NCBI RefSeq assembly: GCF_016724845.1
Contig: NZ_CP068082.1
Location: forward strand, 4,960,001-5,024,000
Reading direction: 5' to 3'
DNA: 64,000 nt
DNA from: Sphingobacterium spiritivorum
GTDB lineage: Bacteria > Bacteroidota > Bacteroidia > Sphingobacteriales > Sphingobacteriaceae
Positions 1-64,000 of this stretch are shown here, piece by piece. A program made the translations under genes and the position numbers. Position 1 is the first letter of the stretch, and the number at the start of each line of letters is the position of its first letter. Below the pieces are notes generated by a model. It was given only the letters and a program-made list of their open reading frames with translations, was not told the origin of the DNA and searched no databases.

Positions 1-2405
1 ACCTGCAGAACTACAGGATTTAACATCTGACGGAAACTGATAGGTAAAGCCTGCGTCTGCACCCCTCCTGCTAAAGATTTTATTTCGTTTTTAACGGAGG
101 TAATACTCCCTCCAAATCCATACTGGAACTCACTCTCTCCTTTAGACTGATACTGAATACCCAATTCTATCCCTTTATCCTGCACACTTCCTCCATTTAC
201 AATCTGATTTTTCAATCCTGTAGTTCCCGGTAATGGCAACTCCATAATCATATTATTAGTATTCTTGATAAAATAATCCGCTATAACAGAAAGGCGGTTA
301 TTCATCAGTCCCAGGTCTAATCCGATATTCGTCTGCTCAGATTCCGCCCAGGTCAGATCAGTGCTGGCTCTTTTTGTTTCAGCCAGATAGGTAACACGTG
401 TCGGCGTATTTCCCATAAAGATCTGTGAGCGGCTCAGCAACGGATTTACAGCAAATGGATCCAGACTACCCAGATTACCCAATACCCCGTAGCTACCTCT
501 TAATTTCAGTTCGGACAGCCAGTTTACATCCTGCAGGAAATTCTCTTTTTTAAGCGACCATGCCGCTGCTACAGATCCGTAATTCTGAAATCTGTTTTGC
601 GGAGCCACTAGCGAACTCCCATCTCTTCTGCCTGTCAGAGATAGCATATACTTTTGTTTATAATTATAGTTGACACGCCCCAGATAAGACAATAGCGTCG
701 AAGCTTCGTAACCATCCAATGGAGCGAGTGTCTCACTTGCATTGACCAGATAGCGCATCTCAGGAGCTTCACTTACAAATCCCTGTCCTGTGATCTCATT
801 GAAGCGGGATGTAATTTTCTGATAATTGAATCCGGCCAAAGCGTCTACGTGATGATCGCCTTTATCCAGAGAATACGTCAGGATCTGTTCGGCAAGTATA
901 TCACTTGAGCGTTTATCGTTCAGGGTTAGCTTATTGGAATTAGATGGTTTCCCGATTTCCGGAACACGGGTAGTGAACTGTTTAAAGTTATTGAAGCCCT
1001 GTGTCATACTGAAGTTAGATCTGAATTTCAACCCCTTAGCCAGCTTCAGTTCTACATACGGATTCACTACAAGATTGTAAGTAGGATTATCAATATCCAG
1101 ACGCTTCAGATAAGCTACCGGATTGATAATATCTCCGTATGCTCCCGGTCCGTAAGGTAGCGGAAGTCCGGAAAAAGCTCCGTTCTCATCATATACCGGT
1201 ACATTTGACGGGTAATAGATCGCAGAGATCAAAGCTCCGGTGTAACCGTCTCCTGTAGCGGCCCCGTTCCCGTTGTCATAATTCAGATAAAGATTTTCAC
1301 CGATAGTCAGCCAGGGCTTGATCTCATGTTTGGCATTGATACGGATATTATAACGTTCATTATAGGTATTGAGCAGTATCCCCTCTCCTTTACGGTAATT
1401 GAAACTCGAATATATTGTTGAATGTTCATTTCCACCATCCAGAGAAACATTATAATCCTGAATGTAACCATTTTGCATGACTTCATCTATCCAGTTGGTA
1501 CGGGTAATCTGCCCGTCCGGATATTTCTCCGCATTGAAGGCATCATTACGGTTTACACCGGCATTATCGGCAGCCAGATTAGATACCTGTGCCCGCTGTA
1601 CAGCATTTAGTGGTTTTGGTTTTTTCCATGCAGACTGAAAACCCTGCTTAGCATCGACATTGATACTTACAGGCGCTTTGCGTCCCGATTTGGTCGTGAC
1701 CAGTATCACCCCACCTGAAGCACGTGCTCCGTAAATAGAAGCCGCTGCATCTTTCAGTACAGATATGGATTCGATATCATTAGGATTGAGCATAGGCACT
1801 CCTGAATATATGGATCCGTCAATGACATACAGAGGTTCTTCTCCGTTGATACCGCCAAGTCCCCTGATATTGATACGAGGTTTGGCGGTAGGATCTCCAC
1901 CCTCATTCGTCACCACTACACCGGGTGCTTTACCCTGCAATACATCCCCCAGATTGTTCATGGAGCGCGAACTGGCTCTGTCCAGACCTACACTGGCAAC
2001 AGAACCCGTCACTGTACTGCGGCTTTGCTTGCCGTATCCGACGACCACCACTTCAGACAAGGTCTGACTGTCTTCCTGTAGTGTTATATTGTATTGCAGA
2101 CGCTCATCTACAGTGATGATTTGAGTCAGAAATCCTATACTGCTTATTTTTAGCTGGTCACCGACCTGTGCGCTCAGTTCGAAAGTTCCCTGCTGATCTG
2201 TCTGTACAGCTTTGCCGGACTTTGCCAATTGTACAGATACACCGGAAAGCGGTAATCCGTCGATACCTTTGACAATTCCTTTCAGAGGTCGCTGGTCATA
2301 GCGGATAACGGCATTCCCAAATCCGGATATGCCTGCATAGCTCGGGGTACTTACACCCACATGGCAAAACAGCATCGCTGCCAGCCACACATAGTTTTTC
2401 TTCAT
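1..2405 (-). CDS. SusC/RagA-type TonB-dependent outer-membrane receptor, C-terminus cut by window edge
   Basis: About 801 codons are visible from an ATG at 2405 and the frame stays open to base 1, so the C-terminal barrel end lies outside. A signal peptide (MKKNYVWLAAMLF..., Ala-rich end) is followed by a carboxypeptidase-regulatory-like domain (KGIVKGIDGLPLSGVSVQLA), the SusC hallmark SEVVVVGYGKQ and a plug domain containing VVVTNEGGDPTAKPRINIRG and LYVIDG. The family imports oligosaccharides or other large nutrients across the outer membrane with TonB energy, usually paired with a SusD lipoprotein. A SusD gene would be expected downstream, beyond base 1. It starts 15 bases after the stop of the PI-PLC lipoprotein gene and is very likely co-transcribed with it. 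Substrate is unknown; the PI-PLC partner hints at a phosphoinositide-type ligand (inference). Confidence 0.93.
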   Translation of the reverse strand, partial: MKKNYVWLAAMLFCHVGVSTPSYAGISGFGNAVIRYDQRPLKGIVKGIDGLPLSGVSVQLAKSGKAVQTDQQGTFELSAQVGDQLKISSIGFLTQIITVDERLQYNITLQEDSQTLSEVVVVGYGKQSRSTVTGSVASVGLDRASSRSMNNLGDVLQGKAPGVVVTNEGGDPTAKPRINIRGLGGINGEEPLYVIDGSIYSGVPMLNPNDIESISVLKDAAASIYGARASGGVILVTTKSGRKAPVSINVDAKQGFQSAWKKPKPLNAVQRAQVSNLAADNAGVNRNDAFNAEKYPDGQITRTNWIDEVMQNGYIQDYNVSLDGGNEHSTIYSSFNYRKGEGILLNTYNERYNIRINAKHEIKPWLTIGENLYLNYDNGNGAATGDGYTGALISAIYYPSNVPVYDENGAFSGLPLPYGPGAYGDIINPVAYLKRLDIDNPTYNLVVNPYVELKLAKGLKFRSNFSMTQGFNNFKQFTTRVPEIGKPSNSNKLTLNDKRSSDILAEQILTYSLDKGDHHVDALAGFNYQKITSRFNEITGQGFVSEAPEMRYLVNASETLAPLDGYEASTLLSYLGRVNYNYKQKYMLSLTGRRDGSSLVAPQNRFQNYGSVAAAWSLKKENFLQDVNWLSELKLRGSYGVLGNLGSLDPFAVNPLLSRSQIFMGNTPTRVTYLAETKRASTDLTWAESEQTNIGLDLGLMNNRLSVIADYFIKNTNNMIMELPLPGTTGLKNQIVNGGSVQDKGIELGIQYQSKGESEFQYGFGGSITSVKNEIKSLAGGVQTQALPISFRQMLNPVVLQ

Positions 2406-2420
2406 GTATATGATATTGTT

Positions 2421-3377
2421 TTAAAAATTGGTATTGAAAATACTTTTAGCCAGATCAGCATGAATAAAATCGGTAATAATAACCCCGAAATGGCTGGTCG
2501 TCTGCTGATTGAAATAGTTTAATAATTTGGGATTTATCTCATTGGATACGGATGGAATGTTAGGGATCACCCATAATTTTTTCTGATATCCGCTGGAGAA
2601 ATTCAAAAACAATGTTCCGGAAGCCGGATCCGTATTCTTACTTGTATTTAATAAGGTATTAATGGCATTCCATTTATCTGTATTACTGCTCACCTGATAA
2701 GCATCCTGTACCTGTAGGGTAGATTCCTGATTCTGAATGGTGAAAGAGGTATTGTCCGACCATCCGTTATAGGCCTGAATACCGAGTGCCTGTGCGCTGC
2801 CAAACCTTCTTAATAACACAATCTTACCCCGTGCCTGCTGTAAAGAAGGAATATCTGTATCTAACCTGAACAGACCTGAATAGGTATCGGTATACTTGAT
2901 AAAACGCTCTTCGAAAGTCATCGAATTGCCACTGGGCGTGTGCTCTTCCTTGACACTCATAATAATGGTTTCTGAAGGATGCTCCTGTAAGAAGCTTTTA
3001 CAGGATTGCAGTACATCATCAAAATTGAGATGCTGATATACTGGTCCGTGATGGATAGCAAAGTTGTTATCTACAAAACGACAACGCACATCCAGAAAAC
3101 GGACTCCGGCATTCAGTTGCTCTGCGATGGTCAGGTTTTGCGTCTTTGCAGTGCCCGAAACAGGTTCATAGCGAGCACCGGCATCATGTGTCCCCGGAAT
3201 ACTCAGTGAGGAAAGCTTACGTTCTCCCTGGATAAAGCTCATCCAGTTTGTCCCCTCCGGCAGTACCTGCGCCACAGATGCAGACGATTGGGAAAGCTCT
3301 AGTTTTTCAATTTCAGAAGAATTACAGGAAGTAAAGACGACCAGTAAAAGTAACATGTAGTTGAAGTAAAGTTTCAT
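2421..3377 (-). CDS. Phosphatidylinositol-specific phospholipase C X-domain lipoprotein
   Basis: About 318 residues. The N-terminus is a type II signal peptide ending in VVFTSC, so the protein is probably anchored to the outer membrane or periplasmic face. The PI-PLC X-domain is recognisable from SIPGTHDAG (first catalytic His, about residue 64) and FAIHHGP (second catalytic His, about residue 110), together with RFLDVRCR and IIMSVKEE. Bacterial PI-PLCs cleave phosphatidylinositol or GPI anchors by forming a cyclic inositol phosphate. I prefer the second in-frame ATG at 3377 (MKLYFNY) over 3383 because it gives a normal lipoprotein n-region; the difference is two residues. It is first in a two-gene unit with the SusC receptor 15 bases downstream. 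No EF-hand or eukaryotic C2 region is visible. Confidence 0.88.
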   Translation of the reverse strand: MKLYFNYMLLLLVVFTSCNSSEIEKLELSQSSASVAQVLPEGTNWMSFIQGERKLSSLSIPGTHDAGARYEPVSGTAKTQNLTIAEQLNAGVRFLDVRCRFVDNNFAIHHGPVYQHLNFDDVLQSCKSFLQEHPSETIIMSVKEEHTPSGNSMTFEERFIKYTDTYSGLFRLDTDIPSLQQARGKIVLLRRFGSAQALGIQAYNGWSDNTSFTIQNQESTLQVQDAYQVSSNTDKWNAINTLLNTSKNTDPASGTLFLNFSSGYQKKLWVIPNIPSVSNEINPKLLNYFNQQTTSHFGVIITDFIHADLAKSIFNTNF

Positions 3378-3383
3378 ATGCAT

Positions 3384-3941
3384 AAAATTTCATTTTCAAT
3401 TGTCATATGGAATATCCAAACTATATTCATTCGTATTTGTGTAGCCTGTACTACATGGATATTTAATATGTACACGAATATTTAATAGTTTACGGATTAA
3501 TACGTACTGAAAACTGTGGTCAGATCTGATTGCATGTATCTGGATTCGGCGAATAGTCAGAAATTTAAGAGGATTGATCTCCAAACTTCACACACGCTGC
3601 TAAATCGATATTTCATGCTGCAAACCTAGCTTTTACATATTAAGTAGGTATTAAAGCATCTTTAAGAAAACATGGTGCTATTGTTAGATTAATGTAAATT
3701 GGGGAAACAGAAATAGCAGCACATAATTATCGGAAGGGAATGCGTTACGGCTATTAAACACTCACTTACAGGCTGATCGGGTGATAAGTAAATTATCTTT
3801 TGTGCCTGAGTCCTGTAATTTATTTTTTCTGCGCCTGCAAAAACTATGACAGCATAATTATTTTTGATTTTAGAAAAAATGTATATCTTGTAAGAGTCAT
3901 CCTCAGAGGATGGCTATAATTTTTTTAAACAGTATTTAAAT
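3384..3941. other. 558-bp divergent intergenic region between PI-PLC and LOG genes
   Basis: No convincing gene is present. A 62-codon minus-strand ORF at 3396-3584 is AT-driven and resembles nothing I know. A TAGGTTTG box on the minus strand (3621-3628) could drive the PI-PLC/SusC unit with a leader of about 230 bases. A TATCTTG stretch near 3890 could serve the plus-strand gene. Confidence 0.5.
3621..3628 (-). promoter_or_regulatory. Candidate -7 element (TAGGTTTG) for the PI-PLC/SusC unit
   Basis: It matches the Bacteroidota -7 consensus TAnnTTTG on the minus strand. No clear TTG -33 box lies at the usual spacing, and the implied leader is about 230 bases, so support is modest. Confidence 0.35.
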
Positions 3942-4643
3942 ATGAAGGAAGATAAAATCTTACGTGCGTTCGAGAACAAAACTTGGCAGGAGATTAAGGT
4001 GAAAGATTCGTGGCAGATCTTTAAGATCATGTCGGAATTTGTTGATGGTTTTGAAAAACTAGCTAAAATAGGTCCTTGTGTATCCATATTCGGATCTGCC
4101 AGAACTCCCAGAGAACATAAATATTATCAAATGGCGGTCGATATCGGCAAGCTCTTGACAGAAAGAGGTTACGGTGTTATTTCAGGAGGCGGTCCCGGTA
4201 TTATGGAAGCAGCCAACAAGGGTGCTTATGAAGCCGGAGGTAAATCCGTAGGTCTGAATATAGAACTTCCTTTTGAGCAATTCCACAATAAGTATATTGA
4301 CAGAGATAAGCTACTGGAATTTAATTATTTCTTTGTTCGCAAAGTCATGTTTATGAAATACTCTCAGGGATATATTGTTATGCCCGGGGGATTCGGAACG
4401 ATGGATGAATTGTTTGAAGCCATTACGCTGATTCAGACCGGAAAAATTGCCCGCTTCCCTATTGTATTGGTAGGTAGCGAATATTGGGGCGGATTAATCG
4501 ACTGGGTTCAAAATACAATGTTGGGCAATGCCTATATCAGTGAAGAAGATTTGAAACTGTATCGTGTAGTCGATAGTGCAGAAGATGCAGCAGAACATAT
4601 CTTCAGATTCTACGACAAGTATCTGCTAAAACCGAATTTTTAG
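3942..4643 (+). CDS. LOG-family (TIGR00730) nucleoside 5'-monophosphate phosphoribohydrolase
   Basis: 233 residues, usual length for the long LOG subfamily. Recognised by VSIFGSAR near residue 47, GYGVISGGGPGIMEAANKGA and the diagnostic MPGGFGTMDELFEA near residue 147, which holds the PGGxGTxxE phosphate-binding and catalytic motif. The family was once annotated as lysine decarboxylase; characterised members release the base from cytokinin-type or purine 5'-monophosphates. It is probably cytosolic: no signal peptide or membrane segment is visible. It stands alone, followed by a perfect 20-bp hairpin terminator that it shares with the convergent lipoprotein gene. The physiological substrate cannot be read from the sequence. 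Confidence 0.92.
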   Translation: MKEDKILRAFENKTWQEIKVKDSWQIFKIMSEFVDGFEKLAKIGPCVSIFGSARTPREHKYYQMAVDIGKLLTERGYGVISGGGPGIMEAANKGAYEAGGKSVGLNIELPFEQFHNKYIDRDKLLEFNYFFVRKVMFMKYSQGYIVMPGGFGTMDELFEAITLIQTGKIARFPIVLVGSEYWGGLIDWVQNTMLGNAYISEEDLKLYRVVDSAEDAAEHIFRFYDKYLLKPNF

Positions 4644-4664
4644 AGATCAATCTAAAATCATTAA

Positions 4665-4705
4665 AACAAGAATCCCCGTCAGAAATTCTGACGGGGATTC
4701 TTGTT
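4665..4705. terminator. Bidirectional terminator between convergent genes
   Basis: A perfect inverted repeat with 20-base arms (4665-4684 and 4686-4705) around CCCCGTCAGAA / TTCTGACGGGG, with A/T-rich flanks on both sides. It sits between the LOG gene and the 541-residue lipoprotein gene. The stem core is the same as in the 6482-6515 terminator. Confidence 0.9.
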
Positions 4706-4745
4706 TATTCATAATAAATATTCTCTTTCGTATTTAAGAATAATA

Positions 4746-6371
4746 CTAAATAATATCTCTTATTTTGGCTGCAAAAGTTTTAATAATTTTAGTTCTCTTA
4801 CCCCCATTATTTGGAACCACATCAAAAATAATTCTTAACCCTATTTCACCAGGATATCCAAGAGCATATTTATCTTTTACAATGATAAATTCTTCAGAAG
4901 AATTAGGCAGTGAAAGACCAAGAATATCTTTACCATTCTGCTCCCGAACATGATTTCCATTTACCAAAACTTCAAAATTTGCACCAACAGCGAGATTCCA
5001 ATCTCCTTTTTGAAGTAATGTTGAAAATCCTACACCTGAACTGTTATATGTAGAATAAGGATAGATAGAAACAATCTGAGTCGTTAAATTTTCAATTCTT
5101 GCACCACTTACAGGATCAGAATTTATAACAGCAGGATTCCATTCGATAGTATATGCATCGTTCTTTAGAGAGTAATAATCAACATCCACTTCTGTATAGT
5201 CTTCTTCTCCGTATTGATCATCAACAAAACTGTACCAGAAACTTTCACGACGGGCATCTATTACAGGAGCTGACCTCAGATTAAAAATTCCCATTACTTC
5301 GTTGAAATTTGGTTTTAATCCCACTACATTATTATAGTTAGCTTGTCCAGGGACAGCTAATTTAATATTGAATAGTGAACCGTTATTAACCATTGTTCCG
5401 TTAAGTTTAATATCTGATTGAGTTGTCAGTTTTACTTTCTGATATGTTGAGGGACTTCCGCCTAAACCAAACATACCATTTAAGATACCTTTAACTATTC
5501 CTTTACCACCGTCGGACATGGTTTTCTTCATTTCATTTTCAGCTGAAATATTAGCACTACCATTTTTAGAAGTTAAGGCGCTAATTAGATTTGTATAAGC
5601 TAAATTCCCATACAAAGTAGTAACGCTTTTTGTAAGAAAATTAACCAAATTAAATGGTGAACCGGGATTTCCAATCGTTCCTTCAATCTTACCTGTAGAA
5701 GTTCCGTTAATATTGACTGTAGTTACGTTGACCCATTTAGGATTTAGCTCAATACCCACATTTGGGAAGGATGAATTAGCAATGTTTTTATCATAAGCCA
5801 TTTCATAATCAAAAACATACCAACTTCCACCGGATAACGTTACTTGCTGTTCATTCATAAGAGAAAAGGATCTTTGAATTTCCTTTGGAACAACTTCCAC
5901 AGCATTAAAATTTAACATGCTGGAATTATTACTATTTCCATACAAGGATAATCCATGAGTAACATAAGAGGTTGCAATTGGGTTTGCAGGAATCCAGTGA
6001 TAAAACCGTAATATTCCACTATATCTATTGTATAGGGCAAAATAATACGTGTAATTCGGGTCATTTAAGTAAACAGTAGGAGAAAATGTATTATAACATA
6101 ATACCCAGCCATCTGCTTTTTTATAGTCATCAACAAAGTTTGGATTGATTGATGTTGTTCCTGAGTTCCAAGGAAGAGGAACAAGATTTGTAGTACTTAA
6201 TGAAGGCAGATAAGTATCATTTTCCCAATCAAAGTAATACGGAGTACTTGCTGTTAGTGTTTGTTGTAGAGATAATTTATCTCCATTTTGCTCAACAGGA
6301 TAAATATCTTTTTTACTACACGATAAAAAAAACAAACAAATTAATAGAAAACCAAAATATTTCATAATCAT
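4746..6371 (-). CDS. Unrecognised 541-residue lipoprotein
   Basis: The N-terminus MKYFGFLLICLFFLSCSKKD is a clear type II signal peptide with lipobox FLSC, so the product is a lipoprotein, probably on the cell envelope. The mature part is rich in Asn, Ser, Tyr and Thr and looks like a beta-rich surface protein, with repeated short segments such as ESFWYSFVDDQYGEEDYTEVD. No catalytic motif or domain was recognised. The start could be the first or third codon (both Met). It is flanked by terminators on both sides, so it is probably transcribed alone. It follows the Oar-like TonB receptor in direction of transcription, but the strong hairpin between them argues against a single operon. Function unknown. 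Confidence 0.8.
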   Translation of the reverse strand: MIMKYFGFLLICLFFLSCSKKDIYPVEQNGDKLSLQQTLTASTPYYFDWENDTYLPSLSTTNLVPLPWNSGTTSINPNFVDDYKKADGWVLCYNTFSPTVYLNDPNYTYYFALYNRYSGILRFYHWIPANPIATSYVTHGLSLYGNSNNSSMLNFNAVEVVPKEIQRSFSLMNEQQVTLSGGSWYVFDYEMAYDKNIANSSFPNVGIELNPKWVNVTTVNINGTSTGKIEGTIGNPGSPFNLVNFLTKSVTTLYGNLAYTNLISALTSKNGSANISAENEMKKTMSDGGKGIVKGILNGMFGLGGSPSTYQKVKLTTQSDIKLNGTMVNNGSLFNIKLAVPGQANYNNVVGLKPNFNEVMGIFNLRSAPVIDARRESFWYSFVDDQYGEEDYTEVDVDYYSLKNDAYTIEWNPAVINSDPVSGARIENLTTQIVSIYPYSTYNSSGVGFSTLLQKGDWNLAVGANFEVLVNGNHVREQNGKDILGLSLPNSSEEFIIVKDKYALGYPGEIGLRIIFDVVPNNGGKRTKIIKTFAAKIRDII

Positions 6372-6481
6372 AATTTTAAATTAAATTACATAAAATTACA
6401 AAACAAAAGCGCCAACTTTATTTAAAAGAGATAAAAACAACATTAATATAACAATTATTTAATAACGGTTATATTAAAACA

Positions 6482-6515
6482 AAAGTCCCCGTCAGAAAAT
6501 TCTGACGGGGACTTT
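6482..6515 (-). terminator. Rho-independent terminator of the TonB receptor gene
   Basis: 16-base perfect arms (6482-6497 and 6500-6515), followed on the minus strand by a T-rich run (TTTTGTTTT). Its core CCCCGTCAGAA is identical to that of the terminator at 4665-4705. Confidence 0.88.
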
Positions 6516-6542
6516 ATCTAAAGAAGATGTGTATCTTCTTAA

Positions 6543-9500
6543 CTAGTTGAAGATATAACGAATACCTACTTGTGCAGACCATCTGGATACAATATCCTGC
6601 TCAAAATATGGTTTATTGTTATTCAAATTGTTCAATCTGTATTGAGGAGTATTATCTGTTGCTGAAACATAGCTATCAAACGTAACTGGTCTGAATGAGT
6701 TATCCCAGAAACTTCCACCACCACTATATTGTTTACCCCAATCACTATTAATCAGGTTACCAACATTCATGATGTCAATTGATAATTGCAATTTATTTTT
6801 TGTACTGCCAATATTAGTAAATAGATCCTGCACTACTCTTAAATCAAATTTATGTGTAAAAGGAGTTCTGGCACCATTACGCTCAGCATATTTACCACGA
6901 CGGCTTTTCAGATAATCATCAGATTCAATAAATGAATTGAATGCAGCCCATTGTTGATCAACCGTCATATCTTTTGTAGCAACAAAACGCATTTCTGATT
7001 GATCTCTAGGAATATACATTAATGCAAATTGATTATTTCCATCTTGTGCATGACCTCCAAGACCTCCAGTAACCATATATGAATAACGAGCTCCATCCTG
7101 ACCATTATAAACTAATGAAATAGTAGTTCCTAAGTGTCTAAGATATTCCTTCGAATAGGATAAAATACCTAAAACACGACTACCTGTGCTATATGGTGAA
7201 TGTGCTACTGAAGCACTGTTTGATCCGTTAACTGTCGCTACACGATAGAAATTTGAATTGTTTTGAGATGAAGTTCCTGAAAACAAATCTTTTGATTCTG
7301 TATAAGTATAAGCTAAGGACGCTGATAAACCAAAATTAAAGTCTTTTGCTAAAGATGCAGTTGCTGACCACGAGTTTCCTTTATTTACGTTATCGATATA
7401 TACAACTTCTGAATAGTTATCAAGTATACGTCTGTCCTTATTTACTGTTGAATACATCAAACGATTATCGGCACCTTGTAATTGGCCTGTAGGTCTTTCC
7501 AGGTTAATATCAGTAAATCTAAATGCACTTAGATTCTTAGCATACATAAATTCAACTGTACCTTTAATTCCATATGGCAATTCCTGATCTACACCAGCTG
7601 AAATACGCGCAATCTGAGGTAATTTAAGGTTTTCATCCAACACTGTGATATTACCTGAAGGAGTGACAGTTCCTGCAAATTTAGGTTGTGCATTAGGATC
7701 AGGAATAAAATTAACAACAGGAATATTATCTCTTCCTGAACTTAAGTTATTACCCCCTAACAATGCTCCACTTTGAGAAAATGCTCCTGAGGCCCATACA
7801 AATGGAAATCTAGAAGTAAAAATACCTAAACCACCTCGTACAATTGTTGAGCGGTCTGAATTAACATCCCAGTTGAATCCAACTCGAGGAGAAAACATAA
7901 ATGCAGGTTTAGGCATTCTGTTTGTTTTCACATCGTAGCGCAAAGCTAAAATAGAATTGTTAAAATCTGTATTTTCCATTGGTTTATCAAAATACATTGG
8001 AATATCTACCCTAACACCAGCAGTAATTTTCATATTAGGCTGGATTTGATAGTCATCCTGTATATAAAAACCGATTTGTGCAGCACTGAACTTCGCTCCC
8101 TGACGCGGATCATCTGTATTACTATAGCTGAACTGAGAAGATAAAGCTTTACCTCTTTCAAAGTTTTCAATAGCTGTATACGGCTGTCCTGTAGCAGGGT
8201 TTACATCTGCAGTAGGAGAATTTGTAAAGTTGTAGGAACCGTTTGAGTTTGCTGTAAATGCGTTATACATCTTGTAAAGCTCATTATGTGTTCCTACAGT
8301 AACAGTATGCAAGCCTTTATAGAATGTTAGATTGTTTGTTAATGTAAATACATCCTGATCCAACTGATTAATATTAGTGTTAGCCTCAGTTCCTAAATTA
8401 TATACAGGTTCTCCTAAGCTAATTCTCACTCTTGGAAACAAACTTCCGTTAAAATCTCTAAAGTCTCTTACCTGAGTATAACCTAATAAGAAGTTATTTG
8501 AGATTGAATTATTAAATCTGCTGTTGAATTCTAAAGTAGCATTGTGCGTTTTGGATTTCTTAATTACAGCTCCATTCGCAAATGTTACTGCATTAGCACT
8601 ACGTGTATTACCTAAATCGTAACCAGAGATATAGTTATATCTTACAGATAACTTGTGCTTTTCGTTAATGTTATAATCTAAGCGAGTGAATACTTTATCT
8701 GATTCATTCTCATCAATAAGATCGGTGAATGATCCAACTTCATAATTGTATTTATCTCTTGCAATTTGCGCTATTCTTTGAGCATCAGCAACAGATAATT
8801 TGGATTGTCCTTCTCCTACCGGATTATTTAAAGGAGTATTACTTTTTGTTTTTTCATAATTGAAAAACAAAAATAGTTTATCCTTAACAATAGGTCCACC
8901 TAAACGAACGCCATATGTTTTTTCTGAGAAGTTAGCCAGTTTCGTAGCTTTCTCTCCGTCTTTCAAAATAAACTTAGGTGTTTTACCTGTCAAATCCTGA
9001 TTTCTGAATAAGTAGTAAGCAGATCCTTGTACAGTATTGGTTCCGGATTTAGTAACAGCAGAAATACCACCACCAGCAAATCCGCTATATCTGACATCAA
9101 AAGGAGCAATCTGAACAGACATCTGCTCAATTGCATCTAATGAAATTGGATTGGTATTTGTTCCGCCTCCGTTTGTACCTGAAGCATTCAAACCGAATAC
9201 GTCATTACTAACTGCACCATCAATTGTAAATTGATTGAAACGGTTATTCATACCTCCAATTGATAATGAACTACCTTTAACATCTGCCTGTGGAGTTAAA
9301 CGTGTAAAATCATTAATACTTCTACTAACTGTAGGTAAGTTTTCTAACTGTTTTCTTGAAATGGTAGTTTCAGCGCCAGTTTTGAAGTTTCTTCCCTTTT
9401 TAACTCCAGTTACCGCAACCTCATCTAACATTGTCTCATTATCAGACAAATTTGCATTCAACACAAACGCCTGTCCAAGTTGTAAGTAGATGTCATTGTA

Positions 9501-9767
9501 GATTTGCGGACTGAAACCTACATAAGTAATTTCTACTTTGTAAGGTCCTCCTACACGCATATTCGGTAGGTTAAATATTCCGGCACTATTTGCAGAACCA
9601 GAATAAACAGTTCCTGAAGGAACGTGTGTTGCCTTGATTGTCGCTCCTGCAGTTTTCTGACCACTGCTTTGAGTAACGGAACCAGTCATACTACTTGTCG
9701 TTACCTGCGCCTGGATCGTACCGTAGCTTGCAAGAACTAAAGCAAAAAATAGTAAAGATTTCTTCAT
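6543..9767 (-). CDS. Oar-like TonB-dependent receptor with carboxypeptidase-regulatory domain
   Basis: 1074 residues. A signal peptide (MKKSLLFFALVLASYGTIQAQ) precedes a carboxypeptidase-regulatory-like fold (TGSVTQSSGQKTAGATIKATH ... KVEITYVGF, about residues 28-100), then a TonB plug (ISRKQLENLPTVSRSINDFTRLTP) and a long 22-strand-type barrel. It ends in GIRYIFN, whose terminal aromatic pattern fits a BAM insertion signal. This architecture matches Oar-type receptors rather than SusC: the VVVGYG motif is replaced by DEVAVTGVKKGRNF, and no SusD is nearby. Myxococcus Oar and related proteins have been linked to export or uptake of protein cargo; the ligand here is unknown. It has its own TATTTTTG promoter candidate and its own terminator, so it is probably monocistronic. 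Confidence 0.93.
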   Translation of the reverse strand: MKKSLLFFALVLASYGTIQAQVTTSSMTGSVTQSSGQKTAGATIKATHVPSGTVYSGSANSAGIFNLPNMRVGGPYKVEITYVGFSPQIYNDIYLQLGQAFVLNANLSDNETMLDEVAVTGVKKGRNFKTGAETTISRKQLENLPTVSRSINDFTRLTPQADVKGSSLSIGGMNNRFNQFTIDGAVSNDVFGLNASGTNGGGTNTNPISLDAIEQMSVQIAPFDVRYSGFAGGGISAVTKSGTNTVQGSAYYLFRNQDLTGKTPKFILKDGEKATKLANFSEKTYGVRLGGPIVKDKLFLFFNYEKTKSNTPLNNPVGEGQSKLSVADAQRIAQIARDKYNYEVGSFTDLIDENESDKVFTRLDYNINEKHKLSVRYNYISGYDLGNTRSANAVTFANGAVIKKSKTHNATLEFNSRFNNSISNNFLLGYTQVRDFRDFNGSLFPRVRISLGEPVYNLGTEANTNINQLDQDVFTLTNNLTFYKGLHTVTVGTHNELYKMYNAFTANSNGSYNFTNSPTADVNPATGQPYTAIENFERGKALSSQFSYSNTDDPRQGAKFSAAQIGFYIQDDYQIQPNMKITAGVRVDIPMYFDKPMENTDFNNSILALRYDVKTNRMPKPAFMFSPRVGFNWDVNSDRSTIVRGGLGIFTSRFPFVWASGAFSQSGALLGGNNLSSGRDNIPVVNFIPDPNAQPKFAGTVTPSGNITVLDENLKLPQIARISAGVDQELPYGIKGTVEFMYAKNLSAFRFTDINLERPTGQLQGADNRLMYSTVNKDRRILDNYSEVVYIDNVNKGNSWSATASLAKDFNFGLSASLAYTYTESKDLFSGTSSQNNSNFYRVATVNGSNSASVAHSPYSTGSRVLGILSYSKEYLRHLGTTISLVYNGQDGARYSYMVTGGLGGHAQDGNNQFALMYIPRDQSEMRFVATKDMTVDQQWAAFNSFIESDDYLKSRRGKYAERNGARTPFTHKFDLRVVQDLFTNIGSTKNKLQLSIDIMNVGNLINSDWGKQYSGGGSFWDNSFRPVTFDSYVSATDNTPQYRLNNLNNNKPYFEQDIVSRWSAQVGIRYIFN

Positions 9768-10193
9768 TATTTTGAATTATGAAATTTGTCCTGCAAAAAT
9801 AAAAAGAGGAGTTGAATATTTGTAAACTTAACATAAACTTAATACAGATCAGGGGGCTCATTATCATCAAGTTATTTACAAATATTCTAAATAGAAGGAG
9901 CCGAATTGAAAAATTTATATTTATCCGCTCATTTCTTACAGAAATTAAAATAAGGCCTTTAATTTCTTAATAATTTAACAAAATTTAACAATTGTGAATT
10001 GTGGATAACTATTTTGATGAAAAATCACAATATAGGATTTTATGCAACTATATCCCTCTGATTTGTAACATAAAGTAGCATGCAGGCATAATAAAAATAC
10101 CACAAATTATATATGTTACACCTTATTTAATCTTTATACTACAAGAACTATATTAACGAGAATGCTAAGAAGGCTTATAAAGTTAAATCCTGT
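9768..10193. other. 426-bp AT-rich intergenic region
   Basis: Holds the TonB receptor promoter candidate at its low end. The middle is very AT-rich with repeated TTTAACAA words and contains a perfect DnaA-box sequence (TGTGGATAA, 10000-10008). No gene or RNA was recognised. Confidence 0.5.
9794..9801 (-). promoter_or_regulatory. Candidate -7 element (TATTTTTG) for the TonB receptor
   Basis: It matches TAnnTTTG on the minus strand, 27 bases above the receptor ATG, giving a leader of about 20 bases. The -33 region has no clean TTG. Confidence 0.5.
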
Positions 10194-10802
10194 TTATTTT
10201 TTCATAAAACCCATGCCTAACGCAGTTCCTGCACCAAGAGCGGCACCTGCAGCAACATCCGAAGTATAATGCACCCCTAAATACATACGCGAATAGCCTA
10301 CACTTCCTGCCCATAACATGGCCGGAGCTATTACATACCATTTGGGATAGGCATGAGACAAAGCTGTGGCGGTACTAAAAGCCGCCGATGTATGCCCCGA
10401 AGGAAAAGAAAATGAGCCGGGGGTAGCCAGCGCTGTGAAATTATTATATTTCTTAAAAGGACGGGAACGTTTAAAAACCTGTTTTAATCCGATATTTAAC
10501 AAAGCTGTCACTGCTGTGCTGCTGATGACATATCCTGCATTTTGACGCATCTGTTTATCATCACTGATGGCTCCTGCTATAAACAGACCTGCCGGAATAG
10601 CGATCTGCATGTAATTATGGGAGTCTGATATAAAATGAAAGGTAGCATTCTGCGCTGGGGTACGTGTTTCAGCAATAGATTCCAATATGCGGATATCTAA
10701 TGTACGGGCCGGCTCTTCCTGAGCAAAAGCTATACGCGGAGCGTGTGAAAAGACAAAGATCAGAAGGATATAAAAAGCAGATTGACAAATGTTAAATGAC
10801 AT
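10194..10802 (-). CDS. PAP2-superfamily membrane phosphatase
   Basis: 202 residues. All three motifs of the acid phosphatase/PAP2 family are present: KQVFKRSRP (KxxxxxxRP, residues 107-115), PSGH (134-137) and SRMYLGVHYTSD (171-182), with the catalytic His in the second and third. An N-terminal hydrophobic segment may be a signal peptide or anchor, and several hydrophobic stretches surround the motifs. The family removes phosphate from lipid phosphates such as undecaprenyl pyrophosphate or phosphatidate, facing the periplasm. The gene follows an mgtC-like gene with 12 bases between, so they probably form an operon. Lipid specificity cannot be decided. Confidence 0.92.
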   Translation of the reverse strand: MSFNICQSAFYILLIFVFSHAPRIAFAQEEPARTLDIRILESIAETRTPAQNATFHFISDSHNYMQIAIPAGLFIAGAISDDKQMRQNAGYVISSTAVTALLNIGLKQVFKRSRPFKKYNNFTALATPGSFSFPSGHTSAAFSTATALSHAYPKWYVIAPAMLWAGSVGYSRMYLGVHYTSDVAAGAALGAGTALGMGFMKK

Positions 10803-10814
10803 AATTGAAATGAA

Positions 10815-11468
10815 TTAAGAATAAGAGAATTCATATACATAATCCAGTCCAACAATCTTTTCATTGACAGCCTGAATATGCTTACGCCTGCCGGTAATAT
10901 CATAAATAACCATCAACTGATTGCCACGCTTTTCCAGCCCTTTGCGCACCGGCTTTACGCTGCCATCGAGTAACAACTCTTCAAAATCTTTAAGATGGTA
11001 CAACCCTATATCCTGAAAAGTAATATATAAAGTCTTCGTAAAGAAAAAACCGGACAACATACGCTCAATCTTATGGAAGAAAGCCAGAATAATAAACATG
11101 CAGCCTGTAAGAAAGAATGCCAACACAAACTCTCCGGTACCAATCACCATACCAATAGCGGCCATAGACCAGATGACAGCCGCAGTAGTCAGTCCCAAAA
11201 CAGACATTTTACCTTTAAAGATCACACCTGCACCTAAAAAGCCTATTCCGGTAACGATATTAGCAGCAATACGGTCATCCGATTGTTCTCCCAACATGGA
11301 GACCATAGTAAAAATAGTAGAACCGAAACAGATAAGTACAACCGTTCTGAAACCTGCCGATTTATTGCGGTATTCACGTTCAAAACCGATAACGCATCCG
11401 CACAGAATGGATACAAAGACTGCCTGAACACGTTCATCCTGAAAAAAATCTCCAAACATAATACCCAA
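10815..11468 (-). CDS. MgtC/SapB-family membrane protein
   Basis: 217 residues. The conserved MgtC N-terminal region is seen as CGCVIGFEREYRNKSAGFRT, followed by IAANIVTGIGFLGAGVIFK and GLTTAAVIWSMAAIGMVIG, giving about four to five membrane segments up to residue 130. The C-terminal 85 residues are soluble and ACT-like. Family members are inner-membrane proteins tied to magnesium limitation and to control of ATP synthase or membrane potential; they are not proven transporters. It is first of a probable two-gene operon with the PAP2 phosphatase. The intergenic repeats upstream leave little room for a promoter, so transcription probably starts within about 90 bases of the ATG. Confidence 0.92.
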   Translation of the reverse strand: MGIMFGDFFQDERVQAVFVSILCGCVIGFEREYRNKSAGFRTVVLICFGSTIFTMVSMLGEQSDDRIAANIVTGIGFLGAGVIFKGKMSVLGLTTAAVIWSMAAIGMVIGTGEFVLAFFLTGCMFIILAFFHKIERMLSGFFFTKTLYITFQDIGLYHLKDFEELLLDGSVKPVRKGLEKRGNQLMVIYDITGRRKHIQAVNEKIVGLDYVYEFSYS

Positions 11469-11993
11469 ATTGAAAATTCAAATATAATAAAACTATCTGC
11501 TGGTAAGGACAATAATAATCTTCAAATAAAGCAATCCTGAACTTTATCAACTTCTCACCAACCCTCTCTGCCCTGCGGGTATCTCTCCTTAAAAAGGAGA
11601 GAATTAATCTGATTTAACTGTTAGACTTTGTCTGGCGCAAGCATACTGCTTGTGCCTCTATAGTGTTGCCGGTGTGGACACCGACAAACGCATTTGACGC
11701 ATTTGTTGGTGTCCACACCAACAGTACACGATACAGGCAGCTTTTTTAACTATAGAAGCACACAAGTTCTAACTTTATCAACTCTCTTAACCTTATCAAC
11801 TTCTCACCAAACCTCTCTGCCCTGCGGGTATCTCTCCTTAAAAAGGAGAGAATTAATCTGATTTAACTGTTAGACTTTGTCTGGTGCAAGCATATTGCTT
11901 ATGCCTCTATAGTATTACTGGTGTGGACACCAATAAACGCATATATGCTATAGCTTTATCAACTATATCAACCCTCTAAACCTTATCAACTTC
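11469..11993. other. 525-bp intergenic region filled by two repeat copies
   Basis: Lies upstream of mgtC and downstream of mutS2, both on the minus strand. It contains two copies of a dispersed repeat 249 bases apart (see the repeat entry) and no coding region. Confidence 0.8.
11541..11950. repeat. Two direct copies of the dispersed intergenic repeat (locus A)
   Basis: Copies begin with CCTCTCTGCCCTGCGGGTAT at 11563 and 11812. Each continues with a 9-bp hairpin (TCTCTCCTT AAA AAGGAGAGA), a segment TTAACTGTTAGACTTTGTCTGG, a small CAAGCA/TGCTTG hairpin and GGTGTGGACACC. Only the first copy is completed by the inverted partner GGTGTCCACACC at 11708-11719. Shared flanks (TTATCAACTTCTCACCAA) show that the repeated unit starts before the core. 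Related copies occur at 20812 and 32479-32996. Confidence 0.9.
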
Positions 11994-14366
11994 TTAATCT
12001 ATATAAGCATAGGTAATACCGTCTCCTCCTCTATCGGCATGTTCATCCTCAAATCTGGATACATGGCTATACTTACGCAGATAGTCCCGTATAAATTTAC
12101 GCAAAATACCGTCTCCTTTGCCATGAACAATTTTAAGGCTCGGATATCCGATCATAACAGCTCTATCCAATACCAGTTCGATCTGATGCAGTGCATCCTC
12201 TGTACGCATGCCTCTCACATCTACTTCCGGACTAAAATCGGCAGCTGAAGGTGTATTACTACTCTTTTTGATAGCTTTTGACTTCTCCTTACTTCTTAAT
12301 TTGCTGACTTTAGAACGCTTTACAACTGTACGTAAGTCACCCAGTGCCAGTATCAGATTATTGTTCCGCGCCACCTCGATGACCTGAGCTTCATTTCCCG
12401 AGTCTACAATTTTCACCCAATCACCGACTTCTATGGCTGTATCTTCTTCAGGTTGTACTTTTACTTTAGGTGTTGCAACTCCATGAGCCGGTTTATGATC
12501 AGCGGCAGCCTTCGTAAGCTTTCCTCTTATTTCCTTTGTTTTTTCTTTATCTGCATTTACAGATTTAATATCCGCAATGGTGTTCTCCACCAGTTTGTTA
12601 GCATCTTTAAGAATCTGTCTCGCTTCTTCCTTAGCCTGTTTGAGAATTTGCTTTTTATTCTCATCCAGATAAGACTGAAGCGTTTCATACTCCGCTTTCA
12701 GAGCCACCAGTTCACGTTCACGTTTCAGAATAGCTGTCTTCGTTTCCATGACTTCCTTTTTATCCCGCTCCAGATCCACCAATAAAGTATCTACCTTTTT
12801 CTGCTGCGTACCGATTTTTTGTCGGGCCAGTTCCAGGATATCTTTTCTCAACCCGATCTTCTGAGCAATTTCAAACGCATAAGAACTGCCCGGCTTACCG
12901 ACCTGCAGAATATACAAAGGCTTCATCGCCACATTATCAAATAACATGGAAGCATTCTCTATACCTTCTGTATTACTCGCAAATACCTTAAGATTAGAAT
13001 AGTGCGTTGTAATCACACCCCGGATTTGCTTTTTATTCAATGTTTCCAATACCGATTCAGCCATCGGTCCGCCAAATAAGGGGTCAGTACCTGTACCGAA
13101 TTCATCTATCAGCACCAGGGTACGCGCATTGGCAAACTCTGTAAAATGCTTCATCTTAGACAAGTGGGCACTATATGTACTCAGATCACTTTCTATGGAC
13201 TGGTCATCACCTATATCCGCAAAGATCTGCCGGAATACACCTACTCTGGAGGTTGGATCCGCAGGTATCAGTAAGCCTGACTGCACCATAAGTTGTAATA
13301 ATCCGACCGTCTTCATACACACCGATTTCCCTCCTGCATTGGGGCCGGATACCACAATAATACGTTCCGCATTACTGATATTAATATTCAGCGGAACGAT
13401 CGTATGCTGATCTTTCTTTGCATGTAAGAACAATAAAGGATGACGTGCATTATGTAGCATTACCTCTGCTTCTTTTGACAATTCAGGCATATCTGCATCT
13501 ATATCTAAAGCAAACAAGGCTTTGGCACGTACAAAATCCAATTTTGTCAGTAAGCTATGGTAAGATAACAATAATGGAATATGAGGTCTCAATCCATTCG
13601 TCAGCTCGACCAGAATACGAATTACTTCCCGACGACGCTCAAATTCCAGATCCCGAATCTTATTGTTAAGGTGAAACACCTCTTCAGGCTCTATATAAGC
13701 TGTTTGTCCGGTGGCAGATTCATCGTGAATCAGGCCTTTTAGTTTTCTCTTATTCTCTGCCAGGATCGGAATCACCAGACGACCGTCACGAATAGTCAGG
13801 TTTCCATCTGCCGTCCATCCGTTGTTTTGAGCCTGCTTAAAGATACTGTCTATTCTCTTGTGTGCTTCCTGTTCTGCTTTCAGAATCTGTTGGGTGAGAT
13901 CCAGCAACAGACGTGAAGCATTATTCTTCATCTTACCCCGCTCATCAATAACAGACTCAATATTCCGGATAATACTGTTTTCAATCTCTACATGTTCAAA
14001 CAGGACTTCAAGATTGGGATATTGTCCTTCTCTTTCTTTAAAATAGCGAATTACAGCATAGACTGTACGCAAAGAAAGCAACACTCTGTAAAACTCTTCT
14101 TCTGCAAGAAAAGCCCCTTCTACCCTAGCCTTCTCTACTAAGGATTTGATAGGATATAAGTGATCTACAGGTAGTGAAGAATCATTGACCAGCAGATCTT
14201 TGAACTCATTTGTTTGTCTCAGGAAACGATCAATCTGATCGTATTTTACCTGAGGTTGTATACGCTCGACCATCTCACGGCCAGGCTCACTGAGGCACTT
14301 TTGTTTAATATATGTTTTGATCTCGGCCAGGCCGAGTTTGTCACTTGCATTTACAGGATAAATCAT
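11994..14366 (-). CDS. mutS2: MutS2 family ATPase/Smr endonuclease
   Basis: About 790 residues. A MutS-type clamp/core region precedes the ATPase (Walker A GPNAGGKS, ABC-like segment DIGDDQSIESDLSTYSAHL, Walker B TLVLIDEFGTGTDPLFGG, then ITTHYSNLK). A long coiled coil follows (about 515-620), and a C-terminal Smr domain (VDVRGMRTEDALHQIE ... KIVHGKGDGILRKFIRDYL). The mismatch-recognition N-domain of MutS is absent, which separates MutS2 from MutS. Known roles are suppression of recombination and splitting of collided ribosomes. I chose the ATG at 14366 (MIYPVNASDK, the family's usual start); the six codons above begin with a TTG. The gene is 32-50 bases after a DUF4296 lipoprotein gene on the same strand. 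Confidence 0.95.
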   Translation of the reverse strand: MIYPVNASDKLGLAEIKTYIKQKCLSEPGREMVERIQPQVKYDQIDRFLRQTNEFKDLLVNDSSLPVDHLYPIKSLVEKARVEGAFLAEEEFYRVLLSLRTVYAVIRYFKEREGQYPNLEVLFEHVEIENSIIRNIESVIDERGKMKNNASRLLLDLTQQILKAEQEAHKRIDSIFKQAQNNGWTADGNLTIRDGRLVIPILAENKRKLKGLIHDESATGQTAYIEPEEVFHLNNKIRDLEFERRREVIRILVELTNGLRPHIPLLLSYHSLLTKLDFVRAKALFALDIDADMPELSKEAEVMLHNARHPLLFLHAKKDQHTIVPLNINISNAERIIVVSGPNAGGKSVCMKTVGLLQLMVQSGLLIPADPTSRVGVFRQIFADIGDDQSIESDLSTYSAHLSKMKHFTEFANARTLVLIDEFGTGTDPLFGGPMAESVLETLNKKQIRGVITTHYSNLKVFASNTEGIENASMLFDNVAMKPLYILQVGKPGSSYAFEIAQKIGLRKDILELARQKIGTQQKKVDTLLVDLERDKKEVMETKTAILKRERELVALKAEYETLQSYLDENKKQILKQAKEEARQILKDANKLVENTIADIKSVNADKEKTKEIRGKLTKAAADHKPAHGVATPKVKVQPEEDTAIEVGDWVKIVDSGNEAQVIEVARNNNLILALGDLRTVVKRSKVSKLRSKEKSKAIKKSSNTPSAADFSPEVDVRGMRTEDALHQIELVLDRAVMIGYPSLKIVHGKGDGILRKFIRDYLRKYSHVSRFEDEHADRGGDGITYAYID

Positions 14367-14416
14367 ACTCCGTTCTCTCTTCAATAAACCAACATTTTAA
14401 TTATTCAGGCCTGTAA

Positions 14417-15085
14417 TTACATCACAGGCTTCACCAAAGGCGACTTCACAGGCGTCAATGGTATATTCGTACTGTCTGCGACAGTCTTTTCCTGTTCAGG
14501 CATAGGTATCGGCGGCAATGCTTTTTCCGGCAGCTGTTCCACAGCAGGCACCAGAGGTGCTGCAGGGGTATACTTTCCGATCAGACTACCTAATCCCGCT
14601 TCCGTGATAAAGGTCTCACGGTAGGCATCATAGGTCAGTTTACCAGCTTCTTTAGGTACATTCAGTATCAGATCATGTGCTTTAGAGGCCAGCATCTGCA
14701 GATGAGTTACCAGTCTCACACTGTCCTGAATACCTGCATTGCGTATCGAATCGATCTTACTGTACTCCTGATCCATTTTCATTAATCGTCCGCTGACCTT
14801 TTCATACACATCAGCCATTAATATAGGATCCTCAGCATAGTATTTCATACTTCTGTTGAACGTTGCCGAGTCTGTCCCCAGATTGGTAAATGCCTGTTGA
14901 TAATACCCGTCAATGACACGACGGGAACTGTCTGCACTAAGCGTATTCAGATAGCCGTCTATCAGATGTACTTCTACCAGAATATCAGTCATCCTGGACC
15001 GAGACAATACATCCTTCGGCAAGGAATCACCGCAGGAGTAAAACAGAAAAAACACTAAATATATACCGAATAATAAACGTTGCAT
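14417..15085 (-). CDS. DUF4296-containing lipoprotein
   Basis: 222 residues. The signal peptide MQRLLFGIYLVFFLFYSCGDS carries a lipobox (FYSC). The mature N-terminal 100 residues match the DUF4296 pattern: LSRSRMTDILVEVHLIDGYLNT ... YYQQAFTNLGTDSATFNRSMKYY ... ILMADVYEKVSGRLM. The C-terminal 60 residues are Pro/Val-rich and low in complexity. DUF4296 proteins are common in Bacteroidota and have no established function; the predicted place is the periplasm. It precedes mutS2 on the same strand and probably shares its transcript. A TAAATTTG box 15 bases above the ATG is a good promoter candidate. Confidence 0.88.
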   Translation of the reverse strand: MQRLLFGIYLVFFLFYSCGDSLPKDVLSRSRMTDILVEVHLIDGYLNTLSADSSRRVIDGYYQQAFTNLGTDSATFNRSMKYYAEDPILMADVYEKVSGRLMKMDQEYSKIDSIRNAGIQDSVRLVTHLQMLASKAHDLILNVPKEAGKLTYDAYRETFITEAGLGSLIGKYTPAAPLVPAVEQLPEKALPPIPMPEQEKTVADSTNIPLTPVKSPLVKPVM

Positions 15086-15099
15086 TTTATAATTTTGAA

Positions 15100-15107
15100 C
15101 AAATTTA
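15100..15107 (-). promoter_or_regulatory. -7 element (TAAATTTG) for the DUF4296-mutS2 unit
   Basis: Exact match to TAnnTTTG on the minus strand, 15 bases above the DUF4296 ATG. It is one half of a divergent pair with the plus-strand box at 15150-15157. Confidence 0.6.
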
Positions 15108-15149
15108 CAAAAAGGCTCGGAATATGATGCTTTTCGTTATTTTATATCC

Positions 15150-15157
15150 TAAATTTG
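15150..15157 (+). promoter_or_regulatory. -7 element (TAAATTTG) for the yggS-like gene, implying a near-leaderless transcript
   Basis: Exact TAnnTTTG match ending six bases before the ATG at 15164. With the usual distance to the +1 position, the transcript would begin at or next to the start codon. Confidence 0.55.
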
Positions 15158-15163
15158 TACGTT

Positions 15164-15853
15164 ATGAGTATTGCAGCTAACATTGAAGAAATAAATCAGG
15201 AAATCAAATCATTAGGCGTAACATTAGTAGCCGTATCAAAGACCAAACCAAACGAGGATATTCTACAGGCATATGAAGCCGGGCAACGTGTGTTTGGAGA
15301 AAATATGGTTCAGGAACTTGTTGAAAAACAGGAACAGTTACCTAAAGACATCCAATGGCATCTCATTGGTCACCTTCAAACCAATAAGGTCAAATATATT
15401 GCTCCTTTTATCCATATGATCGAGTCTGTAGACTCTATCAAATTGCTGAAGGAAATCAACAAGCATGCCTTAAAGCATGACCGTATAATCGACTGTCTGC
15501 TACAGATATATATCGCAGACGAAGATTCTAAGTTCGGATTGGATCATACGGAACTGATCGAATTACTTCGTGATGAGGAGTTTTCGTCACTTCAAAATAT
15601 CCGGATCAGAGGTCTGATGGGTATTGCCACAAATACCGATAATGAAAAGGTTATAAAAGAAGAGTTTTATGAATTAAAAATGCTTTTTGACGGAGTAAAA
15701 TCCAGCTTTTTCAGAAAAGAAGATAGCTTTGACACGTTGTCCATGGGCATGTCTTCGGACTATCGCCTGGCTATAGAACAGGGAAGTACAATGATTCGAC
15801 TGGGAAGCACTGTCTTCGGAAAAAGAGTAATCAAACATTTTAAAGCAAAATAA
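15164..15853 (+). CDS. YggS/PROSC-family PLP-binding protein
   Basis: About 229 residues. The alanine-racemase-like TIM barrel is seen as TLVAVSKTKPNEDILQAYEAGQRVFGENMVQELVEK, where K26 is the PLP lysine. It continues with WHLIGHLQTNKVKYI, the family's signature, and LSMGMSSDYRLAIEQGSTMIRLGSTVFGKR, the phosphate-binding end. These cytosolic proteins balance free PLP and affect amino-acid metabolism; no catalytic activity is established. I used the ATG at 15164; an in-frame TTG three codons earlier falls inside the -7 promoter box and is unlikely to be used. The GNAT gene starts two bases after its stop. Confidence 0.94.
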   Translation: MSIAANIEEINQEIKSLGVTLVAVSKTKPNEDILQAYEAGQRVFGENMVQELVEKQEQLPKDIQWHLIGHLQTNKVKYIAPFIHMIESVDSIKLLKEINKHALKHDRIIDCLLQIYIADEDSKFGLDHTELIELLRDEEFSSLQNIRIRGLMGIATNTDNEKVIKEEFYELKMLFDGVKSSFFRKEDSFDTLSMGMSSDYRLAIEQGSTMIRLGSTVFGKRVIKHFKAK

Positions 15854-15855
15854 GT

Positions 15856-16308
15856 ATGCAGGAAGTAATCATACGCGAAGCTGTGAAAGCAGACTGTCCA
15901 GCCATGCTTGAACTCATAAAGGAACTGGCGTTATTTGAAAAAGCTCCGGAACAGGTCACTGTGACTATGGAAGAGTTTGAAGAATCCGGTTTTGGCAAAA
16001 ATCCGGTTTGGGGGGCATTTGTAGCTGAAGTATCCGGCAATATCGTCGGCATTTCGCTTTATTATATACGTTACTCTACATGGAAGGGCCGGAGACTTTA
16101 CCTGGAAGACCTTATCGTAACAGAACAGATGCGTGGAACAGGAATAGGTAAAAAGCTATTAGACAAAACGGTTGAATACAGTAAAAGTAAAGGATATTCC
16201 GGCATGATGTGGCAGGTACTGGACTGGAATACACCTGCAATAGAGTTTTATAAAAAATATCAGGCAACATTTGATGGCGAATGGCTGAATGTCAGCATTA
16301 ATCACTAA
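15856..16308 (+). CDS. GNAT-family N-acetyltransferase
   Basis: 150 residues. The GNAT acetyl-CoA pyrophosphate loop is seen as LIVTEQMRGTGIGKKLLDKTVEY (Q/RxxGxG/A, about residues 88-103). A preceding beta-strand (WKGRRLYLEDL) and a later one (GYSGMMWQVLDWNTPAIEFYKKY) complete the fold. The NTPAIEFYKK segment resembles diamine (spermidine/spermine-type) acetyltransferases, but the acceptor substrate cannot be decided. No signal peptide is visible. The start codon lies two bases after the yggS-like stop, so translation is probably coupled. Confidence 0.9.
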   Translation: MQEVIIREAVKADCPAMLELIKELALFEKAPEQVTVTMEEFEESGFGKNPVWGAFVAEVSGNIVGISLYYIRYSTWKGRRLYLEDLIVTEQMRGTGIGKKLLDKTVEYSKSKGYSGMMWQVLDWNTPAIEFYKKYQATFDGEWLNVSINH

Positions 16309-16387
16309 AAGAAAGATATTCTTCCACACATATTTTACATATGGGAAGCGGCTTTCTAAGCATCGTAAACAAACACTTTCATAAAAA

Positions 16388-17215
16388 ATGGGGATAGGAA
16401 AAATGAGGTATGGGATAGTATGTGGAATCTTTGCTGCACTACTTTGGACAAGTTGCCATTCCGGCAATGAAAGACAGGGAGAGTCACAGGTAGCACGGGA
16501 TACACTACGGTATAAACTGGTAGATTTTTATGAAAACAGTCCCTATTTTATTGAAGGAGAATCCGGCATTGACACCACTTATTTTAAAGCTTCCTACCCT
16601 TCATTTGAGAATGACAAGATCAATCAGTTGCTGCGATCGTCCATCCTTATTGATGGTGAAGACAGTGTTCGTCAGGCTGCGGAAAGTTTTTTAGGCGGTT
16701 TTAACGAATTTGTGGAAGATGCTGCCAATCCGAGCTACCATATCGCCTGGTTCAGAGAGCTGCATAGCTATGTGGTGCTGAATAACACCCGGATCCTATC
16801 TATCGCTACCCAGATCGATGACTTCAGCGGAGGAGCACATGGCAATCATGTCATGATTCTTTCCAATTTTGACATCCTCAATAATAAAAAAATCACCTTA
16901 CCGGACCTGATCAGTAAGGAAAAACAAAAAGAATTGCTTAAAATTGCGGAAAAATATTTTCGGAAAGCGGAACGTCTTAAAGACAATGAAAACCTCTCCG
17001 GAAAGTATTTTTTTGAAGACGGAAAATATGCTTTGGCAGAAAATTTTGCATTGGAAAAAGACAGCCTGCTGTTTTATTACAATCCATACGAAATCAAATC
17101 CTATGTTGAAGGGAGTACCGCATTGCGCATCCCCTACCAGGAAATTGAACATCTGCTGACCGACTCCGGTAAAGTGTATCTTCAGCAAATTAGTAGCAAT
17201 CAACCCAAAACATAG
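16388..17215 (+). CDS. DUF3298/RsiV-type lipoprotein
   Basis: 275 residues. A lipoprotein signal (GIVCGIFAALLWTSCHS) ends in WTSC. The mature protein has the DUF4163/DUF3298 layout: an N-terminal beta-rich part (KASYPSFENDKINQLLRSSI), then SIATQIDDFSGGAHGNHVMILSNFDILNNKKITLPDLI, whose SGGAHG is diagnostic of DUF3298. This fold is found in the extracytoplasmic part of RsiV, a lysozyme-binding anti-sigma factor, and next to PdaC deacetylases. Here there is no sigma-factor partner, transmembrane anti-sigma segment or deacetylase domain, so the role is open. It lies eight bases before the aspartate kinase gene. Confidence 0.85.
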   Translation: MGIGKMRYGIVCGIFAALLWTSCHSGNERQGESQVARDTLRYKLVDFYENSPYFIEGESGIDTTYFKASYPSFENDKINQLLRSSILIDGEDSVRQAAESFLGGFNEFVEDAANPSYHIAWFRELHSYVVLNNTRILSIATQIDDFSGGAHGNHVMILSNFDILNNKKITLPDLISKEKQKELLKIAEKYFRKAERLKDNENLSGKYFFEDGKYALAENFALEKDSLLFYYNPYEIKSYVEGSTALRIPYQEIEHLLTDSGKVYLQQISSNQPKT

Positions 17216-17223
17216 TAATATCA

Positions 17224-18486
17224 ATGCAAGTATTCAAATTCGGAGGAGCTTCGGTAAGAGATGCGGAAAGCATAAAGAATGTGGCATCCATTATTCTCAA
17301 ATATAAGGAAGAACCGCTTCTGGTCGTTGTATCTGCCATCGGAAAAACAACTAATGCCTTAGAAGAACTTACCAAGACTTTTTTTCAGCAATCCGGAGAT
17401 GCCTTTGAACTTCTGAATGAAATCAAAAAAAGTCACTTCTCTATTCTGGATCAGTTATTTGCAGATCATTCGCATCCGATTTTTGACGAAATTGCGAATG
17501 CATTTGTCGAAACCGAATGGATTCTGGAAGAGGAACCGCAGGATACTTATGATTACCTGTACGATCAGATTGTATCACTGGGAGAGCTTCTTTCCTCCCG
17601 TATTATAGCTGCATATGCTGCTCATATGGGAGTGCAATCCAAATGGACAGATGCGCGTGACTATATTTTCACGGACAACACCTACCGTGAAGGAAAAGTA
17701 GACTGGCAGAAAACCGAAGATAAAATTCGCGAAGAACTGCCAATACTTCTGGATGACTATGTATTGATCACACAGGGCTTTATAGGCTCTACTTCTGAAA
17801 ACTTCACTACAACCCTTGGACGGGAAGGTTCAGATTATTCTGCGGCAATATTTGCCGCCTGCCTGAATGCAGAATCCGTCACCATATGGAAAGATGTACC
17901 CGGAGTACTGAATGCAGACCCCAAATGGTTTGAAAAGACACAGCTTATTCCCGAGCTTTCATACACGGATGCTATCGAATTAACATATTACGGAGCTACG
18001 GTGATCCATCCCAAGACCATCAAGCCACTGCAAAACAAGAAAATTGCCCTGCATGTCCGTTCTTTCATAGACAGTACGCAGCCGGGTACGACGATCAAAA
18101 GCACGAATCAGACATTGCCTGTTCCTTCTTTTATATTTAAGGTCGATCAGGTATTTATAAATATATCTCCCCGTGATTTTTCATTTATCGTAGAAGACAA
18201 TCTGAGCCATATCTTCAATCTTTTTCACCTGCACCGCATCAAGATCAATATGATGCATAACAGCGCAATCCAGTTTTCTGTAGCTGTAGACAATACCGGT
18301 GATAATGTAACCGCATTACTCGAAGAACTGGAAAAAAGATATAAAGTGACGGTAGAATCAGGTCTTGAACTGATCACAATACGCTATTACAATCAGGAAA
18401 CAATAGATCGTGTATTGCTGAATAAAGAAATTATTAAAGAGCTGAAAGACAGTTATACCTGCCAAATGCTTGTTAAAAACAAATAA
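17224..18486 (+). CDS. Aspartate kinase
   Basis: 420 residues, monofunctional length (no homoserine dehydrogenase domain). The kinase N-terminus MQVFKFGGASVRDAESIKNVA carries the KFGG(A/T)S motif, followed by TTLGREGSDYSAAIFAACL and VTIWKDVPGVLNADPK, both typical for nucleotide and aspartate binding. The C-terminal 130 residues form an ACT-type regulatory region. It makes aspartyl phosphate, the first step toward lysine, threonine, methionine and diaminopimelate. Whether lysine or threonine is the feedback effector cannot be read here. The next gene begins at the very next base after its stop. Confidence 0.94.
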   Translation: MQVFKFGGASVRDAESIKNVASIILKYKEEPLLVVVSAIGKTTNALEELTKTFFQQSGDAFELLNEIKKSHFSILDQLFADHSHPIFDEIANAFVETEWILEEEPQDTYDYLYDQIVSLGELLSSRIIAAYAAHMGVQSKWTDARDYIFTDNTYREGKVDWQKTEDKIREELPILLDDYVLITQGFIGSTSENFTTTLGREGSDYSAAIFAACLNAESVTIWKDVPGVLNADPKWFEKTQLIPELSYTDAIELTYYGATVIHPKTIKPLQNKKIALHVRSFIDSTQPGTTIKSTNQTLPVPSFIFKVDQVFINISPRDFSFIVEDNLSHIFNLFHLHRIKINMMHNSAIQFSVAVDNTGDNVTALLEELEKRYKVTVESGLELITIRYYNQETIDRVLLNKEIIKELKDSYTCQMLVKNK

Positions 18487-19671
18487 TTGAATTACAATAT
18501 ATTACAAAAGGAAGTTCAACAATTTCTTCAGCACAACAGTAAAGCTACACCTTCTGCTGTTGCGCTGAAGAAAAGTCCTTTTGCAGCTGTCTCTTCTGCA
18601 GAACTGGCTACCCAACTTGATGGAAGACAGCGTATCGCCCGCAAATTACCGAAGTGGGCAAATACCCCGGGAATATATTTTCCGGAGAAACTGAATCTTG
18701 AACAATCCTCATCCGAGCAGACAGCAGAATTCAAGTGCAATATCGTCAAAACGGATAGTACAGTCCTTGATATGACAGGCGGTTTCGGTATAGATACTTA
18801 TTTTTTCGCTACAAAAGTCCGTCAGGTGATACATTGTGAGATTAACACGGCCCTGTCAGAAATTGTACAGCACAATTTTAAAACATTAGCGATCAGAAAT
18901 GTAAAATTTGTATCAACAGATGCTGTAGCTTATCTCAGGCAACAGCCTGATAATAGCCTGGATTATATCTATATTGACCCTTCGCGAAGAGTAAACAGCC
19001 GAAAAGTATTTCTGTTAGCAGATTGCGAACCTAATATTGCAGATCTTCAAACACTTTTTTTCACAAAAGCGACGACCATCATCAGTAAAATCGCTCCGTT
19101 AATGGATATTTCTATAGCTCTGGCATCTTTGCAGTATGTAAAAGATGTGTATGTAATCAGCGTGGACAACGATTGCAAAGAATTGCTTTTTGTGCAGGAA
19201 AAGGGGTACGAGGGAGAACCGGAAATACATAGTGTCCGCCTGTTTCAAGGCAGTCAGCAAGAGCTAAGCTTTACTTATCAGCAGGAACGTCAGGAAACAA
19301 ATTACTATAGTACAGCACTAGCTTATCTGTATGATCCGGATGTAGCTATTACCAAAGCAGGCGCATTCAAAACTGTCGGTAAGCAATACCAACTGCATAA
19401 ATTACATTCCAGCACGCACCTCTATACAAGTGAAGAACTGAAAACTTCCTTTCCCGGAAGAATATTTGCTGTCACGCAGACACTCCCCTACGCTGCTTTT
19501 AAAAAGGCTGATTATCCCAAACAGGCCAATATTATCGCCAAAAACTTTCCGGACAAACCGGAAGAGCTCAGAAAACGCTGGAAGATCAAAGACGGCGGAG
19601 AACAATTTCTGTTTTTCACACAGGATTATGACAATAATTACATTGTAATAATGGCCTCCAGATTACATTAA
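18487..19671 (+). CDS. PG1098-type SAM-dependent methyltransferase with THUMP-like C-terminal domain
   Basis: 394 residues. The N-terminal helical region (FLQHNSKATPSAVALKKSPF, KLPKWANTPGIYFPEKLNLEQSSSE) is characteristic of this Bacteroidota family. The Rossmann methyltransferase core follows, with SAM motif VLDMTGGFGIDTYFFA and the catalytic-type YIYIDPSRR, similar to DPPY motifs of N-methyltransferases. The C-terminus (about 300-394) matches the THUMP-like domain, suggesting an RNA substrate (inference). The start is a TTG directly after the aspartate kinase stop (TAATTG); the next ATG would remove the conserved N-terminal domain, so TTG is very likely the true start. Substrate unknown. 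Confidence 0.9.
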   Translation: MNYNILQKEVQQFLQHNSKATPSAVALKKSPFAAVSSAELATQLDGRQRIARKLPKWANTPGIYFPEKLNLEQSSSEQTAEFKCNIVKTDSTVLDMTGGFGIDTYFFATKVRQVIHCEINTALSEIVQHNFKTLAIRNVKFVSTDAVAYLRQQPDNSLDYIYIDPSRRVNSRKVFLLADCEPNIADLQTLFFTKATTIISKIAPLMDISIALASLQYVKDVYVISVDNDCKELLFVQEKGYEGEPEIHSVRLFQGSQQELSFTYQQERQETNYYSTALAYLYDPDVAITKAGAFKTVGKQYQLHKLHSSTHLYTSEELKTSFPGRIFAVTQTLPYAAFKKADYPKQANIIAKNFPDKPEELRKRWKIKDGGEQFLFFTQDYDNNYIVIMASRLH

Positions 19672-19709
19672 TCCTACATTTTCATTACAATTCTCCCTGA
19701 TCGGACTCG

Positions 19710-19717
19710 TATCTTTA
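19710..19717 (+). promoter_or_regulatory. Candidate -7 element (TATCTTTA) for the LLM oxidoreductase gene
   Basis: Seven of eight positions agree with TAnnTTTG. It ends four bases before the ATG at 19722, so the transcript would be leaderless or nearly so. Confidence 0.4.
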
Positions 19718-19721
19718 TGTT

Positions 19722-20711
19722 ATGAAAAAAATCAAATTCTCTGCTTTGGAATTAGCTCCTATAAAAAAAGGAGGAACACCTAAAGAAGCCATTGACCGCG
19801 TTGTTACTGCCGCAAAACATATAGAAACATTAGGTTATGAACGTCTTTGGCTTGCAGAACATCATAACATGGAATATATTGCCAGTTCGGCAACCGTCGT
19901 CCTGATCAGTCATGTCGCAGCTCACACTTCTACCTTAAGAGTAGGTTCAGGAGGAATTATGCTGCCCAATCATGCACCTCTGGTCGTGGCCGAACAGTTC
20001 GGCACACTTGAAACACTTTACCCGGGACGTATTGATCTTGGATTAGGAAGAGCTCCCGGTACCGATCAGCTGACGGCTATGGCACTTCGCCGCAATAATA
20101 TGCATACGCAATTCTATTTCGCAGACGATGTCAAAGCATTACAACAATTTTTTAGTGAGGACAATTTCAATGCTAAAGTCCGTGCATTTCCTGCTGAAGG
20201 ACAACATGTACCCTTATGGATATTAGGCTCTAGTACAGATAGTGCTCATCTGGCAGCAGAACTGGGACTTCCCTACGCTTTTGCCTCACACTTTGCTCCT
20301 GCTATGCTGAAAAGTGCTATGGAGATTTATCAAACAAACTTTAAACCCTCAGCACAGTTGCAGCAACCTTATTCTATTGCATGTGTCAATGTTATCGGAG
20401 CGGACAGCAATGATGAGGCCGCACATCTGGCAACAAGTTTGTACAATCTGTTTGCAGGTATAGTTACCAATACCCGCAGACCACTTTCTCCACCTACAGA
20501 ACAACCTATTTATGCCGGCATCACAGAAATAGAACAAGCCGTACAAAGCATGGTCTCCTGTACATTCACCGGAAATGAAGAATCTTTAAGAAAAGAACTC
20601 CATGCTTTCGCTGAAATATACCATTTGGATGAAATCATGACTACATCTTATATCTTTGATGATGACAAACGCCTCAGATCTTACGAGATTCTGCAACGTG
20701 CACTCTCCTGA
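19722..20711 (+). CDS. LLM-class flavin-dependent oxidoreductase (luciferase-like)
   Basis: 329 residues of bacterial-luciferase-type TIM barrel: [77 protein letters not shown]. This block is highly typical of the YhbW/MsnO8-like subgroup. The family uses FMNH2 and oxygen or coenzyme F420; the FMN type is expected here. No signal peptide. The natural substrate is unknown. It appears to be transcribed from its own promoter, with the TATCTTTA box close to the ATG. A copy of the dispersed repeat follows about 100 bases after its stop. Confidence 0.92.
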
Positions 20712-21010
20712 AGATAAAAGCTAATTATTGGTAGGGATAGCTTTAGACGCTACTCTTGCTCTTTTTGCTGTCCTTACCAATAGCAATACATAATACTATT
20801 ATTACTTTTAACCTCTCTGCCCTGTGGGCATCTCTCCTTAAAAAGGAGAGAATTAACCGGGTTTAGCTGTTGTCATTTGTCTGTCGCAAGCCTACGCTTG
20901 TGCCACTATCATGTTGCCGGTATGTACAGCATAATATCACCATTTTTTTCGCATCCGTTGTTACTTAACATTCGATATTTGTTTACCTTTATGATAAACT
21001 AATACTACTT
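20712..21010. repeat. Intergenic region with one copy of the dispersed repeat (locus B)
   Basis: The core CCTCTCTGCCCTGTGGGCAT begins at 20812, followed by the 9-bp TCTCTCCTT/AAGGAGAGA hairpin (20831-20851), a CAAGC/GCTTG hairpin near 20886-20900 and TTGCCGGTATGTACAGC. It is closest to locus A but diverged. Upstream, an imperfect inverted repeat pairs 20727-20737 with 20771-20781. No gene is seen in these 299 bases. Confidence 0.82.
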
Positions 21011-21817
21011 ATGTATAAAAATTGTCTTTTCGCATCTGTTATTATTCTTACTATGGGATGTCAGTCTTCCGGAACAAAATCCACGAATACAGTGGACACG
21101 TTATCACATCAACCCAAAAAAGATAGTATCACAGATACTTTACAGCCAGTAGCTCAACAGCCGACACCAGCTTCTGAAACAAAAGAAAGCCATGTGTTTT
21201 TTGACGGAACTTACCGGTTAGAGGAAAATGAAAAATCTGATTTTCTTCCCGGTCCTCGGTGGCTGAGTTTAAATGAAGTGAATGGTCAGTTTGAATTAGC
21301 AAAACCAGATTATACAATCGAAAAAGGCTACGATGAATGTAGTGGCATGAATACTGAAAGCCTGAGCTCTAAACATAAGACACTGGTATATCTGGATTTT
21401 CCTCAGTTAAAAACAGGAAAAGTAAGCTCCTTAAAAATTACAGCAGCTAAAATATGGCCTAAGGAATCTGCATCCTTTGATTTTCAGGGAAGTAAATATA
21501 TTCTAAAGGGTCTGGGAAAGATATTATCTACAGAAACGCATCTGCTGGATGATGATAAACAGGAGAAATTTCATGAAGTAAAAGATTATTCACTTACATT
21601 ATCCATAGACGGTAAGGATCAGGGAATTATGCTAAATGAAAGTTCATTCAATGACACCTTTATGGAACTTGTTTTTGTCGGTGATCTGGATAGAGACGGT
21701 AAGCTGGATTTTGTCATTCAGGTACCAAGAGATTATGAAGAAGAGCGGGTTGTTGTATTACTATCTTCAGAAGGCTATACCAAACAATACACAGCAAGCA
21801 GACAATTTGACTGTTAA
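21011..21817 (+). CDS. Unrecognised lipoprotein with FG-GAP-like C-terminal motif
   Basis: 268 residues. The signal peptide MYKNCLFASVIILTMGCQSS has lipobox TMGC. After a Ser/Thr/Pro linker to about residue 60 comes a globular part with HVFFDGTYRLEENE. Near the C-terminus VFVGDLDRDGKLDFVIQVP carries the DxDxDGxxD calcium-binding pattern of FG-GAP/integrin-like or EF-hand-like loops. The overall family is not one I recognise. It probably acts in the periplasm or on the surface. The next gene begins three bases after its stop, so the two are likely co-transcribed. Confidence 0.8.
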   Translation: MYKNCLFASVIILTMGCQSSGTKSTNTVDTLSHQPKKDSITDTLQPVAQQPTPASETKESHVFFDGTYRLEENEKSDFLPGPRWLSLNEVNGQFELAKPDYTIEKGYDECSGMNTESLSSKHKTLVYLDFPQLKTGKVSSLKITAAKIWPKESASFDFQGSKYILKGLGKILSTETHLLDDDKQEKFHEVKDYSLTLSIDGKDQGIMLNESSFNDTFMELVFVGDLDRDGKLDFVIQVPRDYEEERVVVLLSSEGYTKQYTASRQFDC

Positions 21818-21820
21818 TCT

Positions 21821-22720
21821 ATGAAAGAAATCGTACTTATAAGCGGAGCCAATGGACTTGTTGCGAAGCATCTGAACACTCTATTGCGTAATAAATACGA
21901 ATTACGTTATCTCACGCGACATAAAAAGACTGCGAATGAGTATGAGTGGGATATTGAACAGCACCGTATCGATGAACAGGCATTTGATCAGGTAGCGCAT
22001 ATTATTCACCTTGCGGGTGCAAATATTTTCGACAAGCGGTGGACATCGAAACAAAAGCAGAACCTGAGAAGCAGCCGTATAGACAGTGCGCAACTTATCT
22101 TTGATACGTTGAAAAAACGAAACCAGCAAATCAAAACATTTATATCCGGTTCTGCAAGTGGTTACTACGGTATGGTTACTTCTGATCATATATTCAAAGA
22201 ATCCGATAGCCCCGGCAATGATTTCCTTGCAGATCTGACCAAAGACTGGGAAGCAAAAGCAGATCAATTTGAAAATGAAGGCCTTGCTGAGCGTGTCGTA
22301 AAAATCCGGACTTCAATTGTTTTGGCCAAAGACGGAGGTGCACTTCCACTTCTGAAGCGTATTACAAACCTGTATTTGAATACAGCTTTAGGTAATGGTA
22401 AACAATATTTCCCCTGGATACATATAGATGATATTACAGGTATTATCGCCTTTGCAATGGACCATCAGCATGTAAAAGGTCCTGTTAATGCCGTAGCTTC
22501 TGAGCATATTAACAACAGGGATTTCACTCATAAACTTGCTCAACATCTTCACAAACGTATCATCCTGCCTGCCGTGCCTGAGTTTATACTTAAAGCTATA
22601 TTAGGGGAACAGGCTGATATGATCCTGAAAGGATCCAGACTTTCCAACGATCGGATCAGACAACTGGGCTATGAATTTAAGTTCCCGACTTTAGATCGTG
22701 CATTAGAAGATACGTTGTAA
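21821..22720 (+). CDS. TIGR01777-family NAD(P)-dependent epimerase (YfcH-like)
   Basis: 299 residues. The Rossmann N-terminus VLISGANGLVAKHLNTLLRNKYELRYLTR has a variant GxxGxxA dinucleotide motif. It is followed by HIIHLAGANIFDKRWTSKQKQNLRSSRIDS and FISGSASGYYG, which are diagnostic for TIGR01777, then FPWIHIDDITGII. The C-terminal DUF1731 region reads LGEQADMILKGSRLSNDRIRQLGYEFKFPTLDRALED. The catalytic pattern is of the extended SDR type (YYG with a later Lys position not obvious). The biological substrate of this family is not established. It follows an unrecognised lipoprotein by three bases and ends at a strong hairpin. Confidence 0.92.
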   Translation: MKEIVLISGANGLVAKHLNTLLRNKYELRYLTRHKKTANEYEWDIEQHRIDEQAFDQVAHIIHLAGANIFDKRWTSKQKQNLRSSRIDSAQLIFDTLKKRNQQIKTFISGSASGYYGMVTSDHIFKESDSPGNDFLADLTKDWEAKADQFENEGLAERVVKIRTSIVLAKDGGALPLLKRITNLYLNTALGNGKQYFPWIHIDDITGIIAFAMDHQHVKGPVNAVASEHINNRDFTHKLAQHLHKRIILPAVPEFILKAILGEQADMILKGSRLSNDRIRQLGYEFKFPTLDRALEDTL

Positions 22721-22736
22721 TCAGAAAGAAAATAAA

Positions 22737-22770
22737 AAAATCGCATCGTGTTTTAGTCCGATGCGATTTT
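22737..22770. terminator. Bidirectional terminator
   Basis: 12-base perfect arms AAAATCGCATCG (22737-22748) and CGATGCGATTTT (22759-22770), with A-run and T-run ends. Lies between the convergent epimerase and L,D-transpeptidase genes. Confidence 0.9.
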
Positions 22771-22812
22771 GTGCTTTAATTTCAGCAGGTTGTGATACTG
22801 AGCTCTTAATTA

Positions 22813-24279
22813 TTAAAGGCTATAATACTTTTTCATTGCCTTTTTTAGTCGTTCATCATATCCATATATATCCGGAAGCTTGTATAATTTTCCCTCATCA
22901 TCTACCCACGTTGTATAATAGGTAATATATACAGGAATTGTTTTTTTCATCATTACCCAGCGGCTTTTATTAAGGGTATCTGCAATTTCAGTCGCAATCT
23001 GTTCCGCTTTTTTCTCATCATTTACTAAAAATGCTGCCAATGCAGCAGGTTTTTCTACCCTTACACATCCGTGACTCACAGCTCTGTTCTTTGCAGAAAA
23101 CATTTGTTTGGCTGGCGTATCGTGAAGATAAATGCTATAAGGATTTGAAAATATAAATTTGATGTTTCCTAAAGAGTTATCAGCTCCAGGATTCTGTTTG
23201 AATTTAAAATTTAATACCGAGTCCGAAGACCAGTCTACTGTATTAGGATCGACCATCTGCCCTTTTTTATTATAGGCCACCATATTGCGGGATTCCAGAT
23301 AGTTTGGATTAGAGCGGAGGCTGGAAATAAGTTCCTTCTTTACAATACTTGCCGGAATATTCCATACCGGATTGACCTGCATACGATCCAGCTCTCCACT
23401 TAATACCGGCGTCTCATGATTGTCTGTTGCTCCTGCTCTTCTTGCATATGGTCCGTAAATTGTCTCCCCTACACACACATTCATTACCTCCTTTGTCTTA
23501 CGGTTGTCTACCATACGCAGTTTTTGTTCAGGAATATTGACAATAATATATTTCTCCGGAAAATCTTTGCCCCTCCAACGTAATTTTTCCAGCGTGAGAT
23601 AGATGTTTTCCTTCTCTTCTTTATTAAGTCCGCCCTTTTGCAGCAGCTCCTGCAATTTCAGATAATAGGAGTTCTTAGGTTGTACCTCAGCCAGATAGTC
23701 TTTAATATCGATACTATCCAATACTCTGCGGGCCTCCTGCTTGGTTACTTTATGCATTTTCTCAAAATAGCGACCGTATAGCTGCTTTGGATTAACAGCT
23801 CCACCCCTTAAAATACTGATATAAGTAACATAACCGTCTGTTGCAAACAAATCAAGTTTCGCAAGTAAAGGATAGATATCCTCCACTTTACCGGATTTCA
23901 ATGTATTTAACTTCTCAAAACTTTCTTTGATTTGATTCGTATGAAAGTATGCTTCAGACAAACCGTGCTTATCAGACTGCTCCAGATACATACATAACGT
24001 ATCAACTACGCCTTTACTAAGATTTCTGCTGATAAAAGTCATCCCTGAGGTAGAATCAGCAAATTCTGTAACCCACTTCGGATTATGAAGCTGGTTTTTA
24101 TTTTTTGAGAGTTCTTGTTTAAATACGGTTAAATATGCTGTGGTATCAAAGTTCCTGTATTCCTTTTGCTGAAATACTTTAGCGAGCTCATCGCCAAAAG
24201 TATCTTCTCTGTCGGTATTACATGAACTTATAAACCATAAGCCTAACAGCAAAAAAATTCCAAATTGTATCTTCCTCAT
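22813..24279 (-). CDS. YcbB/LdtD-like L,D-transpeptidase lipoprotein
   Basis: 488 residues. The N-terminus ends in lipobox FISSC (C20). An amphipathic peptidoglycan-binding-like region (about 90-240, ending in LRWRGKDFPEKYIIVNIPEQKLRMVDN) leads into the YkuD catalytic domain. The active site is SHGCVRVEKP with Cys405 and the preceding IYLHDTPAK. The layout is that of the large YcbB class, with a capping insert inside the catalytic domain. It would form 3-3 crosslinks or attach proteins to peptidoglycan in the periplasm. The N-terminal Cys lipidation is unlike E. coli LdtD, which has a plain membrane anchor. It is apparently monocistronic. Confidence 0.93.
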   Translation of the reverse strand: MRKIQFGIFLLLGLWFISSCNTDREDTFGDELAKVFQQKEYRNFDTTAYLTVFKQELSKNKNQLHNPKWVTEFADSTSGMTFISRNLSKGVVDTLCMYLEQSDKHGLSEAYFHTNQIKESFEKLNTLKSGKVEDIYPLLAKLDLFATDGYVTYISILRGGAVNPKQLYGRYFEKMHKVTKQEARRVLDSIDIKDYLAEVQPKNSYYLKLQELLQKGGLNKEEKENIYLTLEKLRWRGKDFPEKYIIVNIPEQKLRMVDNRKTKEVMNVCVGETIYGPYARRAGATDNHETPVLSGELDRMQVNPVWNIPASIVKKELISSLRSNPNYLESRNMVAYNKKGQMVDPNTVDWSSDSVLNFKFKQNPGADNSLGNIKFIFSNPYSIYLHDTPAKQMFSAKNRAVSHGCVRVEKPAALAAFLVNDEKKAEQIATEIADTLNKSRWVMMKKTIPVYITYYTTWVDDEGKLYKLPDIYGYDERLKKAMKKYYSL

Positions 24280-24448
24280 ATGTCTTATTCAAAAGTGGGC
24301 AAATATACCACTTGTTGTACGGCTATACCTCAAATTGATTGCCAGTAATTCAGATTGGACATAAAAGAGTTGTAGAACTTGAAAATTGAAGCTTTATATC
24401 TACAAAATATTTGCTGATCAGTGCGTATTGCACGAATCTGCCTTTGAT

Positions 24449-24733
24449 TTAGTCTTCAGCTAATACATCCTGAAAAGCAGGAGTTTTATCAAAAACGGAT
24501 TTTGCAAACGGACATTGTGCAACAATTTTCAGATCATTCTTACGTGCATAATCTACTGCCTCCAATACCAGTTTCTTGCCAACTCCCTGACCTTCAAAAT
24601 GAGAATCCACTTCTGTGCTGTCAATAATTAGTCTGTCCTCGCCTTCTTCATAATGCATCTGACCACTTTGCTGATCATCAATATATGCTGTAAACACACC
24701 ATTTCTTCCGTTACTAGAATTCCTTATTTCCAT
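24449..24733 (-). CDS. Small GNAT-like N-acetyltransferase (NATD1/YjdJ type)
   Basis: 94 residues, the full length for this short subfamily. Key motifs: FTAYIDDQQSGQMHYEEGEDRLIIDSTEVDSHFEGQGVGKKLVLEAVDYARKNDLKIVAQCPFAKSVFDKTPAFQDVL. The (E/R)GxGVGKKL acetyl-CoA loop is followed by the conserved CPFA.SVF Cys-containing segment. Human NATD1-like and bacterial YjdJ/YidJ homologues share this fold; the acceptor is unknown. Cytosolic. It lies downstream of ssb in the same direction with 174 bases between, containing alternative hairpins. Confidence 0.9.
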   Translation of the reverse strand: MEIRNSSNGRNGVFTAYIDDQQSGQMHYEEGEDRLIIDSTEVDSHFEGQGVGKKLVLEAVDYARKNDLKIVAQCPFAKSVFDKTPAFQDVLAED

Positions 24734-24831
24734 ATGTATAAAATATTAAACAGTGACACTTACATAACACATATGAGACAATATTTGTTTAGGAAAAAGC
24801 GATTTTAAGATCAGAAATTGTCTGATTTTAA

Positions 24832-24898
24832 CAACAGGTATCCGGAATAAAAATAGTATTAATAGCATTATTCGCAGATACCTGTTGCAGATAACAGG
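24832..24898 (-). promoter_or_regulatory. Mutually exclusive hairpins between ssb and the small GNAT gene
   Basis: CAACAGGTATC (24832-24842) pairs with GATACCTGTTG (24877-24887). Alternatively CCTGTT (24881-24886) pairs with AACAGG (24893-24898). The segment 24881-24886 cannot be in both stems. This could be a weak terminator or attenuator. Confidence 0.35.
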
Positions 24899-24907
24899 AT
24901 CAGTAAC

Positions 24908-25309
24908 TCAGAAAGGTAAGTCCTGATCTTGTTCAACCTGTTCGTGCAGGATATCAGCATTATTCTTGGGACTCTTGTTTTTGTCAAGTACCTGTAATTG
25001 TCTGACTTTGACTTCAGCAACAACCTTCTTTTGCCCCTCCTTATCTTCGTAATCCCGGTATGTCAGCATTCCCTCAATCATGATTTGCGTGCCTTTAGCA
25101 CATCGCTGCTCTACTATCTGGGTAAGGCTGCCCCATACCACCAGATTATGCCAGAGTACATTCTCGACCCATTCTCCCTGTGCATTTTTGTATACTTCAT
25201 TGGTGGCTAAACGGAGCTGAGCCATTTTGGATCCTTTTACTGTAGCTTTGATTACAGGATCTATCCCTAATCTGCCTACTAACTGAATACTGTTTCTTAA
25301 AGCGTTCAT
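24908..25309 (-). CDS. ssb: Single-stranded DNA-binding protein
   Basis: 133 residues. The OB-fold is clear from NSIQLVGRLGIDPVIKATVKGSKMAQLRLATNEVY, WVENVLWHNLVVWGSLTQIVEQRCAKGTQIMIEGMLTYRDYEDKEGQKKVVAEVKV. The C-terminus ends in an acidic tail with DLPF, the version of the DDxPF tip that recruits replication and repair proteins. The linker is short (about 20 residues). It may be an accessory SSB rather than the main replicative one, since many Bacteroidota carry several; this cannot be settled from the window. It diverges from the zinc-ribbon gene across a spacer with 10-bp-phased repeats. Confidence 0.94.
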   Translation of the reverse strand: MNALRNSIQLVGRLGIDPVIKATVKGSKMAQLRLATNEVYKNAQGEWVENVLWHNLVVWGSLTQIVEQRCAKGTQIMIEGMLTYRDYEDKEGQKKVVAEVKVRQLQVLDKNKSPKNNADILHEQVEQDQDLPF

Positions 25310-25437
25310 AACAATAAAATTTTGAATAAGTAAAAAAAATTAATTAACTTCCTGATTCTGTAAAGTGATTACTATTCACTTCCGAAGCACTGATACAAAG
25401 TTGCAAAGGACGAACAGGAATATCCGGTTATTAAACA

Positions 25438-25477
25438 TTTATTACCATTTATAAACGTTTATAAGCGTTTAAAAACG
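25438..25477. promoter_or_regulatory. Phased 10-bp repeats with a 16-bp perfect palindrome, candidate operator
   Basis: Four adjacent 10-mers (TTTATTACCA, TTTATAAACG, TTTATAAGCG, TTTAAAAACG) are in helical phase. TTATAAACGTTTATAA (25449-25464) is a perfect palindrome. It lies between divergent ssb and zinc-ribbon genes, close to the latter's start. Confidence 0.45.
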
Positions 25478-25498
25478 GTTAGGAAAAGCTGCAAATCC

Positions 25499-25861
25499 AT
25501 GAAAATAGCAGAAAGAGTATGCATAGAGTGCAACAGTACACTAAAAGGAAGGTCAGACAAACGGTTTTGTGATGACGGCTGCCGGAACAATTACAATAAC
25601 CGATTAAACAGCAACCAGACATCTTATGTACGGACAGTTAATGCTGTTTTACGCAAAAACAGAAAAATTCTGATGGAATCGCTGACAGAAGGTCATAAGG
25701 TAAAAGTGGATAAGACAATCCTTATTGAAGCTGGATTTCAATTTGATTTTTTCACACATCAGTATAAAACCACAGCAGGTAAGGTATATATATTTGTATA
25801 TGAATACGGTTATCTACCCTTAAAAGATGATCAATTCCTTCTGGTCAAAAAGTTTGAATAG
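25499..25861 (+). CDS. Small zinc-ribbon protein of unknown function
   Basis: 120 residues. The N-terminus holds four cysteines as C8xxC11-x12-C24xxxC28 (CIEC ... RFCDDGCR), matching a DUF2116-like treble-clef or zinc ribbon. Then follows a basic helical segment (RTVNAVLRKNRKILMESLTEGHKVKVDKTILIEAGF) and a short beta-rich end (QYKTTAGKVYIFVYEYGYLPLKDDQF). It is common in Bacteroidota as a hypothetical protein. Nucleic-acid binding is plausible from the zinc ribbon and basic region (inference). It is transcribed divergently from ssb, and the phased 10-bp repeats end about 20 bases before its ATG, suggesting auto- or cross-regulation. Confidence 0.8.
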   Translation: MKIAERVCIECNSTLKGRSDKRFCDDGCRNNYNNRLNSNQTSYVRTVNAVLRKNRKILMESLTEGHKVKVDKTILIEAGFQFDFFTHQYKTTAGKVYIFVYEYGYLPLKDDQFLLVKKFE

Positions 25862-25967
25862 ATCTTATTTGTCATACACTTGTAAAGGGCAAATCATACA
25901 ATTGCAACATTTCAAAGGAGTATCTCTGAAGTAGATTGAAAGACCACACTATCCTTCCCAAATTCAT

Positions 25968-25975
25968 TAAATTTG
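25968..25975 (+). promoter_or_regulatory. -7 element (TAAATTTG) for the DsbA/FrnE-like gene
   Basis: Exact match to TAnnTTTG, 26 bases before the ATG at 26002, giving a leader of about 20 bases. No TTG is seen at the expected -33 spacing. Confidence 0.5.
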
Positions 25976-26001
25976 TTTTGGTATTTTTTAGAACTTAAAA
26001 T

Positions 26002-26733
26002 ATGAATATAACTCAAACAAATAAAATGCAGGTCGAGATATGGAGCGATATCATGTGTCCGTTTTGCTATATCGGAAAACGTAATTTTGAAGGTGCATTC
26101 TCCAAATTTGCTAATGCTCAAAATATAGAGATTATCTGGAAAAGCTTTCAACTTGATCCTACACTGCCTGAAAAAGAAGAGTTTGATCATGTACAATATC
26201 TTGTCGAACGCAAAGGTATGCCTCCCAATCAGGTACGTGCAATGTTAGACCAGGTAACTCAAACAGCAAAAAATGCAGGTTTGGATTATGATCTTGACCA
26301 TGTGGTCACTGTCAACTCCTTCAATGCGCATCGGGTCATTCAATTTGCAAAGACTAAAGGTTTGGGAGATGAAATTGAAGAGCGCTTTTTTAAAGCTTAT
26401 TTTACCGAAGGGAAAGATATGGCTGATCAAAACGTACTCTCCGCATTGGGACAGGAAATCGGGCTGACCGAAGATGATATCAAAGAGGCACTATCAAATG
26501 ATGAATATGCATACAAAGTGACGCAGGATATACAGGAAGCACAGAGCATCGGTGTACGAGGCGTACCATTCTTTGTCTTTGACCGCAAATATGCTGTTTC
26601 CGGAGCACAACCCACAGAAGCCTTTGCTGACGCACTGAATAAGTCATTCGAAGAATGGGTTGCTAAAAACCCTATATCACCCCTTATAGTCAGTAACGGA
26701 CCTACCTGTTCACCGGACGGACATTGTGAATAA
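26002..26733 (+). CDS. DsbA-family oxidoreductase, FrnE subgroup
   Basis: 243 residues. The thioredoxin-fold active site is MCPFCYIGKRNFE (CPFC), followed by a helical insert (PPNQVRAMLDQVTQTAKNAGLDYDLDHVVTVNSFNAHRVIQFAK) and GVRGVPFFVFDRKYAVSGAQPTEAF, with the cis-Pro of the fold in GVPFF. This is the FrnE (polyketide-type) DsbA subgroup. There is no signal peptide, so the protein is probably cytosolic. It may assist disulfide chemistry under oxidative stress; the substrate is unknown. A second Met at codon 9 (MQVEIWSD) is an alternative start. An extra pair of cysteines sits at the C-terminus (PTCSPDGHCE), as in FrnE proteins with a second CX6C site. Confidence 0.93.
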   Translation: MNITQTNKMQVEIWSDIMCPFCYIGKRNFEGAFSKFANAQNIEIIWKSFQLDPTLPEKEEFDHVQYLVERKGMPPNQVRAMLDQVTQTAKNAGLDYDLDHVVTVNSFNAHRVIQFAKTKGLGDEIEERFFKAYFTEGKDMADQNVLSALGQEIGLTEDDIKEALSNDEYAYKVTQDIQEAQSIGVRGVPFFVFDRKYAVSGAQPTEAFADALNKSFEEWVAKNPISPLIVSNGPTCSPDGHCE

Positions 26734-26756
26734 ATAAAATACTCAAAAAATAGGTT

Positions 26757-26792
26757 AAGCAATCTAAAAGTAATACTTTAGGTTGCTTTTTT
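26757..26792 (+). terminator. Rho-independent terminator after the DsbA/FrnE-like gene
   Basis: AAGCAATCTAAA (26757-26768) pairs with TTTAGGTTGCTT (26777-26788) with one G-U pair, followed by a T-run. Confidence 0.85.
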
Positions 26793-26844
26793 TATGGTTA
26801 GAAGTCATAAAACTGTTAATTAATCCCTGTTGCCATTCCTAATT

Positions 26845-27453
26845 ATGACAAAAAAACAAATTCCTGAACTACTGATATGGTCAAGACTGATGATAGGGCT
26901 TATTCTTATTGTGATGAGTATCCTGCATATTTCACATTATGAAGTCTACGCAATTACCTTGTTAACACTTGGTCTGCTTTCAGATGTATTTGACGGGATT
27001 ATAGCCCGCCGGCTTCAGGTATCGACAGAGCGGTTAAGAAGACTGGATTCGGGTGTAGATCAGGTCTTCTTTATTTTGGTAGCGGTATCTACCTATATTC
27101 ATTGTCCTGGATTTTTTCATCAAAACAGTACAGCACTTATTATATTGATTGCCGCTGAAGCGATGACATATATCATCAGTTTTCTCAAATTCAAAAAAGA
27201 AGTCGCAACACATTCCATTGGAGCAAAGATATGGACACTCTCTTTGTTTGCAACATTAGTAGAAATCAATATACATTGCCAATCCGTTGTGATTTTTCAG
27301 ATCTGTCTTTGGCTTGGGCTTCTGACTCGCCTGGAGATTATGGCTATTATCCTGACTTTAAAAAACTGGACTAACGATGTACCCTCTCTTTACCATGCTA
27401 TACAATTAAGAAAAGGCAAAACGATAAAACGAAATAAACTATTCAACGGCTAA
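26845..27453 (+). CDS. CDP-alcohol phosphatidyltransferase-like membrane protein with altered motif
   Basis: About 202 residues and several hydrophobic segments. The CDP-alcohol phosphotransferase motif reads DVFDGIIARRLQVSTERLRRLDSGVD. The metal-binding Asp residues, DG and AR are present, but the usually conserved Gly eight residues after AR is Leu. Members join a CDP-activated alcohol such as CDP-diacylglycerol to a second alcohol in phospholipid synthesis. I chose ATG 26845 (MTKKQIPELL) over an upstream TTG at 26830. The gene follows a terminator and is convergent with the alpha-galactosidase gene. Because of the Gly change and lack of partners, the substrate pair is uncertain. Confidence 0.82.
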   Translation: MTKKQIPELLIWSRLMIGLILIVMSILHISHYEVYAITLLTLGLLSDVFDGIIARRLQVSTERLRRLDSGVDQVFFILVAVSTYIHCPGFFHQNSTALIILIAAEAMTYIISFLKFKKEVATHSIGAKIWTLSLFATLVEINIHCQSVVIFQICLWLGLLTRLEIMAIILTLKNWTNDVPSLYHAIQLRKGKTIKRNKLFNG

Positions 27454-27507
27454 TATCTGCATCTGGCTATGTATTACTACACATGATCTGAATTCTGAAC
27501 TACAGCA

Positions 27508-28674
27508 TCAGATACTGACCTCCAGCACTACAATGCCATGTGCAGGAATAGTAAATTTTCGTTCTTTCCCAATCTTACCTAATGAACGGTGTAACCAGAG
27601 GTCACGTATATTATTACCTGCTGTAAGTCCAACAGATCGCGCATCTAATGTATAATCAACAGCCCTGTTCTCACGGTTCATTATAGCTATTGCTTTCTTC
27701 TTTTTGTCTGACAGCAGCTTCTCCCAGACCTCTATATTACCTTCACGAAGAACACTTCTGGCCTGATAGAATAGCTTATCCTGATTCAATGCGATTAATT
27801 CTTTATTGGTCAATATTTCTATTGTCTGCTCGGATATCGTGCGCAGATCATTCCCGGCCATCAAAGGTGAATTGAGCATACACCACATAGAGAAATGCGT
27901 CTTATCTTCTTCATAGCTCATCCCTCTGCCAACCTGCAACATATCCATATCATTATAATGTCCCGGTGAGGAATATTTATACAGATTTCTGTTTAAGTCT
28001 ATGATTTCCAATACCGAGGCAAAATTATTACGTATATCTCCTGAGATCCGCCAAGAATCTACTAATTTGAGCGCCCATTCTCCCGGAAACTGCCAACGGC
28101 ACAGGTTGAATCCGGCATCTGGCTTAGCCTCTTTAACCGCATGAACTATTTTCGTATATTGTTCTTCCTCATTTAATTTCATTTCCTGTCCGCCACACCA
28201 ATCTACTTTAATAAAATCAAAATTCCACTCTTTGAAAAATAATTCCGCATCCTGCTTTTCGTGTCCGTACATACCGACACCAATACCTTTGGTATCATTG
28301 TCCCATATCGATCCGCAAGTATTCTTACCTCCCTCAGAATATAATCCTGCCTTCAAACCTTTGCTATGTACGTAAGCTGCAATAGCCCCCATCCCGTTAG
28401 GAAATTTTGTGCTGTCTACGTAGAGTTTTCCATTCTTATCACGCCCTCCGAAATAACCATCATCCACATTGATATAGCGATATCCCGCTTTATACAAACC
28501 GGAAGAAATCAGAGCATCTGCCTGTTCTTTAATTAATTTTTCATCAATATTAATGCGGAAACTATTCCAACTGCTCCATCCCATTATCGGGGCTTTAACA
28601 GCTTGTCCATAAGTATCTAAATGACATAGTTGCATTAAAAGGACAACAAAGAAGGCATAAAATTTAAATTTCAT
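27508..28674 (-). CDS. GH27 alpha-galactosidase (melibiase), secreted
   Basis: 388 residues. A signal peptide (MKFKFYAFFVVLLMQLCHLDTYGQ) is followed by the GH27 barrel: PIMGWSSWNSFRINIDE, YRYINVDDGYF and FIKVDWCGG with nucleophile Asp158. Acid/base Asp213 lies in DSWRISGDIRN. The C-terminal 70 residues form the usual beta-sandwich. It removes terminal alpha-1,6-galactose from oligosaccharides such as raffinose or galactomannan, probably in the periplasm. A cysteine in the signal region (QLCHLD) is not a convincing lipobox. It is divergent from the OmpA/fimbrillin operon across a 664-bp spacer and has no SusCD partner in the window. Confidence 0.94.
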   Translation of the reverse strand: MKFKFYAFFVVLLMQLCHLDTYGQAVKAPIMGWSSWNSFRINIDEKLIKEQADALISSGLYKAGYRYINVDDGYFGGRDKNGKLYVDSTKFPNGMGAIAAYVHSKGLKAGLYSEGGKNTCGSIWDNDTKGIGVGMYGHEKQDAELFFKEWNFDFIKVDWCGGQEMKLNEEEQYTKIVHAVKEAKPDAGFNLCRWQFPGEWALKLVDSWRISGDIRNNFASVLEIIDLNRNLYKYSSPGHYNDMDMLQVGRGMSYEEDKTHFSMWCMLNSPLMAGNDLRTISEQTIEILTNKELIALNQDKLFYQARSVLREGNIEVWEKLLSDKKKKAIAIMNRENRAVDYTLDARSVGLTAGNNIRDLWLHRSLGKIGKERKFTIPAHGIVVLEVSI

Positions 28675-28896
28675 GACATAAATATATACAGTTCTAAATC
28701 AAATGCAAAAAATCATACTATTTTCTACATAACTATAATAACCGGATCAGAAGTGTCTGAAAATTAGAAGAACCGCAATTTTCACAAATAATATATAGCA
28801 ATCAGGCAATAATCAATTAATATTTTCTCCAACAGAAAAATGAAACATTAAAAAGTCTCTTGTATAACTCGATAATTTTCAATGCTTATGCCCAAG

Positions 28897-28916
28897 GTAT
28901 CAAATATATTTGATAC
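28897..28916. promoter_or_regulatory. 20-bp perfect palindrome containing opposed TATATTTG boxes
   Basis: Reads the same on both strands. TATATTTG, an exact -7 match, occurs at 28905-28912 on the plus strand and at 28901-28908 on the minus strand. It could be a divergent promoter or a repressor site. Confidence 0.45.
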
Positions 28917-29215
28917 TTATAAAAGAAGAAATAGCTTCTCCGACAAAAGCATCCAATAGCAGATTAAGATAATTAGCCATATTTATCAGTCAACATGTAT
29001 ACTTTTAAGCTTCGTTAAATAACTCTTTTTCAATATTTTCCCTGTAAAAATCACCATTTATACCCGGAAACTATCAAGGAATAGCCTCATTGTATAGGTT
29101 AAAATTGTAGAGATACCTCCACACAACCTCTTTTTAAACGTTTTAAAACAATATTTTCCGGATTTGACTATAAAAATTCAGACACAGCACCTCTACGAGT
29201 TTAACTCACTAATCA

Positions 29216-29223
29216 TATTTTTG
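29216..29223 (+). promoter_or_regulatory. Candidate -7 element (TATTTTTG) for the OmpA/fimbrillin operon
   Basis: Exact TAnnTTTG match about 115 bases before the OmpA ATG. The -33 region contains TTTAAC rather than TTG. Confidence 0.4.
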
Positions 29224-29338
29224 TCCTATCACAACACACTAAATTAAATATGTCTGATACAATACAGGCATAATGCAAAAAATAGATTTTTTCGACTTTT
29301 TAAAACATACATAATAAATAATATTAAATATAAATTAT

Positions 29339-30523
29339 ATGAGAATAATAAGTTTACTTTTTATTGCGTTATGCATTTCTCTGACTGGGTATAGCCAGCA
29401 AACTATCCGAAAAGATACAACCGTTGTTACAGATAACAACAGATACAAAGTAATCACGAATACTTTCTGGAGCAACTGGTTTCTGGGAGCCGGAGCAGGT
29501 GCTCAGGTTTATTTCGGAGATCACAACAAACAGGCACCTTTATCTGAAAACCTGACTCCACATTTTGGTCTCCATCTTGGAAAATGGTTTTCTCCCGGAT
29601 TAGGCTTACGTCTGGGTGCCGGAGGCTATCAGATCAAGGGACTAACCCAAAACGGAAGCCACTCTACCGGAGAAGTATATGACGCTTCCAAATGGCTGGA
29701 TAAACAAAAATTCAATTACTATCATGTCTACGGAGATATGCTCTTCAATCTGTCTAATATTTTTAGTGGCTACAATGCAAACCGTATTTACAATATAAGT
29801 CCGTATCTGGGTCTGGGATGGATGATTACTAATGATCAGCCAAAACAGCGGGAAATAAGTGCTAATCTGGGTATCTACAATACGTTCAGACTGGCAGAGG
29901 CGCTGGACCTGACGCTGGATATTCGCGGAAGTATGGTCAACGACCGATTTGACGGAGAAACAGGCAGACGTAAAGAAGAAGGGACGCTGAGTGCACTGAT
30001 CGGACTGACCTACAAATTCAAAAAGCGTGGATGGGACAAAAGTAAGACAACTATCATCAGCTACGATGAAGAGGAGCTCAATGCCCTGCGTCGCAGGGTA
30101 AATGAACTAGCCGCAAACAACGATGTACTCAGTAAACAACTGGAAGAAGCTGGCAACAAATCCATGACCAACGTCGTCGTGAATAAAAATGTACTGGCAG
30201 CGCCGATACTGGTCACTTTCAAAATCGGTACCAGTGAGATATCTAACGAAACCCGTGTGAATCTGGGTTTCTTTGCAAAAGTAATTAAGGAGGGTGATGC
30301 TCAGGTCATATACCGGATCACCGGATATGCTGATAAAGGAACAGGAACACCAGAAATCAACCAGCGTCTGAGTATAGCTCGTGCTGAAGCTGTAAAAAGT
30401 ATACTGGTCAATGAATTTGCTGTACCGGCAAGACAACTGACCACTGTAGCGGCCGGAGGTGTAGATAACATGTATTATAATGATCCTAAACTAAGCCGCG
30501 CAGTGATTGCATTTGCAGAATAA
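29339..30523 (+). CDS. OmpA-family outer-membrane protein
   Basis: 394 residues. A signal peptide (MRIISLLFIALCISLTGYSQQ) is followed by an eight-strand-like N-terminal barrel (about 45-225). A coiled coil (EEELNALRRRVNELAANNDVLSKQLEEA) leads to the C-terminal OmpA peptidoglycan-binding domain: ILVTFKIGTSEISNETRVNLGFFAKVIK ... ITGYADKGTGTPEINQRLSIARAEAVKSILV. The canonical NxxLSxxRA helix appears as NQRLSIARA. It would tie the outer membrane to peptidoglycan. It is first in an operon with a 61-residue peptide and a fimbrillin lipoprotein; Mfa/Fim loci often carry an OmpA-like gene. Confidence 0.92.
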   Translation: MRIISLLFIALCISLTGYSQQTIRKDTTVVTDNNRYKVITNTFWSNWFLGAGAGAQVYFGDHNKQAPLSENLTPHFGLHLGKWFSPGLGLRLGAGGYQIKGLTQNGSHSTGEVYDASKWLDKQKFNYYHVYGDMLFNLSNIFSGYNANRIYNISPYLGLGWMITNDQPKQREISANLGIYNTFRLAEALDLTLDIRGSMVNDRFDGETGRRKEEGTLSALIGLTYKFKKRGWDKSKTTIISYDEEELNALRRRVNELAANNDVLSKQLEEAGNKSMTNVVVNKNVLAAPILVTFKIGTSEISNETRVNLGFFAKVIKEGDAQVIYRITGYADKGTGTPEINQRLSIARAEAVKSILVNEFAVPARQLTTVAAGGVDNMYYNDPKLSRAVIAFAE

Positions 30524-30560
30524 TTAATATCCACATTAAAAACTATATAAAAATTATAAC

Positions 30561-30746
30561 ATGATGAATAAAAAAAATAAAACAGACTACATCTCGCCAG
30601 CTATTATTAGCAATACTATAGAGCTGGAGCAAGGTATAGCAGCCTCATCTGCAAGGTTAGTACCGGGAGGAACAGGAACCAATTCAGCAAATCCACAGGT
30701 AGAGGACTGGACTACAGACACAGAAAGCAGAGATTTAACATTTTAA
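30561..30746 (+). CDS. Small 61-residue protein of the OmpA/fimbrillin operon
   Basis: It reads MMNKKNKTDYISPAIISN, then TIELEQGIAASSARLVPGG, then TGTNSANPQVEDWTTDTESRD. It has no signal peptide or membrane segment. The layout (YxxP near the start, an Ile/Glu-rich stretch, IAASSA, a Gly/Asn-rich middle and VEDW near the end) matches short conserved Bacteroidota peptides often found near fimbrillin genes (from memory, not searched). The PGG at residues 35-37 followed by a Gly/Asn-rich tail resembles a double-glycine leader peptide, but this is only a resemblance. Gaps are 37 bases before and 24 after, with tight operon spacing. No function can be assigned. Confidence 0.7.
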   Translation: MMNKKNKTDYISPAIISNTIELEQGIAASSARLVPGGTGTNSANPQVEDWTTDTESRDLTF

Positions 30747-30770
30747 GATTATTAATCATTAATACAAGTT

Positions 30771-32357
30771 ATGTACACTAAGAATAATAAAATAAAAACC
30801 TATACACGAGTTTTACTCTTTTCATTCAGCCTGCTGATTTTAAGTAGTTGTGCTAAAAAAGAGGTAGAAAAACAGATTTCACCGGATCAGGTGGCTCAGT
30901 TAGCCTTTTCAATAAATGGTATTGAGGAAGCCTCCGATGGTACTCCGTCAAAATATCAGGCATCATTACCCCAAACTAATACAGACAGCGAAAGCCAGCT
31001 GTTGCAGCTAGGCAATATCAGTGCCGAAGTATCTGTTACTTCAGGTCCGATCAAAACTCAGACAGAACCATCCAACAGTAAACAACGTGCTGCCAATATG
31101 ACTGACGGATACAAGTACAGAGTAGTCGTAGTGAATGCTACGACAGGTGCAGTGGTCGGATCTGTGCAGGCAACAGCCAGCGCGACAGGGGCACAGGCAG
31201 AAGCGGCCAAAATAGATGTCGTAAAGGGAGGCACTTATAAATGGTATGCTTACTCTTATAATGAAGCTGCGGATGTACCAGTACTACCAAACGAAGCTAA
31301 TCCTGTATTTACACCGTCATATGACAAGGATTTGCTTATTGCCAGCAGCGGCTCCAATACGGTAACTGTTCCAGGTACTCCGGGTCAGGGCTCAGCAGTA
31401 GACGTGCAGGTACCTATCACATTCAAGCATGCACTGGCTAAGGTAACCGTACGCTTTGATGCCAGTTCAAGGACTGATGCTATTACTGTACTGAATGCAG
31501 CTCTGAATAACGCAGCGTATTTTAATAAAGGTACTGTAACACTTAATACGACAAGTGGTGCACTCGCTTATAATATAACCGGACAACATAGTGTATCGGC
31601 CATAAATGTAACTCTTCCCAATAACATTGTGTCATCTTCGTTTTACACACTTCCAAGCGGATCTGCGATATCGAACTTTCAGGTAAATATTGCGAATCTG
31701 ACAGTAGGGCCACTTACCGCATCCAACAAAACAGTAAATTTTGCAAACACGATAGTACCTGCTGTAGGTAAAGAGATGATTGCAAATATCAATATTCTGG
31801 ATGTTACGATCGTGAGTGGTGTATACTGGGCTACCGGAAATCTCTATTATGAAAATGGTGTATATAAAATCAGAAATGAAGATACAACTCCTAGACCGAT
31901 AAATGCGGCTAGTCAGTACGCCAGAACGGATGGCTGGAACTGGATGAGCATTAAACCTTACCCAACTACATATGATCCTCGTAATCTGGTAGACCCATGT
32001 AAAAATGTACTTCCTCTCAATACATGGCGTATGCCTACCGCTGCTGAATATAACACTTTACTTCCTTTAGCTAATTCATCTACGACATATGAGTCAGCGT
32101 CAAGTTTTGGATCAAATTTCATAGGATATGACAGATTTCGTCAGAATGCCAGCAGTAAATGGGTACAATTTAACAAGGATGGCAGTACACTAACTATAGG
32201 GACTACAGGAGGATATTGGACTACAGATTATACAACAATTGGCAGTTACCCTTTTCAGGCCAGTATTTTATACATTGTTAATAACAGTAAACCAAAAGTA
32301 GATGATTATATACTTAGCGGTTCGTATTACAACATCCGGTGTGTACTTGACAGATAA
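30771..32357 (+). CDS. Fimbrillin-family/FISUMP-domain surface lipoprotein
   Basis: 528 residues. The signal peptide ends in SLLILSSCAKK, with lipobox Cys about residue 27. The middle (about 105-345) matches Mfa/fimbrillin-type two-domain beta-sandwich proteins: YKYRVVVVNATTGAVVGSVQATA, GGTYKWYAYSYNEA, FKHALAKVTVRFDAS. The C-terminal 175 residues form a FISUMP domain: YWATGNLYYENGVYKI ... CKNVLPLNTWRMPTAAEYNTLL ... GGYWTTDYTT ... YNIRCVLD. The mature N-terminus is Ser/Gln-rich. It may be a minor tip-like subunit or an adhesin on the outer membrane. It ends an operon led by the OmpA-like gene, and a strong terminator follows. Confidence 0.9.
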   Translation: MYTKNNKIKTYTRVLLFSFSLLILSSCAKKEVEKQISPDQVAQLAFSINGIEEASDGTPSKYQASLPQTNTDSESQLLQLGNISAEVSVTSGPIKTQTEPSNSKQRAANMTDGYKYRVVVVNATTGAVVGSVQATASATGAQAEAAKIDVVKGGTYKWYAYSYNEAADVPVLPNEANPVFTPSYDKDLLIASSGSNTVTVPGTPGQGSAVDVQVPITFKHALAKVTVRFDASSRTDAITVLNAALNNAAYFNKGTVTLNTTSGALAYNITGQHSVSAINVTLPNNIVSSSFYTLPSGSAISNFQVNIANLTVGPLTASNKTVNFANTIVPAVGKEMIANINILDVTIVSGVYWATGNLYYENGVYKIRNEDTTPRPINAASQYARTDGWNWMSIKPYPTTYDPRNLVDPCKNVLPLNTWRMPTAAEYNTLLPLANSSTTYESASSFGSNFIGYDRFRQNASSKWVQFNKDGSTLTIGTTGGYWTTDYTTIGSYPFQASILYIVNNSKPKVDDYILSGSYYNIRCVLDR

Positions 32358-32416
32358 TAACACTAAGATATAAGTGCTGTCTAATGACTGGCATCACTTA
32401 TATTATACTAACTATT

Positions 32417-32450
32417 AAGGCTGATCTTAAATAAAAATAAGATCAGCCTT
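32417..32450 (+). terminator. Rho-independent terminator of the fimbrillin operon
   Basis: 13-base perfect arms AAGGCTGATCTTA (32417-32429) and TAAGATCAGCCTT (32438-32450), followed by CTTCTTTCTTT. Confidence 0.9.
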
Positions 32451-32478
32451 CTTCTTTCTTTAAGTTGTACTAGAAATC

Positions 32479-32996
32479 ATCTCTATGCCCTTCAGGCATC
32501 TCTCCTTAGAAAGGAGAGAATTAATTGTATAAGCAGTTGGCGGGGACGCCAACTGACGCAGTGTTTTGTATCGCTTATACAACTTTTAGCCTTATCACTT
32601 TATCAACTTCTTGAATAACCTCTCTGCCCTGCAGGCATTTCTCCTTAGAAAGGAGAGAATTAATTGTATAAGCAGTTGGCGGGGACGCCAACTGACGCAG
32701 TGTTTTGTATCGCTTATACAACTTTAGCCTTATCACTTTATCAGCTTCTTGCTAAACCTCTATGCCCTGCAGGCATCTCTCCTTAGAAAGGAGAGAATTA
32801 ATTGTATAAGCAGTTGGCGAGGACGCCAACTGACGCAGTGTTTTGTATCGCTTATACAACTTTTAGCCTTATTACTTTATCAGCTTCTTGCTAAACCTCT
32901 CTGCCCTGCAGGCATCTCTCCTTAGAAAGGAGAGAATTTATTGTATAAGCAGTTGGCGGGGACGCCAACTGACGCAGTGTTTTGTATCGCTTATAG
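32479..32996. repeat. Tandem array of four 139-bp units (locus C of the dispersed repeat)
   Basis: The anchor TTGTATAAGCAGTTGGC starts at 32525, 32664, 32802 and 32941 (periods 139, 138, 139). Each unit begins with CCTCTCTGCCCTGCAGGCAT or a close form, then the TCTCTCCTT/AAGGAGAGA hairpin. Next comes a nested structure: outer arms TTGTATAAGC / GCTTATACAA and an inner 8-bp stem AGTTGGCG GGGA CGCCAACT. Units differ at only a few positions. The core is shared with loci A (11563, 11812) and B (20812). The last unit overlaps the stop codon of the tyrosine kinase gene. Confidence 0.95.
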
Positions 32997-35384
32997 ACCT
33001 TTTATCTTTTCTAATAATGAAGAAAATAAATTGTGTCTTTTTTCATTGCTGTATCCGTAACCATATCCGTATCCGTATCCATATCCGTACCCATATCCCC
33101 TGCGACCTTGTTTCAGTCCATTCAGAATGACAGACATATTGGAAAGTTTGCCTTCCTGACGTATTTTTTCAATTTCGGGCAATTGCCTTCTGTCCATTTT
33201 GCCTACACGGACCATAAATATAGTCAGATCCGAAATCCGGTTGACAATACTCGCATCAGCGACAAGTCCCACAGGTACTCCATCTACAATAATATAATCA
33301 TACCTGTTTCTAAGGTCAGCTATAAGCTCATCCAGTCTCTTGCCTAATAACAATTCAACGGGATTGGGCGCTACCATTCCTATGGAGATGATATCTACAT
33401 TATCTGCTATCCCACTTTTGCATATAATATCGTCAATAGCTACCTGACTATTCGATAGATAATGACTTACACCAAGTGCACTTTTTACATTGACTCTGGA
33501 ACTGATGGTCCCCTTTCTAAGATCCAGATCCAATATTAAAATCTTTTTATCCAGAAAAGATAAGGTAGCAGCCAGATTTAGGGCTGTAAAGGTTTTACCT
33601 GCTCCGATACTGAATGATGTAAACGTAATCACCTGAGGAGAATTTCCATTTCTCGACATAAAACCAATATTTGTCCTTATTATGCGGAAGGCCTCTGTAA
33701 GTACATCGCGACCAGTCTTACTGACTAATACCTTATTGCTATCTGTTTTTCTTTTTCCAGCCTGCGGTATCTCTCCAAGAAATGGGATATCCAGTACACT
33801 TTCTATATCCTGCCTTCCGCGGACTCCGGTATTGAATATCAACAGACACAAAAGAACAGCTGCAGGCAGCACAATCCCTATTCCGACACCAGTCATTACC
33901 TTCTTGAAGCGCACTGGATATACAGGTGCATCGGAGCCTGATGCAGGGTCTATAATTCGGATATTGTCATCGGTCATCGCCTTATTCAAAGCGTTCTCTT
34001 CCCGTTTATTAAGCAAGAACACGTACAGTTCTTCCTTTACTTTCTGTTGCCTTTCTACCGAAAGCATAATTCTCTGCTTCTGAGGCATCTGAATCACCTT
34101 ACCTCTTGCCTGCTGTTCTTCGCTCCTTGCCTTCTGCATTTTTACCCTAAGACCTTCAGTAGCATTTTCTACAGCCCGATCTATATTTCCCCGCATTGCA
34201 CCCAAAGCTTTGTCCAGATCCTGTACTATAGGGTTCTCTGTGCTACTGCCTTCTACTAAGCGGTTTCTGCGAAGCAATGTTGTATTGTAATCCGTAATCT
34301 GGTTTTCAATATTGGCTTCGACCAATCCTGTATTGCTGGGAATGAGTTCATTTCTTTTGGTCTTATTGTCCAGGTGACTACGCATCATATCTACCAGCCT
34401 GATATCGGTTTCCAATTTGTTTCGTTCTTCCAGGTGCTGCCTGGATTCCGATAAATACATCTCTCCGGCAACATTCACATCTACCCCCTGATTGGCTGTC
34501 TTAAGTTGCTCAATATTATTCTCCACATTTCCAAGTTCACTTTCAATAATCTGCAAACGTTCTCTGATAAATTGAGCGGTATTAATAGCGATCTGATTCT
34601 TATCTTCCAACGAGAATTCATTGTACACGGTTATCAATGTGGTGATTATATCATTCGCCCTTTTGATAGACTGATCTTCCAATGTAATTTGTAATAAAGA
34701 AGCATCTTCTTCCATTTGCTGGATCTTAAGATTACCCATAATATAGCCAACCATTGCTTCATGGGCGTATTTGGTCACCTGTATGTCTTCACCCACTGTT
34801 GATGCTGTGAATTGTTTTTCAGCTGTGACTACTATCCTGCCTACCGGAGTATTACTTTCTTTATTCAGTTCAATCTTTAACTCTTTTGCTCTGTCTCCGT
34901 TACTCCATTTTTTGAGCAATACATATTTGCCATCCAACGGGGTAAGCGTAAATGAAAAGCTTTGATCCGGTTTCTTATCCATCCAGGTTACTTTTACCGG
35001 ACTTTGTGTATAAAGCTCCTGATCCCTTAGTCCGTTACGGATTACATAACTCACATCTGCATTCAGACGATCAATTGTCCTTCTCATAAGTTCCTTTGAG
35101 TTCAACTGTAATATTTCTCCTGCCACACTTACTGAATTAAAGGCAGAATTTGTCCGTGTGATTCGGGCAGTAGACGGTGTATTCATAGGAGTCTTGATCA
35201 TTACCATTTCAGAGCTTCTATACATAAAGGTGGAACGGCTATACTGGTAATAATAGTACCCTCCAAAAAGCAAAACAGAAAGCGCAAACCATTTCCAATG
35301 TATCATTAAATACTTAAACAGGTCAATAATATTGACCGATTTATCTGCCTTTGTTATATTCTGTGTTATTTGATTATTTACCAT
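32991..35384 (-). CDS. Wzc-like polysaccharide copolymerase and BY-type tyrosine kinase
   Basis: 797 residues. The Wzz-like N-terminus has a first membrane segment (WKWFALSVLLFGGYYYYQY), a periplasmic coiled-coil region and a second membrane segment (GIGIVLPAAVLLCLLIF, near residue 510). The kinase domain follows, with Walker A SIGAGKTFTALN, Walker A' KILILDLDLRKG and Walker B YDYIIVDGVP. The C-terminal Tyr cluster is eight Gly-Tyr pairs (RRGYGYGY...YSNEKRH) encoded by a hexamer repeat. Wzc phosphorylation on C-terminal tyrosines controls polymer length and export. It is last in the EPS operon, right after the Wza-like gene. Its stop codon lies in the last repeat unit. Confidence 0.95.
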   Translation of the reverse strand: MVNNQITQNITKADKSVNIIDLFKYLMIHWKWFALSVLLFGGYYYYQYSRSTFMYRSSEMVMIKTPMNTPSTARITRTNSAFNSVSVAGEILQLNSKELMRRTIDRLNADVSYVIRNGLRDQELYTQSPVKVTWMDKKPDQSFSFTLTPLDGKYVLLKKWSNGDRAKELKIELNKESNTPVGRIVVTAEKQFTASTVGEDIQVTKYAHEAMVGYIMGNLKIQQMEEDASLLQITLEDQSIKRANDIITTLITVYNEFSLEDKNQIAINTAQFIRERLQIIESELGNVENNIEQLKTANQGVDVNVAGEMYLSESRQHLEERNKLETDIRLVDMMRSHLDNKTKRNELIPSNTGLVEANIENQITDYNTTLLRRNRLVEGSSTENPIVQDLDKALGAMRGNIDRAVENATEGLRVKMQKARSEEQQARGKVIQMPQKQRIMLSVERQQKVKEELYVFLLNKREENALNKAMTDDNIRIIDPASGSDAPVYPVRFKKVMTGVGIGIVLPAAVLLCLLIFNTGVRGRQDIESVLDIPFLGEIPQAGKRKTDSNKVLVSKTGRDVLTEAFRIIRTNIGFMSRNGNSPQVITFTSFSIGAGKTFTALNLAATLSFLDKKILILDLDLRKGTISSRVNVKSALGVSHYLSNSQVAIDDIICKSGIADNVDIISIGMVAPNPVELLLGKRLDELIADLRNRYDYIIVDGVPVGLVADASIVNRISDLTIFMVRVGKMDRRQLPEIEKIRQEGKLSNMSVILNGLKQGRRGYGYGYGYGYGYGYGYSNEKRHNLFSSLLEKIKGL
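33051..33098 (-). repeat. Hexanucleotide repeat encoding the (GY)8 kinase tail
   Basis: 48 bases made of eight near-identical hexamers (GGATAC/GGATAT-type on the coding strand) specify eight consecutive Gly-Tyr pairs. In-frame gain or loss of units would alter the number of candidate phosphotyrosines. Confidence 0.92.
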
Positions 35385-35393
35385 TATTATCTG

Positions 35394-36197
35394 CTATTTT
35401 AAAAGGATTAGTGTAGAAATAAGCAAACCAACAAGTCCGATACCTGTGGATATTAGTTGCCAGCTTTGTTGTTCTTTAGCTCCTACTGTGCCTCCCCGGG
35501 GCATAACATATACAATATCATTCTGCTTGAGGATATATGTCGGGGACTGGAATACGGCTTCGGATTGTATATCATTGATTGTCATTTTCCTTACTCCATT
35601 TTCTTCGCGGATGACAGCTATTTTATTAGGCGCACCATTTGTAGTCAGTCCTCCAGCCCTGGAAACTGCATCAAAAAGGGTGATCGATCCATCCGGTACA
35701 TCTAATACACCTACCCGGTTTATCTCCCCCATTACATTAACTTTAAAGTTGAGTAATTCGGTTCTTACAATAGGTTCATTGATCAATCTGCCGTCTATCA
35801 GTTTCCTGCGAATCAACTCTTTAAGCTCCTCCAGAGACAACCCCTCTACAGATATGGGACCTAATACCGGAAAATCTATTTCTCCTTCCTGATCTACCAG
35901 ATAGCCTTTTGCCATATTTGCACCTGCGGGGCTTGTCCCGGCAGTAGATATATTTCCTTTCTCATTGACATTATACATTCCTTCTCCGATATTGAACGGT
36001 GCCGCAAGTTCGGGGGTTTTGGAACTGACAATGATACTTAGGCGGTCTCCTTTTTGGATACGGGTTAACTGTGCCTCCTGAATCCGGTATGCTGAATCCG
36101 GCACCATATCCTGTACATAGGCCATTCTTTTGGAAACCAGACAGGAATTTAACACTATGACACTGCATAACATTAATGCAAAAATCAGTCTTTTCAT
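35394..36197 (-). CDS. Wza-like polysaccharide export lipoprotein
   Basis: 267 residues. The lipobox VLNSC (C19) indicates outer-membrane anchoring. The Poly_export domain begins with LTRIQKGDRLSIIVSSKTPELAAPFN and contains GEIDFPVLGPISVEGLSLEELKELIRRKL. SLBB-like repeats follow (VNVMGEINRVGVLDVPDGSITLFDAVSRAGGLTTNGAPNKIAVIRE). The C-terminal LISTGIGLVGLLISTLILLK is a membrane-spanning helix, as in Bacteroidota Wza relatives. It would form the outer-membrane pore working with the Wzc-like kinase, whose gene starts ten bases on. Its ATG overlaps the stop of the HprK-like gene by four bases, tying the cassette to the export genes. Confidence 0.93.
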   Translation of the reverse strand: MKRLIFALMLCSVIVLNSCLVSKRMAYVQDMVPDSAYRIQEAQLTRIQKGDRLSIIVSSKTPELAAPFNIGEGMYNVNEKGNISTAGTSPAGANMAKGYLVDQEGEIDFPVLGPISVEGLSLEELKELIRRKLIDGRLINEPIVRTELLNFKVNVMGEINRVGVLDVPDGSITLFDAVSRAGGLTTNGAPNKIAVIREENGVRKMTINDIQSEAVFQSPTYILKQNDIVYVMPRGGTVGAKEQQSWQLISTGIGLVGLLISTLILLK

Positions 36198-37135
36198 ATT
36201 TCGTGAATTTTATATTTGTTAATTATTTCATTATAGCACAATACAGCAGCAGCCCTGTCCGGCAGGCAATCTAACACTCCTATCGGAAGCTGCTGAATAA
36301 TATATTCAAGAGTAGTCGTCATATGATCAAACAGCACTCTGTTCCAGCGTATAGAGGAACAACTGGGCAATACTGTTATCAGCCCTTCAACTCCGGATTT
36401 CCAGTTCATCTCATTATATAGAGACTGTTTTAGCCGTACCACACTCAATAATGGCAGCCCTTTATTTTTATAGCAATCTGTTTTGCCACTCCATGGTGAT
36501 CCGTATATCCTTATCTTTCCGTCCGGACAGATACGTATGACAGGATTGTCATCATTAAGCAAGGTTGTATTCTTATGATATTGTATCCATAGTCTGCTGT
36601 GCGTGCTTTTTCCTGTACCGCTTTTTCCTAAAAATGCAAAGGCATTTCCATCCTTTTCAACTACAGAAGCATGGATCATCACGGTTTGAAATGGCAGAAT
36701 CGCTTGTCCATAAACAACCATCAGCAACCAGCTCAGTATAGAACTGGAATAGAGCTCTTCACGTACTATATTGATAACCGAATGCGCAAAATCTTTTGTA
36801 CTGTACATCATCCAATGCCGGCTGTCGGCTTTACTTCTGACAGAGGTGACATAACATTTGTCTGCCTCTGCAAACTCAAAGTTATCCTCCCACACAATTG
36901 AAGTATTAGTCAGCGTTTTCAGTTCACCCACATCCAGCGACGTATCTGCATCTGTAATCCGGATAGTCATATTGTATTGACCATTAAATGGATTCTTTAC
37001 ATAAAAATCTGCAAATGTGGGTAATGCCAGCTTCAGATCAATATCCACTGGCAGAATCAGCTTAAGTGTATGTTCTGCTATTCGAAAATAAACTGTTCGC
37101 TGACTCTGTCGGTTGCTGTGTCCGCTATCTATCAT
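36194..37135 (-). CDS. HprK-like kinase-fold protein of the maturation cassette
   Basis: About 313 residues from ATG 37135 (MIDSGHSNRQ); 24 earlier codons overlap the ABC gene and are probably not used. Residues 150-200 have HPr-kinase features: VMIHASVVEKDGNAFAFLG, Walker A GKSGTGKST (170-178) and LLNDDNPVI. It continues with YGSPWSGK, all typical of HprK-like serine kinases. The N-terminal 140 residues are a separate domain without a known match. There is no PTS HPr gene nearby, so the substrate is not HPr by context. HprK-like proteins recur beside PqqD-like proteins and in some lasso-peptide clusters. It is probably cytosolic. It lies between the ABC exporter and Wza genes. Confidence 0.85.
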   Translation of the reverse strand: MIDSGHSNRQSQRTVYFRIAEHTLKLILPVDIDLKLALPTFADFYVKNPFNGQYNMTIRITDADTSLDVGELKTLTNTSIVWEDNFEFAEADKCYVTSVRSKADSRHWMMYSTKDFAHSVINIVREELYSSSILSWLLMVVYGQAILPFQTVMIHASVVEKDGNAFAFLGKSGTGKSTHSRLWIQYHKNTTLLNDDNPVIRICPDGKIRIYGSPWSGKTDCYKNKGLPLLSVVRLKQSLYNEMNWKSGVEGLITVLPSCSSIRWNRVLFDHMTTTLEYIIQQLPIGVLDCLPDRAAAVLCYNEIINKYKIHEI

Positions 37136-37145
37136 ATTTTCTACA

Positions 37146-38771
37146 TTAAATATATATTTGTTGATTACATTGTCTCGCCAGCACCAGATCGTGCGTAACA
37201 AACACAATAATTTTGTCTTTCCCTGCTTCTGTCAATCTGTTAAATAATTCTTGTGCTGTACTTGTATCTAAAGCAGAAGTAATTTCATCAAAAAGCCAGA
37301 TACTGTGCTCTGCCATCATAGCTCTGGCTATAGCAATGCGTTGGGCCTGTCCTTCTGACAAACCATAGCCTGACTCACCTATGATTGTATCCAGACCATC
37401 CGGAAGATCATAGACAAATTCAGCACAGGACAGATACAGTGCTCTATGGATCTGTACAGCAGTTACCTCATCATGTCCTCCTGTCAGATTTTCACGTATT
37501 GTGGTACTAAACAGTTTATCTCCCTGCGGAACGTAAGCGATATTAGCCCGATGTCTGTTTGTCAACAGGTAATTATCCTGAGTTGTATGGATCCTTATCT
37601 CGCCTTCATCGGGCTTTATCAATGCCAGTAACAAACGGATCAGGGTTGTCTTTCCTTTACCACTTGTGCCTATTACAGCAACCGCATCGCCCACATTGAC
37701 CCTCAGAAACAAATCACTGATAATCAACTGGTCATCATATTTAAACTTAAGATTTTCAACCTGTATAGATTTTACATCAGATAGGTATTCCGGTATAGCT
37801 TCTTCTTCTACCTCTGAATCCAGTAATTCCCGGACCCGGTCCGATGCTATTCTGAATCGGATAAAAAGAGGGACAAAGCTCATCAAAGAAATGATCGGAG
37901 ACTGAATGCGTCCTACTAATTGCAGAAATGCAGTCATCGTACCAAATGAAATTTCACCTGTCCGTAAACGATATACCCCCCAGACAAATGTGATCAGAAA
38001 CCCTGCATTGACTGCTATTTTCAGTATAGCCTGAGAAAAAGCGGAGAAGTTCAATAATCTAAGTTTAAGTCTGTGGATCATCTGTTGACTTTGCTGTACT
38101 TTATTCCAGCGAAAATCATATAATCCTAATGCCTGTATGGAAGTTCTGAATCTGATATTTTCCTGCACCACATGTCCAAGATCACTCTCTGCTTTCTTTT
38201 GCTGTGAATTCAGATCTCTCAAACGTTTGAAATATAGTTTTGAAAACAAAAAAAGAGGAGAAATAGCCAAAATAAGGATGGCTAGCATAGGATCCATAAG
38301 CCATAAAAAACCAAATGATGCAAACAGTCTGATCAAGGTCAGTATAAAAGCCAGAGAGGAATAAGCTATCATCTGTATGATTTCATTACAATCCGTATGT
38401 ATACGAACCTGAATATCGCCGGTATTCCATCTTTTTATATATTTCCATATGATTGTCATCTGAGATTTAATGACTTTATTCTGTAACCGGATCAGCATCT
38501 TCATGCGTATTTTTTCATTAAGCCATTCTGAATAAATTTTTGCACTTAATCCCAATAAAACGCTGCTTATGACCAAAATAAGTGCAAGCTTCCATGTTGT
38601 TGTATTCTTATCCATTACCAGATCTACAGCTCGCTTAGACCAGTATACAAATACCAGAGATAAGATGATAACACAGATTTCCAGACAAAAAAACAAGAGC
38701 AACTGCAAGCGCTGTGGTTTTGCAAAAGACCATGCCCACCTCATATGACCAATGACACCTCCGTTTACCAT
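37146..38771 (-). CDS. ABC exporter (fused membrane and ATPase domains) of the maturation cassette
   Basis: About 541 residues. The N-terminal 300 residues hold six hydrophobic segments of a type-I exporter. The ATPase domain contains Walker A IGTSGKGKTTLIRLL, signature LSEGQAQRIAIARAMM and Walker B SIWLFDEITSALD, plus the H-loop VTHD. No C39 peptidase domain precedes it, so any leader removal would need another enzyme. The ATG at 38771 overlaps the previous stop as TAATG; an earlier ATG at 38786 is less likely. It resembles peptide or lipid exporters of the MsbA/ABCB type. The setting with a PqqD-like protein and an S26 peptidase suggests export of a modified peptide (inference). Confidence 0.88.
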   Translation of the reverse strand: MVNGGVIGHMRWAWSFAKPQRLQLLLFFCLEICVIILSLVFVYWSKRAVDLVMDKNTTTWKLALILVISSVLLGLSAKIYSEWLNEKIRMKMLIRLQNKVIKSQMTIIWKYIKRWNTGDIQVRIHTDCNEIIQMIAYSSLAFILTLIRLFASFGFLWLMDPMLAILILAISPLFLFSKLYFKRLRDLNSQQKKAESDLGHVVQENIRFRTSIQALGLYDFRWNKVQQSQQMIHRLKLRLLNFSAFSQAILKIAVNAGFLITFVWGVYRLRTGEISFGTMTAFLQLVGRIQSPIISLMSFVPLFIRFRIASDRVRELLDSEVEEEAIPEYLSDVKSIQVENLKFKYDDQLIISDLFLRVNVGDAVAVIGTSGKGKTTLIRLLLALIKPDEGEIRIHTTQDNYLLTNRHRANIAYVPQGDKLFSTTIRENLTGGHDEVTAVQIHRALYLSCAEFVYDLPDGLDTIIGESGYGLSEGQAQRIAIARAMMAEHSIWLFDEITSALDTSTAQELFNRLTEAGKDKIIVFVTHDLVLARQCNQQIYI

Positions 38772-39868
38772 TATCTGACTCTCCATCCTGAATACAATTG
38801 TACCAGCGGAAAACTAATCGCCTCTATCGGTGCATATTGTACATATTTAAAAAAATTACCTGCAATTCTTTGTGTCTTACTCTTCCGGAAAGTCTGTTGA
38901 TCATTATCTGTCTGAAACTTATGATCATGAAACCCGAAATTGCCGGATCTTAACATATCGGCCATCATCCAATCAGCCGGATATTTAGGCGATGTATCAA
39001 AGGGTAAATAGTCTTTTGGAAGTCCGATATACCTGTGTAATATATCATGCAGCAGATATATCCATCTGATAATTCCTACCTTGGTATATACTTTCTTCAG
39101 ATATACTCCATCCAGATAATGGTGATGTACATAATATAACCGGGCCGCATCACAGAGCTGACGAAGACCTATACCAAAAGACAATTGATGCTTCAGAATA
39201 TGAGAATTCACCTGCAAGATATTCAATACAGGCGCCGGTAGCGTCCATGTGCTGTCTTTTGCACGTACATGTATGTTGTTTCTGGATTCTTTATTTTCCA
39301 ATTCTTTAAGATAAGATCTGCAGAATGGATTATAGATATCAAAAATACGCTGATGATGATCTGTTTCGATTCCTTTCCATACATAACATGTGCTGTAACC
39401 GGCTGTCTTGTATATTTCTATCTGCATATTTTGTACAAGCTGACAGGCCATATTGTATTCTTCTTCGTTGGAAAAGTACCAATCAATATCACCACAGGTA
39501 CGGCTATCAGGATTATCATATAACGTAGCAAGCCCCTGCCCCTTTAGTAAAATAGCTTGAATGCCTGATTTCTGGAATAAAGCAAGCTGTTCATTGATCA
39601 CAGAATTCATTACGGTGTTTCGCTGTTTTGTTTTCTCGACTCTTACCACCCACTTGATTAATACTTCCTTAGGAGGCAGAAATGAAGAATTAAGATGTTC
39701 GAAAGCATCAAATACTATAGCCTCCACAGTTTGATTTACGCACAATACAAATAATTCTTCCCACTCCTCATTTGATAAGGAAAATGCATTATCTTGGTCA
39801 ACAGGTGTACTCCAAAGACCTGACCGCAAAAGTTTAAAGAATACTTCTGTTACTTTATTTTTTATCAT
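38771..39868 (-). CDS. NTP_transf_5 nucleotidyltransferase-like protein
   Basis: 365 residues. It is recognised from AILLKGQGLATLYDNPDSRTCGDIDWYF (about residues 105-132), the Pol-beta-like signature of the NTP_transf_5 family (PF14907), where GDIDWY carries the metal-binding Asp pair. The rest is helical, with a conserved-looking WTLPAPVLNILQVNSHILKHQL. Family members accompany lasso-peptide and exopolysaccharide genes and are thought to be nucleotidyltransferases, but no reaction is established. No signal peptide is present. It is preceded by the PqqD-like gene (stop and start one base apart) and overlaps the ABC gene by one base. Confidence 0.85.
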   Translation of the reverse strand: MIKNKVTEVFFKLLRSGLWSTPVDQDNAFSLSNEEWEELFVLCVNQTVEAIVFDAFEHLNSSFLPPKEVLIKWVVRVEKTKQRNTVMNSVINEQLALFQKSGIQAILLKGQGLATLYDNPDSRTCGDIDWYFSNEEEYNMACQLVQNMQIEIYKTAGYSTCYVWKGIETDHHQRIFDIYNPFCRSYLKELENKESRNNIHVRAKDSTWTLPAPVLNILQVNSHILKHQLSFGIGLRQLCDAARLYYVHHHYLDGVYLKKVYTKVGIIRWIYLLHDILHRYIGLPKDYLPFDTSPKYPADWMMADMLRSGNFGFHDHKFQTDNDQQTFRKSKTQRIAGNFFKYVQYAPIEAISFPLVQLYSGWRVR

Positions 39869-39869
39869 G

Positions 39870-40145
39870 TCAGATATCTTTTAGCAAGCCTTCACTTTGA
39901 AGTTGCTTCATCAACTCGTTTGCATCCTGATTAGCTGTTTTCGGACTTAAATTATAATTATCCTGTAATAATTTTGCAATTGTCGAAACAGAAAATTCAA
40001 TATTTTGTAATTCATTCCATATAAATGCTGCTGTTTCGTTAAGTGTATAAGCTTTGGACATATCAACCATGTCCTGACCGGGATCAACGATAATATATTC
40101 CTCACCGATCTTCCTCAAACGGATATCTGTTCTCAATCTCATCAT
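39870..40145 (-). CDS. PqqD-like RiPP-recognition protein
   Basis: 91 residues, full length for a free-standing PqqD. The pattern is a short beta region (IRLRKIGEEYIIVDPGQDMVDMSKAYTLNETAAFIWNEL) followed by helical segments (VSTIAKLLQDNYNLSPKTANQDANELMKQLQSEGLL). The winged-helix PqqD fold is a RiPP recognition element that binds leader peptides and presents them to modifying enzymes. No PqqA, radical-SAM or lasso cyclase gene is in the window, so its client peptide is unknown. It sits between the S26-like peptidase and NTP_transf_5 genes with gaps of 1-4 bases, pointing to tightly coupled expression. Confidence 0.9.
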   Translation of the reverse strand: MMRLRTDIRLRKIGEEYIIVDPGQDMVDMSKAYTLNETAAFIWNELQNIEFSVSTIAKLLQDNYNLSPKTANQDANELMKQLQSEGLLKDI

Positions 40146-40149
40146 CTTT

Positions 40150-40590
40150 CTATTTACGTTCTTTTAAAAGTTTTCTTATTTTACTACATACACGGCGGAT
40201 AAAACGCAGTCTATACCACATCAGTCCCATATATGTATATAAAGTCGAGTCTATATTTATCTTCTTTTCTCCACGACAGGCCATACCAGCTACAGCGAGT
40301 ATATCTGATAAACAGATATTTTCTACCTGAACAAGATTGCCGTCTCCAGCCAATCTGATTCTCTTCCCTCCGACTTCTTTCCATACGATACGGTGAAGGA
40401 TATAGGTGTTATTCCATGTTGCAAGAACAATGTTTCCGCACCTTAAATCAGGTCCAAATACTTTCTGCAACACCACATGATCAGCAGGCTTTAAAAATGG
40501 TAACATGCTGGTTCCAGTAACTGGTATTTTGACAGTCTTGTTATTATCCAATAATTGTCTTACCTGTTCAAAAAACAGCTCGTTATCCAT
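40150..40590 (-). CDS. S24/S26-family signal-peptidase-like protein with Ser-His residues
   Basis: About 146 residues from ATG 40590 (MDNELFFEQ). The conserved block TGTSMLPFLKPADHV has the nucleophile Ser28. Then ILHRIV holds His66 where bacterial signal peptidase I has Lys, as in the SipW/ER type, and GDGN (82-85) provides the Asp. The C-terminal YTYMGLMWYRLRFIRRV may be a weak membrane-associated helix. Upstream in-frame ATGs at 40620 and 40668 overlap the preceding GT4 gene and look less likely. The enzyme could cut the leader of the unknown client of the PqqD-like protein. It is the first gene of the cassette. Confidence 0.85.
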   Translation of the reverse strand: MDNELFFEQVRQLLDNNKTVKIPVTGTSMLPFLKPADHVVLQKVFGPDLRCGNIVLATWNNTYILHRIVWKEVGGKRIRLAGDGNLVQVENICLSDILAVAGMACRGEKKINIDSTLYTYMGLMWYRLRFIRRVCSKIRKLLKERK

Positions 40591-40631
40591 TATGTACTTA
40601 TTTTTATCTGATATTATCATATCTTGAAACC

Positions 40632-41762
40632 TTAACTCATCAACAACTGACGATATAATCTTACACATCGGTCTACCATAGACTGGCGGGTAAACATAGT
40701 TTCGTAACGCTCTTTACTTCCCTGCTGAAATTTTTGATTGAGTTTTTCATCTTCACATATTTCCTCAATTGCAAGTGCCAACTGATCAGCGTCTTCAACA
40801 TCTACAATCAAACCTGATACTTCATCCTTATTCACCCAACTCACGCCTGACCCCGGAATATCAGTGGATATAACTGGCTTCCCGCAAGACATTGCTTCTA
40901 TCTGCACAATGGCAAACGCTTCGGTTTTCTGTATAGAGCTGAGACAGAATATATCACACGCTTCGTAATATGCAGACAGTTCTTCGTCTGAGATAAAACC
41001 GACCAGTTCGACTCTGTCCTGTACATTCAACTGTAGGATAAGATCTTTTAGCATTTTCATCAAAGGCCCTTTACCCCCGATGACGATCTGATAGCTGTTA
41101 TCCAGTTTTTGTGCTGCACGTATGAGGTACTCATATCCTTTGTATTCTACCAGACGCCCGAGCGAAAAAACAATTCGCTTACCCGGATATTTATTTTTAA
41201 TAGCTAAGACTTTCTCCTCATTAGCAATCACTGGCAGCACTCCGATAGGTATGTAATCTACCTTATCCTGTACTGCTGTGAGAAAAGAGGAAAACTGTAC
41301 ATATACCGGACTGGTTCCTACAATAAGATCCGCCCGTCCGATAAGCCAGTTTTGCAAGGGATTATAGAGCTTAAGAAGAGTCCTTTGTTTGACAATATCG
41401 CTGTGCCAATGTAATACAACCCGGCCTTTGTATCCGGACATATAAAGTGCCAGGCAGGCCATCGGATCGGGATGATGGATATGTATAATATCATAATGAT
41501 TTGCGATCTTCCGTAGCTTGCTGATCATCCCTGGTGCAATCATTGTTGCTGCAAACTTAAACCGGGTACGAATGATCATTAATTTAGCATATTTATTGAG
41601 GATAATATTTCCGGCAGGATAATCTTCAGTAGCTGCACATAACATATCACAGTTTATCTGTTGTGCGGACAGACCAGACATCAGATCATACATTACTTTC
41701 TCTACTCCACCGCGTACAGGATAAAATTTACCTACTTGTAATATGTTCATCTTCTCCATCAA
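40632..41762 (-). CDS. GT4-family glycosyltransferase (EPS operon)
   Basis: 376 residues. The N-terminal Rossmann half begins MNILQVGKFYPVRGGVEKVMYDLM, the classic GT4 opening (GGVE). The C-terminal half has IVFSLGRLVEYKGYEYLIRAAQ, and the donor-binding E-x7-E region reads FCLSSIQKTEAFAIVQIEAMSCGKPVISTDIPGSG. It transfers an activated sugar to the growing lipid-linked repeat at the cytosolic face. Donor sugar and linkage cannot be deduced. Its ATG lies one base after the stop of the preceding GT4 gene. The sequence MMEKM offers alternative starts. Confidence 0.93.
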   Translation of the reverse strand: MMEKMNILQVGKFYPVRGGVEKVMYDLMSGLSAQQINCDMLCAATEDYPAGNIILNKYAKLMIIRTRFKFAATMIAPGMISKLRKIANHYDIIHIHHPDPMACLALYMSGYKGRVVLHWHSDIVKQRTLLKLYNPLQNWLIGRADLIVGTSPVYVQFSSFLTAVQDKVDYIPIGVLPVIANEEKVLAIKNKYPGKRIVFSLGRLVEYKGYEYLIRAAQKLDNSYQIVIGGKGPLMKMLKDLILQLNVQDRVELVGFISDEELSAYYEACDIFCLSSIQKTEAFAIVQIEAMSCGKPVISTDIPGSGVSWVNKDEVSGLIVDVEDADQLALAIEEICEDEKLNQKFQQGSKERYETMFTRQSMVDRCVRLYRQLLMS

Positions 41763-41763
41763 A

Positions 41764-42906
41764 CTATCTGTTAAGAGTTATAACCTCTGCTTCTGCCAGA
41801 AGCATATCAAATAATCTTTCCCAGGACTCAACAACAGGCCTTTCAATTTCATTTTTAGGAACAGGCTTCAGGAAGGAATTTTCACCATGAATCAATTGAT
41901 ACATCCGGTGGCTTAACTCTTTGTAATCTGCCGGATCAAAAAAAGCAGTCTTCTGACTTCCTCCTGCAGTTTCATAAGCGTAAGGAACGTCTGCCAACAG
42001 CATGGGTTTATCAAAAGCCGCAAATTCGGAAACAGGTAATCCCCACGTTTCTACTTTGGAAGGAAAGATCAGACAATCACACTTTTGATAATAATCGAGT
42101 AAGATATCCTTTGAAAGAAAACCAACGAAAACCAGCGATTCAAAACGGTTTCCCCAGTTTTTATATAACCATCTGGCATACGCATTTTCGTCTCCTTTAA
42201 CGGTGATATAAACTTTAAAATTTTGGTTTCCATATATTGTCTCAATCTCTTCTACAGCCTTACAAATCACTTCAAAATTTTTATGACTGTTGGGTGATGC
42301 AGCATATATAAAGGAATAATCCTGAAATAAAATACCACAATCTTTGGCAACCACTTGTTTCAGTGTTTTTGAGGCAGGCGGAGGTGCTACGATAACGCTG
42401 CCATTATCTAACGTAAACATATTCAGCATACCTTTTCTGAACCAGTTTTGCTGCACAACGATATACCGGTTTTTATGAATATTAATTCCGTAGATATATT
42501 TAGTAAACAGCGCAAAAAGGACGATCTTCGGCGTCCAGAACAGTTCTTTCCATTTCCATTTATAAAATACAAACGGACTGTGACAGTACACAGCTCTATA
42601 CTCTGCTACGACATTCGGTGAAGTATCATGCAGAGAAAACCACAGATAAACCGGACTCAATTGTTTACTGATTTTCTTCATAGATATGTATTCAAACCAT
42701 ATCCGGTTTATCCATCTTTTTTTTGGCCATTGTGTTTCAATGTATTCTATACCCGGAAAATCAGCCAGTTCTCTTTTATGCACAAGCGCGACAACCTTGT
42801 ATTCTCCATTTTCTGCCATTGTCGAGAGATACTGCAAGCAGTCCCGGAGAATCGCCAGTGTGCCAGCTTCCACCAGATTTACCGCTGATATGACAATTGT
42901 TTTCAT
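41764..42906 (-). CDS. GT4-family glycosyltransferase (EPS operon)
   Basis: 380 residues. The N-terminus is MKTIVISAVNLVEAGTLAILRDCL. The C-terminal donor-binding domain contains FIYAASPNSHKNFEVICKAVE and CLIFPSKVETWGLPVSEFAAFDKPMLLADVPYAYE, which matches GT4 proteins of the mannosyl/rhamnosyl transfer group. The AGTLAIL start without the GG of other GT4 enzymes points to a subgroup with a distinct acceptor. It overlaps the upstream GT4 gene by four bases (ATGA), so translation is coupled. Sugar specificity is unknown. Confidence 0.92.
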   Translation of the reverse strand: MKTIVISAVNLVEAGTLAILRDCLQYLSTMAENGEYKVVALVHKRELADFPGIEYIETQWPKKRWINRIWFEYISMKKISKQLSPVYLWFSLHDTSPNVVAEYRAVYCHSPFVFYKWKWKELFWTPKIVLFALFTKYIYGINIHKNRYIVVQQNWFRKGMLNMFTLDNGSVIVAPPPASKTLKQVVAKDCGILFQDYSFIYAASPNSHKNFEVICKAVEEIETIYGNQNFKVYITVKGDENAYARWLYKNWGNRFESLVFVGFLSKDILLDYYQKCDCLIFPSKVETWGLPVSEFAAFDKPMLLADVPYAYETAGGSQKTAFFDPADYKELSHRMYQLIHGENSFLKPVPKNEIERPVVESWERLFDMLLAEAEVITLNR

Positions 42907-44039
42907 CTTGATTTACCTGAAAGATCATTAAATAGGTTTAACCATTTATTCATAATAACTTTTTCGGAATAGCGCTCTGACATTTCCCATGCATGCTTAC
43001 CCATCTCCGATCGCAGATCTTCGTTTTCTATTAACAGATTTATCTTTTTCACAAAATCTTCACTATCCTTTTCTTCGATTAAGAAACCGTTACGTCCGGA
43101 ATCAATAATATCCCGTGGCCCGCATTTGCAGGCATAAGCGACCAAAGGCACGCCACAGGACTGGGCTTCTGTCAAAGCCAGACCAAAACCTTCATAGCGG
43201 GAAGTCATAACCAGTACAGAACTATTTATATACTCCTTTTGAATATTTTTGACTGGTGCACACAGGTGGATGACTTCCGAAAGGGTTAATTCATCAATCA
43301 GTTGCTGTAAATGTTGTTTTAACGGCCCTTGTCCATATATATTGAGCATCCAGTCTGGATGAACCTGATGAACCTGTTGCCATATACGGATCAGATTGTC
43401 AAATCCTTTTTGATAATCATAGCGTCCCACTGCAATCACATTTTTTTCTTTCAAAAGTGCCTGCTGTTCTGGCACAAAGCTGTTTGCATTGGGTATAACG
43501 GTCATATGAGGCATATCTCCCCAATACGCCTTGTCTTCTTGTGTGAGGACAACAAAGCTGTCATAACCCTTTACAATATTCAAATCCTGTACGGCACGAT
43601 ACTTATCTATACATTTCCATATGCCTCTTCTGTTGTATTGTATACGCTTGTATCTGGAAAAATGAATCTCCATCACTTTCTTACTGCCATCTTTAATTTT
43701 ATGTAAAAAAGATCCGTCATGGTCAAACATGGAAATGGCGATATCTGCATTCAATTTTTTCAACAAAGTGCCTAATGCTTTTCTATGCTTTTTCTGTTTT
43801 CTAAAATATGTTACCAGTCTGGTCAACAGTCCTTTCTCCAGGTCATCCTTATAATTTATGCCCAGATCATGCTGATCTATACGGGGATCTAAAGTAAAGT
43901 ATGGGCTGCGGCCCTTCTGATCTGTCGTAATAATACTGATGTCATATCCCTGACGTACCAGATAATTTGCTTTATTGGCCAGTACTCTCTCCATTCCTCC
44001 GGAGTTAAAAGTGCCGACAATGTTATAGACTATTTTCAT
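42903..44039 (-). CDS. GT4-family glycosyltransferase (EPS operon)
   Basis: 378 residues. Opens with MKIVYNIVGTFNSGGMERVLANKANYL (GGMER is the GT4 acceptor-side loop). The C-terminal part has VIAVGRYDYQKGFDNLIRIWQQV and VMTSRYEGFGLALTEAQSCGVPLVAYACKCGPRDII, with the conserved E-x7-E donor site. It resembles amylovoran and capsule galactosyl/glucosyl transferases of the WcaL/AmsD kind, but specificity is not readable. Its ATG overlaps the stop of the polymerase-like gene, and the next gene overlaps its own stop. It is part of the EPS operon. Confidence 0.93.
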   Translation of the reverse strand: MKIVYNIVGTFNSGGMERVLANKANYLVRQGYDISIITTDQKGRSPYFTLDPRIDQHDLGINYKDDLEKGLLTRLVTYFRKQKKHRKALGTLLKKLNADIAISMFDHDGSFLHKIKDGSKKVMEIHFSRYKRIQYNRRGIWKCIDKYRAVQDLNIVKGYDSFVVLTQEDKAYWGDMPHMTVIPNANSFVPEQQALLKEKNVIAVGRYDYQKGFDNLIRIWQQVHQVHPDWMLNIYGQGPLKQHLQQLIDELTLSEVIHLCAPVKNIQKEYINSSVLVMTSRYEGFGLALTEAQSCGVPLVAYACKCGPRDIIDSGRNGFLIEEKDSEDFVKKINLLIENEDLRSEMGKHAWEMSERYSEKVIMNKWLNLFNDLSGKSR

Positions 44040-45313
44040 TACTCTTCCCTGTAATATGTATTGTACAAATAAGGACTACTCATGGAAAGCAAAAAAGCAT
44101 ACACTAAAAAAAAATCTGTTGATACCTTTAACCAATTAATAAATACAAGAATGATCAGAACAATAAATAGGTGTTTTATATTTGCAAATCTGTATTGTAG
44201 TGCATATGATAAATAAATAAAAAAGATAGAGAACAGAGTAAGTCCTATTATTCCACAGTAAAAAATAAAACGTAGATAACCTACATCTGTATTCATATAA
44301 AAGTACCCCGATTTGTTAGGGTCTTCAAAGTATCCATCACCAATAATCCAGGTTTTTAAATGATCGGGAAATACCCACATCGTTTTCAATTTTTCAGTTG
44401 AATCAGTTTCCCATGTTCCAGTTTCGATCCAGTTAAAAAAACCTTCAAAACCGAATCTCAGTAATTTAAAAACATCTTGGTTTGTACTATAGAAATAGCT
44501 TGTAATAACACCTAATAGTATTAAACAAACTACCATTATTTGCATAAGCTTTAGATTCTGTACTCTAACATTAGATTTAAATACATCCGTCCCGAATAAA
44601 AGATAATATACAATTCCTCCAACCATACCAATTGTTGTACTTCTTGAAATCACATTTCCAATAATGGATATTATAATGAATGATAAAGTATACAACACTA
44701 TACTCACACTACTATGCTTAACTTTATCATTATTACATAACAATATAGATATCATACATAGTACGACTGCAAAACGCCCCCCTGAAGCATCTAAGTGAGC
44801 TCCAATACCGTAAAGTCTCTTAACTCTATTTAAGAATTCCAGATTACCTGTAATAAAATAAGTATCTACAAAAAGTTTAAAGTCTGGTATAAAGTTAATC
44901 AGCAGTGCCAGAATACATTGTAATACACAAGCTACGATCAGGTAATTAGCCAGCAACCTGAATGACAGATACTTATGAACTAACCCTATGAAAGCAATTA
45001 TGGTGTACGAACCGAGAAACCATATCCACATTGATATAATATAGCTTGTATATGCATAATCATTCGTGTTATTATATTCAACAGAAAAGTTTCCCATCAA
45101 TGAGAATACAACAGCTATCATTGATGCTATAACTAATTCTTTGGACAAAAAGAATCCTCCTGTTTTTATCATATGATATACGAAAAAAGGAATCCCCATT
45201 GCTGCCAAAATTAACTTCGTATTTACAGATGGTAGAAAAGAAAAATTAAAAGGAAAATAAAAGCAACTGGTAAGGCATACCATAAGCACAATACACAAAA
45301 TTTTCATTTTCAA
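44039..45313 (-). CDS. Wzy-like O-antigen/EPS polymerase, integral membrane
   Basis: 424 residues with about ten hydrophobic segments, e.g. CIVLMVCLTSCFYFPFNF, FLGSYTIIAFIGLV, LLANYLIVACVLQCILALLINFI and GYLRFIFYCGIIGLTLFSIFFIYL. The periplasmic loop before the last helices carries WIIGDGYFEDPNKSGYFYMNTDVGYL, the GDG/D-x-GY pattern seen in Wzy and O-antigen ligases of the PF04932 type. It would polymerise lipid-linked repeat units at the periplasmic face. Base composition is lower in GC than neighbours, as is common for Wzy/Wzx genes. It could instead be a ligase, but operon context with Wzx favours polymerase. Confidence 0.82.
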   Translation of the reverse strand: MKMKILCIVLMVCLTSCFYFPFNFSFLPSVNTKLILAAMGIPFFVYHMIKTGGFFLSKELVIASMIAVVFSLMGNFSVEYNNTNDYAYTSYIISMWIWFLGSYTIIAFIGLVHKYLSFRLLANYLIVACVLQCILALLINFIPDFKLFVDTYFITGNLEFLNRVKRLYGIGAHLDASGGRFAVVLCMISILLCNNDKVKHSSVSIVLYTLSFIIISIIGNVISRSTTIGMVGGIVYYLLFGTDVFKSNVRVQNLKLMQIMVVCLILLGVITSYFYSTNQDVFKLLRFGFEGFFNWIETGTWETDSTEKLKTMWVFPDHLKTWIIGDGYFEDPNKSGYFYMNTDVGYLRFIFYCGIIGLTLFSIFFIYLSYALQYRFANIKHLFIVLIILVFINWLKVSTDFFLVYAFLLSMSSPYLYNTYYREE

Positions 45314-45319
45314 AAAAGA

Positions 45320-46309
45320 TTACTTATATACAATACCATAAACAAATCGAATAATACAGTAATAATATAGCTTCAATAACCAAAATTGACGTTTTGCAGC
45401 AGCGTTCTGTATAAATTTAGTTCTCAAAGAAGATAATGGATTCATGTTAATAGAGACATTGGCTTCAGGAAACCAATTCAACCAAGCTTTATAATTTTCA
45501 GAATTATTTGAAATAAGCATTGGTAATTTAATATTCAATTTAAAAAAATTAATCAATCCCTCTATCTCTTCACGATATTTACTTTTGAGCAGATATTTCT
45601 CCACTTCGGATACATTAAATGTGACCTGTTGAAGATGGGTATCTGATTGTGTTTTTGTTAAAGAACTAGCATTATCTTGTCTGTAGTGGTATAAAGCTTT
45701 ATTTAAAAAACAAACTTTTTGAGCATTAACAAAAAGTTTAAACATCACAAGCATATCCTCTCCTATATTTTGTCCAGGTATAAATTGTATTTCATTTTTA
45801 GTGTACAAATCTCTTTTCACCAAAAACATCCAAAGATTCCAGCGCATCACTCCATAAAGCATTTTTTCTATTGCTTCTAATGGACTCGTAAAATGCGGCT
45901 GATTCATTGTTCTTTCATTTTTACTAAATGTGAGATTCCAGTTACATCCAACTATATCAGCATTTTCTTTAATAGCTTCATTGACCAATTGTTCAATAGC
46001 ATCATGATCAATATAATCGTCCGCATCTACATAATATATATAGTCTCCTGTAGCATTATCTAATCCAGTGTTTCTCGCTGCTGCGACTCCCTTATTATAA
46101 CTATGGGATAAAACCTGTACTCTTCCATATTTTTCTAACAAAGCCTCTTTAAAGCTTTCAATAATCTGAATACTATTATCTATACTGCAATCATTAATGA
46201 ATAAAATTTCCAGATTTTTATATGTCTGATTCAACAGAGAATTAATACAGTCCTTCAGATTTTGATCTGCATTAAATACAGGAATGATAATCGAAACAGA
46301 ATTTTCCAT
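45320..46309 (-). CDS. GT2-family glycosyltransferase (EPS operon)
   Basis: About 329 residues from ATG 46309 (MENSVSIIIPVFN), the family's usual start; an ATG at 46324 (MLKRDMENSV) is also possible, and the longer frame overlaps gmd. GT-A motifs: SIIIPVFNADQNLKDCINSLLNQTYKNLEILFINDCSIDNS, VAAARNTGLDNATGDYIYYVDADDYID with the DxDD metal site. The C-terminal half carries the helix FIPGQNIGEDMLVMFKLF, with ED acting as a catalytic-base candidate. It transfers one sugar to the repeat unit. It lies just after gmd, and sugar specificity is unknown. Confidence 0.92.
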   Translation of the reverse strand: MENSVSIIIPVFNADQNLKDCINSLLNQTYKNLEILFINDCSIDNSIQIIESFKEALLEKYGRVQVLSHSYNKGVAAARNTGLDNATGDYIYYVDADDYIDHDAIEQLVNEAIKENADIVGCNWNLTFSKNERTMNQPHFTSPLEAIEKMLYGVMRWNLWMFLVKRDLYTKNEIQFIPGQNIGEDMLVMFKLFVNAQKVCFLNKALYHYRQDNASSLTKTQSDTHLQQVTFNVSEVEKYLLKSKYREEIEGLINFFKLNIKLPMLISNNSENYKAWLNWFPEANVSINMNPLSSLRTKFIQNAAAKRQFWLLKLYYYCIIRFVYGIVYK

Positions 46310-46334
46310 ATCTCTTTTTAACATTTCGCTATTA

Positions 46335-47420
46335 TTATCCCTTAGCCAATATAATGTCCACCTGCACCATCTCCTGTACAAGAGATGGCAAATCATATTT
46401 GGGCCGCCAGCCTAACTGAGTTTTGGATTTTGAAGGATCCCCTATGAGTAAATCTACTTCCGTAGGACGATAATATTGCGGATCTACTTTCACCACTACT
46501 TTACCAATTTCCAGTAGATAATCAGGGTTATTACATGATTTCACACGCGCTATTTCATTTTCTTCATCACCTTCAAATAATAACTCTATTCCTACCTCAG
46601 CAAATGCCATTCGTACAAATTCTCTGACAGAAGTCGTTATGCCCATTGCTATAACATAATCATCAGCCTTCTCCTGTTGCAGAATACGCCACATGGCTTC
46701 AACATAATCCTTTGCATGTCCCCAATCTCTTTGCGCGTTGAGATTACCGAGATATAAACACCCTTGCTTTCCCAATGCAATAGCAGCTACCGCCATTGTA
46801 ATTTTACGCGTCACAAAAGTTTCTCCTCTTCTTGGGGATTCATGGTTAAATAAAATGCCGTTACAGGCATAGAGATGGTACGCTTCACGATAATTTTTGG
46901 TGATCCAGAAGCCGTATATCTTAGCAACTCCATAAGGTGAACGTGGATAAAAAGCCGACTTCTCATCATAAAAACCCTTATCATTTTTATTTTCAGCCAG
47001 ACCACCATATAGTTCGGAAGTAGAAGCCTGATAAATTCTCGTCTTTTTTTCCAACCCCAAAATACGCACAGCTTCCAGAATACGTAGAGTACCCAAACCA
47101 TCTACATTTGCTACATATTCAGGCGAGTCGAATGAAACTTTGACATGCGACATAGCCCCCAGATTGTATATCTCGTCAGGCTGCACTTCTTGTATAACAC
47201 GGATAATATTGGTAGAATCTGTCAAATCACCATAATGGAGTTTAAAATTAACATGTTGTTCGTGCTGATCCATGTACAAATGATCTATACGCTGTGTATT
47301 AAAGGAAGAAGCTCTTCTCTTGATACCGTGTACCATATAGCCCTTTTCCAACAACAATTCGGCTAAATACGAACCATCCTGTCCTGTGACACCTGTTATT
47401 AATGCTACTTTAGTATTCAT
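46335..47420 (-). CDS. gmd: GDP-mannose 4,6-dehydratase
   Basis: 361 residues. Strong signature: [48 protein letters not shown] with GxxGxxG, then [36 protein letters not shown]. The catalytic STSELYG and [10 protein letters not shown] (YxxxK) follow, and [17 protein letters not shown]. It converts GDP-mannose to GDP-4-keto-6-deoxymannose, the precursor of GDP-L-fucose, GDP-D-rhamnose or GDP-perosamine. The partner enzyme (fcl, rmd or per) is not found in this window, so the final sugar is undetermined. A 122-bp gap precedes it, the largest inside the operon. Confidence 0.96.
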
Positions 47421-47542
47421 ATATTTTTTCCAGTTTTACCTGATCACTATTAGTTTTGAGTCTTTTTGATTAATCCGGATATATTACTAATTGTTATAAT
47501 AGCCGAATTATATGCCTGCAGTAAAGAGCTATCTTTTGTCTA

Positions 47543-48373
47543 TTAACTGCCTTTTAATTTTCTCTTTACATTATTGTATAAATCTGAGCCCAGTAAAGAT
47601 CTCATCTTTAATTTGAACATAAGTTTCAGATATTGTTTATAATCCTGAGCCCTTATTCTGGAAGCTACTATGGCTGCATGTACTGCAGTTTCTGCTTTTT
47701 CTTCCAGTATGATGACGCCTGAGTGTATGTGTGCTAATGGTGTAATCACGGATTGATCGTGTTTGTGATCAACCAGGAAATCATATTCTGTCTGCAACTC
47801 TTCTTCTGTAGGATCGATTATAAGCTCAGGCTGATGTAAGGTGATATCCAGCCATTGTTTTATAAACTCATTCTCTCGTCCAGAACAAAAGATGACACCT
47901 CCTAATATCTTATTGTATTTTTCGCCATAATTGGCATTTAATATATTGTTAAAATAAAGCTGTGTCTTCTTTTTAGTCCAATACTTTATCTTTGTAGAAG
48001 TCTGTCCAAATTGCTCCCATTCCGGCATTTGATCTTTATATTCAAAACAAATCGTATGATATTGCTTTAATAAACTGAAATACAAATTCCAGTCTTCAGA
48101 TTTATAAAGAGAACAACCCGCGTCTGCATAAATAACTATAGTTCCATCTTCATATTTTTGAAGAGTATTCCATATAATCGCCGGTTTCCATGCCCAATAT
48201 CCGCCCCCCCGTTCGTACTGCATTAATGGAGAGGATGTTATGTAATGCGGCAATGTTGCAGGGGTGTATAACAATACTTCATCAAAAATTCCTAGCTTTC
48301 TGGCTTGTTTCCCAATTCTCTTTAAAGAATAGGCCATTCTGTTATCTGCGTATGAAATAAAAATAACTGGCAT
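47543..48373 (-). CDS. Probable glycosyltransferase-like EPS protein of uncertain family
   Basis: 276 residues. Opens with MPVIFISYADNRMAYSLKRIGKQARKLGIFDEVLLYTP and has RGGGYWAWKPAIIWNTLQ and VIYADAGCSLYKSEDW. The DAG-type stretch resembles the acidic site of GT-A enzymes, and LGGVIFCSGRENEFIKQWLDI together with HKHDQSVITPL recalls the terminal HDQ motif of GT32/GT8-like transferases. I cannot place it in a named family with confidence. No signal peptide or membrane helix is visible. It sits between gmd and a GT2 gene in the EPS operon, so a sugar-transfer role is the likeliest reading. Confidence 0.65.
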   Translation of the reverse strand: MPVIFISYADNRMAYSLKRIGKQARKLGIFDEVLLYTPATLPHYITSSPLMQYERGGGYWAWKPAIIWNTLQKYEDGTIVIYADAGCSLYKSEDWNLYFSLLKQYHTICFEYKDQMPEWEQFGQTSTKIKYWTKKKTQLYFNNILNANYGEKYNKILGGVIFCSGRENEFIKQWLDITLHQPELIIDPTEEELQTEYDFLVDHKHDQSVITPLAHIHSGVIILEEKAETAVHAAIVASRIRAQDYKQYLKLMFKLKMRSLLGSDLYNNVKRKLKGS

Positions 48374-48415
48374 TGCTTACTTAGTATTTAATATAATGTA
48401 TATACACTCCTTATT

Positions 48416-49297
48416 TTATCGGCGATTTCTCTGGTACGCATAGAAAAATATTTTTGGAAATAATGCTTTTCCGTAGCCTGCCAGCCAAACAAATGGATAA
48501 CGATATGGAAAACAACGACGATTAAACAGCAATGTATTATGCAGATTAAAACCTAATGGTGATTTTAAGTAGTTAAATCGTTCTTTTAACGATAGTTTTT
48601 TAAAATCTGATCCATCTTTTTCTATATGGTCATTCTCACATATACCGACATATTCTCTTAATATAAAAACCGGAAAGCCATCTTTATGAGCTAAATAAGA
48701 ATAATCATGATCTCCTCCACTATGAATATATTTATCGCAAAAGATTCCCTTCTCCTTTACTACATCCTTGGATACATATGTAATATTTCCATGAGCTGCC
48801 TCACAATGTTGAAAGCTACCGTCAGGAATTAAGAACTTATCCCTTAAAGTCCATTTATTAATAAAATCAAACCCTCCGTAACTAAGTCCGTTTTTTTCCT
48901 TGTTATAAGTAGAACCTACGTAAATTCCTCCCTTTCCAAACTTCGTTTTAGCATACTTATCTGCTGCCACTAATTCGGTCCAGATGTTCGGGAGAATAAT
49001 ACTATCGTTATTAAGCCATAAATAACCATCAAAGACTCCTTCTCTGATCGCAGCCGTCCATGAATTAATCATTCCACCATTCCAAAAAAGTTGTCCGTTA
49101 CCTTCTAAAATTTCAATATTTTGCATCGGAAAAGCTTCTTTTATTATTTTAGTTGTACCGTCAGTACTACCATCATCTGTCATGAAAACCTTAAAATCGA
49201 TTGCCATTCCGGTCCTTTCTGCTTCAAACAGGCTTTTCATACACAACAAGGTTTTTTCGACCCTATTAAACACAGTTATTAATACAGCGATTTTCAT
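48416..49297 (-). CDS. GT2-family (rhamnosyltransferase-like) glycosyltransferase
   Basis: 293 residues. MKIAVLITVFNRVEKTLLCMKSLFEAE, FKVFMTDDGSTDGTTKIIKEAFP and EGNGQLFWNGGMINSWTAAI are characteristic of the GT2 subgroup related to rhamnosyltransferases (NGQLFWNGG in place of a longer loop). YLWLNNDSIILPNIW contributes the DDS-like metal site (NND). The C-terminal GGDHDYSYLAHKDG looks like the catalytic region. It overlaps the preceding GT2 gene by four bases. Sugar and acceptor are not decided. GDP-sugar use could be linked to gmd (inference). Confidence 0.9.
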   Translation of the reverse strand: MKIAVLITVFNRVEKTLLCMKSLFEAERTGMAIDFKVFMTDDGSTDGTTKIIKEAFPMQNIEILEGNGQLFWNGGMINSWTAAIREGVFDGYLWLNNDSIILPNIWTELVAADKYAKTKFGKGGIYVGSTYNKEKNGLSYGGFDFINKWTLRDKFLIPDGSFQHCEAAHGNITYVSKDVVKEKGIFCDKYIHSGGDHDYSYLAHKDGFPVFILREYVGICENDHIEKDGSDFKKLSLKERFNYLKSPLGFNLHNTLLFNRRCFPYRYPFVWLAGYGKALFPKIFFYAYQRNRR

Positions 49298-50274
49298 GAT
49301 TTATACTTTCTATTTTTTAGAAATATCCAAACATTAATCAGTGCCCATTTTTTATTTGTGGCCGCCCAGCCTAATACTCTCAAATGAAAAGGTAATGCCT
49401 TGAATTTCATAATGTACCGATTGGATTCCCGGTAAATTTCTCTCCACTTTATAAAACTCTCTATATTACATGTAAACAGCAGAGTCTGCTTGGCAGCGAG
49501 CTTCAGAAAGTTTATCTCATGTGTATATTGGTGAGCCTGTTGGTCTTCAAAAAATTGGACTGTAGCATCTGTATTATTAAAAATGTCAGCTAATTTTTTA
49601 TTGTTTAGATTTCTACCAAGAGAGTTTATATTATCCTGATTGTAATGATAAAATGCTTTTGGTATATACACCACTTTTTTTGCATAATAGAATAAACGAA
49701 AATTAGTGTATAAATCTTCCCACATATCTCGTCCATCAGGAAACTTCACATCGTTTATCAAAAAAAGATCTCTTTTGTACATTTTATTCCAGACTCCACC
49801 ATGTATTTTTTCCGACATCAATGCTTTAATACATTCTTCAGAGTTTTCTACGATAGATTGTTGTGCTAGCGTTTCATAATTTTTGTATGTATAATAAAAA
49901 TCACTCCATACGATATCAGCATTTTCGGATTTAATTTTGATGTACATCTCTTCTAATGCGCTTTCTTCTAACCAGTCATCGCTATCACAGTGAAATACAT
50001 ACTCTCCTTTAGCTATCTGTAGCCCTGAATTTCGGGCAGATGGTAATCCAAGATTTTTTTCATGTCTAATAATCTTTACGTCTCCTTTCCGTATTGGAAA
50101 TTCTTCAACAATCTGTTGTAATATGGCTATACTATTATCCGGACTACAGTCGTCAATAAAAATATATTCCACTTCTTTTAAAGTCTGCTTAAATAAATAG
50201 CGACTACATCTTTCTATAAATGATTCTACGTTAAATACTGGTATAATTACCGAAACTTTATACTCTTCTTTCAT
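49294..50274 (-). CDS. GT2-family glycosyltransferase (EPS operon)
   Basis: 326 residues. It has the GT-A opening YKVSVIIPVFNVESFIERCSRYLFKQTLKEVEYIFIDDCSPDNS, then GLPSARNSGLQIAKGEYVFHCDSDDWLEESALEEM with the DSDDW metal-binding site. The C-terminal portion carries FPDGRDMWEDLYTNFRLFYYAKKV, with an ED pair as candidate catalytic base, much like the GT2 at 45320-46309. The two are probably paralogues acting at different steps. It is soluble with amphipathic C-terminal helices for membrane association. It overlaps the next gene by four bases. Confidence 0.92.
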   Translation of the reverse strand: MKEEYKVSVIIPVFNVESFIERCSRYLFKQTLKEVEYIFIDDCSPDNSIAILQQIVEEFPIRKGDVKIIRHEKNLGLPSARNSGLQIAKGEYVFHCDSDDWLEESALEEMYIKIKSENADIVWSDFYYTYKNYETLAQQSIVENSEECIKALMSEKIHGGVWNKMYKRDLFLINDVKFPDGRDMWEDLYTNFRLFYYAKKVVYIPKAFYHYNQDNINSLGRNLNNKKLADIFNNTDATVQFFEDQQAHQYTHEINFLKLAAKQTLLFTCNIESFIKWREIYRESNRYIMKFKALPFHLRVLGWAATNKKWALINVWIFLKNRKYKS

Positions 50275-50346
50275 TTCACTTAGTTTTTATACCATTTCTA
50301 AAGTGTACAACTTCATTAAGACACATTTTTAACCGAATTATATTCA

Positions 50347-51873
50347 TTATACTTTTACTCTTACTAATAACTTCTGCATCATATATAGAATCGTTTTTTT
50401 ATTGAATCTTGCTGTAACAGATACAATCAACAGGATGCTACCAATAATTAACATGTTCAACATGAAGCTCATCCATGAATTAATGTGAATCAGATCAAAA
50501 TACTTCCACAGATAAGAGATTAATATCAGGAGTACAAACCCAAAGAGGCCTTTAACCATTTCTATAAAAAAGTAACTCCTCTTTTCACCCAGACATAAGG
50601 ATGTATACCATGGTGTAAATCCCAAATGACTGATAAGCCCTGTAAATAATGCGGCAACCGGAATTGAATAAAGCCCTAAACCACTATATTTGCATAATAC
50701 TATTACCAATAAAAAATAGAGCAGTGATGAAGAAATCCCCCAAAAAGAAGCGATTTTTAATTTATTGGTAACTATAAAAACTAGATTTGCTGTTTCTATA
50801 GTTGCATGTACAATAAGAGGTGTCAGTGTTAAAATAGAGATGTAATGAAGGGATTGATAATCCTGACCTGGTAGCCACAGTTTGAAAAACTCACCTCCAT
50901 AAACAAAAAATACAGCCATTGGTATTAATGCGACTAAAAAGATGATCTTAAATGAAAAGCTCATAATTTCCTTCATTTTTTGCTTATCATTATTAGCATA
51001 AGCCTTGATCATTTCCGGTAGAAATATAGGTACTATAATACCCAATAAGACTTGAATGGAGTTCGGGACAAATTTTGTCAATGATAGTGTCCCCATACCG
51101 GAAGATTCAAAAAATCGATTTGCTATCAGTAGATCCAATTGACTATTAATAACATTTGATAAGGCTAAGACAGAATTCCATATCCCTGCTCCGACCAGCA
51201 GCATCAGTGCACTTCTGGAAAAAACGGAGATACTTAGGTACACTTCAGGTAATAACCTTCGTGTAACTTTATAATTTGCGTAAAAAAAATAGAGGGAACT
51301 TATAACAGTGATTAAACCCAAAAAATAAATTTTGGGTGTGAAAAAACAAAATAAAGTAATGATAATTACTAATTTAAGAATATTGACAATTATACTCTGA
51401 ATAGCCAGCTTATCTAATCTATTTAATGCAAATGCTGCAACAGAAAAAACAGAAGAAGATACAGTGATGATCGAACTTAAAAATATAAGTATAAATAAAT
51501 ACCTAACATCTTTCAGCTGTGTAACTGGTATATGAAGTATAGAGTCTATAAAAAAACAGAAAAGTGTACCAAGTAATATAAAAAACAGTGAAATCACAAT
51601 ATTACCGAACAGAATAGAATTAAAATAAACGTTCACTTTCTGCATATCCTTTTGTTCCAAACTGATGGTTATATATCGACCTGCCATAGAGTTTAATGCC
51701 GTAGAAATTATTCCCGCATACATCACAAAATTATTGGAGAGCGGATAAAATCCGTAAGCTTCCTTTCCTAACGTTTCCACCAAGTAAGGAGTTAAAAAAA
51801 AGGATAGTCCTAATCCGGATATGACACTCAGAAAATTTGACATTAGATTAATCACAAACCTTTTCTTATCCAT
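50347..51873 (-). CDS. Wzx-like polysaccharide flippase (MATE/MOP superfamily)
   Basis: 508 residues with about 12-14 hydrophobic segments. The N-terminus RFVINLMSNFLSVISGLGLSFFLTPYLVETLGKEAYGFYPLSNNFVMY is the characteristic opening of polysaccharide flippases. Later GAGIWNSVLALSNVINSQLDLLIANRFF and MAVFFVYGGEFFKLWLPGQDY also fit. It would move undecaprenyl-linked repeat units to the periplasm. The start lies three bases after the epimerase stop. A 72-base gap to the next gene is one of the larger in the operon but holds no obvious hairpin. Confidence 0.93.
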   Translation of the reverse strand: MDKKRFVINLMSNFLSVISGLGLSFFLTPYLVETLGKEAYGFYPLSNNFVMYAGIISTALNSMAGRYITISLEQKDMQKVNVYFNSILFGNIVISLFFILLGTLFCFFIDSILHIPVTQLKDVRYLFILIFLSSIITVSSSVFSVAAFALNRLDKLAIQSIIVNILKLVIIITLFCFFTPKIYFLGLITVISSLYFFYANYKVTRRLLPEVYLSISVFSRSALMLLVGAGIWNSVLALSNVINSQLDLLIANRFFESSGMGTLSLTKFVPNSIQVLLGIIVPIFLPEMIKAYANNDKQKMKEIMSFSFKIIFLVALIPMAVFFVYGGEFFKLWLPGQDYQSLHYISILTLTPLIVHATIETANLVFIVTNKLKIASFWGISSSLLYFLLVIVLCKYSGLGLYSIPVAALFTGLISHLGFTPWYTSLCLGEKRSYFFIEMVKGLFGFVLLILISYLWKYFDLIHINSWMSFMLNMLIIGSILLIVSVTARFNKKTILYMMQKLLVRVKV

Positions 51874-51876
51874 TCC

Positions 51877-52839
51877 TTATCCCTTTTCAAACTCTTCGGT
51901 TAACATTCTCCTCAACCCTTCTTCCATAGAATAAGGTGGTACAAACCCTGAATCCATCGCTTTTGTAGAATTATATTGTGTAACAGCACAAAACTTTTTC
52001 ACTCTTACAGAACTGATATTGAGCTTTTTACGGGTTATCCAGGCCAATACATCAAAACCGTATCCTCCCAACATTCCCAACCAGTATGGAATACGCGTTG
52101 CCGGAATTTTTTTATTCAGAATATTTCCAGTGTGAAATACCAGATCATTTGTTGTAAAATCAGGTTTATCTACGTAGTTATATACGTTATACCCCTGCCC
52201 TTTTTGTTCTATTAGAAATTGAATAAAAGCAATAATATTTCTGATGTAGGACATCGATTTTTGATTATTACCTCTTCCTATCATCATAAATTTTCCGCTG
52301 GCAATCTGTTGCAACAGATTGTATACATTTCCACGGTTACCCTCTCCGAAAATAACAGTAGGCCGTACAATATTTATGTTCCAATCCGGATGCGATTTAT
52401 ACCATTCCTGAAGGACCTCCTCTGCCTGCCACTTGCTCTTACCATAGTGATTGAAAGGATCTGCAGAAAAAGATTCATCCGGATTATCTTTGTCCAGGCC
52501 GTATATAGCTACCGAACTGGTAAAAATGATACGTTTTATTCCATTAGTCTTCATAGCCTGCAACGTATTTTTCATCCCCTGCACATTTACATCGTAATAA
52601 AGGGATGTGGGACTTACATCATCCCGATGTTCAGCAGCCAATAGAATCACTATATCAGATCCTGACAAGCGGTTGCACAATAATTCTTTGTCAAGAATAT
52701 TCGTTAATACGGTTATATCCGCAAATCTTTTACTTTCATTCTTATCTACATTTACAATTTGGTAACTTGTAGTTTTTAATAAAAGATCGATCAGTTGTGT
52801 TCCTACAAAACCGGAACCTCCTACTACCACTATTTTCAT
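51877..52839 (-). CDS. NAD-dependent epimerase/dehydratase (WbpV-like nucleotide-sugar reductase)
   Basis: 320 residues. MKIVVVGGSGFVGTQLIDLLLKTTSYQIVNVDK gives the GxxGxxG NAD motif. Then DIVILLAAEHRDDVSPTSLYYDVNVQGMKNTLQAMK, IIFTSSVAIYGLDKDNP and NHYGKSKWQAEEVL (YxxxK). The extended-SDR pattern is clear, but the exact reaction is not. Position next to the WecA-like gene mirrors WbpV-WbpL pairs, where a 4-ketoreductase makes a 6-deoxy-HexNAc such as UDP-QuiNAc or UDP-FucNAc for the initiating transferase. That is inference from context. It precedes Wzx with a three-base gap. Confidence 0.9.
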   Translation of the reverse strand: MKIVVVGGSGFVGTQLIDLLLKTTSYQIVNVDKNESKRFADITVLTNILDKELLCNRLSGSDIVILLAAEHRDDVSPTSLYYDVNVQGMKNTLQAMKTNGIKRIIFTSSVAIYGLDKDNPDESFSADPFNHYGKSKWQAEEVLQEWYKSHPDWNINIVRPTVIFGEGNRGNVYNLLQQIASGKFMMIGRGNNQKSMSYIRNIIAFIQFLIEQKGQGYNVYNYVDKPDFTTNDLVFHTGNILNKKIPATRIPYWLGMLGGYGFDVLAWITRKKLNISSVRVKKFCAVTQYNSTKAMDSGFVPPYSMEEGLRRMLTEEFEKG

Positions 52840-52862
52840 CAGCAGACCTTTAATTTCTATTT

Positions 52863-54089
52863 CTATTCTGAAAATGCACCAAGAGACTCGTCCGTACTCA
52901 GATATAAGCTCTCATTTGTTGTTTTACTTTCTTCTGAAAGAACTGCTATATTATCCGGCACTTTATCTTCAATCGATCTGCTTGATCTCATTTTTCCGAT
53001 TCTATCGAAAGTGTACTGAAAACATATCCATAATACAATGTCTGCCAGCACCACAATGTTATTACTGATAAAATGAACCGCTAATCCGTTAATCAGGCAA
53101 AAAAATAGCGCCATACCTAATATCGTCAGCATAGCCTGTCGATGCGACATCCCGATCTGTAACAATTTGTGATGAAGATGATTACGATCTGGCTTAAACA
53201 ATGATTTTCCCTTTCTCCAACGGATGAACATGACTCTAGCCACATCAAATACAGGTACAATGAGAGTAGAGAATGCTGCAACGATAGCACCTTCTGAGAA
53301 TGGTTTTATATCTGAATTATTCATAGCAAAGCTGACAGCCAAAAAAGCAATGGAATAACCTAATGTGAGGCTGCCCGTGTCACCCATAAATATCTGACGA
53401 CGACGATGTGCTATACCAAACACATTAAAATAAAAAAACGGGAGTAAAACACCTGCGGTTATGAAAGCAAACATCGCATGCAACCAGGCACCGTAAAAAA
53501 TAAACATAGCTCCCAACACAACCGCACCTATAGCTACTATGCCTGAACAAAGACCATCCAATCCATCCATCAGATTCACAGCGTTAATAATAAGGACCAC
53601 AGCAAAAATGGTCAGCGGTATACCTACCCACGGCGATAAGGATGTGATAAAAAAAATACCGTACATATCGTTGATCCACAAACCCGATATAGGTAAGAGC
53701 GAAGCGACAAGTAATTGAGCCGTGAATTTCCATTTGTAATCCATACCTATAAGGTCGTCTGCTATTCCTACCAGAAAAAGAATGACCAGACCGCAGACCA
53801 GCATCATCAACATGGGCACTATAATCCAGGGTTTGACATCAATATTCAAATCCAGTGAATATGGACCCATTTTGTAAAGCACGACTAATGTGATGACAAG
53901 CACACAGCATTGTATCGGGGCAAAAGCCACCCCACCCAATCTCGGGATAATACGCTGATGATGTTTACGCGAATCTACAGGATCAAACAATCTCTTCTTG
54001 TAGGTGACAAGCATAATGTAAGGAATCATCACCTTACTCAGGAACACAGCAAAAACAAAAGGAATTACAAATACTATTAAAACTTCCAT
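52863..54089 (-). CDS. WecA/WbpL-like undecaprenyl-phosphate sugar-1-phosphate transferase
   Basis: 408 residues, about 11 membrane segments. It has YKKRLFDPVDSRKHHQRIIPRLGGVAF, VGIADDLIGMDYKWKF with the Mg-binding DD, NAVNLMDGLDGLCSGI, IFMGDTGSLTLGYSIAF and DRNHLHHKLLQIGMSHRQ (HxHH motif). These are the standard MraY/WecA-superfamily motifs. It starts repeat-unit synthesis by moving a HexNAc-1-phosphate to undecaprenyl phosphate. The C-terminal 40 residues after the last helix are soluble, acidic and Ser-rich. Donor sugar is probably a UDP-HexNAc (family knowledge). Confidence 0.93.
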   Translation of the reverse strand: MEVLIVFVIPFVFAVFLSKVMIPYIMLVTYKKRLFDPVDSRKHHQRIIPRLGGVAFAPIQCCVLVITLVVLYKMGPYSLDLNIDVKPWIIVPMLMMLVCGLVILFLVGIADDLIGMDYKWKFTAQLLVASLLPISGLWINDMYGIFFITSLSPWVGIPLTIFAVVLIINAVNLMDGLDGLCSGIVAIGAVVLGAMFIFYGAWLHAMFAFITAGVLLPFFYFNVFGIAHRRRQIFMGDTGSLTLGYSIAFLAVSFAMNNSDIKPFSEGAIVAAFSTLIVPVFDVARVMFIRWRKGKSLFKPDRNHLHHKLLQIGMSHRQAMLTILGMALFFCLINGLAVHFISNNIVVLADIVLWICFQYTFDRIGKMRSSRSIEDKVPDNIAVLSEESKTTNESLYLSTDESLGAFSE

Positions 54090-54136
54090 CTAGTCATTTT
54101 TTATAATTTCAGAATACTTTATTCACACTCAATACT

Positions 54137-55057
54137 CTAATTAAATTGTTTATTAGTTGTAAGAAAATACAGCACATGTCCCAAATCGCTGTCCTTCAGA
54201 ATAACATGCTTACTTTTATCCAATAAGTACATTGTGGGAGAAGCCTTCAGGTCATACAGATTACGGTTAATAATGAACTGGTTCTTATCTATTCCGTTAA
54301 TCCAGTTGGCAGGCATTTGCGGAAAATAATCTTTCCATATATCTTCATTTCCTATAGCATATACAGCCAGTATCTTAAGTAATTTCTTATTGTCAATCAA
54401 CTCATTCAGTTCTGGCATATTCTTCATATTTTCAATAATAGTCTTACAACTGTTGCAATCAGGTTCATAAAACATGAGTAATAGAAACGGAGCTTCAATT
54501 TCTTCCAATCGAATATCTTTACCGGATTGTAGTGTAACGGAAAATGATGAAGCCTCAGTCCCGGCTTTATTTTTTTTTAAGATCTTCAGCAGTTGCTTAT
54601 ATTTATTCTTCCCATCAGCAGAAACCTTATCTGAAATTATCAAATAGTCGATTACGCATTCGTAATACATATCATTACGCAAAGGAGAGTTCGGGTGGTA
54701 TAAGTATTTTTTAAACAAATCCTGAAAAAAAACAAATGCCTCTGGATTATTTTCAGCTTTACTTAACATTCTGAATATAGATTTTTGGATTTCTTCTGGT
54801 GAATAAGATGGAAAAAGACCTATAAAATCAGCAATGGCCTGCTCACCATCACGCTTATACAATTCATCATCATTAAAATCAAAATCATCCCAAAAATTCT
54901 CTATAGTTCTCTTTCCTGTAGCAGAAGAATATGTATTCAAACTATCCGAAGTATCCTTTTTTTCATGCTGAATCCTTGTATGAGTATCTCTGCATGAAAC
55001 AAAAACTACCATTAATATCGTTCCCAATACAATACCTGACAAATACGTACACTTCAT
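54137..55057 (-). CDS. DUF5106/thioredoxin-fold lipoprotein
   Basis: About 306 residues from ATG 55057 (MKCTYLSGIVLGTILMVVFVSC), which gives a clean lipoprotein signal with lipobox VVSC-type (FVSC). The helical DUF5106 region reads FWDDFDFNDDELYKRDGEQAIADFIGLFP ... KYLYHPNSPLRNDMYYECVIDYLI. The C-terminal TlpA-like domain has FLLLMFYEPDCNSCKTIIENMKNM with a CNSC redox site and LKASPTMYLLDK with cis-Pro. It is probably a periplasmic disulfide reductase/isomerase. It lies between the HTH gene and the WecA-like gene on the EPS strand. Its role in EPS assembly is unknown; similar proteins occur outside EPS loci. Confidence 0.85.
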   Translation of the reverse strand: MKCTYLSGIVLGTILMVVFVSCRDTHTRIQHEKKDTSDSLNTYSSATGKRTIENFWDDFDFNDDELYKRDGEQAIADFIGLFPSYSPEEIQKSIFRMLSKAENNPEAFVFFQDLFKKYLYHPNSPLRNDMYYECVIDYLIISDKVSADGKNKYKQLLKILKKNKAGTEASSFSVTLQSGKDIRLEEIEAPFLLLMFYEPDCNSCKTIIENMKNMPELNELIDNKKLLKILAVYAIGNEDIWKDYFPQMPANWINGIDKNQFIINRNLYDLKASPTMYLLDKSKHVILKDSDLGHVLYFLTTNKQFN

Positions 55058-55158
55058 TTCAGCATTTTTAATCTTCTTATTACTATAGAGCATCTCTCCA
55101 AACAATCTTAAACAACTTGTATTACACCTTTGGTGTAAAGCAATTTAAACCGGAAACA

Positions 55159-55686
55159 CTATCCGCTTTTCATATATTCGCCAAATTCATTAGTAACTCT
55201 TACTAAGGTTGTAAAGTCATCCCACTTACTATAGACCAATCTATCAAGTCCATCAATAATCCATTTTCTTCTTTTTAGACATAAAAATGATTTTTGGCCA
55301 CGAATAGGGAAATCCTGAATAATTATAGAATCCAAAAATCCTTTAGGTATCAATATATCCTTTTCAAAACCGCGAGGTGCTTTTTCATATTCTTCTAAAT
55401 AGAAAAATAGAGCTTTGTCTTTTTCCACGACTCGTATGAGTTCAAAATTTTCCAGTAATTTCGAAGGCAATACCCGGCTGGAAAGCTCTGCATATATCGG
55501 AGAAGCTTTCGTTGAGCTTATTTCCTTTTCGTTTTCTCTTTGTTGTTTTCGCTGATATTCATCTAACCACCTGATGATGGTTCTTTCTGATTTGATATTA
55601 TATTCAACCATAGCCTCCTTTAATAACAATTCACCCGAAACAATCTTTCTTACGACATCCTGTTTGTTCAGTAAAGAATACTTCAT
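55159..55686 (-). CDS. HTH protein with transposase-type N-terminus at the head of the EPS operon
   Basis: 175 residues. Residues 8-50 (KQDVVRKIVSGELLLKEAMVEYNIKSERTIIRWLDEYQRKQQ) form a helix-turn-helix like that of IS3/IS911-type OrfA or homeodomain-like proteins. Charged residues 50-65 look like a short coiled coil. The C-terminal 110 residues (LFFYLEEYEKAPRGFEKDILIPKGFLDS...) match no family I know. No DDE catalytic part or inverted repeats are nearby, so it is not an intact IS. Position as first gene of the EPS operon suggests a regulator (inference), or it may be a domesticated transposase fragment. Confidence 0.75.
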   Translation of the reverse strand: MKYSLLNKQDVVRKIVSGELLLKEAMVEYNIKSERTIIRWLDEYQRKQQRENEKEISSTKASPIYAELSSRVLPSKLLENFELIRVVEKDKALFFYLEEYEKAPRGFEKDILIPKGFLDSIIIQDFPIRGQKSFLCLKRRKWIIDGLDRLVYSKWDDFTTLVRVTNEFGEYMKSG

Positions 55687-55814
55687 AACCCTTAACTTAT
55701 CTTAAATAAATAATTCTTCTTGATTTACGTTCGTTAGTGTAAAATCAACTATATAACTTCTACGTGTATTCAGAAACACTATAGATAATAACCAGAGTAT
55801 TAAAAGTTATAACG

Positions 55815-55822
55815 CAAATATA
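55815..55822 (-). promoter_or_regulatory. Candidate -7 element (TATATTTG) for the EPS operon
   Basis: Exact TAnnTTTG match on the minus strand, giving a leader of about 120 bases before the HTH gene. No TTG at -33. Confidence 0.5.
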
Positions 55823-55913
55823 AAGCTATCTCTGCTAATTTTACCTTCAGGAAATAATATTAAACCCAAGCAAACATCAAAAACACTGTCACAACAATAA
55901 TACAGCTATATCG

Positions 55914-55954
55914 TGTAGATGCAGATCTACATGTAAAACAAATTAATTGTAGAT
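55914..55954. promoter_or_regulatory. TGTAGAT half-site cluster, candidate operator
   Basis: TGTAGAT at 55914-55920, ATCTACA at 55925-55931 and TGTAGAT at 55948-55954. The first two form a palindrome with a 4-base centre. It lies about 100 bases above the EPS -7 box and 206 bases above the nitronate monooxygenase ATG. Confidence 0.4.
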
Positions 55955-56159
55955 AAAAATTTACATTATGGATTCATTTGTATCCTTATAACGCAATACA
56001 TTTTTAAGAAAAGAAGTCAGGAAGGAGAAATTACATTCAGCATCCTTAATTTATTTGTCGTAAAAACAATGGTAAACAACAATAAACTTGAAAAACACTT
56101 ATTTCATGATTTCTGAAAATCATAATTGAACATAAACTATTCTTAGTATTTTTAGAAAT

Positions 56160-57227
56160 ATGAAATGGAAAAATGAGATTACAGAACGATTAGGAATAAA
56201 GTACCCCATCATTCAGGCTCCAATGTTGGGTGTAACCAGTCCGGAGATGGTAGCCGCTGCTTCTACAGCAGGATGTCTGGGTTCGTTGGCGCTTGGAGAC
56301 CTTACAGCAGAGCAATGCGCAGCAGCTATTCGTCAGACCAGAGCTTTAACTTCTGAACCGTTTGCGGTCAATTTTTTTGCCCACTCTATTCCAACCGTTA
56401 CCGATCAGCTCATTTCAAAATATAATACCGTCCGCTCTTTTGTACAGGATCTGGCTGAAAAGCACCAATTAAAGGCTGAGCTCCCTAATCTGGAACAGTT
56501 ACAACTTCACAGCTATCATAAACAGGTAGCAGCTATTCTGGAGGAAAAGTGTCCCATTGTAAGCTTTACTTTCGGAAATCCGGATGAGACTGTCATATCC
56601 CTGTTCAAGCAAAACGGAAGCATTCTAATCGGTACATGTACCAGTCTGGATGAAGCCCTGGCACTTGAGCATTCAGGTATAGATATTATCTGTGTGCAAG
56701 GGATAGAAGCAGGCGGACACCGAGGAAGTTTTATAGGAGACTCTTTACCTCTGATTGGAGGATTTTCCTTATTAAGTCAGGTACTGGATCATGTCCGCGT
56801 TCCTGTCATCTATGCAGGCGGGATCTATAATGCCAATAGTCTGCGAGCAGTGCATACATTAGGAGCTTGTGGATTTCAGGTCGGCAGTCTGTTGCTGACA
56901 GCTAAAGAAAGTAGATTGAAGCCTTTTGAAAAAGAACGGCTACAGCAGCTGAAAAGCAACGATGTAGTACTGACGAACAGCTTTACAGGAAGGTATGCCC
57001 GGGGAATCCGCAACCTGTTTTCTAAGGAAGCAGAGGCATCCGGAAATATACTGCCATACCCTTATCAGAATAAGCTGACAGCACCTTTGCGCCTAGCCTC
57101 AAAAACGGATCAGAATCCTGACTTTGTCAGTATATGGGTAGGTCAGTCACCTTATCCTTTCAGCACAGCGTCTACAACAGAGATACTAAGTAATCTGATC
57201 CATGAAGTCGAATCGCAAGATTTATAA
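56160..57227 (+). CDS. Nitronate monooxygenase (2-nitropropane dioxygenase-like)
   Basis: 355 residues. ITERLGIKYPIIQAPMLGVTSPEMVAAASTAGCLGSLALGDLTAEQCAAAIRQTR opens the FMN-binding barrel. CPIVSFTFGNPDETVISLFKQNG, ICVQGIEAGGHRGSF with the catalytic His, and PVIYAGGIYNANSLRAVHTLGACGFQVGSLLL complete the signature. It oxidises nitronates such as propionate-3-nitronate, an antimetabolite, using FMN and oxygen. It is cytosolic. It is followed after 13 bases by an unrecognised lipoprotein gene. It diverges from the EPS operon. Confidence 0.93.
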   Translation: MKWKNEITERLGIKYPIIQAPMLGVTSPEMVAAASTAGCLGSLALGDLTAEQCAAAIRQTRALTSEPFAVNFFAHSIPTVTDQLISKYNTVRSFVQDLAEKHQLKAELPNLEQLQLHSYHKQVAAILEEKCPIVSFTFGNPDETVISLFKQNGSILIGTCTSLDEALALEHSGIDIICVQGIEAGGHRGSFIGDSLPLIGGFSLLSQVLDHVRVPVIYAGGIYNANSLRAVHTLGACGFQVGSLLLTAKESRLKPFEKERLQQLKSNDVVLTNSFTGRYARGIRNLFSKEAEASGNILPYPYQNKLTAPLRLASKTDQNPDFVSIWVGQSPYPFSTASTTEILSNLIHEVESQDL

Positions 57228-57240
57228 ATCCATATAACCT

Positions 57241-57915
57241 ATGAAAAAAATATATTACCTCCTATTCTCCCTGAGCCTGCTTGCGTGCAATTCACGTCCG
57301 GCGCAGGATAAGACAAACATACATTCAGATTCCACAGGTATAATAAAGGATTCTTTACAGGCTCCCGTCGTAAAAGATGAACGTGAACAGACAGCAGAAC
57401 AGAAATTTCTTTGGCGGGAAGATCAGTATGATGAAGAATTAAAAGACACCTTCAATATGATCAGGATCAATGAGGATCTTGCAAAAAATCTTTCGGATCC
57501 GGAACGCGCGGCAATAGGTTACGTAGCGACTTTTATAGGAAATGAATGCCAGTGGGACGGCCCCTATAAAGATGATCGCAGCAATCTGAAATGTAAGATA
57601 CTGACAGCCCTTCAGCTCGGATATCAGTGTTCTGAACAGCATATAGGTTTTCTCAAAAAGTGGTTCAAAGACGATAAAGCTGTACTGGAAGAACTGCAGG
57701 GATGCCCGACTATTCCGGATGGAGCAACAATACAAAATACATTTGACGAAATATCCTTTAAGAAAGAAGGTGACAAATTAGCCGTGAACTTTAAAGTAAG
57801 CGGTCACAATATGCGCGAAGGAAAAAGTTGGAAATGGGTAGAAACGGACTATTTTCAAATCAATGGAAATACAATCAAGTATATCAAAAAAGACAAAAGA
57901 AAGGTGACGCCATAA
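57241..57915 (+). CDS. Unrecognised lipoprotein
   Basis: 224 residues. Lipobox SLLAC follows MKKIYYLLFSLSL. The mature N-terminal 30 residues are a low-complexity Asp/Gln/Lys linker. The globular part has four cysteines (NECQWDGPY, LKCKILTALQLGYQCSEQHIG, LQGCPTIPD) that could form disulfides in the periplasm. The C-terminal NFKVSGHNMREGKSWKWVETDYFQINGNTIKYIKKD is beta-rich. No family recognised. It is 13 bases after the nitronate monooxygenase gene and probably co-transcribed, but no functional link is known. Confidence 0.78.
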   Translation: MKKIYYLLFSLSLLACNSRPAQDKTNIHSDSTGIIKDSLQAPVVKDEREQTAEQKFLWREDQYDEELKDTFNMIRINEDLAKNLSDPERAAIGYVATFIGNECQWDGPYKDDRSNLKCKILTALQLGYQCSEQHIGFLKKWFKDDKAVLEELQGCPTIPDGATIQNTFDEISFKKEGDKLAVNFKVSGHNMREGKSWKWVETDYFQINGNTIKYIKKDKRKVTP

Positions 57916-57931
57916 TAAGAACCAGCGTCAC
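57904..57931 (-). terminator. Possible terminator of the methyltransferase gene
   Basis: GTGACGC (57904-57910) pairs with GCGTCAC (57925-57931). On the minus strand the stem is followed by CTTTCTTTTG. The stem overlaps the end of the plus-strand lipoprotein gene, so support is limited. Confidence 0.35.
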
Positions 57932-57951
57932 TGCAATAATAATATGACGGC

Positions 57952-58665
57952 TTATCTGAATGCCACGAAGGAAGCAAAACAAAGATTTTTATGCAATACA
58001 TCTACAGATCTGAATCCTGCCTGACGTAACAGATCCAGTTGATAAACCAGAGTCTGCGGAGTATCTTCTTTTTCAATATACGCAAACACATGGTCGCGAT
58101 ATGCTTCGTCTTTAAGCTCTTTCAAATATGCTCCGTAACGCTCTTTATAGATCAATTGCTGTATACCTGCCTCCTGCTGGATAAGCAGATCGAAAATCCA
58201 GATGCTACCTCCGGGACGCAGCCATTCATAAAACTTTGCAAATGCAGATTCCCAGTCAGCATCCGTTCTTAAGTGATGCAACACCGCCGTGGCCACAATG
58301 ACGTCAAAACTACCTGCAGGAAATTCGAGAGTCTGAAAGTCAGCCTTGATAGCATCCACCCTTCCTGATGTAAGAGGCTTTATACGTTCTACAGCCTTAT
58401 CCAGCATAGGTTTACTGAGATCGACTAAGGTTATATTAGGGTTCCTGACTTTTGACAACAGCTTGACCGGATAATTACCAGCCCCGCATCCCACATCCAG
58501 CACATCTCCGAGCTGTGCATAACTGGCTGCAATACCATCTGTAATCAATTCCATATTGTACAGTGCATCCAAAGTGGTCTGCTGTCCTGTATCCAGATTC
58601 GAAAACCGTGCAACGTCCTGATCAAAACGTTCTTCTATCTCTCTTAATGTTGATTTGTGTTCCAT
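57952..58665 (-). CDS. Class I SAM-dependent methyltransferase
   Basis: 237 residues. Motif I LDVGCGAGNYPVKLLSKV (about 55-75) is followed by ITLVDLSKPMLDKAVERI, DAIKADFQTLEFPAGSFDVIVATAVLHHL and WLRPGGSIWIFDLL. This is the standard UbiE/Coq5-like class I pattern for small-molecule methylation. The C-terminal 60 residues (DTPQTLVYQLDLLRQAGFRSVDVLHKNLCFASFVAFR) also resemble this family. Substrate unknown. It is divergently transcribed from a LysR-type regulator 90 bases away, which suggests control by it (inference). Confidence 0.92.
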   Translation of the reverse strand: MEHKSTLREIEERFDQDVARFSNLDTGQQTTLDALYNMELITDGIAASYAQLGDVLDVGCGAGNYPVKLLSKVRNPNITLVDLSKPMLDKAVERIKPLTSGRVDAIKADFQTLEFPAGSFDVIVATAVLHHLRTDADWESAFAKFYEWLRPGGSIWIFDLLIQQEAGIQQLIYKERYGAYLKELKDEAYRDHVFAYIEKEDTPQTLVYQLDLLRQAGFRSVDVLHKNLCFASFVAFR

Positions 58666-58699
58666 ACGATCGTTTATTTATATTTCAAAAATAAACACA

Positions 58700-58732
58700 T
58701 TGATAATACCTTAAAAATACTAATTTTATCAA
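58700..58732. promoter_or_regulatory. TTGATAA-N19-TTATCAA inverted repeat, candidate LysR operator
   Basis: A 7-base inverted repeat (58700-58706 and 58726-58732) in the 89-bp spacer between the divergent LysR and methyltransferase genes, where LysR recognition sites usually lie. Confidence 0.4.
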
Positions 58733-58754
58733 TAATCAATACCTTTAACGTATC

Positions 58755-59657
58755 ATGGAATTAAGACATCTTCATTATTTCGCTATTTTAGCAGAAGAAC
58801 TTCATTTTGGTAAGGCTGCAGAAAGATTGTTTATATCCCAACCTCCGCTAAGCAGGCAGATCAAAGATCTGGAAGAGGAACTCGCAGTTATACTGTTTGA
58901 GCGCAACAATAAACGTGTAAACCTGACTCCGGCAGGAGCATACTTTCTGAAGGAAACTCAGGATATTCTACGTCTTCTGGATAATGCCAAAATCAAAGCC
59001 AGACAGATACAGGATGCTGTATCCGGAACATTCAGATTAGGATACATCAGCTCTACTCCCAAAGCATTATTGGCCCGTTTGCTCAAAATGGTGAAGGAGC
59101 GCTATCCACATCTTCATGTCTGCCTGTATGAAACGTCCACCCAGAAACAACTCACAGCATTAGAAAATGGCAAACTCGATTTGGGAATTGTACGCACACC
59201 GATCCTGTCCAATCAACTGTGTACCCGCACATTATTAAAAGAATCCTTCTGTCTGGCAACAACTCCTGATTTTAATGCAAATTCCGGAAAGCTAAGTGAA
59301 TTAGCCTATGTCACGTATAGTAAAGAGTATGCACCTGAGTATTACCGGCAATTTGTAAGCTACTGCCATTACCTGGGTTTTGATCCGCATGTCCTGCATG
59401 AATGCAATACAATGCAATCCATTTTAGAACTTGTAGCAAGCGGACTTGGGGCGGCTCTCGTGCCGCAATCCGTGCAAAATCAGGCCCTGCATCTGCAGAT
59501 CTGCTTTAGCGCTCTTCCGGCTGTGCCCATATACACAGAAACAGTATTGGCCTTTGACAGAGAAAGCAGGCATCCGGCGTTATCTGCCTTTACCGCTATC
59601 ATAACAGAAGAATATAAGGCATTTTATCAAAATATAAAGCACCTACCAGCACTATGA
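58755..59657 (+). CDS. LysR-type transcriptional regulator
   Basis: 300 residues. The winged HTH spans residues 1-60: MELRHLHYFAILAEELHFGKAAERLFISQPPLSRQIKDLEEELAVILFERNNKRVNLTPAG. The effector-binding domain (about 90-295) starts GTFRLGYISSTPKALLARLLKMVKERYPHL. ELVASGLGAALVPQSV is the usual signature of its second subdomain. It probably controls the divergent methyltransferase gene and itself. The effector is unknown. The N-terminal LHFGKAAERL pattern places it nearest to the BenM/CatM-like aromatic-compound regulators. Confidence 0.94.
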   Translation: MELRHLHYFAILAEELHFGKAAERLFISQPPLSRQIKDLEEELAVILFERNNKRVNLTPAGAYFLKETQDILRLLDNAKIKARQIQDAVSGTFRLGYISSTPKALLARLLKMVKERYPHLHVCLYETSTQKQLTALENGKLDLGIVRTPILSNQLCTRTLLKESFCLATTPDFNANSGKLSELAYVTYSKEYAPEYYRQFVSYCHYLGFDPHVLHECNTMQSILELVASGLGAALVPQSVQNQALHLQICFSALPAVPIYTETVLAFDRESRHPALSAFTAIITEEYKAFYQNIKHLPAL

Positions 59658-59682
59658 AAACACTTTTTCCGGATCATAAAAA

Positions 59683-59712
59683 TGCCCCGGAAAGTATTTA
59701 ACTTCCGAGGCA
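59683..59712 (-). terminator. Terminator of the fructan utilisation unit
   Basis: TGCCCCGGAA (59683-59692) pairs with TTCCGAGGCA (59703-59712) with one mismatch. On the minus strand the stem is followed by TTTTTATG. Confidence 0.75.
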
Positions 59713-59766
59713 AATCAAACAGATCTTTCTCTGTTTTTAACAAGTATATAGGAAATGTTTTAAATT

Positions 59767-61272
59767 TTATTTTATAACTTTTATACTCAAATCCCTGACA
59801 TTAACATTTGTCGGCGACCGAAACTTTAACACATGAAAAGGTCGTTCAATAAAGAAGATACTACTAAGATTAGATAAGCCCCCGTCCGCAAATACCTCAA
59901 CCGAATTACGATCGACGAGCAATCTGTAGTTTATCATCCCGGTATCTGAAATACGGGGAACAACAGTACGTGTGATAAATGCGGGATAGAAATTAGCATT
60001 CCCTGCCTTAGAACGATCTACAAAAAACTGATCAGTAGATTTATCAAATCCAAGCAACAATTCATCACCTGTATTATTTGACAATACAAGATCAAAAGTT
60101 GTCACTTTATCCAATGTGAACGAAAGTTCAAATGCTCCATCAGTCTTTTTTATATAATTACTCCAATCTTGGGTATTGTTTTGCACGTGCATATCCCCTA
60201 TTTGTTGAACATCTTCATTCATTAACTCTTTTGTAATAGGGCTGGAAACCAAAAACCATTTTTCACTTACCTTTTGTAAAGAAAGTATCCGGGGTATTGT
60301 CATTCCACTCCTCCAGGTAGATGCGGGTACCATATTGGCATATGCCCAATTGCTCATCCAGCCTATCAATATATGGCGATTTCCTGTATTGGAAAACGTA
60401 ACGCCTGCATAGTTGTCAGGACCATAGTCCATCCAACGAATATCTTTTTGATTCGTTGTGAAAGTCGTTCCATCAAAGTCGCCGACAAAATACTGCGTAG
60501 CTGATCCTGTATTTGGCCCTCCTGGGTTAATACTTACCAACAAAACCCATTTATCTCCTTCTGGTGTTGGCAAGCAGAGCAAATCCGGACATTCCCATAC
60601 TCCGCCATTTGCACCTGTATCATTTCCAAATTCACTAAGACGTTTCCATTCCTTGAGATTTTTAGACCCGTAAAAAGTAATCGACTGCTTAGTAGCCAGA
60701 GTCATGATCCATTGTCCGCTACCCGCATGCCACATGACCTTAGGATCCCGAAAATCCCAAATGCCCGGATTAGGCAGTACAGGATTTCCGGTATACTTTG
60801 TCCAGGACTTTCCCTGATCCAGACTATATGCGATACTTTGGTACTGATGTAATCCTGTTTTCTCTTCTTCAATATAATGATTGTGATGAGTGAAAATCGC
60901 GACTAATGCATCCTTTCCAAATCCGGCAGTATTATTTTTATCCAATACTACACTACCCGAAAAGATAGTTCCCAGACTATCCGGAAATAGCGCTATTGGC
61001 TGCTCCTCCCACTGCATCAAATCCGTACTTGTAGCATGCCCCCAATGCATAGGTCCCCATACAATTGTGTCAGGATTATGCTGATAGAACAAGTGGTATG
61101 TTCCATCCAGATATATCATGCCGTTTGGATCATTCATCCATCCCTTTTTGGGAGAAAAATGATAGGCAGGACGATATTTTTCCGGATTATTTTTTCCGGT
61201 TTTTAACAACGTCTTACAGCTACTGAAAATTATCATGAGAAGCAAAACACCTATGTATTTATTCTTTTTCAT
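59767..61272 (-). CDS. GH32 fructan hydrolase lipoprotein (levanase/inulinase/invertase family)
   Basis: 501 residues. The signal peptide ends with lipobox FSSC (about C19), so it is membrane-anchored. All GH32 motifs are present: WMNDPNG with nucleophile Asp48, FRDPKV with transition-state Asp176, and WECPDL with acid/base Glu227. The C-terminal beta-sandwich (about 360-501, RNSVEVFADGG) is complete. It hydrolyses beta-fructosidic bonds in levan, inulin or sucrose. The protein is the third gene of a SusC-SusD-GH32 unit, so it probably processes fructan on the surface or in the periplasm. Endo- versus exo-activity cannot be decided from these motifs. Confidence 0.95.
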   Translation of the reverse strand: MKKNKYIGVLLLMIIFSSCKTLLKTGKNNPEKYRPAYHFSPKKGWMNDPNGMIYLDGTYHLFYQHNPDTIVWGPMHWGHATSTDLMQWEEQPIALFPDSLGTIFSGSVVLDKNNTAGFGKDALVAIFTHHNHYIEEEKTGLHQYQSIAYSLDQGKSWTKYTGNPVLPNPGIWDFRDPKVMWHAGSGQWIMTLATKQSITFYGSKNLKEWKRLSEFGNDTGANGGVWECPDLLCLPTPEGDKWVLLVSINPGGPNTGSATQYFVGDFDGTTFTTNQKDIRWMDYGPDNYAGVTFSNTGNRHILIGWMSNWAYANMVPASTWRSGMTIPRILSLQKVSEKWFLVSSPITKELMNEDVQQIGDMHVQNNTQDWSNYIKKTDGAFELSFTLDKVTTFDLVLSNNTGDELLLGFDKSTDQFFVDRSKAGNANFYPAFITRTVVPRISDTGMINYRLLVDRNSVEVFADGGLSNLSSIFFIERPFHVLKFRSPTNVNVRDLSIKVIK

Positions 61273-61346
61273 ATATTTTTAATTTTATAATATTCGTGAT
61301 TAACCAAATCAACCCTATCCCCATTCACCAGAAATCTTTAAAATAG

Positions 61347-63071
61347 TTAATTCCATCCGAAATTTTGGACATATAGTTTTTTACTGAAATTTATTTGAGA
61401 AAGTGGTATAGGAAAATACTCGTCCCGATTTTTCTTGAATACAGAAGCCGCCAAGTAATTTCGTTTTGTTTTCTCTTTCTGCAAGTATTCATTTATGTAC
61501 GTGTCCGCAATACCCCAACGTACCAGATCAAAGAATCGAAAACCTTCCATCGCCAACTCCAGTCGCCTTTCCCAACGCAAAGCCTCCCGGGCATAGGATT
61601 GTGTCCACACACAATTCACACCATCCTTATATTCCTCTACCTTAAATTGTCCCGTAGCTGTACCTGTACGATCCACTAATCTGAATACACTTTCGGATGC
61701 CCGTTTTCTTATTTTATTAATAATAGGCAAGGCTTCTGCAGGTCTGCCTAACTCGATCAATGCCTCAGCTTTCCAGAGCAACACGTCGTCAAATCGGATG
61801 ATATCCCTATTTTTACTACTACTCATAAAAGGATTGACCTTTTTAAAACATGGGTTGTCATACAACACCACTTCTTTTAACGACATATAGTTGCCATATG
61901 TTTCAATCTGACGAATCCAACTATTCTGAAATATAAAATCAGCTTTATACTTGTATGGAAGACCAACGATAGCAACAGTATGTAAGAGACGCGGATCTAT
62001 ATTCTGTGTTTTCACCTGTCCTGCCGTAGACAAGTCTGTATTATTGTAATTTTTAAACTGTGGCAGCCCATTTGTATCAGTCTTAAAAGCGTTGACCAAG
62101 TTTTGGCTCGGTTGGTGAAATCCGCAACATCCATATTCGCCGTTCATTGGATAGTTGAGCATAGCGCTCCAGTCCAGGCGGCCGAATTCAGTCCCGTCGT
62201 TCAATGAATTTTGTACTGCAAAAATAGATTCCGGTCCATTCTCGTACTCGCATAAAAAGTTGAATGCAAAATCCTGGGACAGATCATAGCGCCCCTCCAG
62301 CTCATTTACTAATTGCACCACCTCTTCTAATTTCTGTGTATTAATTCCAGTCACTTGATGCTGCTCACTTTGCTCATAGGCTGCATATAACAAGGCTTTT
62401 GCCAGATACGCTTTAGCCATGTACCTATTTGCCCGGCCTTTCTGATTATTGTTATTTTCCGGCAATATGTCCGCTGCAAATCTAAATTCAGTTATAATCC
62501 TGTTCCATTGCTCAGCGTTCGTATATTCACGGTTAGACACCGTTACATATGCTTCAGGAGCCAGCGTTTCATCTACAAAAGGTATATACTTAAAAAGTAA
62601 TTTAAGCTCAAACATATAATGAGCCCGCAAAAAACGCATTTCGGCTTGTCGTATCTCTTTCATGGGATAACCGGTAGGATCCAATCCGTTAATCACCCGC
62701 AGCGCATTATTCGCCCGGGATATAGCCACATATTGCCTGTACCATTTTTGATCCAGCCCCCCGACATCTACCCGCATTGATACAAATGTCTCGTACAAGT
62801 TCCATTCTTCCATATCACCTGTACCTGCCCCTCCTTTATATGCATCACCACTTCTCAAGTCACCATAAGGCCACAGGCTATTAGTTTTATTATTATAATT
62901 CTCATTTCCTAATGACGAATAGGCTGCTATTACCAGGTTCTCAGCTGCCTCAGCATTGTTAAGTTGATTCTCGCCCAATTGGCCCTTAGGATTGATATCC
63001 AGATAATCGCTACAGCCACTAAGCAGCAATAGAGATAATGCAATGTATACTATACTAGTCTTTTTTTTCAT
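61347..63071 (-). CDS. SusD/RagB-family glycan-binding lipoprotein
   Basis: About 574 residues from ATG 63071 (MKKKTSIVYIALSLLLLSGCSDYLD), with lipobox LSGC followed by the characteristic SDYLDINPKGQLGENQLNNAEAAENLVIAAYSSLG. The TPR-containing helical core is seen as AEMRFLRAHYMFELKLLF and KAYLAKALLYAAYEQS. The C-terminal RWERRLELAMEGFRFFDLVRWGIADTYINEYLQKE and EYFPIPLSQINFS are SusD hallmarks. It would cap its SusC partner and deliver fructan to it. SusC's stop lies 13 bases upstream. An earlier in-frame ATG at 63098 overlaps SusC and is less likely. Confidence 0.95.
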   Translation of the reverse strand: MKKKTSIVYIALSLLLLSGCSDYLDINPKGQLGENQLNNAEAAENLVIAAYSSLGNENYNNKTNSLWPYGDLRSGDAYKGGAGTGDMEEWNLYETFVSMRVDVGGLDQKWYRQYVAISRANNALRVINGLDPTGYPMKEIRQAEMRFLRAHYMFELKLLFKYIPFVDETLAPEAYVTVSNREYTNAEQWNRIITEFRFAADILPENNNNQKGRANRYMAKAYLAKALLYAAYEQSEQHQVTGINTQKLEEVVQLVNELEGRYDLSQDFAFNFLCEYENGPESIFAVQNSLNDGTEFGRLDWSAMLNYPMNGEYGCCGFHQPSQNLVNAFKTDTNGLPQFKNYNNTDLSTAGQVKTQNIDPRLLHTVAIVGLPYKYKADFIFQNSWIRQIETYGNYMSLKEVVLYDNPCFKKVNPFMSSSKNRDIIRFDDVLLWKAEALIELGRPAEALPIINKIRKRASESVFRLVDRTGTATGQFKVEEYKDGVNCVWTQSYAREALRWERRLELAMEGFRFFDLVRWGIADTYINEYLQKEKTKRNYLAASVFKKNRDEYFPIPLSQINFSKKLYVQNFGWN

Positions 63072-63084
63072 GACAAGGTTACAA

Positions 63085-64000
63085 TTAAAATGAAACATTT
63101 ATACCGGCAGTGATAGAGAATGGAATCGGATATCCCGAGTTGGGAGTCTCCGGATCAACACCTGTATACTTATTATTCCCCCGGGTTTTCTTAAAGCTCA
63201 GTAGATTTTCCCCTAAGATATACAACCGAATCCCTTGGCTTTTAATTCGTTGCAAAGCCTTAGGTGATAAGCTATACCCCAGTTCCAGTGTCCTCAATTT
63301 GAAATACGAGGCACTCTCGACTACATAGCTTGAAAAGCGTTTCTCATTATTAAGATCATTAAAAGATAAAGCCGGAATATCAGATTGTGGATTTTGAGCA
63401 GACCAGGCATCTAATACCCGTGTTCCATAGTTTTCACCACCAAAAAAACTGATAAAGTCGGTATAGCCTTTAGCTGTATTATTGACCAATCCTCCATATA
63501 CCCCATTCCAGAACATGCTAAAGTCCCATTGCTTATACCCAACCGATAAATTGATACCGTAGATAAAATCGGGATCCGATATCCCCAACCAGGTCCGATC
63601 TTCATCCCCTATCCGGCCGTCTTGGTTGATATCCTTGTATCTGATACGTCCTAATCCCTTTCCGACCTGTTCGGCATGTGCAGAGACCTCCTCTTCTGTT
63701 TTGAAGAGACCATCCGCTACATAGCCAAACATGGAGTTAAGAGGCCTGTTGAGGATCGTTTGATCAACACCATTTCCGGGATAGGAATTGATAACATCTT
63801 CCGGTAGTTTGACGATTTTATTACGGTAGCCCGCTATATTTCCGGTAATAGAATATTTCCAGTCACTATGAGATGAAGCATATGAAAGCAAGACTTCATA
63901 ACCTTTATTTGACATGCTGGCTCCATTTACCCATCTGTTCCCTCCTTCACCTAAAGCAGCAATAAAAGGCGGAGATATAAGGATATCCTCAGTTTGCTTT
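63085..64000 (-). CDS. SusC-type TonB-dependent receptor, N-terminus cut by window edge
   Basis: The frame is open from base 64000 down to the stop at 63085, giving the last 304 residues. They include EDILISPPFIAALGEGGNRWVNGASMSNKGYEVLLSY, FGYVADGLF, GRIRYKDINQDGRIGDEDRTWLGISDPDFIYGINLSVGYKQWDFSMFWNG, and end with FSITAGINVSF. These are typical of the SusC barrel end, including the DINQDGRIGDED calcium-like loop. A Met at 63915 is internal, not the start. It would import fructo-oligosaccharides with the SusD and GH32 genes downstream. The plug and signal regions lie outside the window. Confidence 0.95.
   Translation of the reverse strand, partial: KQTEDILISPPFIAALGEGGNRWVNGASMSNKGYEVLLSYASSHSDWKYSITGNIAGYRNKIVKLPEDVINSYPGNGVDQTILNRPLNSMFGYVADGLFKTEEEVSAHAEQVGKGLGRIRYKDINQDGRIGDEDRTWLGISDPDFIYGINLSVGYKQWDFSMFWNGVYGGLVNNTAKGYTDFISFFGGENYGTRVLDAWSAQNPQSDIPALSFNDLNNEKRFSSYVVESASYFKLRTLELGYSLSPKALQRIKSQGIRLYILGENLLSFKKTRGNNKYTGVDPETPNSGYPIPFSITAGINVSF

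Follow-up and report, generated by a model that had tools for sequence, protein, structure and literature searches.

What is a tandem array of hairpin-bearing units doing between two convergent genes, and where did it come from? The question is raised by a locus in a 64,000-nucleotide stretch of the Sphingobacterium spiritivorum genome (hereafter the window). The array occupies positions 32481..33002 (32481-33004 according to TRF; no strand assigned) and consists of four units of 138-139 bp, the last of which is truncated and stops after GCTTATA. TRF reported a period of 139, 3.8 copies, 95% matches and a score of 950, and its additional 277-bp row describes the same array. The units start at 32481, 32619, 32757/8 and 32896, and together with the TRF result this confirms the four units and the periods of 138-139 bp given in the original prediction. 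The units are not identical: several positions and some small indels set them apart.

Two inner hairpins had been predicted for every unit, and both were found in all four. The first, TCTCTCCTT/AAGGAGAGA with a 3-nt loop (the A hairpin), is located on the plus strand at 32499..32519, 32638..32658, 32776..32796 and 32915..32935. Its stem comprises 9 bp in units 1, 3 and 4, while the first base is changed in unit 2; the consensus of the family is CTCTGCCCTNCGGGCATCTCTCCTTnnnAAGGAGAGA. The second, AGTTGGCG-GGGA-CGCCAACT (loop AGGA in unit 3), is best read on the minus strand, where it takes the form GCGT-CAGTTGGCG-TCCC-CGCCAACTG, that is, a GCGT foot followed by a 9-bp stem and a TCCC loop. These elements, referred to as REPs for reasons given below, are at 32534..32559, 32673..32698, 32811..32836 (loop TCCT) and 32950..32975. 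All four are on the minus strand, and the alternating orientation of the BIME type is therefore not seen in the array. The predicted nesting held for three units only: the outer arms TTGTATAAGC ... GCTTATACAA, which enclose the REP of unit 1 at 32525..32582 and likewise those of units 2 and 3, are broken in unit 4 (GCTTATAGACC). No such arms were found in other copies of the REP family, and they are specific to the array. Rfam gave no match in the window at the gathering score, and an exact 38-nt unit pattern had no match in a contig collection from which the source genome of the window may be missing. A CRISPR or an integron was dismissed at first sight because the spacers, too, are repeated.

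The array fills the gap between the two genes. The plus-strand ORF upstream ends at 32357 and is followed by a terminator-like hairpin (32417..32450, plus strand) ahead of the array, and the convergent gene on the minus strand (32991..35384), which resembles a polysaccharide co-polymerase/BY-kinase, has its stop codon within the last unit. The location between convergent genes after a terminator was thus correctly predicted. However, the name fimbrillin given to the upstream gene is unconfirmed, as Pfam assigns it no family. A separate observation concerns the end of the BY-kinase-like gene, where a hexamer repeat (33051-33098) encodes a (YG)n tail that is likely a tyrosine cluster. Changes in the number of hexamers would alter the number of tyrosines without a frameshift, and a similar hexamer repeat is present in the sister species discussed below. 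Elsewhere in the window, five tandem decamers of a TAAACGTTTA-like palindrome are found at 25432-25481.

With one array unit as query, the whole genome yielded 86 matching places, and nearly all of those outside the array correspond to a single module; such a count had been suggested in the original prediction. The strict REP pattern (5'-GCGT foot, 9-bp stem, TCCN loop) has 61 exact matches in the genome and 96 with at most one mismatch, while the pattern read backwards has 0-1. In 864 kb, 33 hairpins combine the GCGT foot with the REP loop; permuted feet or loops gave 0-6, except TGCG with 16, which is explained by its overlap with the true foot. Among 31 distinct copies, 97.1% of the stem cells are paired and 53 are double-changed. 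The covariation score of 0.568, compared with 0.230 in shuffles (0/500 as high), is lost when the partners are slid. The GCGT foot is near-invariant and unpaired in 55 copies. The base that follows it is C in 36 of the 55, and it pairs and covaries with position 26; the second stem position is mostly G-C and the tail mostly T[TA]T. The family is thus a short, dispersed, extragenic palindrome with a compensatory stem and an unpaired tetranucleotide foot, which is what defines a REP (usual length 20-40 bp). It is not of the GTAG or GT[AG]G type: two hairpins combine a GTAG foot with a TCC loop, a number like that of the permuted controls. Three further REPs are present in the window, at 11671-11691 (minus), 11699-11719 (plus, with one changed foot base) and 11920-11940 (minus). 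When 59 other species of the genus were searched, the strict pattern matched once, in G002 (GCGTGACTGGGTGTCCACGCC), and this single copy was taken as chance. Promoter-like matches in the REPs (TTGGCG/TACAAT, 9/12 positions) were given no weight. Bacteroidota promoters depart from a consensus of this type.

The A hairpin (TCTCTCCTT-nnn-AAGGAGAGA) is dispersed as well, with 35 copies in the genome (pattern CTCTGCCCTNCGGGCATCTCTCC, up to 2 mismatches) and none in 59 other species of the genus. In the window it recurs near 11566 and 11815, within a mixed A/REP stretch at 11566..11940, and as a single copy at 20815..20847 (plus strand). To compare the sites of both families, ORFs were predicted over 864 kb with a crude caller. 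On this basis, 32 of 39 REPs are intergenic, with the other 7 inside short doubtful ORFs of up to 150 codons, and A hairpins likewise are either intergenic or within short doubtful ORFs. Among the intergenic copies, 10 of 14 A hairpins and 15 of 32 REPs are in convergent gaps, which make up 18% of intergenic bases; this excess is only an indication, since copies within one array are not independent. The pattern fits insertion where it is least harmful, together with possible effects on mRNA ends.

The two hairpins often occur together, which raises the possibility that the unit is one composite mobile element, in which A and REP move jointly through a RAYT transposase or some other enzyme. For 13 of 23 A loci, a REP is no more than 300 bp away, where a simple intergenic model expects about one such locus, and the genome of the sister species contains a stretch of about 81 bp, 82-88% identical, in which A and REP have the spacing of the array. 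However, the other 10 A loci have no strict-pattern REP nearby, many REP loci have no A hairpin, and relative orientation and distance vary between loci. Both families also favour the same type of gap, and this shared preference would by itself bring them together. The A hairpin is moreover absent from the flanks of the RAYT gene described below, and no mover for it was found. A composite element is, on balance, unlikely. Often near A and REP copies, hairpins of a third family were observed as well (GGCRCAAGC-n-GCTTGYGCC, at L035, L036 and L037), with about 12 copies in 864 kb. Further tandem arrays of REP and A, each with its own period, are present both in this genome and in that of the sister species. 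Three other, long tandem arrays of the window's genome, with periods of 201-369 (G000:C1:334568-339489, 391037-397230 and 3932666-3937012), contain neither hairpin and are probably repetitive coding sequence.

It is the REPs that link the array to a transposase. The genome contains three Y1-type matches, of which one is a RAYT-like protein of 168 aa. Its gene (G000:C1:135845-136351) has REPs of alternating orientation on both flanks and a 122-bp tandem array upstream, and a RAYT gene flanked by its own REPs is what is expected of a REPtron. No REP-type hairpins were found in the flanks of the other two Y1 transposases (L031, IS200-like, and L033, a 75-aa frame). The RAYT protein scores above the cut-off of PF01797. 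Against the NCBIfam REP transposase model NF047646, it reaches an E-value of 3.5e-17 and 62.7 bits, below the curated cut-off of 80, and a PDB sequence search with it gave no match. Read by eye, its motifs are NHIH, WQ and YMHNNP, the last with M for I.

The association between the gene and the hairpin extends beyond this genome. The nearest named relative of the RAYT is that of Pedobacter xixiisoli (Sphingobacteriaceae; 66% identity), which has the same GTTGGCG-TCCY-CGCCAAC core beside the gene. In all six other loci of the family with RAYTs of 63-68% identity, this core is found near the gene, while the feet differ. One of the six (L173) carries a RAYT fragment identical to that of P. xixiisoli in the tree, and the two may be the same species. 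More distant RAYTs are accompanied by other hairpins: GGTCGGTG-TCCY in G037 and GTTCGTG-TCCY at L187 and L200. At 45-49% identity, 16 of 23 loci have a TTGT loop, which in most cases is borne by a stem resembling GTTGTTGG(A/T)G. In the RAYT tree, the hairpin classes are split by well supported branches, but the tree also has some long branches and an uncertain base. A label test on this tree was not decisive, because the long-branch outlier L088 and the midpoint root divide the group. Two observations on individual loci may be added. RAYTs of another genus of the family (L178-L199) are accompanied by hairpins with the TTGT loop and a GCC/GCA-like foot, mostly on the GTTGTTGG(A/T)G-like stem. 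At L092 (G037, 1200-2870), a RAYT frame with one TGA in the alignment is followed by a 118-bp tandem array made up of REPs of two types. The distribution of the gene is patchy: at E 1e-20, it was detected in 111 of 399 genomes of the family, and among 93 species of the genus (E 1e-15) only in the window's genome and, as a 43% identical copy, in G037.

By the features compared, the family works like the known REP/BIME systems with RAYT (TnpA_REP) genes, although it is not a GTAG REP. It shares with them the many short extragenic palindromes, the conserved unpaired tetranucleotide foot, and the single flanking HUH/Y1 gene with alternating clusters there (PMC2817692, PMC3116915, PMC8266576). It differs in that the foot is GCGT instead of GTAG/GTGG, and in that the REPs of the array have one orientation and alternate with an unrelated hairpin. 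Judged by the motifs, the RAYT likely belongs to TnpA_REP subclass 2.6 (Bertels group 5) of the Bacteroidetes, whose signature is NH[LIV]H, WQ and YIH[QN]NP (PMC6006769). Also in common with this subclass are the C-terminal SS, the Bacteroidota host, and flanking hairpins that lack GT[AG]G and have copies elsewhere in the genome. The structures flanking subclass 2.6 genes were, however, described as atypical and weak, without GT[AG]G, whereas the hairpins here are strong and uniform, with 9 bp in the stem, a TCCN loop and a GCGT foot, and the HuH-to-Y distance is 71 residues compared with a median of 82 (PMC6006769). A second comparison is with the CGTC-tagged REP superfamily, which likewise has an 8-9-bp stem, a 4-nt loop and a preference for gene 3' ends (PMC3733652); most REP copies here read G-CGTC into the stem. 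In contrast to that superfamily, the C of CGTC covaries here as a stem base, the unpaired CCA tail and the AT pairs at stem positions 1 and 2 are not found, and the family flanks a transposase gene, whereas CGTC repeats were stated to have no association with such genes (PMC3733652). Since the importance of foot and loop was demonstrated by experiment for other RAYTs (PMC8266576), the GCGT foot and the TCC loop are good candidates for recognition by this RAYT.

A comparison with the sister species (G081) throws light on the local history of the array. In a BLAST search of 93 species of the genus, the array unit matched only the window's genome and this species, where the orthologue of the BY-kinase-like gene is 84% identical. 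At the orthologous site the arrangement is REP-A-A-A-REP; the strand sense is unchanged, while the A array is a 144-bp one and the spacers are different. As the same site is occupied in both species in different arrangements, the site is shared and the number and order of the elements were remade locally. Taken together with units that are about 95% alike, this supports the recent expansion or homogenisation proposed in the original prediction. What that prediction could not reveal was the dispersal of the two hairpins and the link of one of them, the REP, to a RAYT. The comparison also bears on whether the tandem array is an assembly artefact, a false expansion or collapse. Assemblers can miscount near-identical tandem units, and the exact copy number comes from the assembly alone. 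Nevertheless, the units differ at several positions, the genome is a single contig with other REP/A arrays, and a related array lies at the same place in the sister species, which makes an artefact of the whole feature highly improbable.

The sister species has 79 REPs (at most 1 mismatch) and no RAYT at E 1e-15; its sole PF01797 match is an IS200-like protein. Synteny is conserved on either side of the RAYT locus (93% and 90% identity), but about 1,385 bp with the RAYT gene and the REP arrays are missing, and a single hairpin TTGCTGGTGGGGACACCAGCAA is left at the site. Because REPs abound in this genome, it is simpler to assume that the gene was lost, perhaps when REPs recombined with each other, with a gain in the window's species as the alternative. 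As 79 REPs are present without the gene, a present-day dependence of REPs on RAYT would be no more than putative.

The position of the array suggests a further explanation, namely that it is a selected RNA device that stabilises or terminates the mRNAs of both convergent transcripts, chiefly that of the capsule-type cluster on the minus strand. One array unit folds better than shuffled sequences on both strands (z = -3.2 on the plus and -4.0 on the minus strand; 0/200 shuffles as good), the array lies directly behind the minus-strand gene, and REP and A hairpins were kept at the site in both species. A hairpins are also terminator-like on the plus strand, with 6 sites against 0.6 expected in the region. 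However, the T-run behind them is weak, and the plus-strand gene already has its own terminator-like hairpin ahead of the array. Furthermore, the number, order and spacers differ between the sister species, and the same elements are found behind many unrelated genes. Such a device is distinctly unlikely. The array represents a variant of a selfish repeat whose kind is already known. It is therefore probably not dedicated to any function at this site, and its effects on mRNA 3' ends would be at most incidental.

The array is very probably a locally amplified patch of a RAYT-linked REP family and its companion A hairpin. The genome's RAYT, a TnpA_REP-like HUH/Y1 enzyme, most likely spread the GCGT REPs by acting on folded single-stranded DNA, and one of them adjoins an A hairpin here between the two convergent genes. 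The composite REP/A unit was then probably amplified in head-to-tail fashion, through slippage or unequal recombination. In a transcript, the hairpins would lie at the 3' end of the capsule-type transcript of the minus strand and might stabilise it or slow read-through; effects of REPs on mRNA stability and termination were reported for other families (PMC6006769, PMC3733652). Several observations count against this explanation: the sister species keeps its 79 REPs without a RAYT, the A hairpin is not found at the RAYT gene and has no known mover, the NF047646 score is below the cut-off, and the REPs of the array all point one way, unlike classical BIMEs. A stronger version, in which a Bacteroidota RAYT with a GCGT guide moves the REPs and co-mobilises the A hairpin, and in which units of two hairpins thereby spread and afterwards grow into tandem arrays behind genes, is possible but doubtful. 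If true, it would supply a transposase for REPs similar to those of the CGTC class, for which the absence of one was reported.

The array is therefore explained without a special device. As an array it is ordinary in kind; its interest lies in the well-defined REP family of non-GTAG type, with a RAYT, to which it points. What appears to be new, as far as can be read from sequence, is a GCGT-tagged family with its own RAYT and a tandem partnership with a second hairpin, the mobility and function of which are putative. For a clade of Bacteroidota RAYTs whose flanking structures had been called atypical and no more, this provides a concrete REP consensus of foot, stem and loop. The sister species, with REPs and no RAYT gene, offers a natural comparison for asking if a REP population is maintained or decays once its transposase is absent, and the GCGT-footed REPs make guide recognition by RAYTs outside the GTAG type directly testable.
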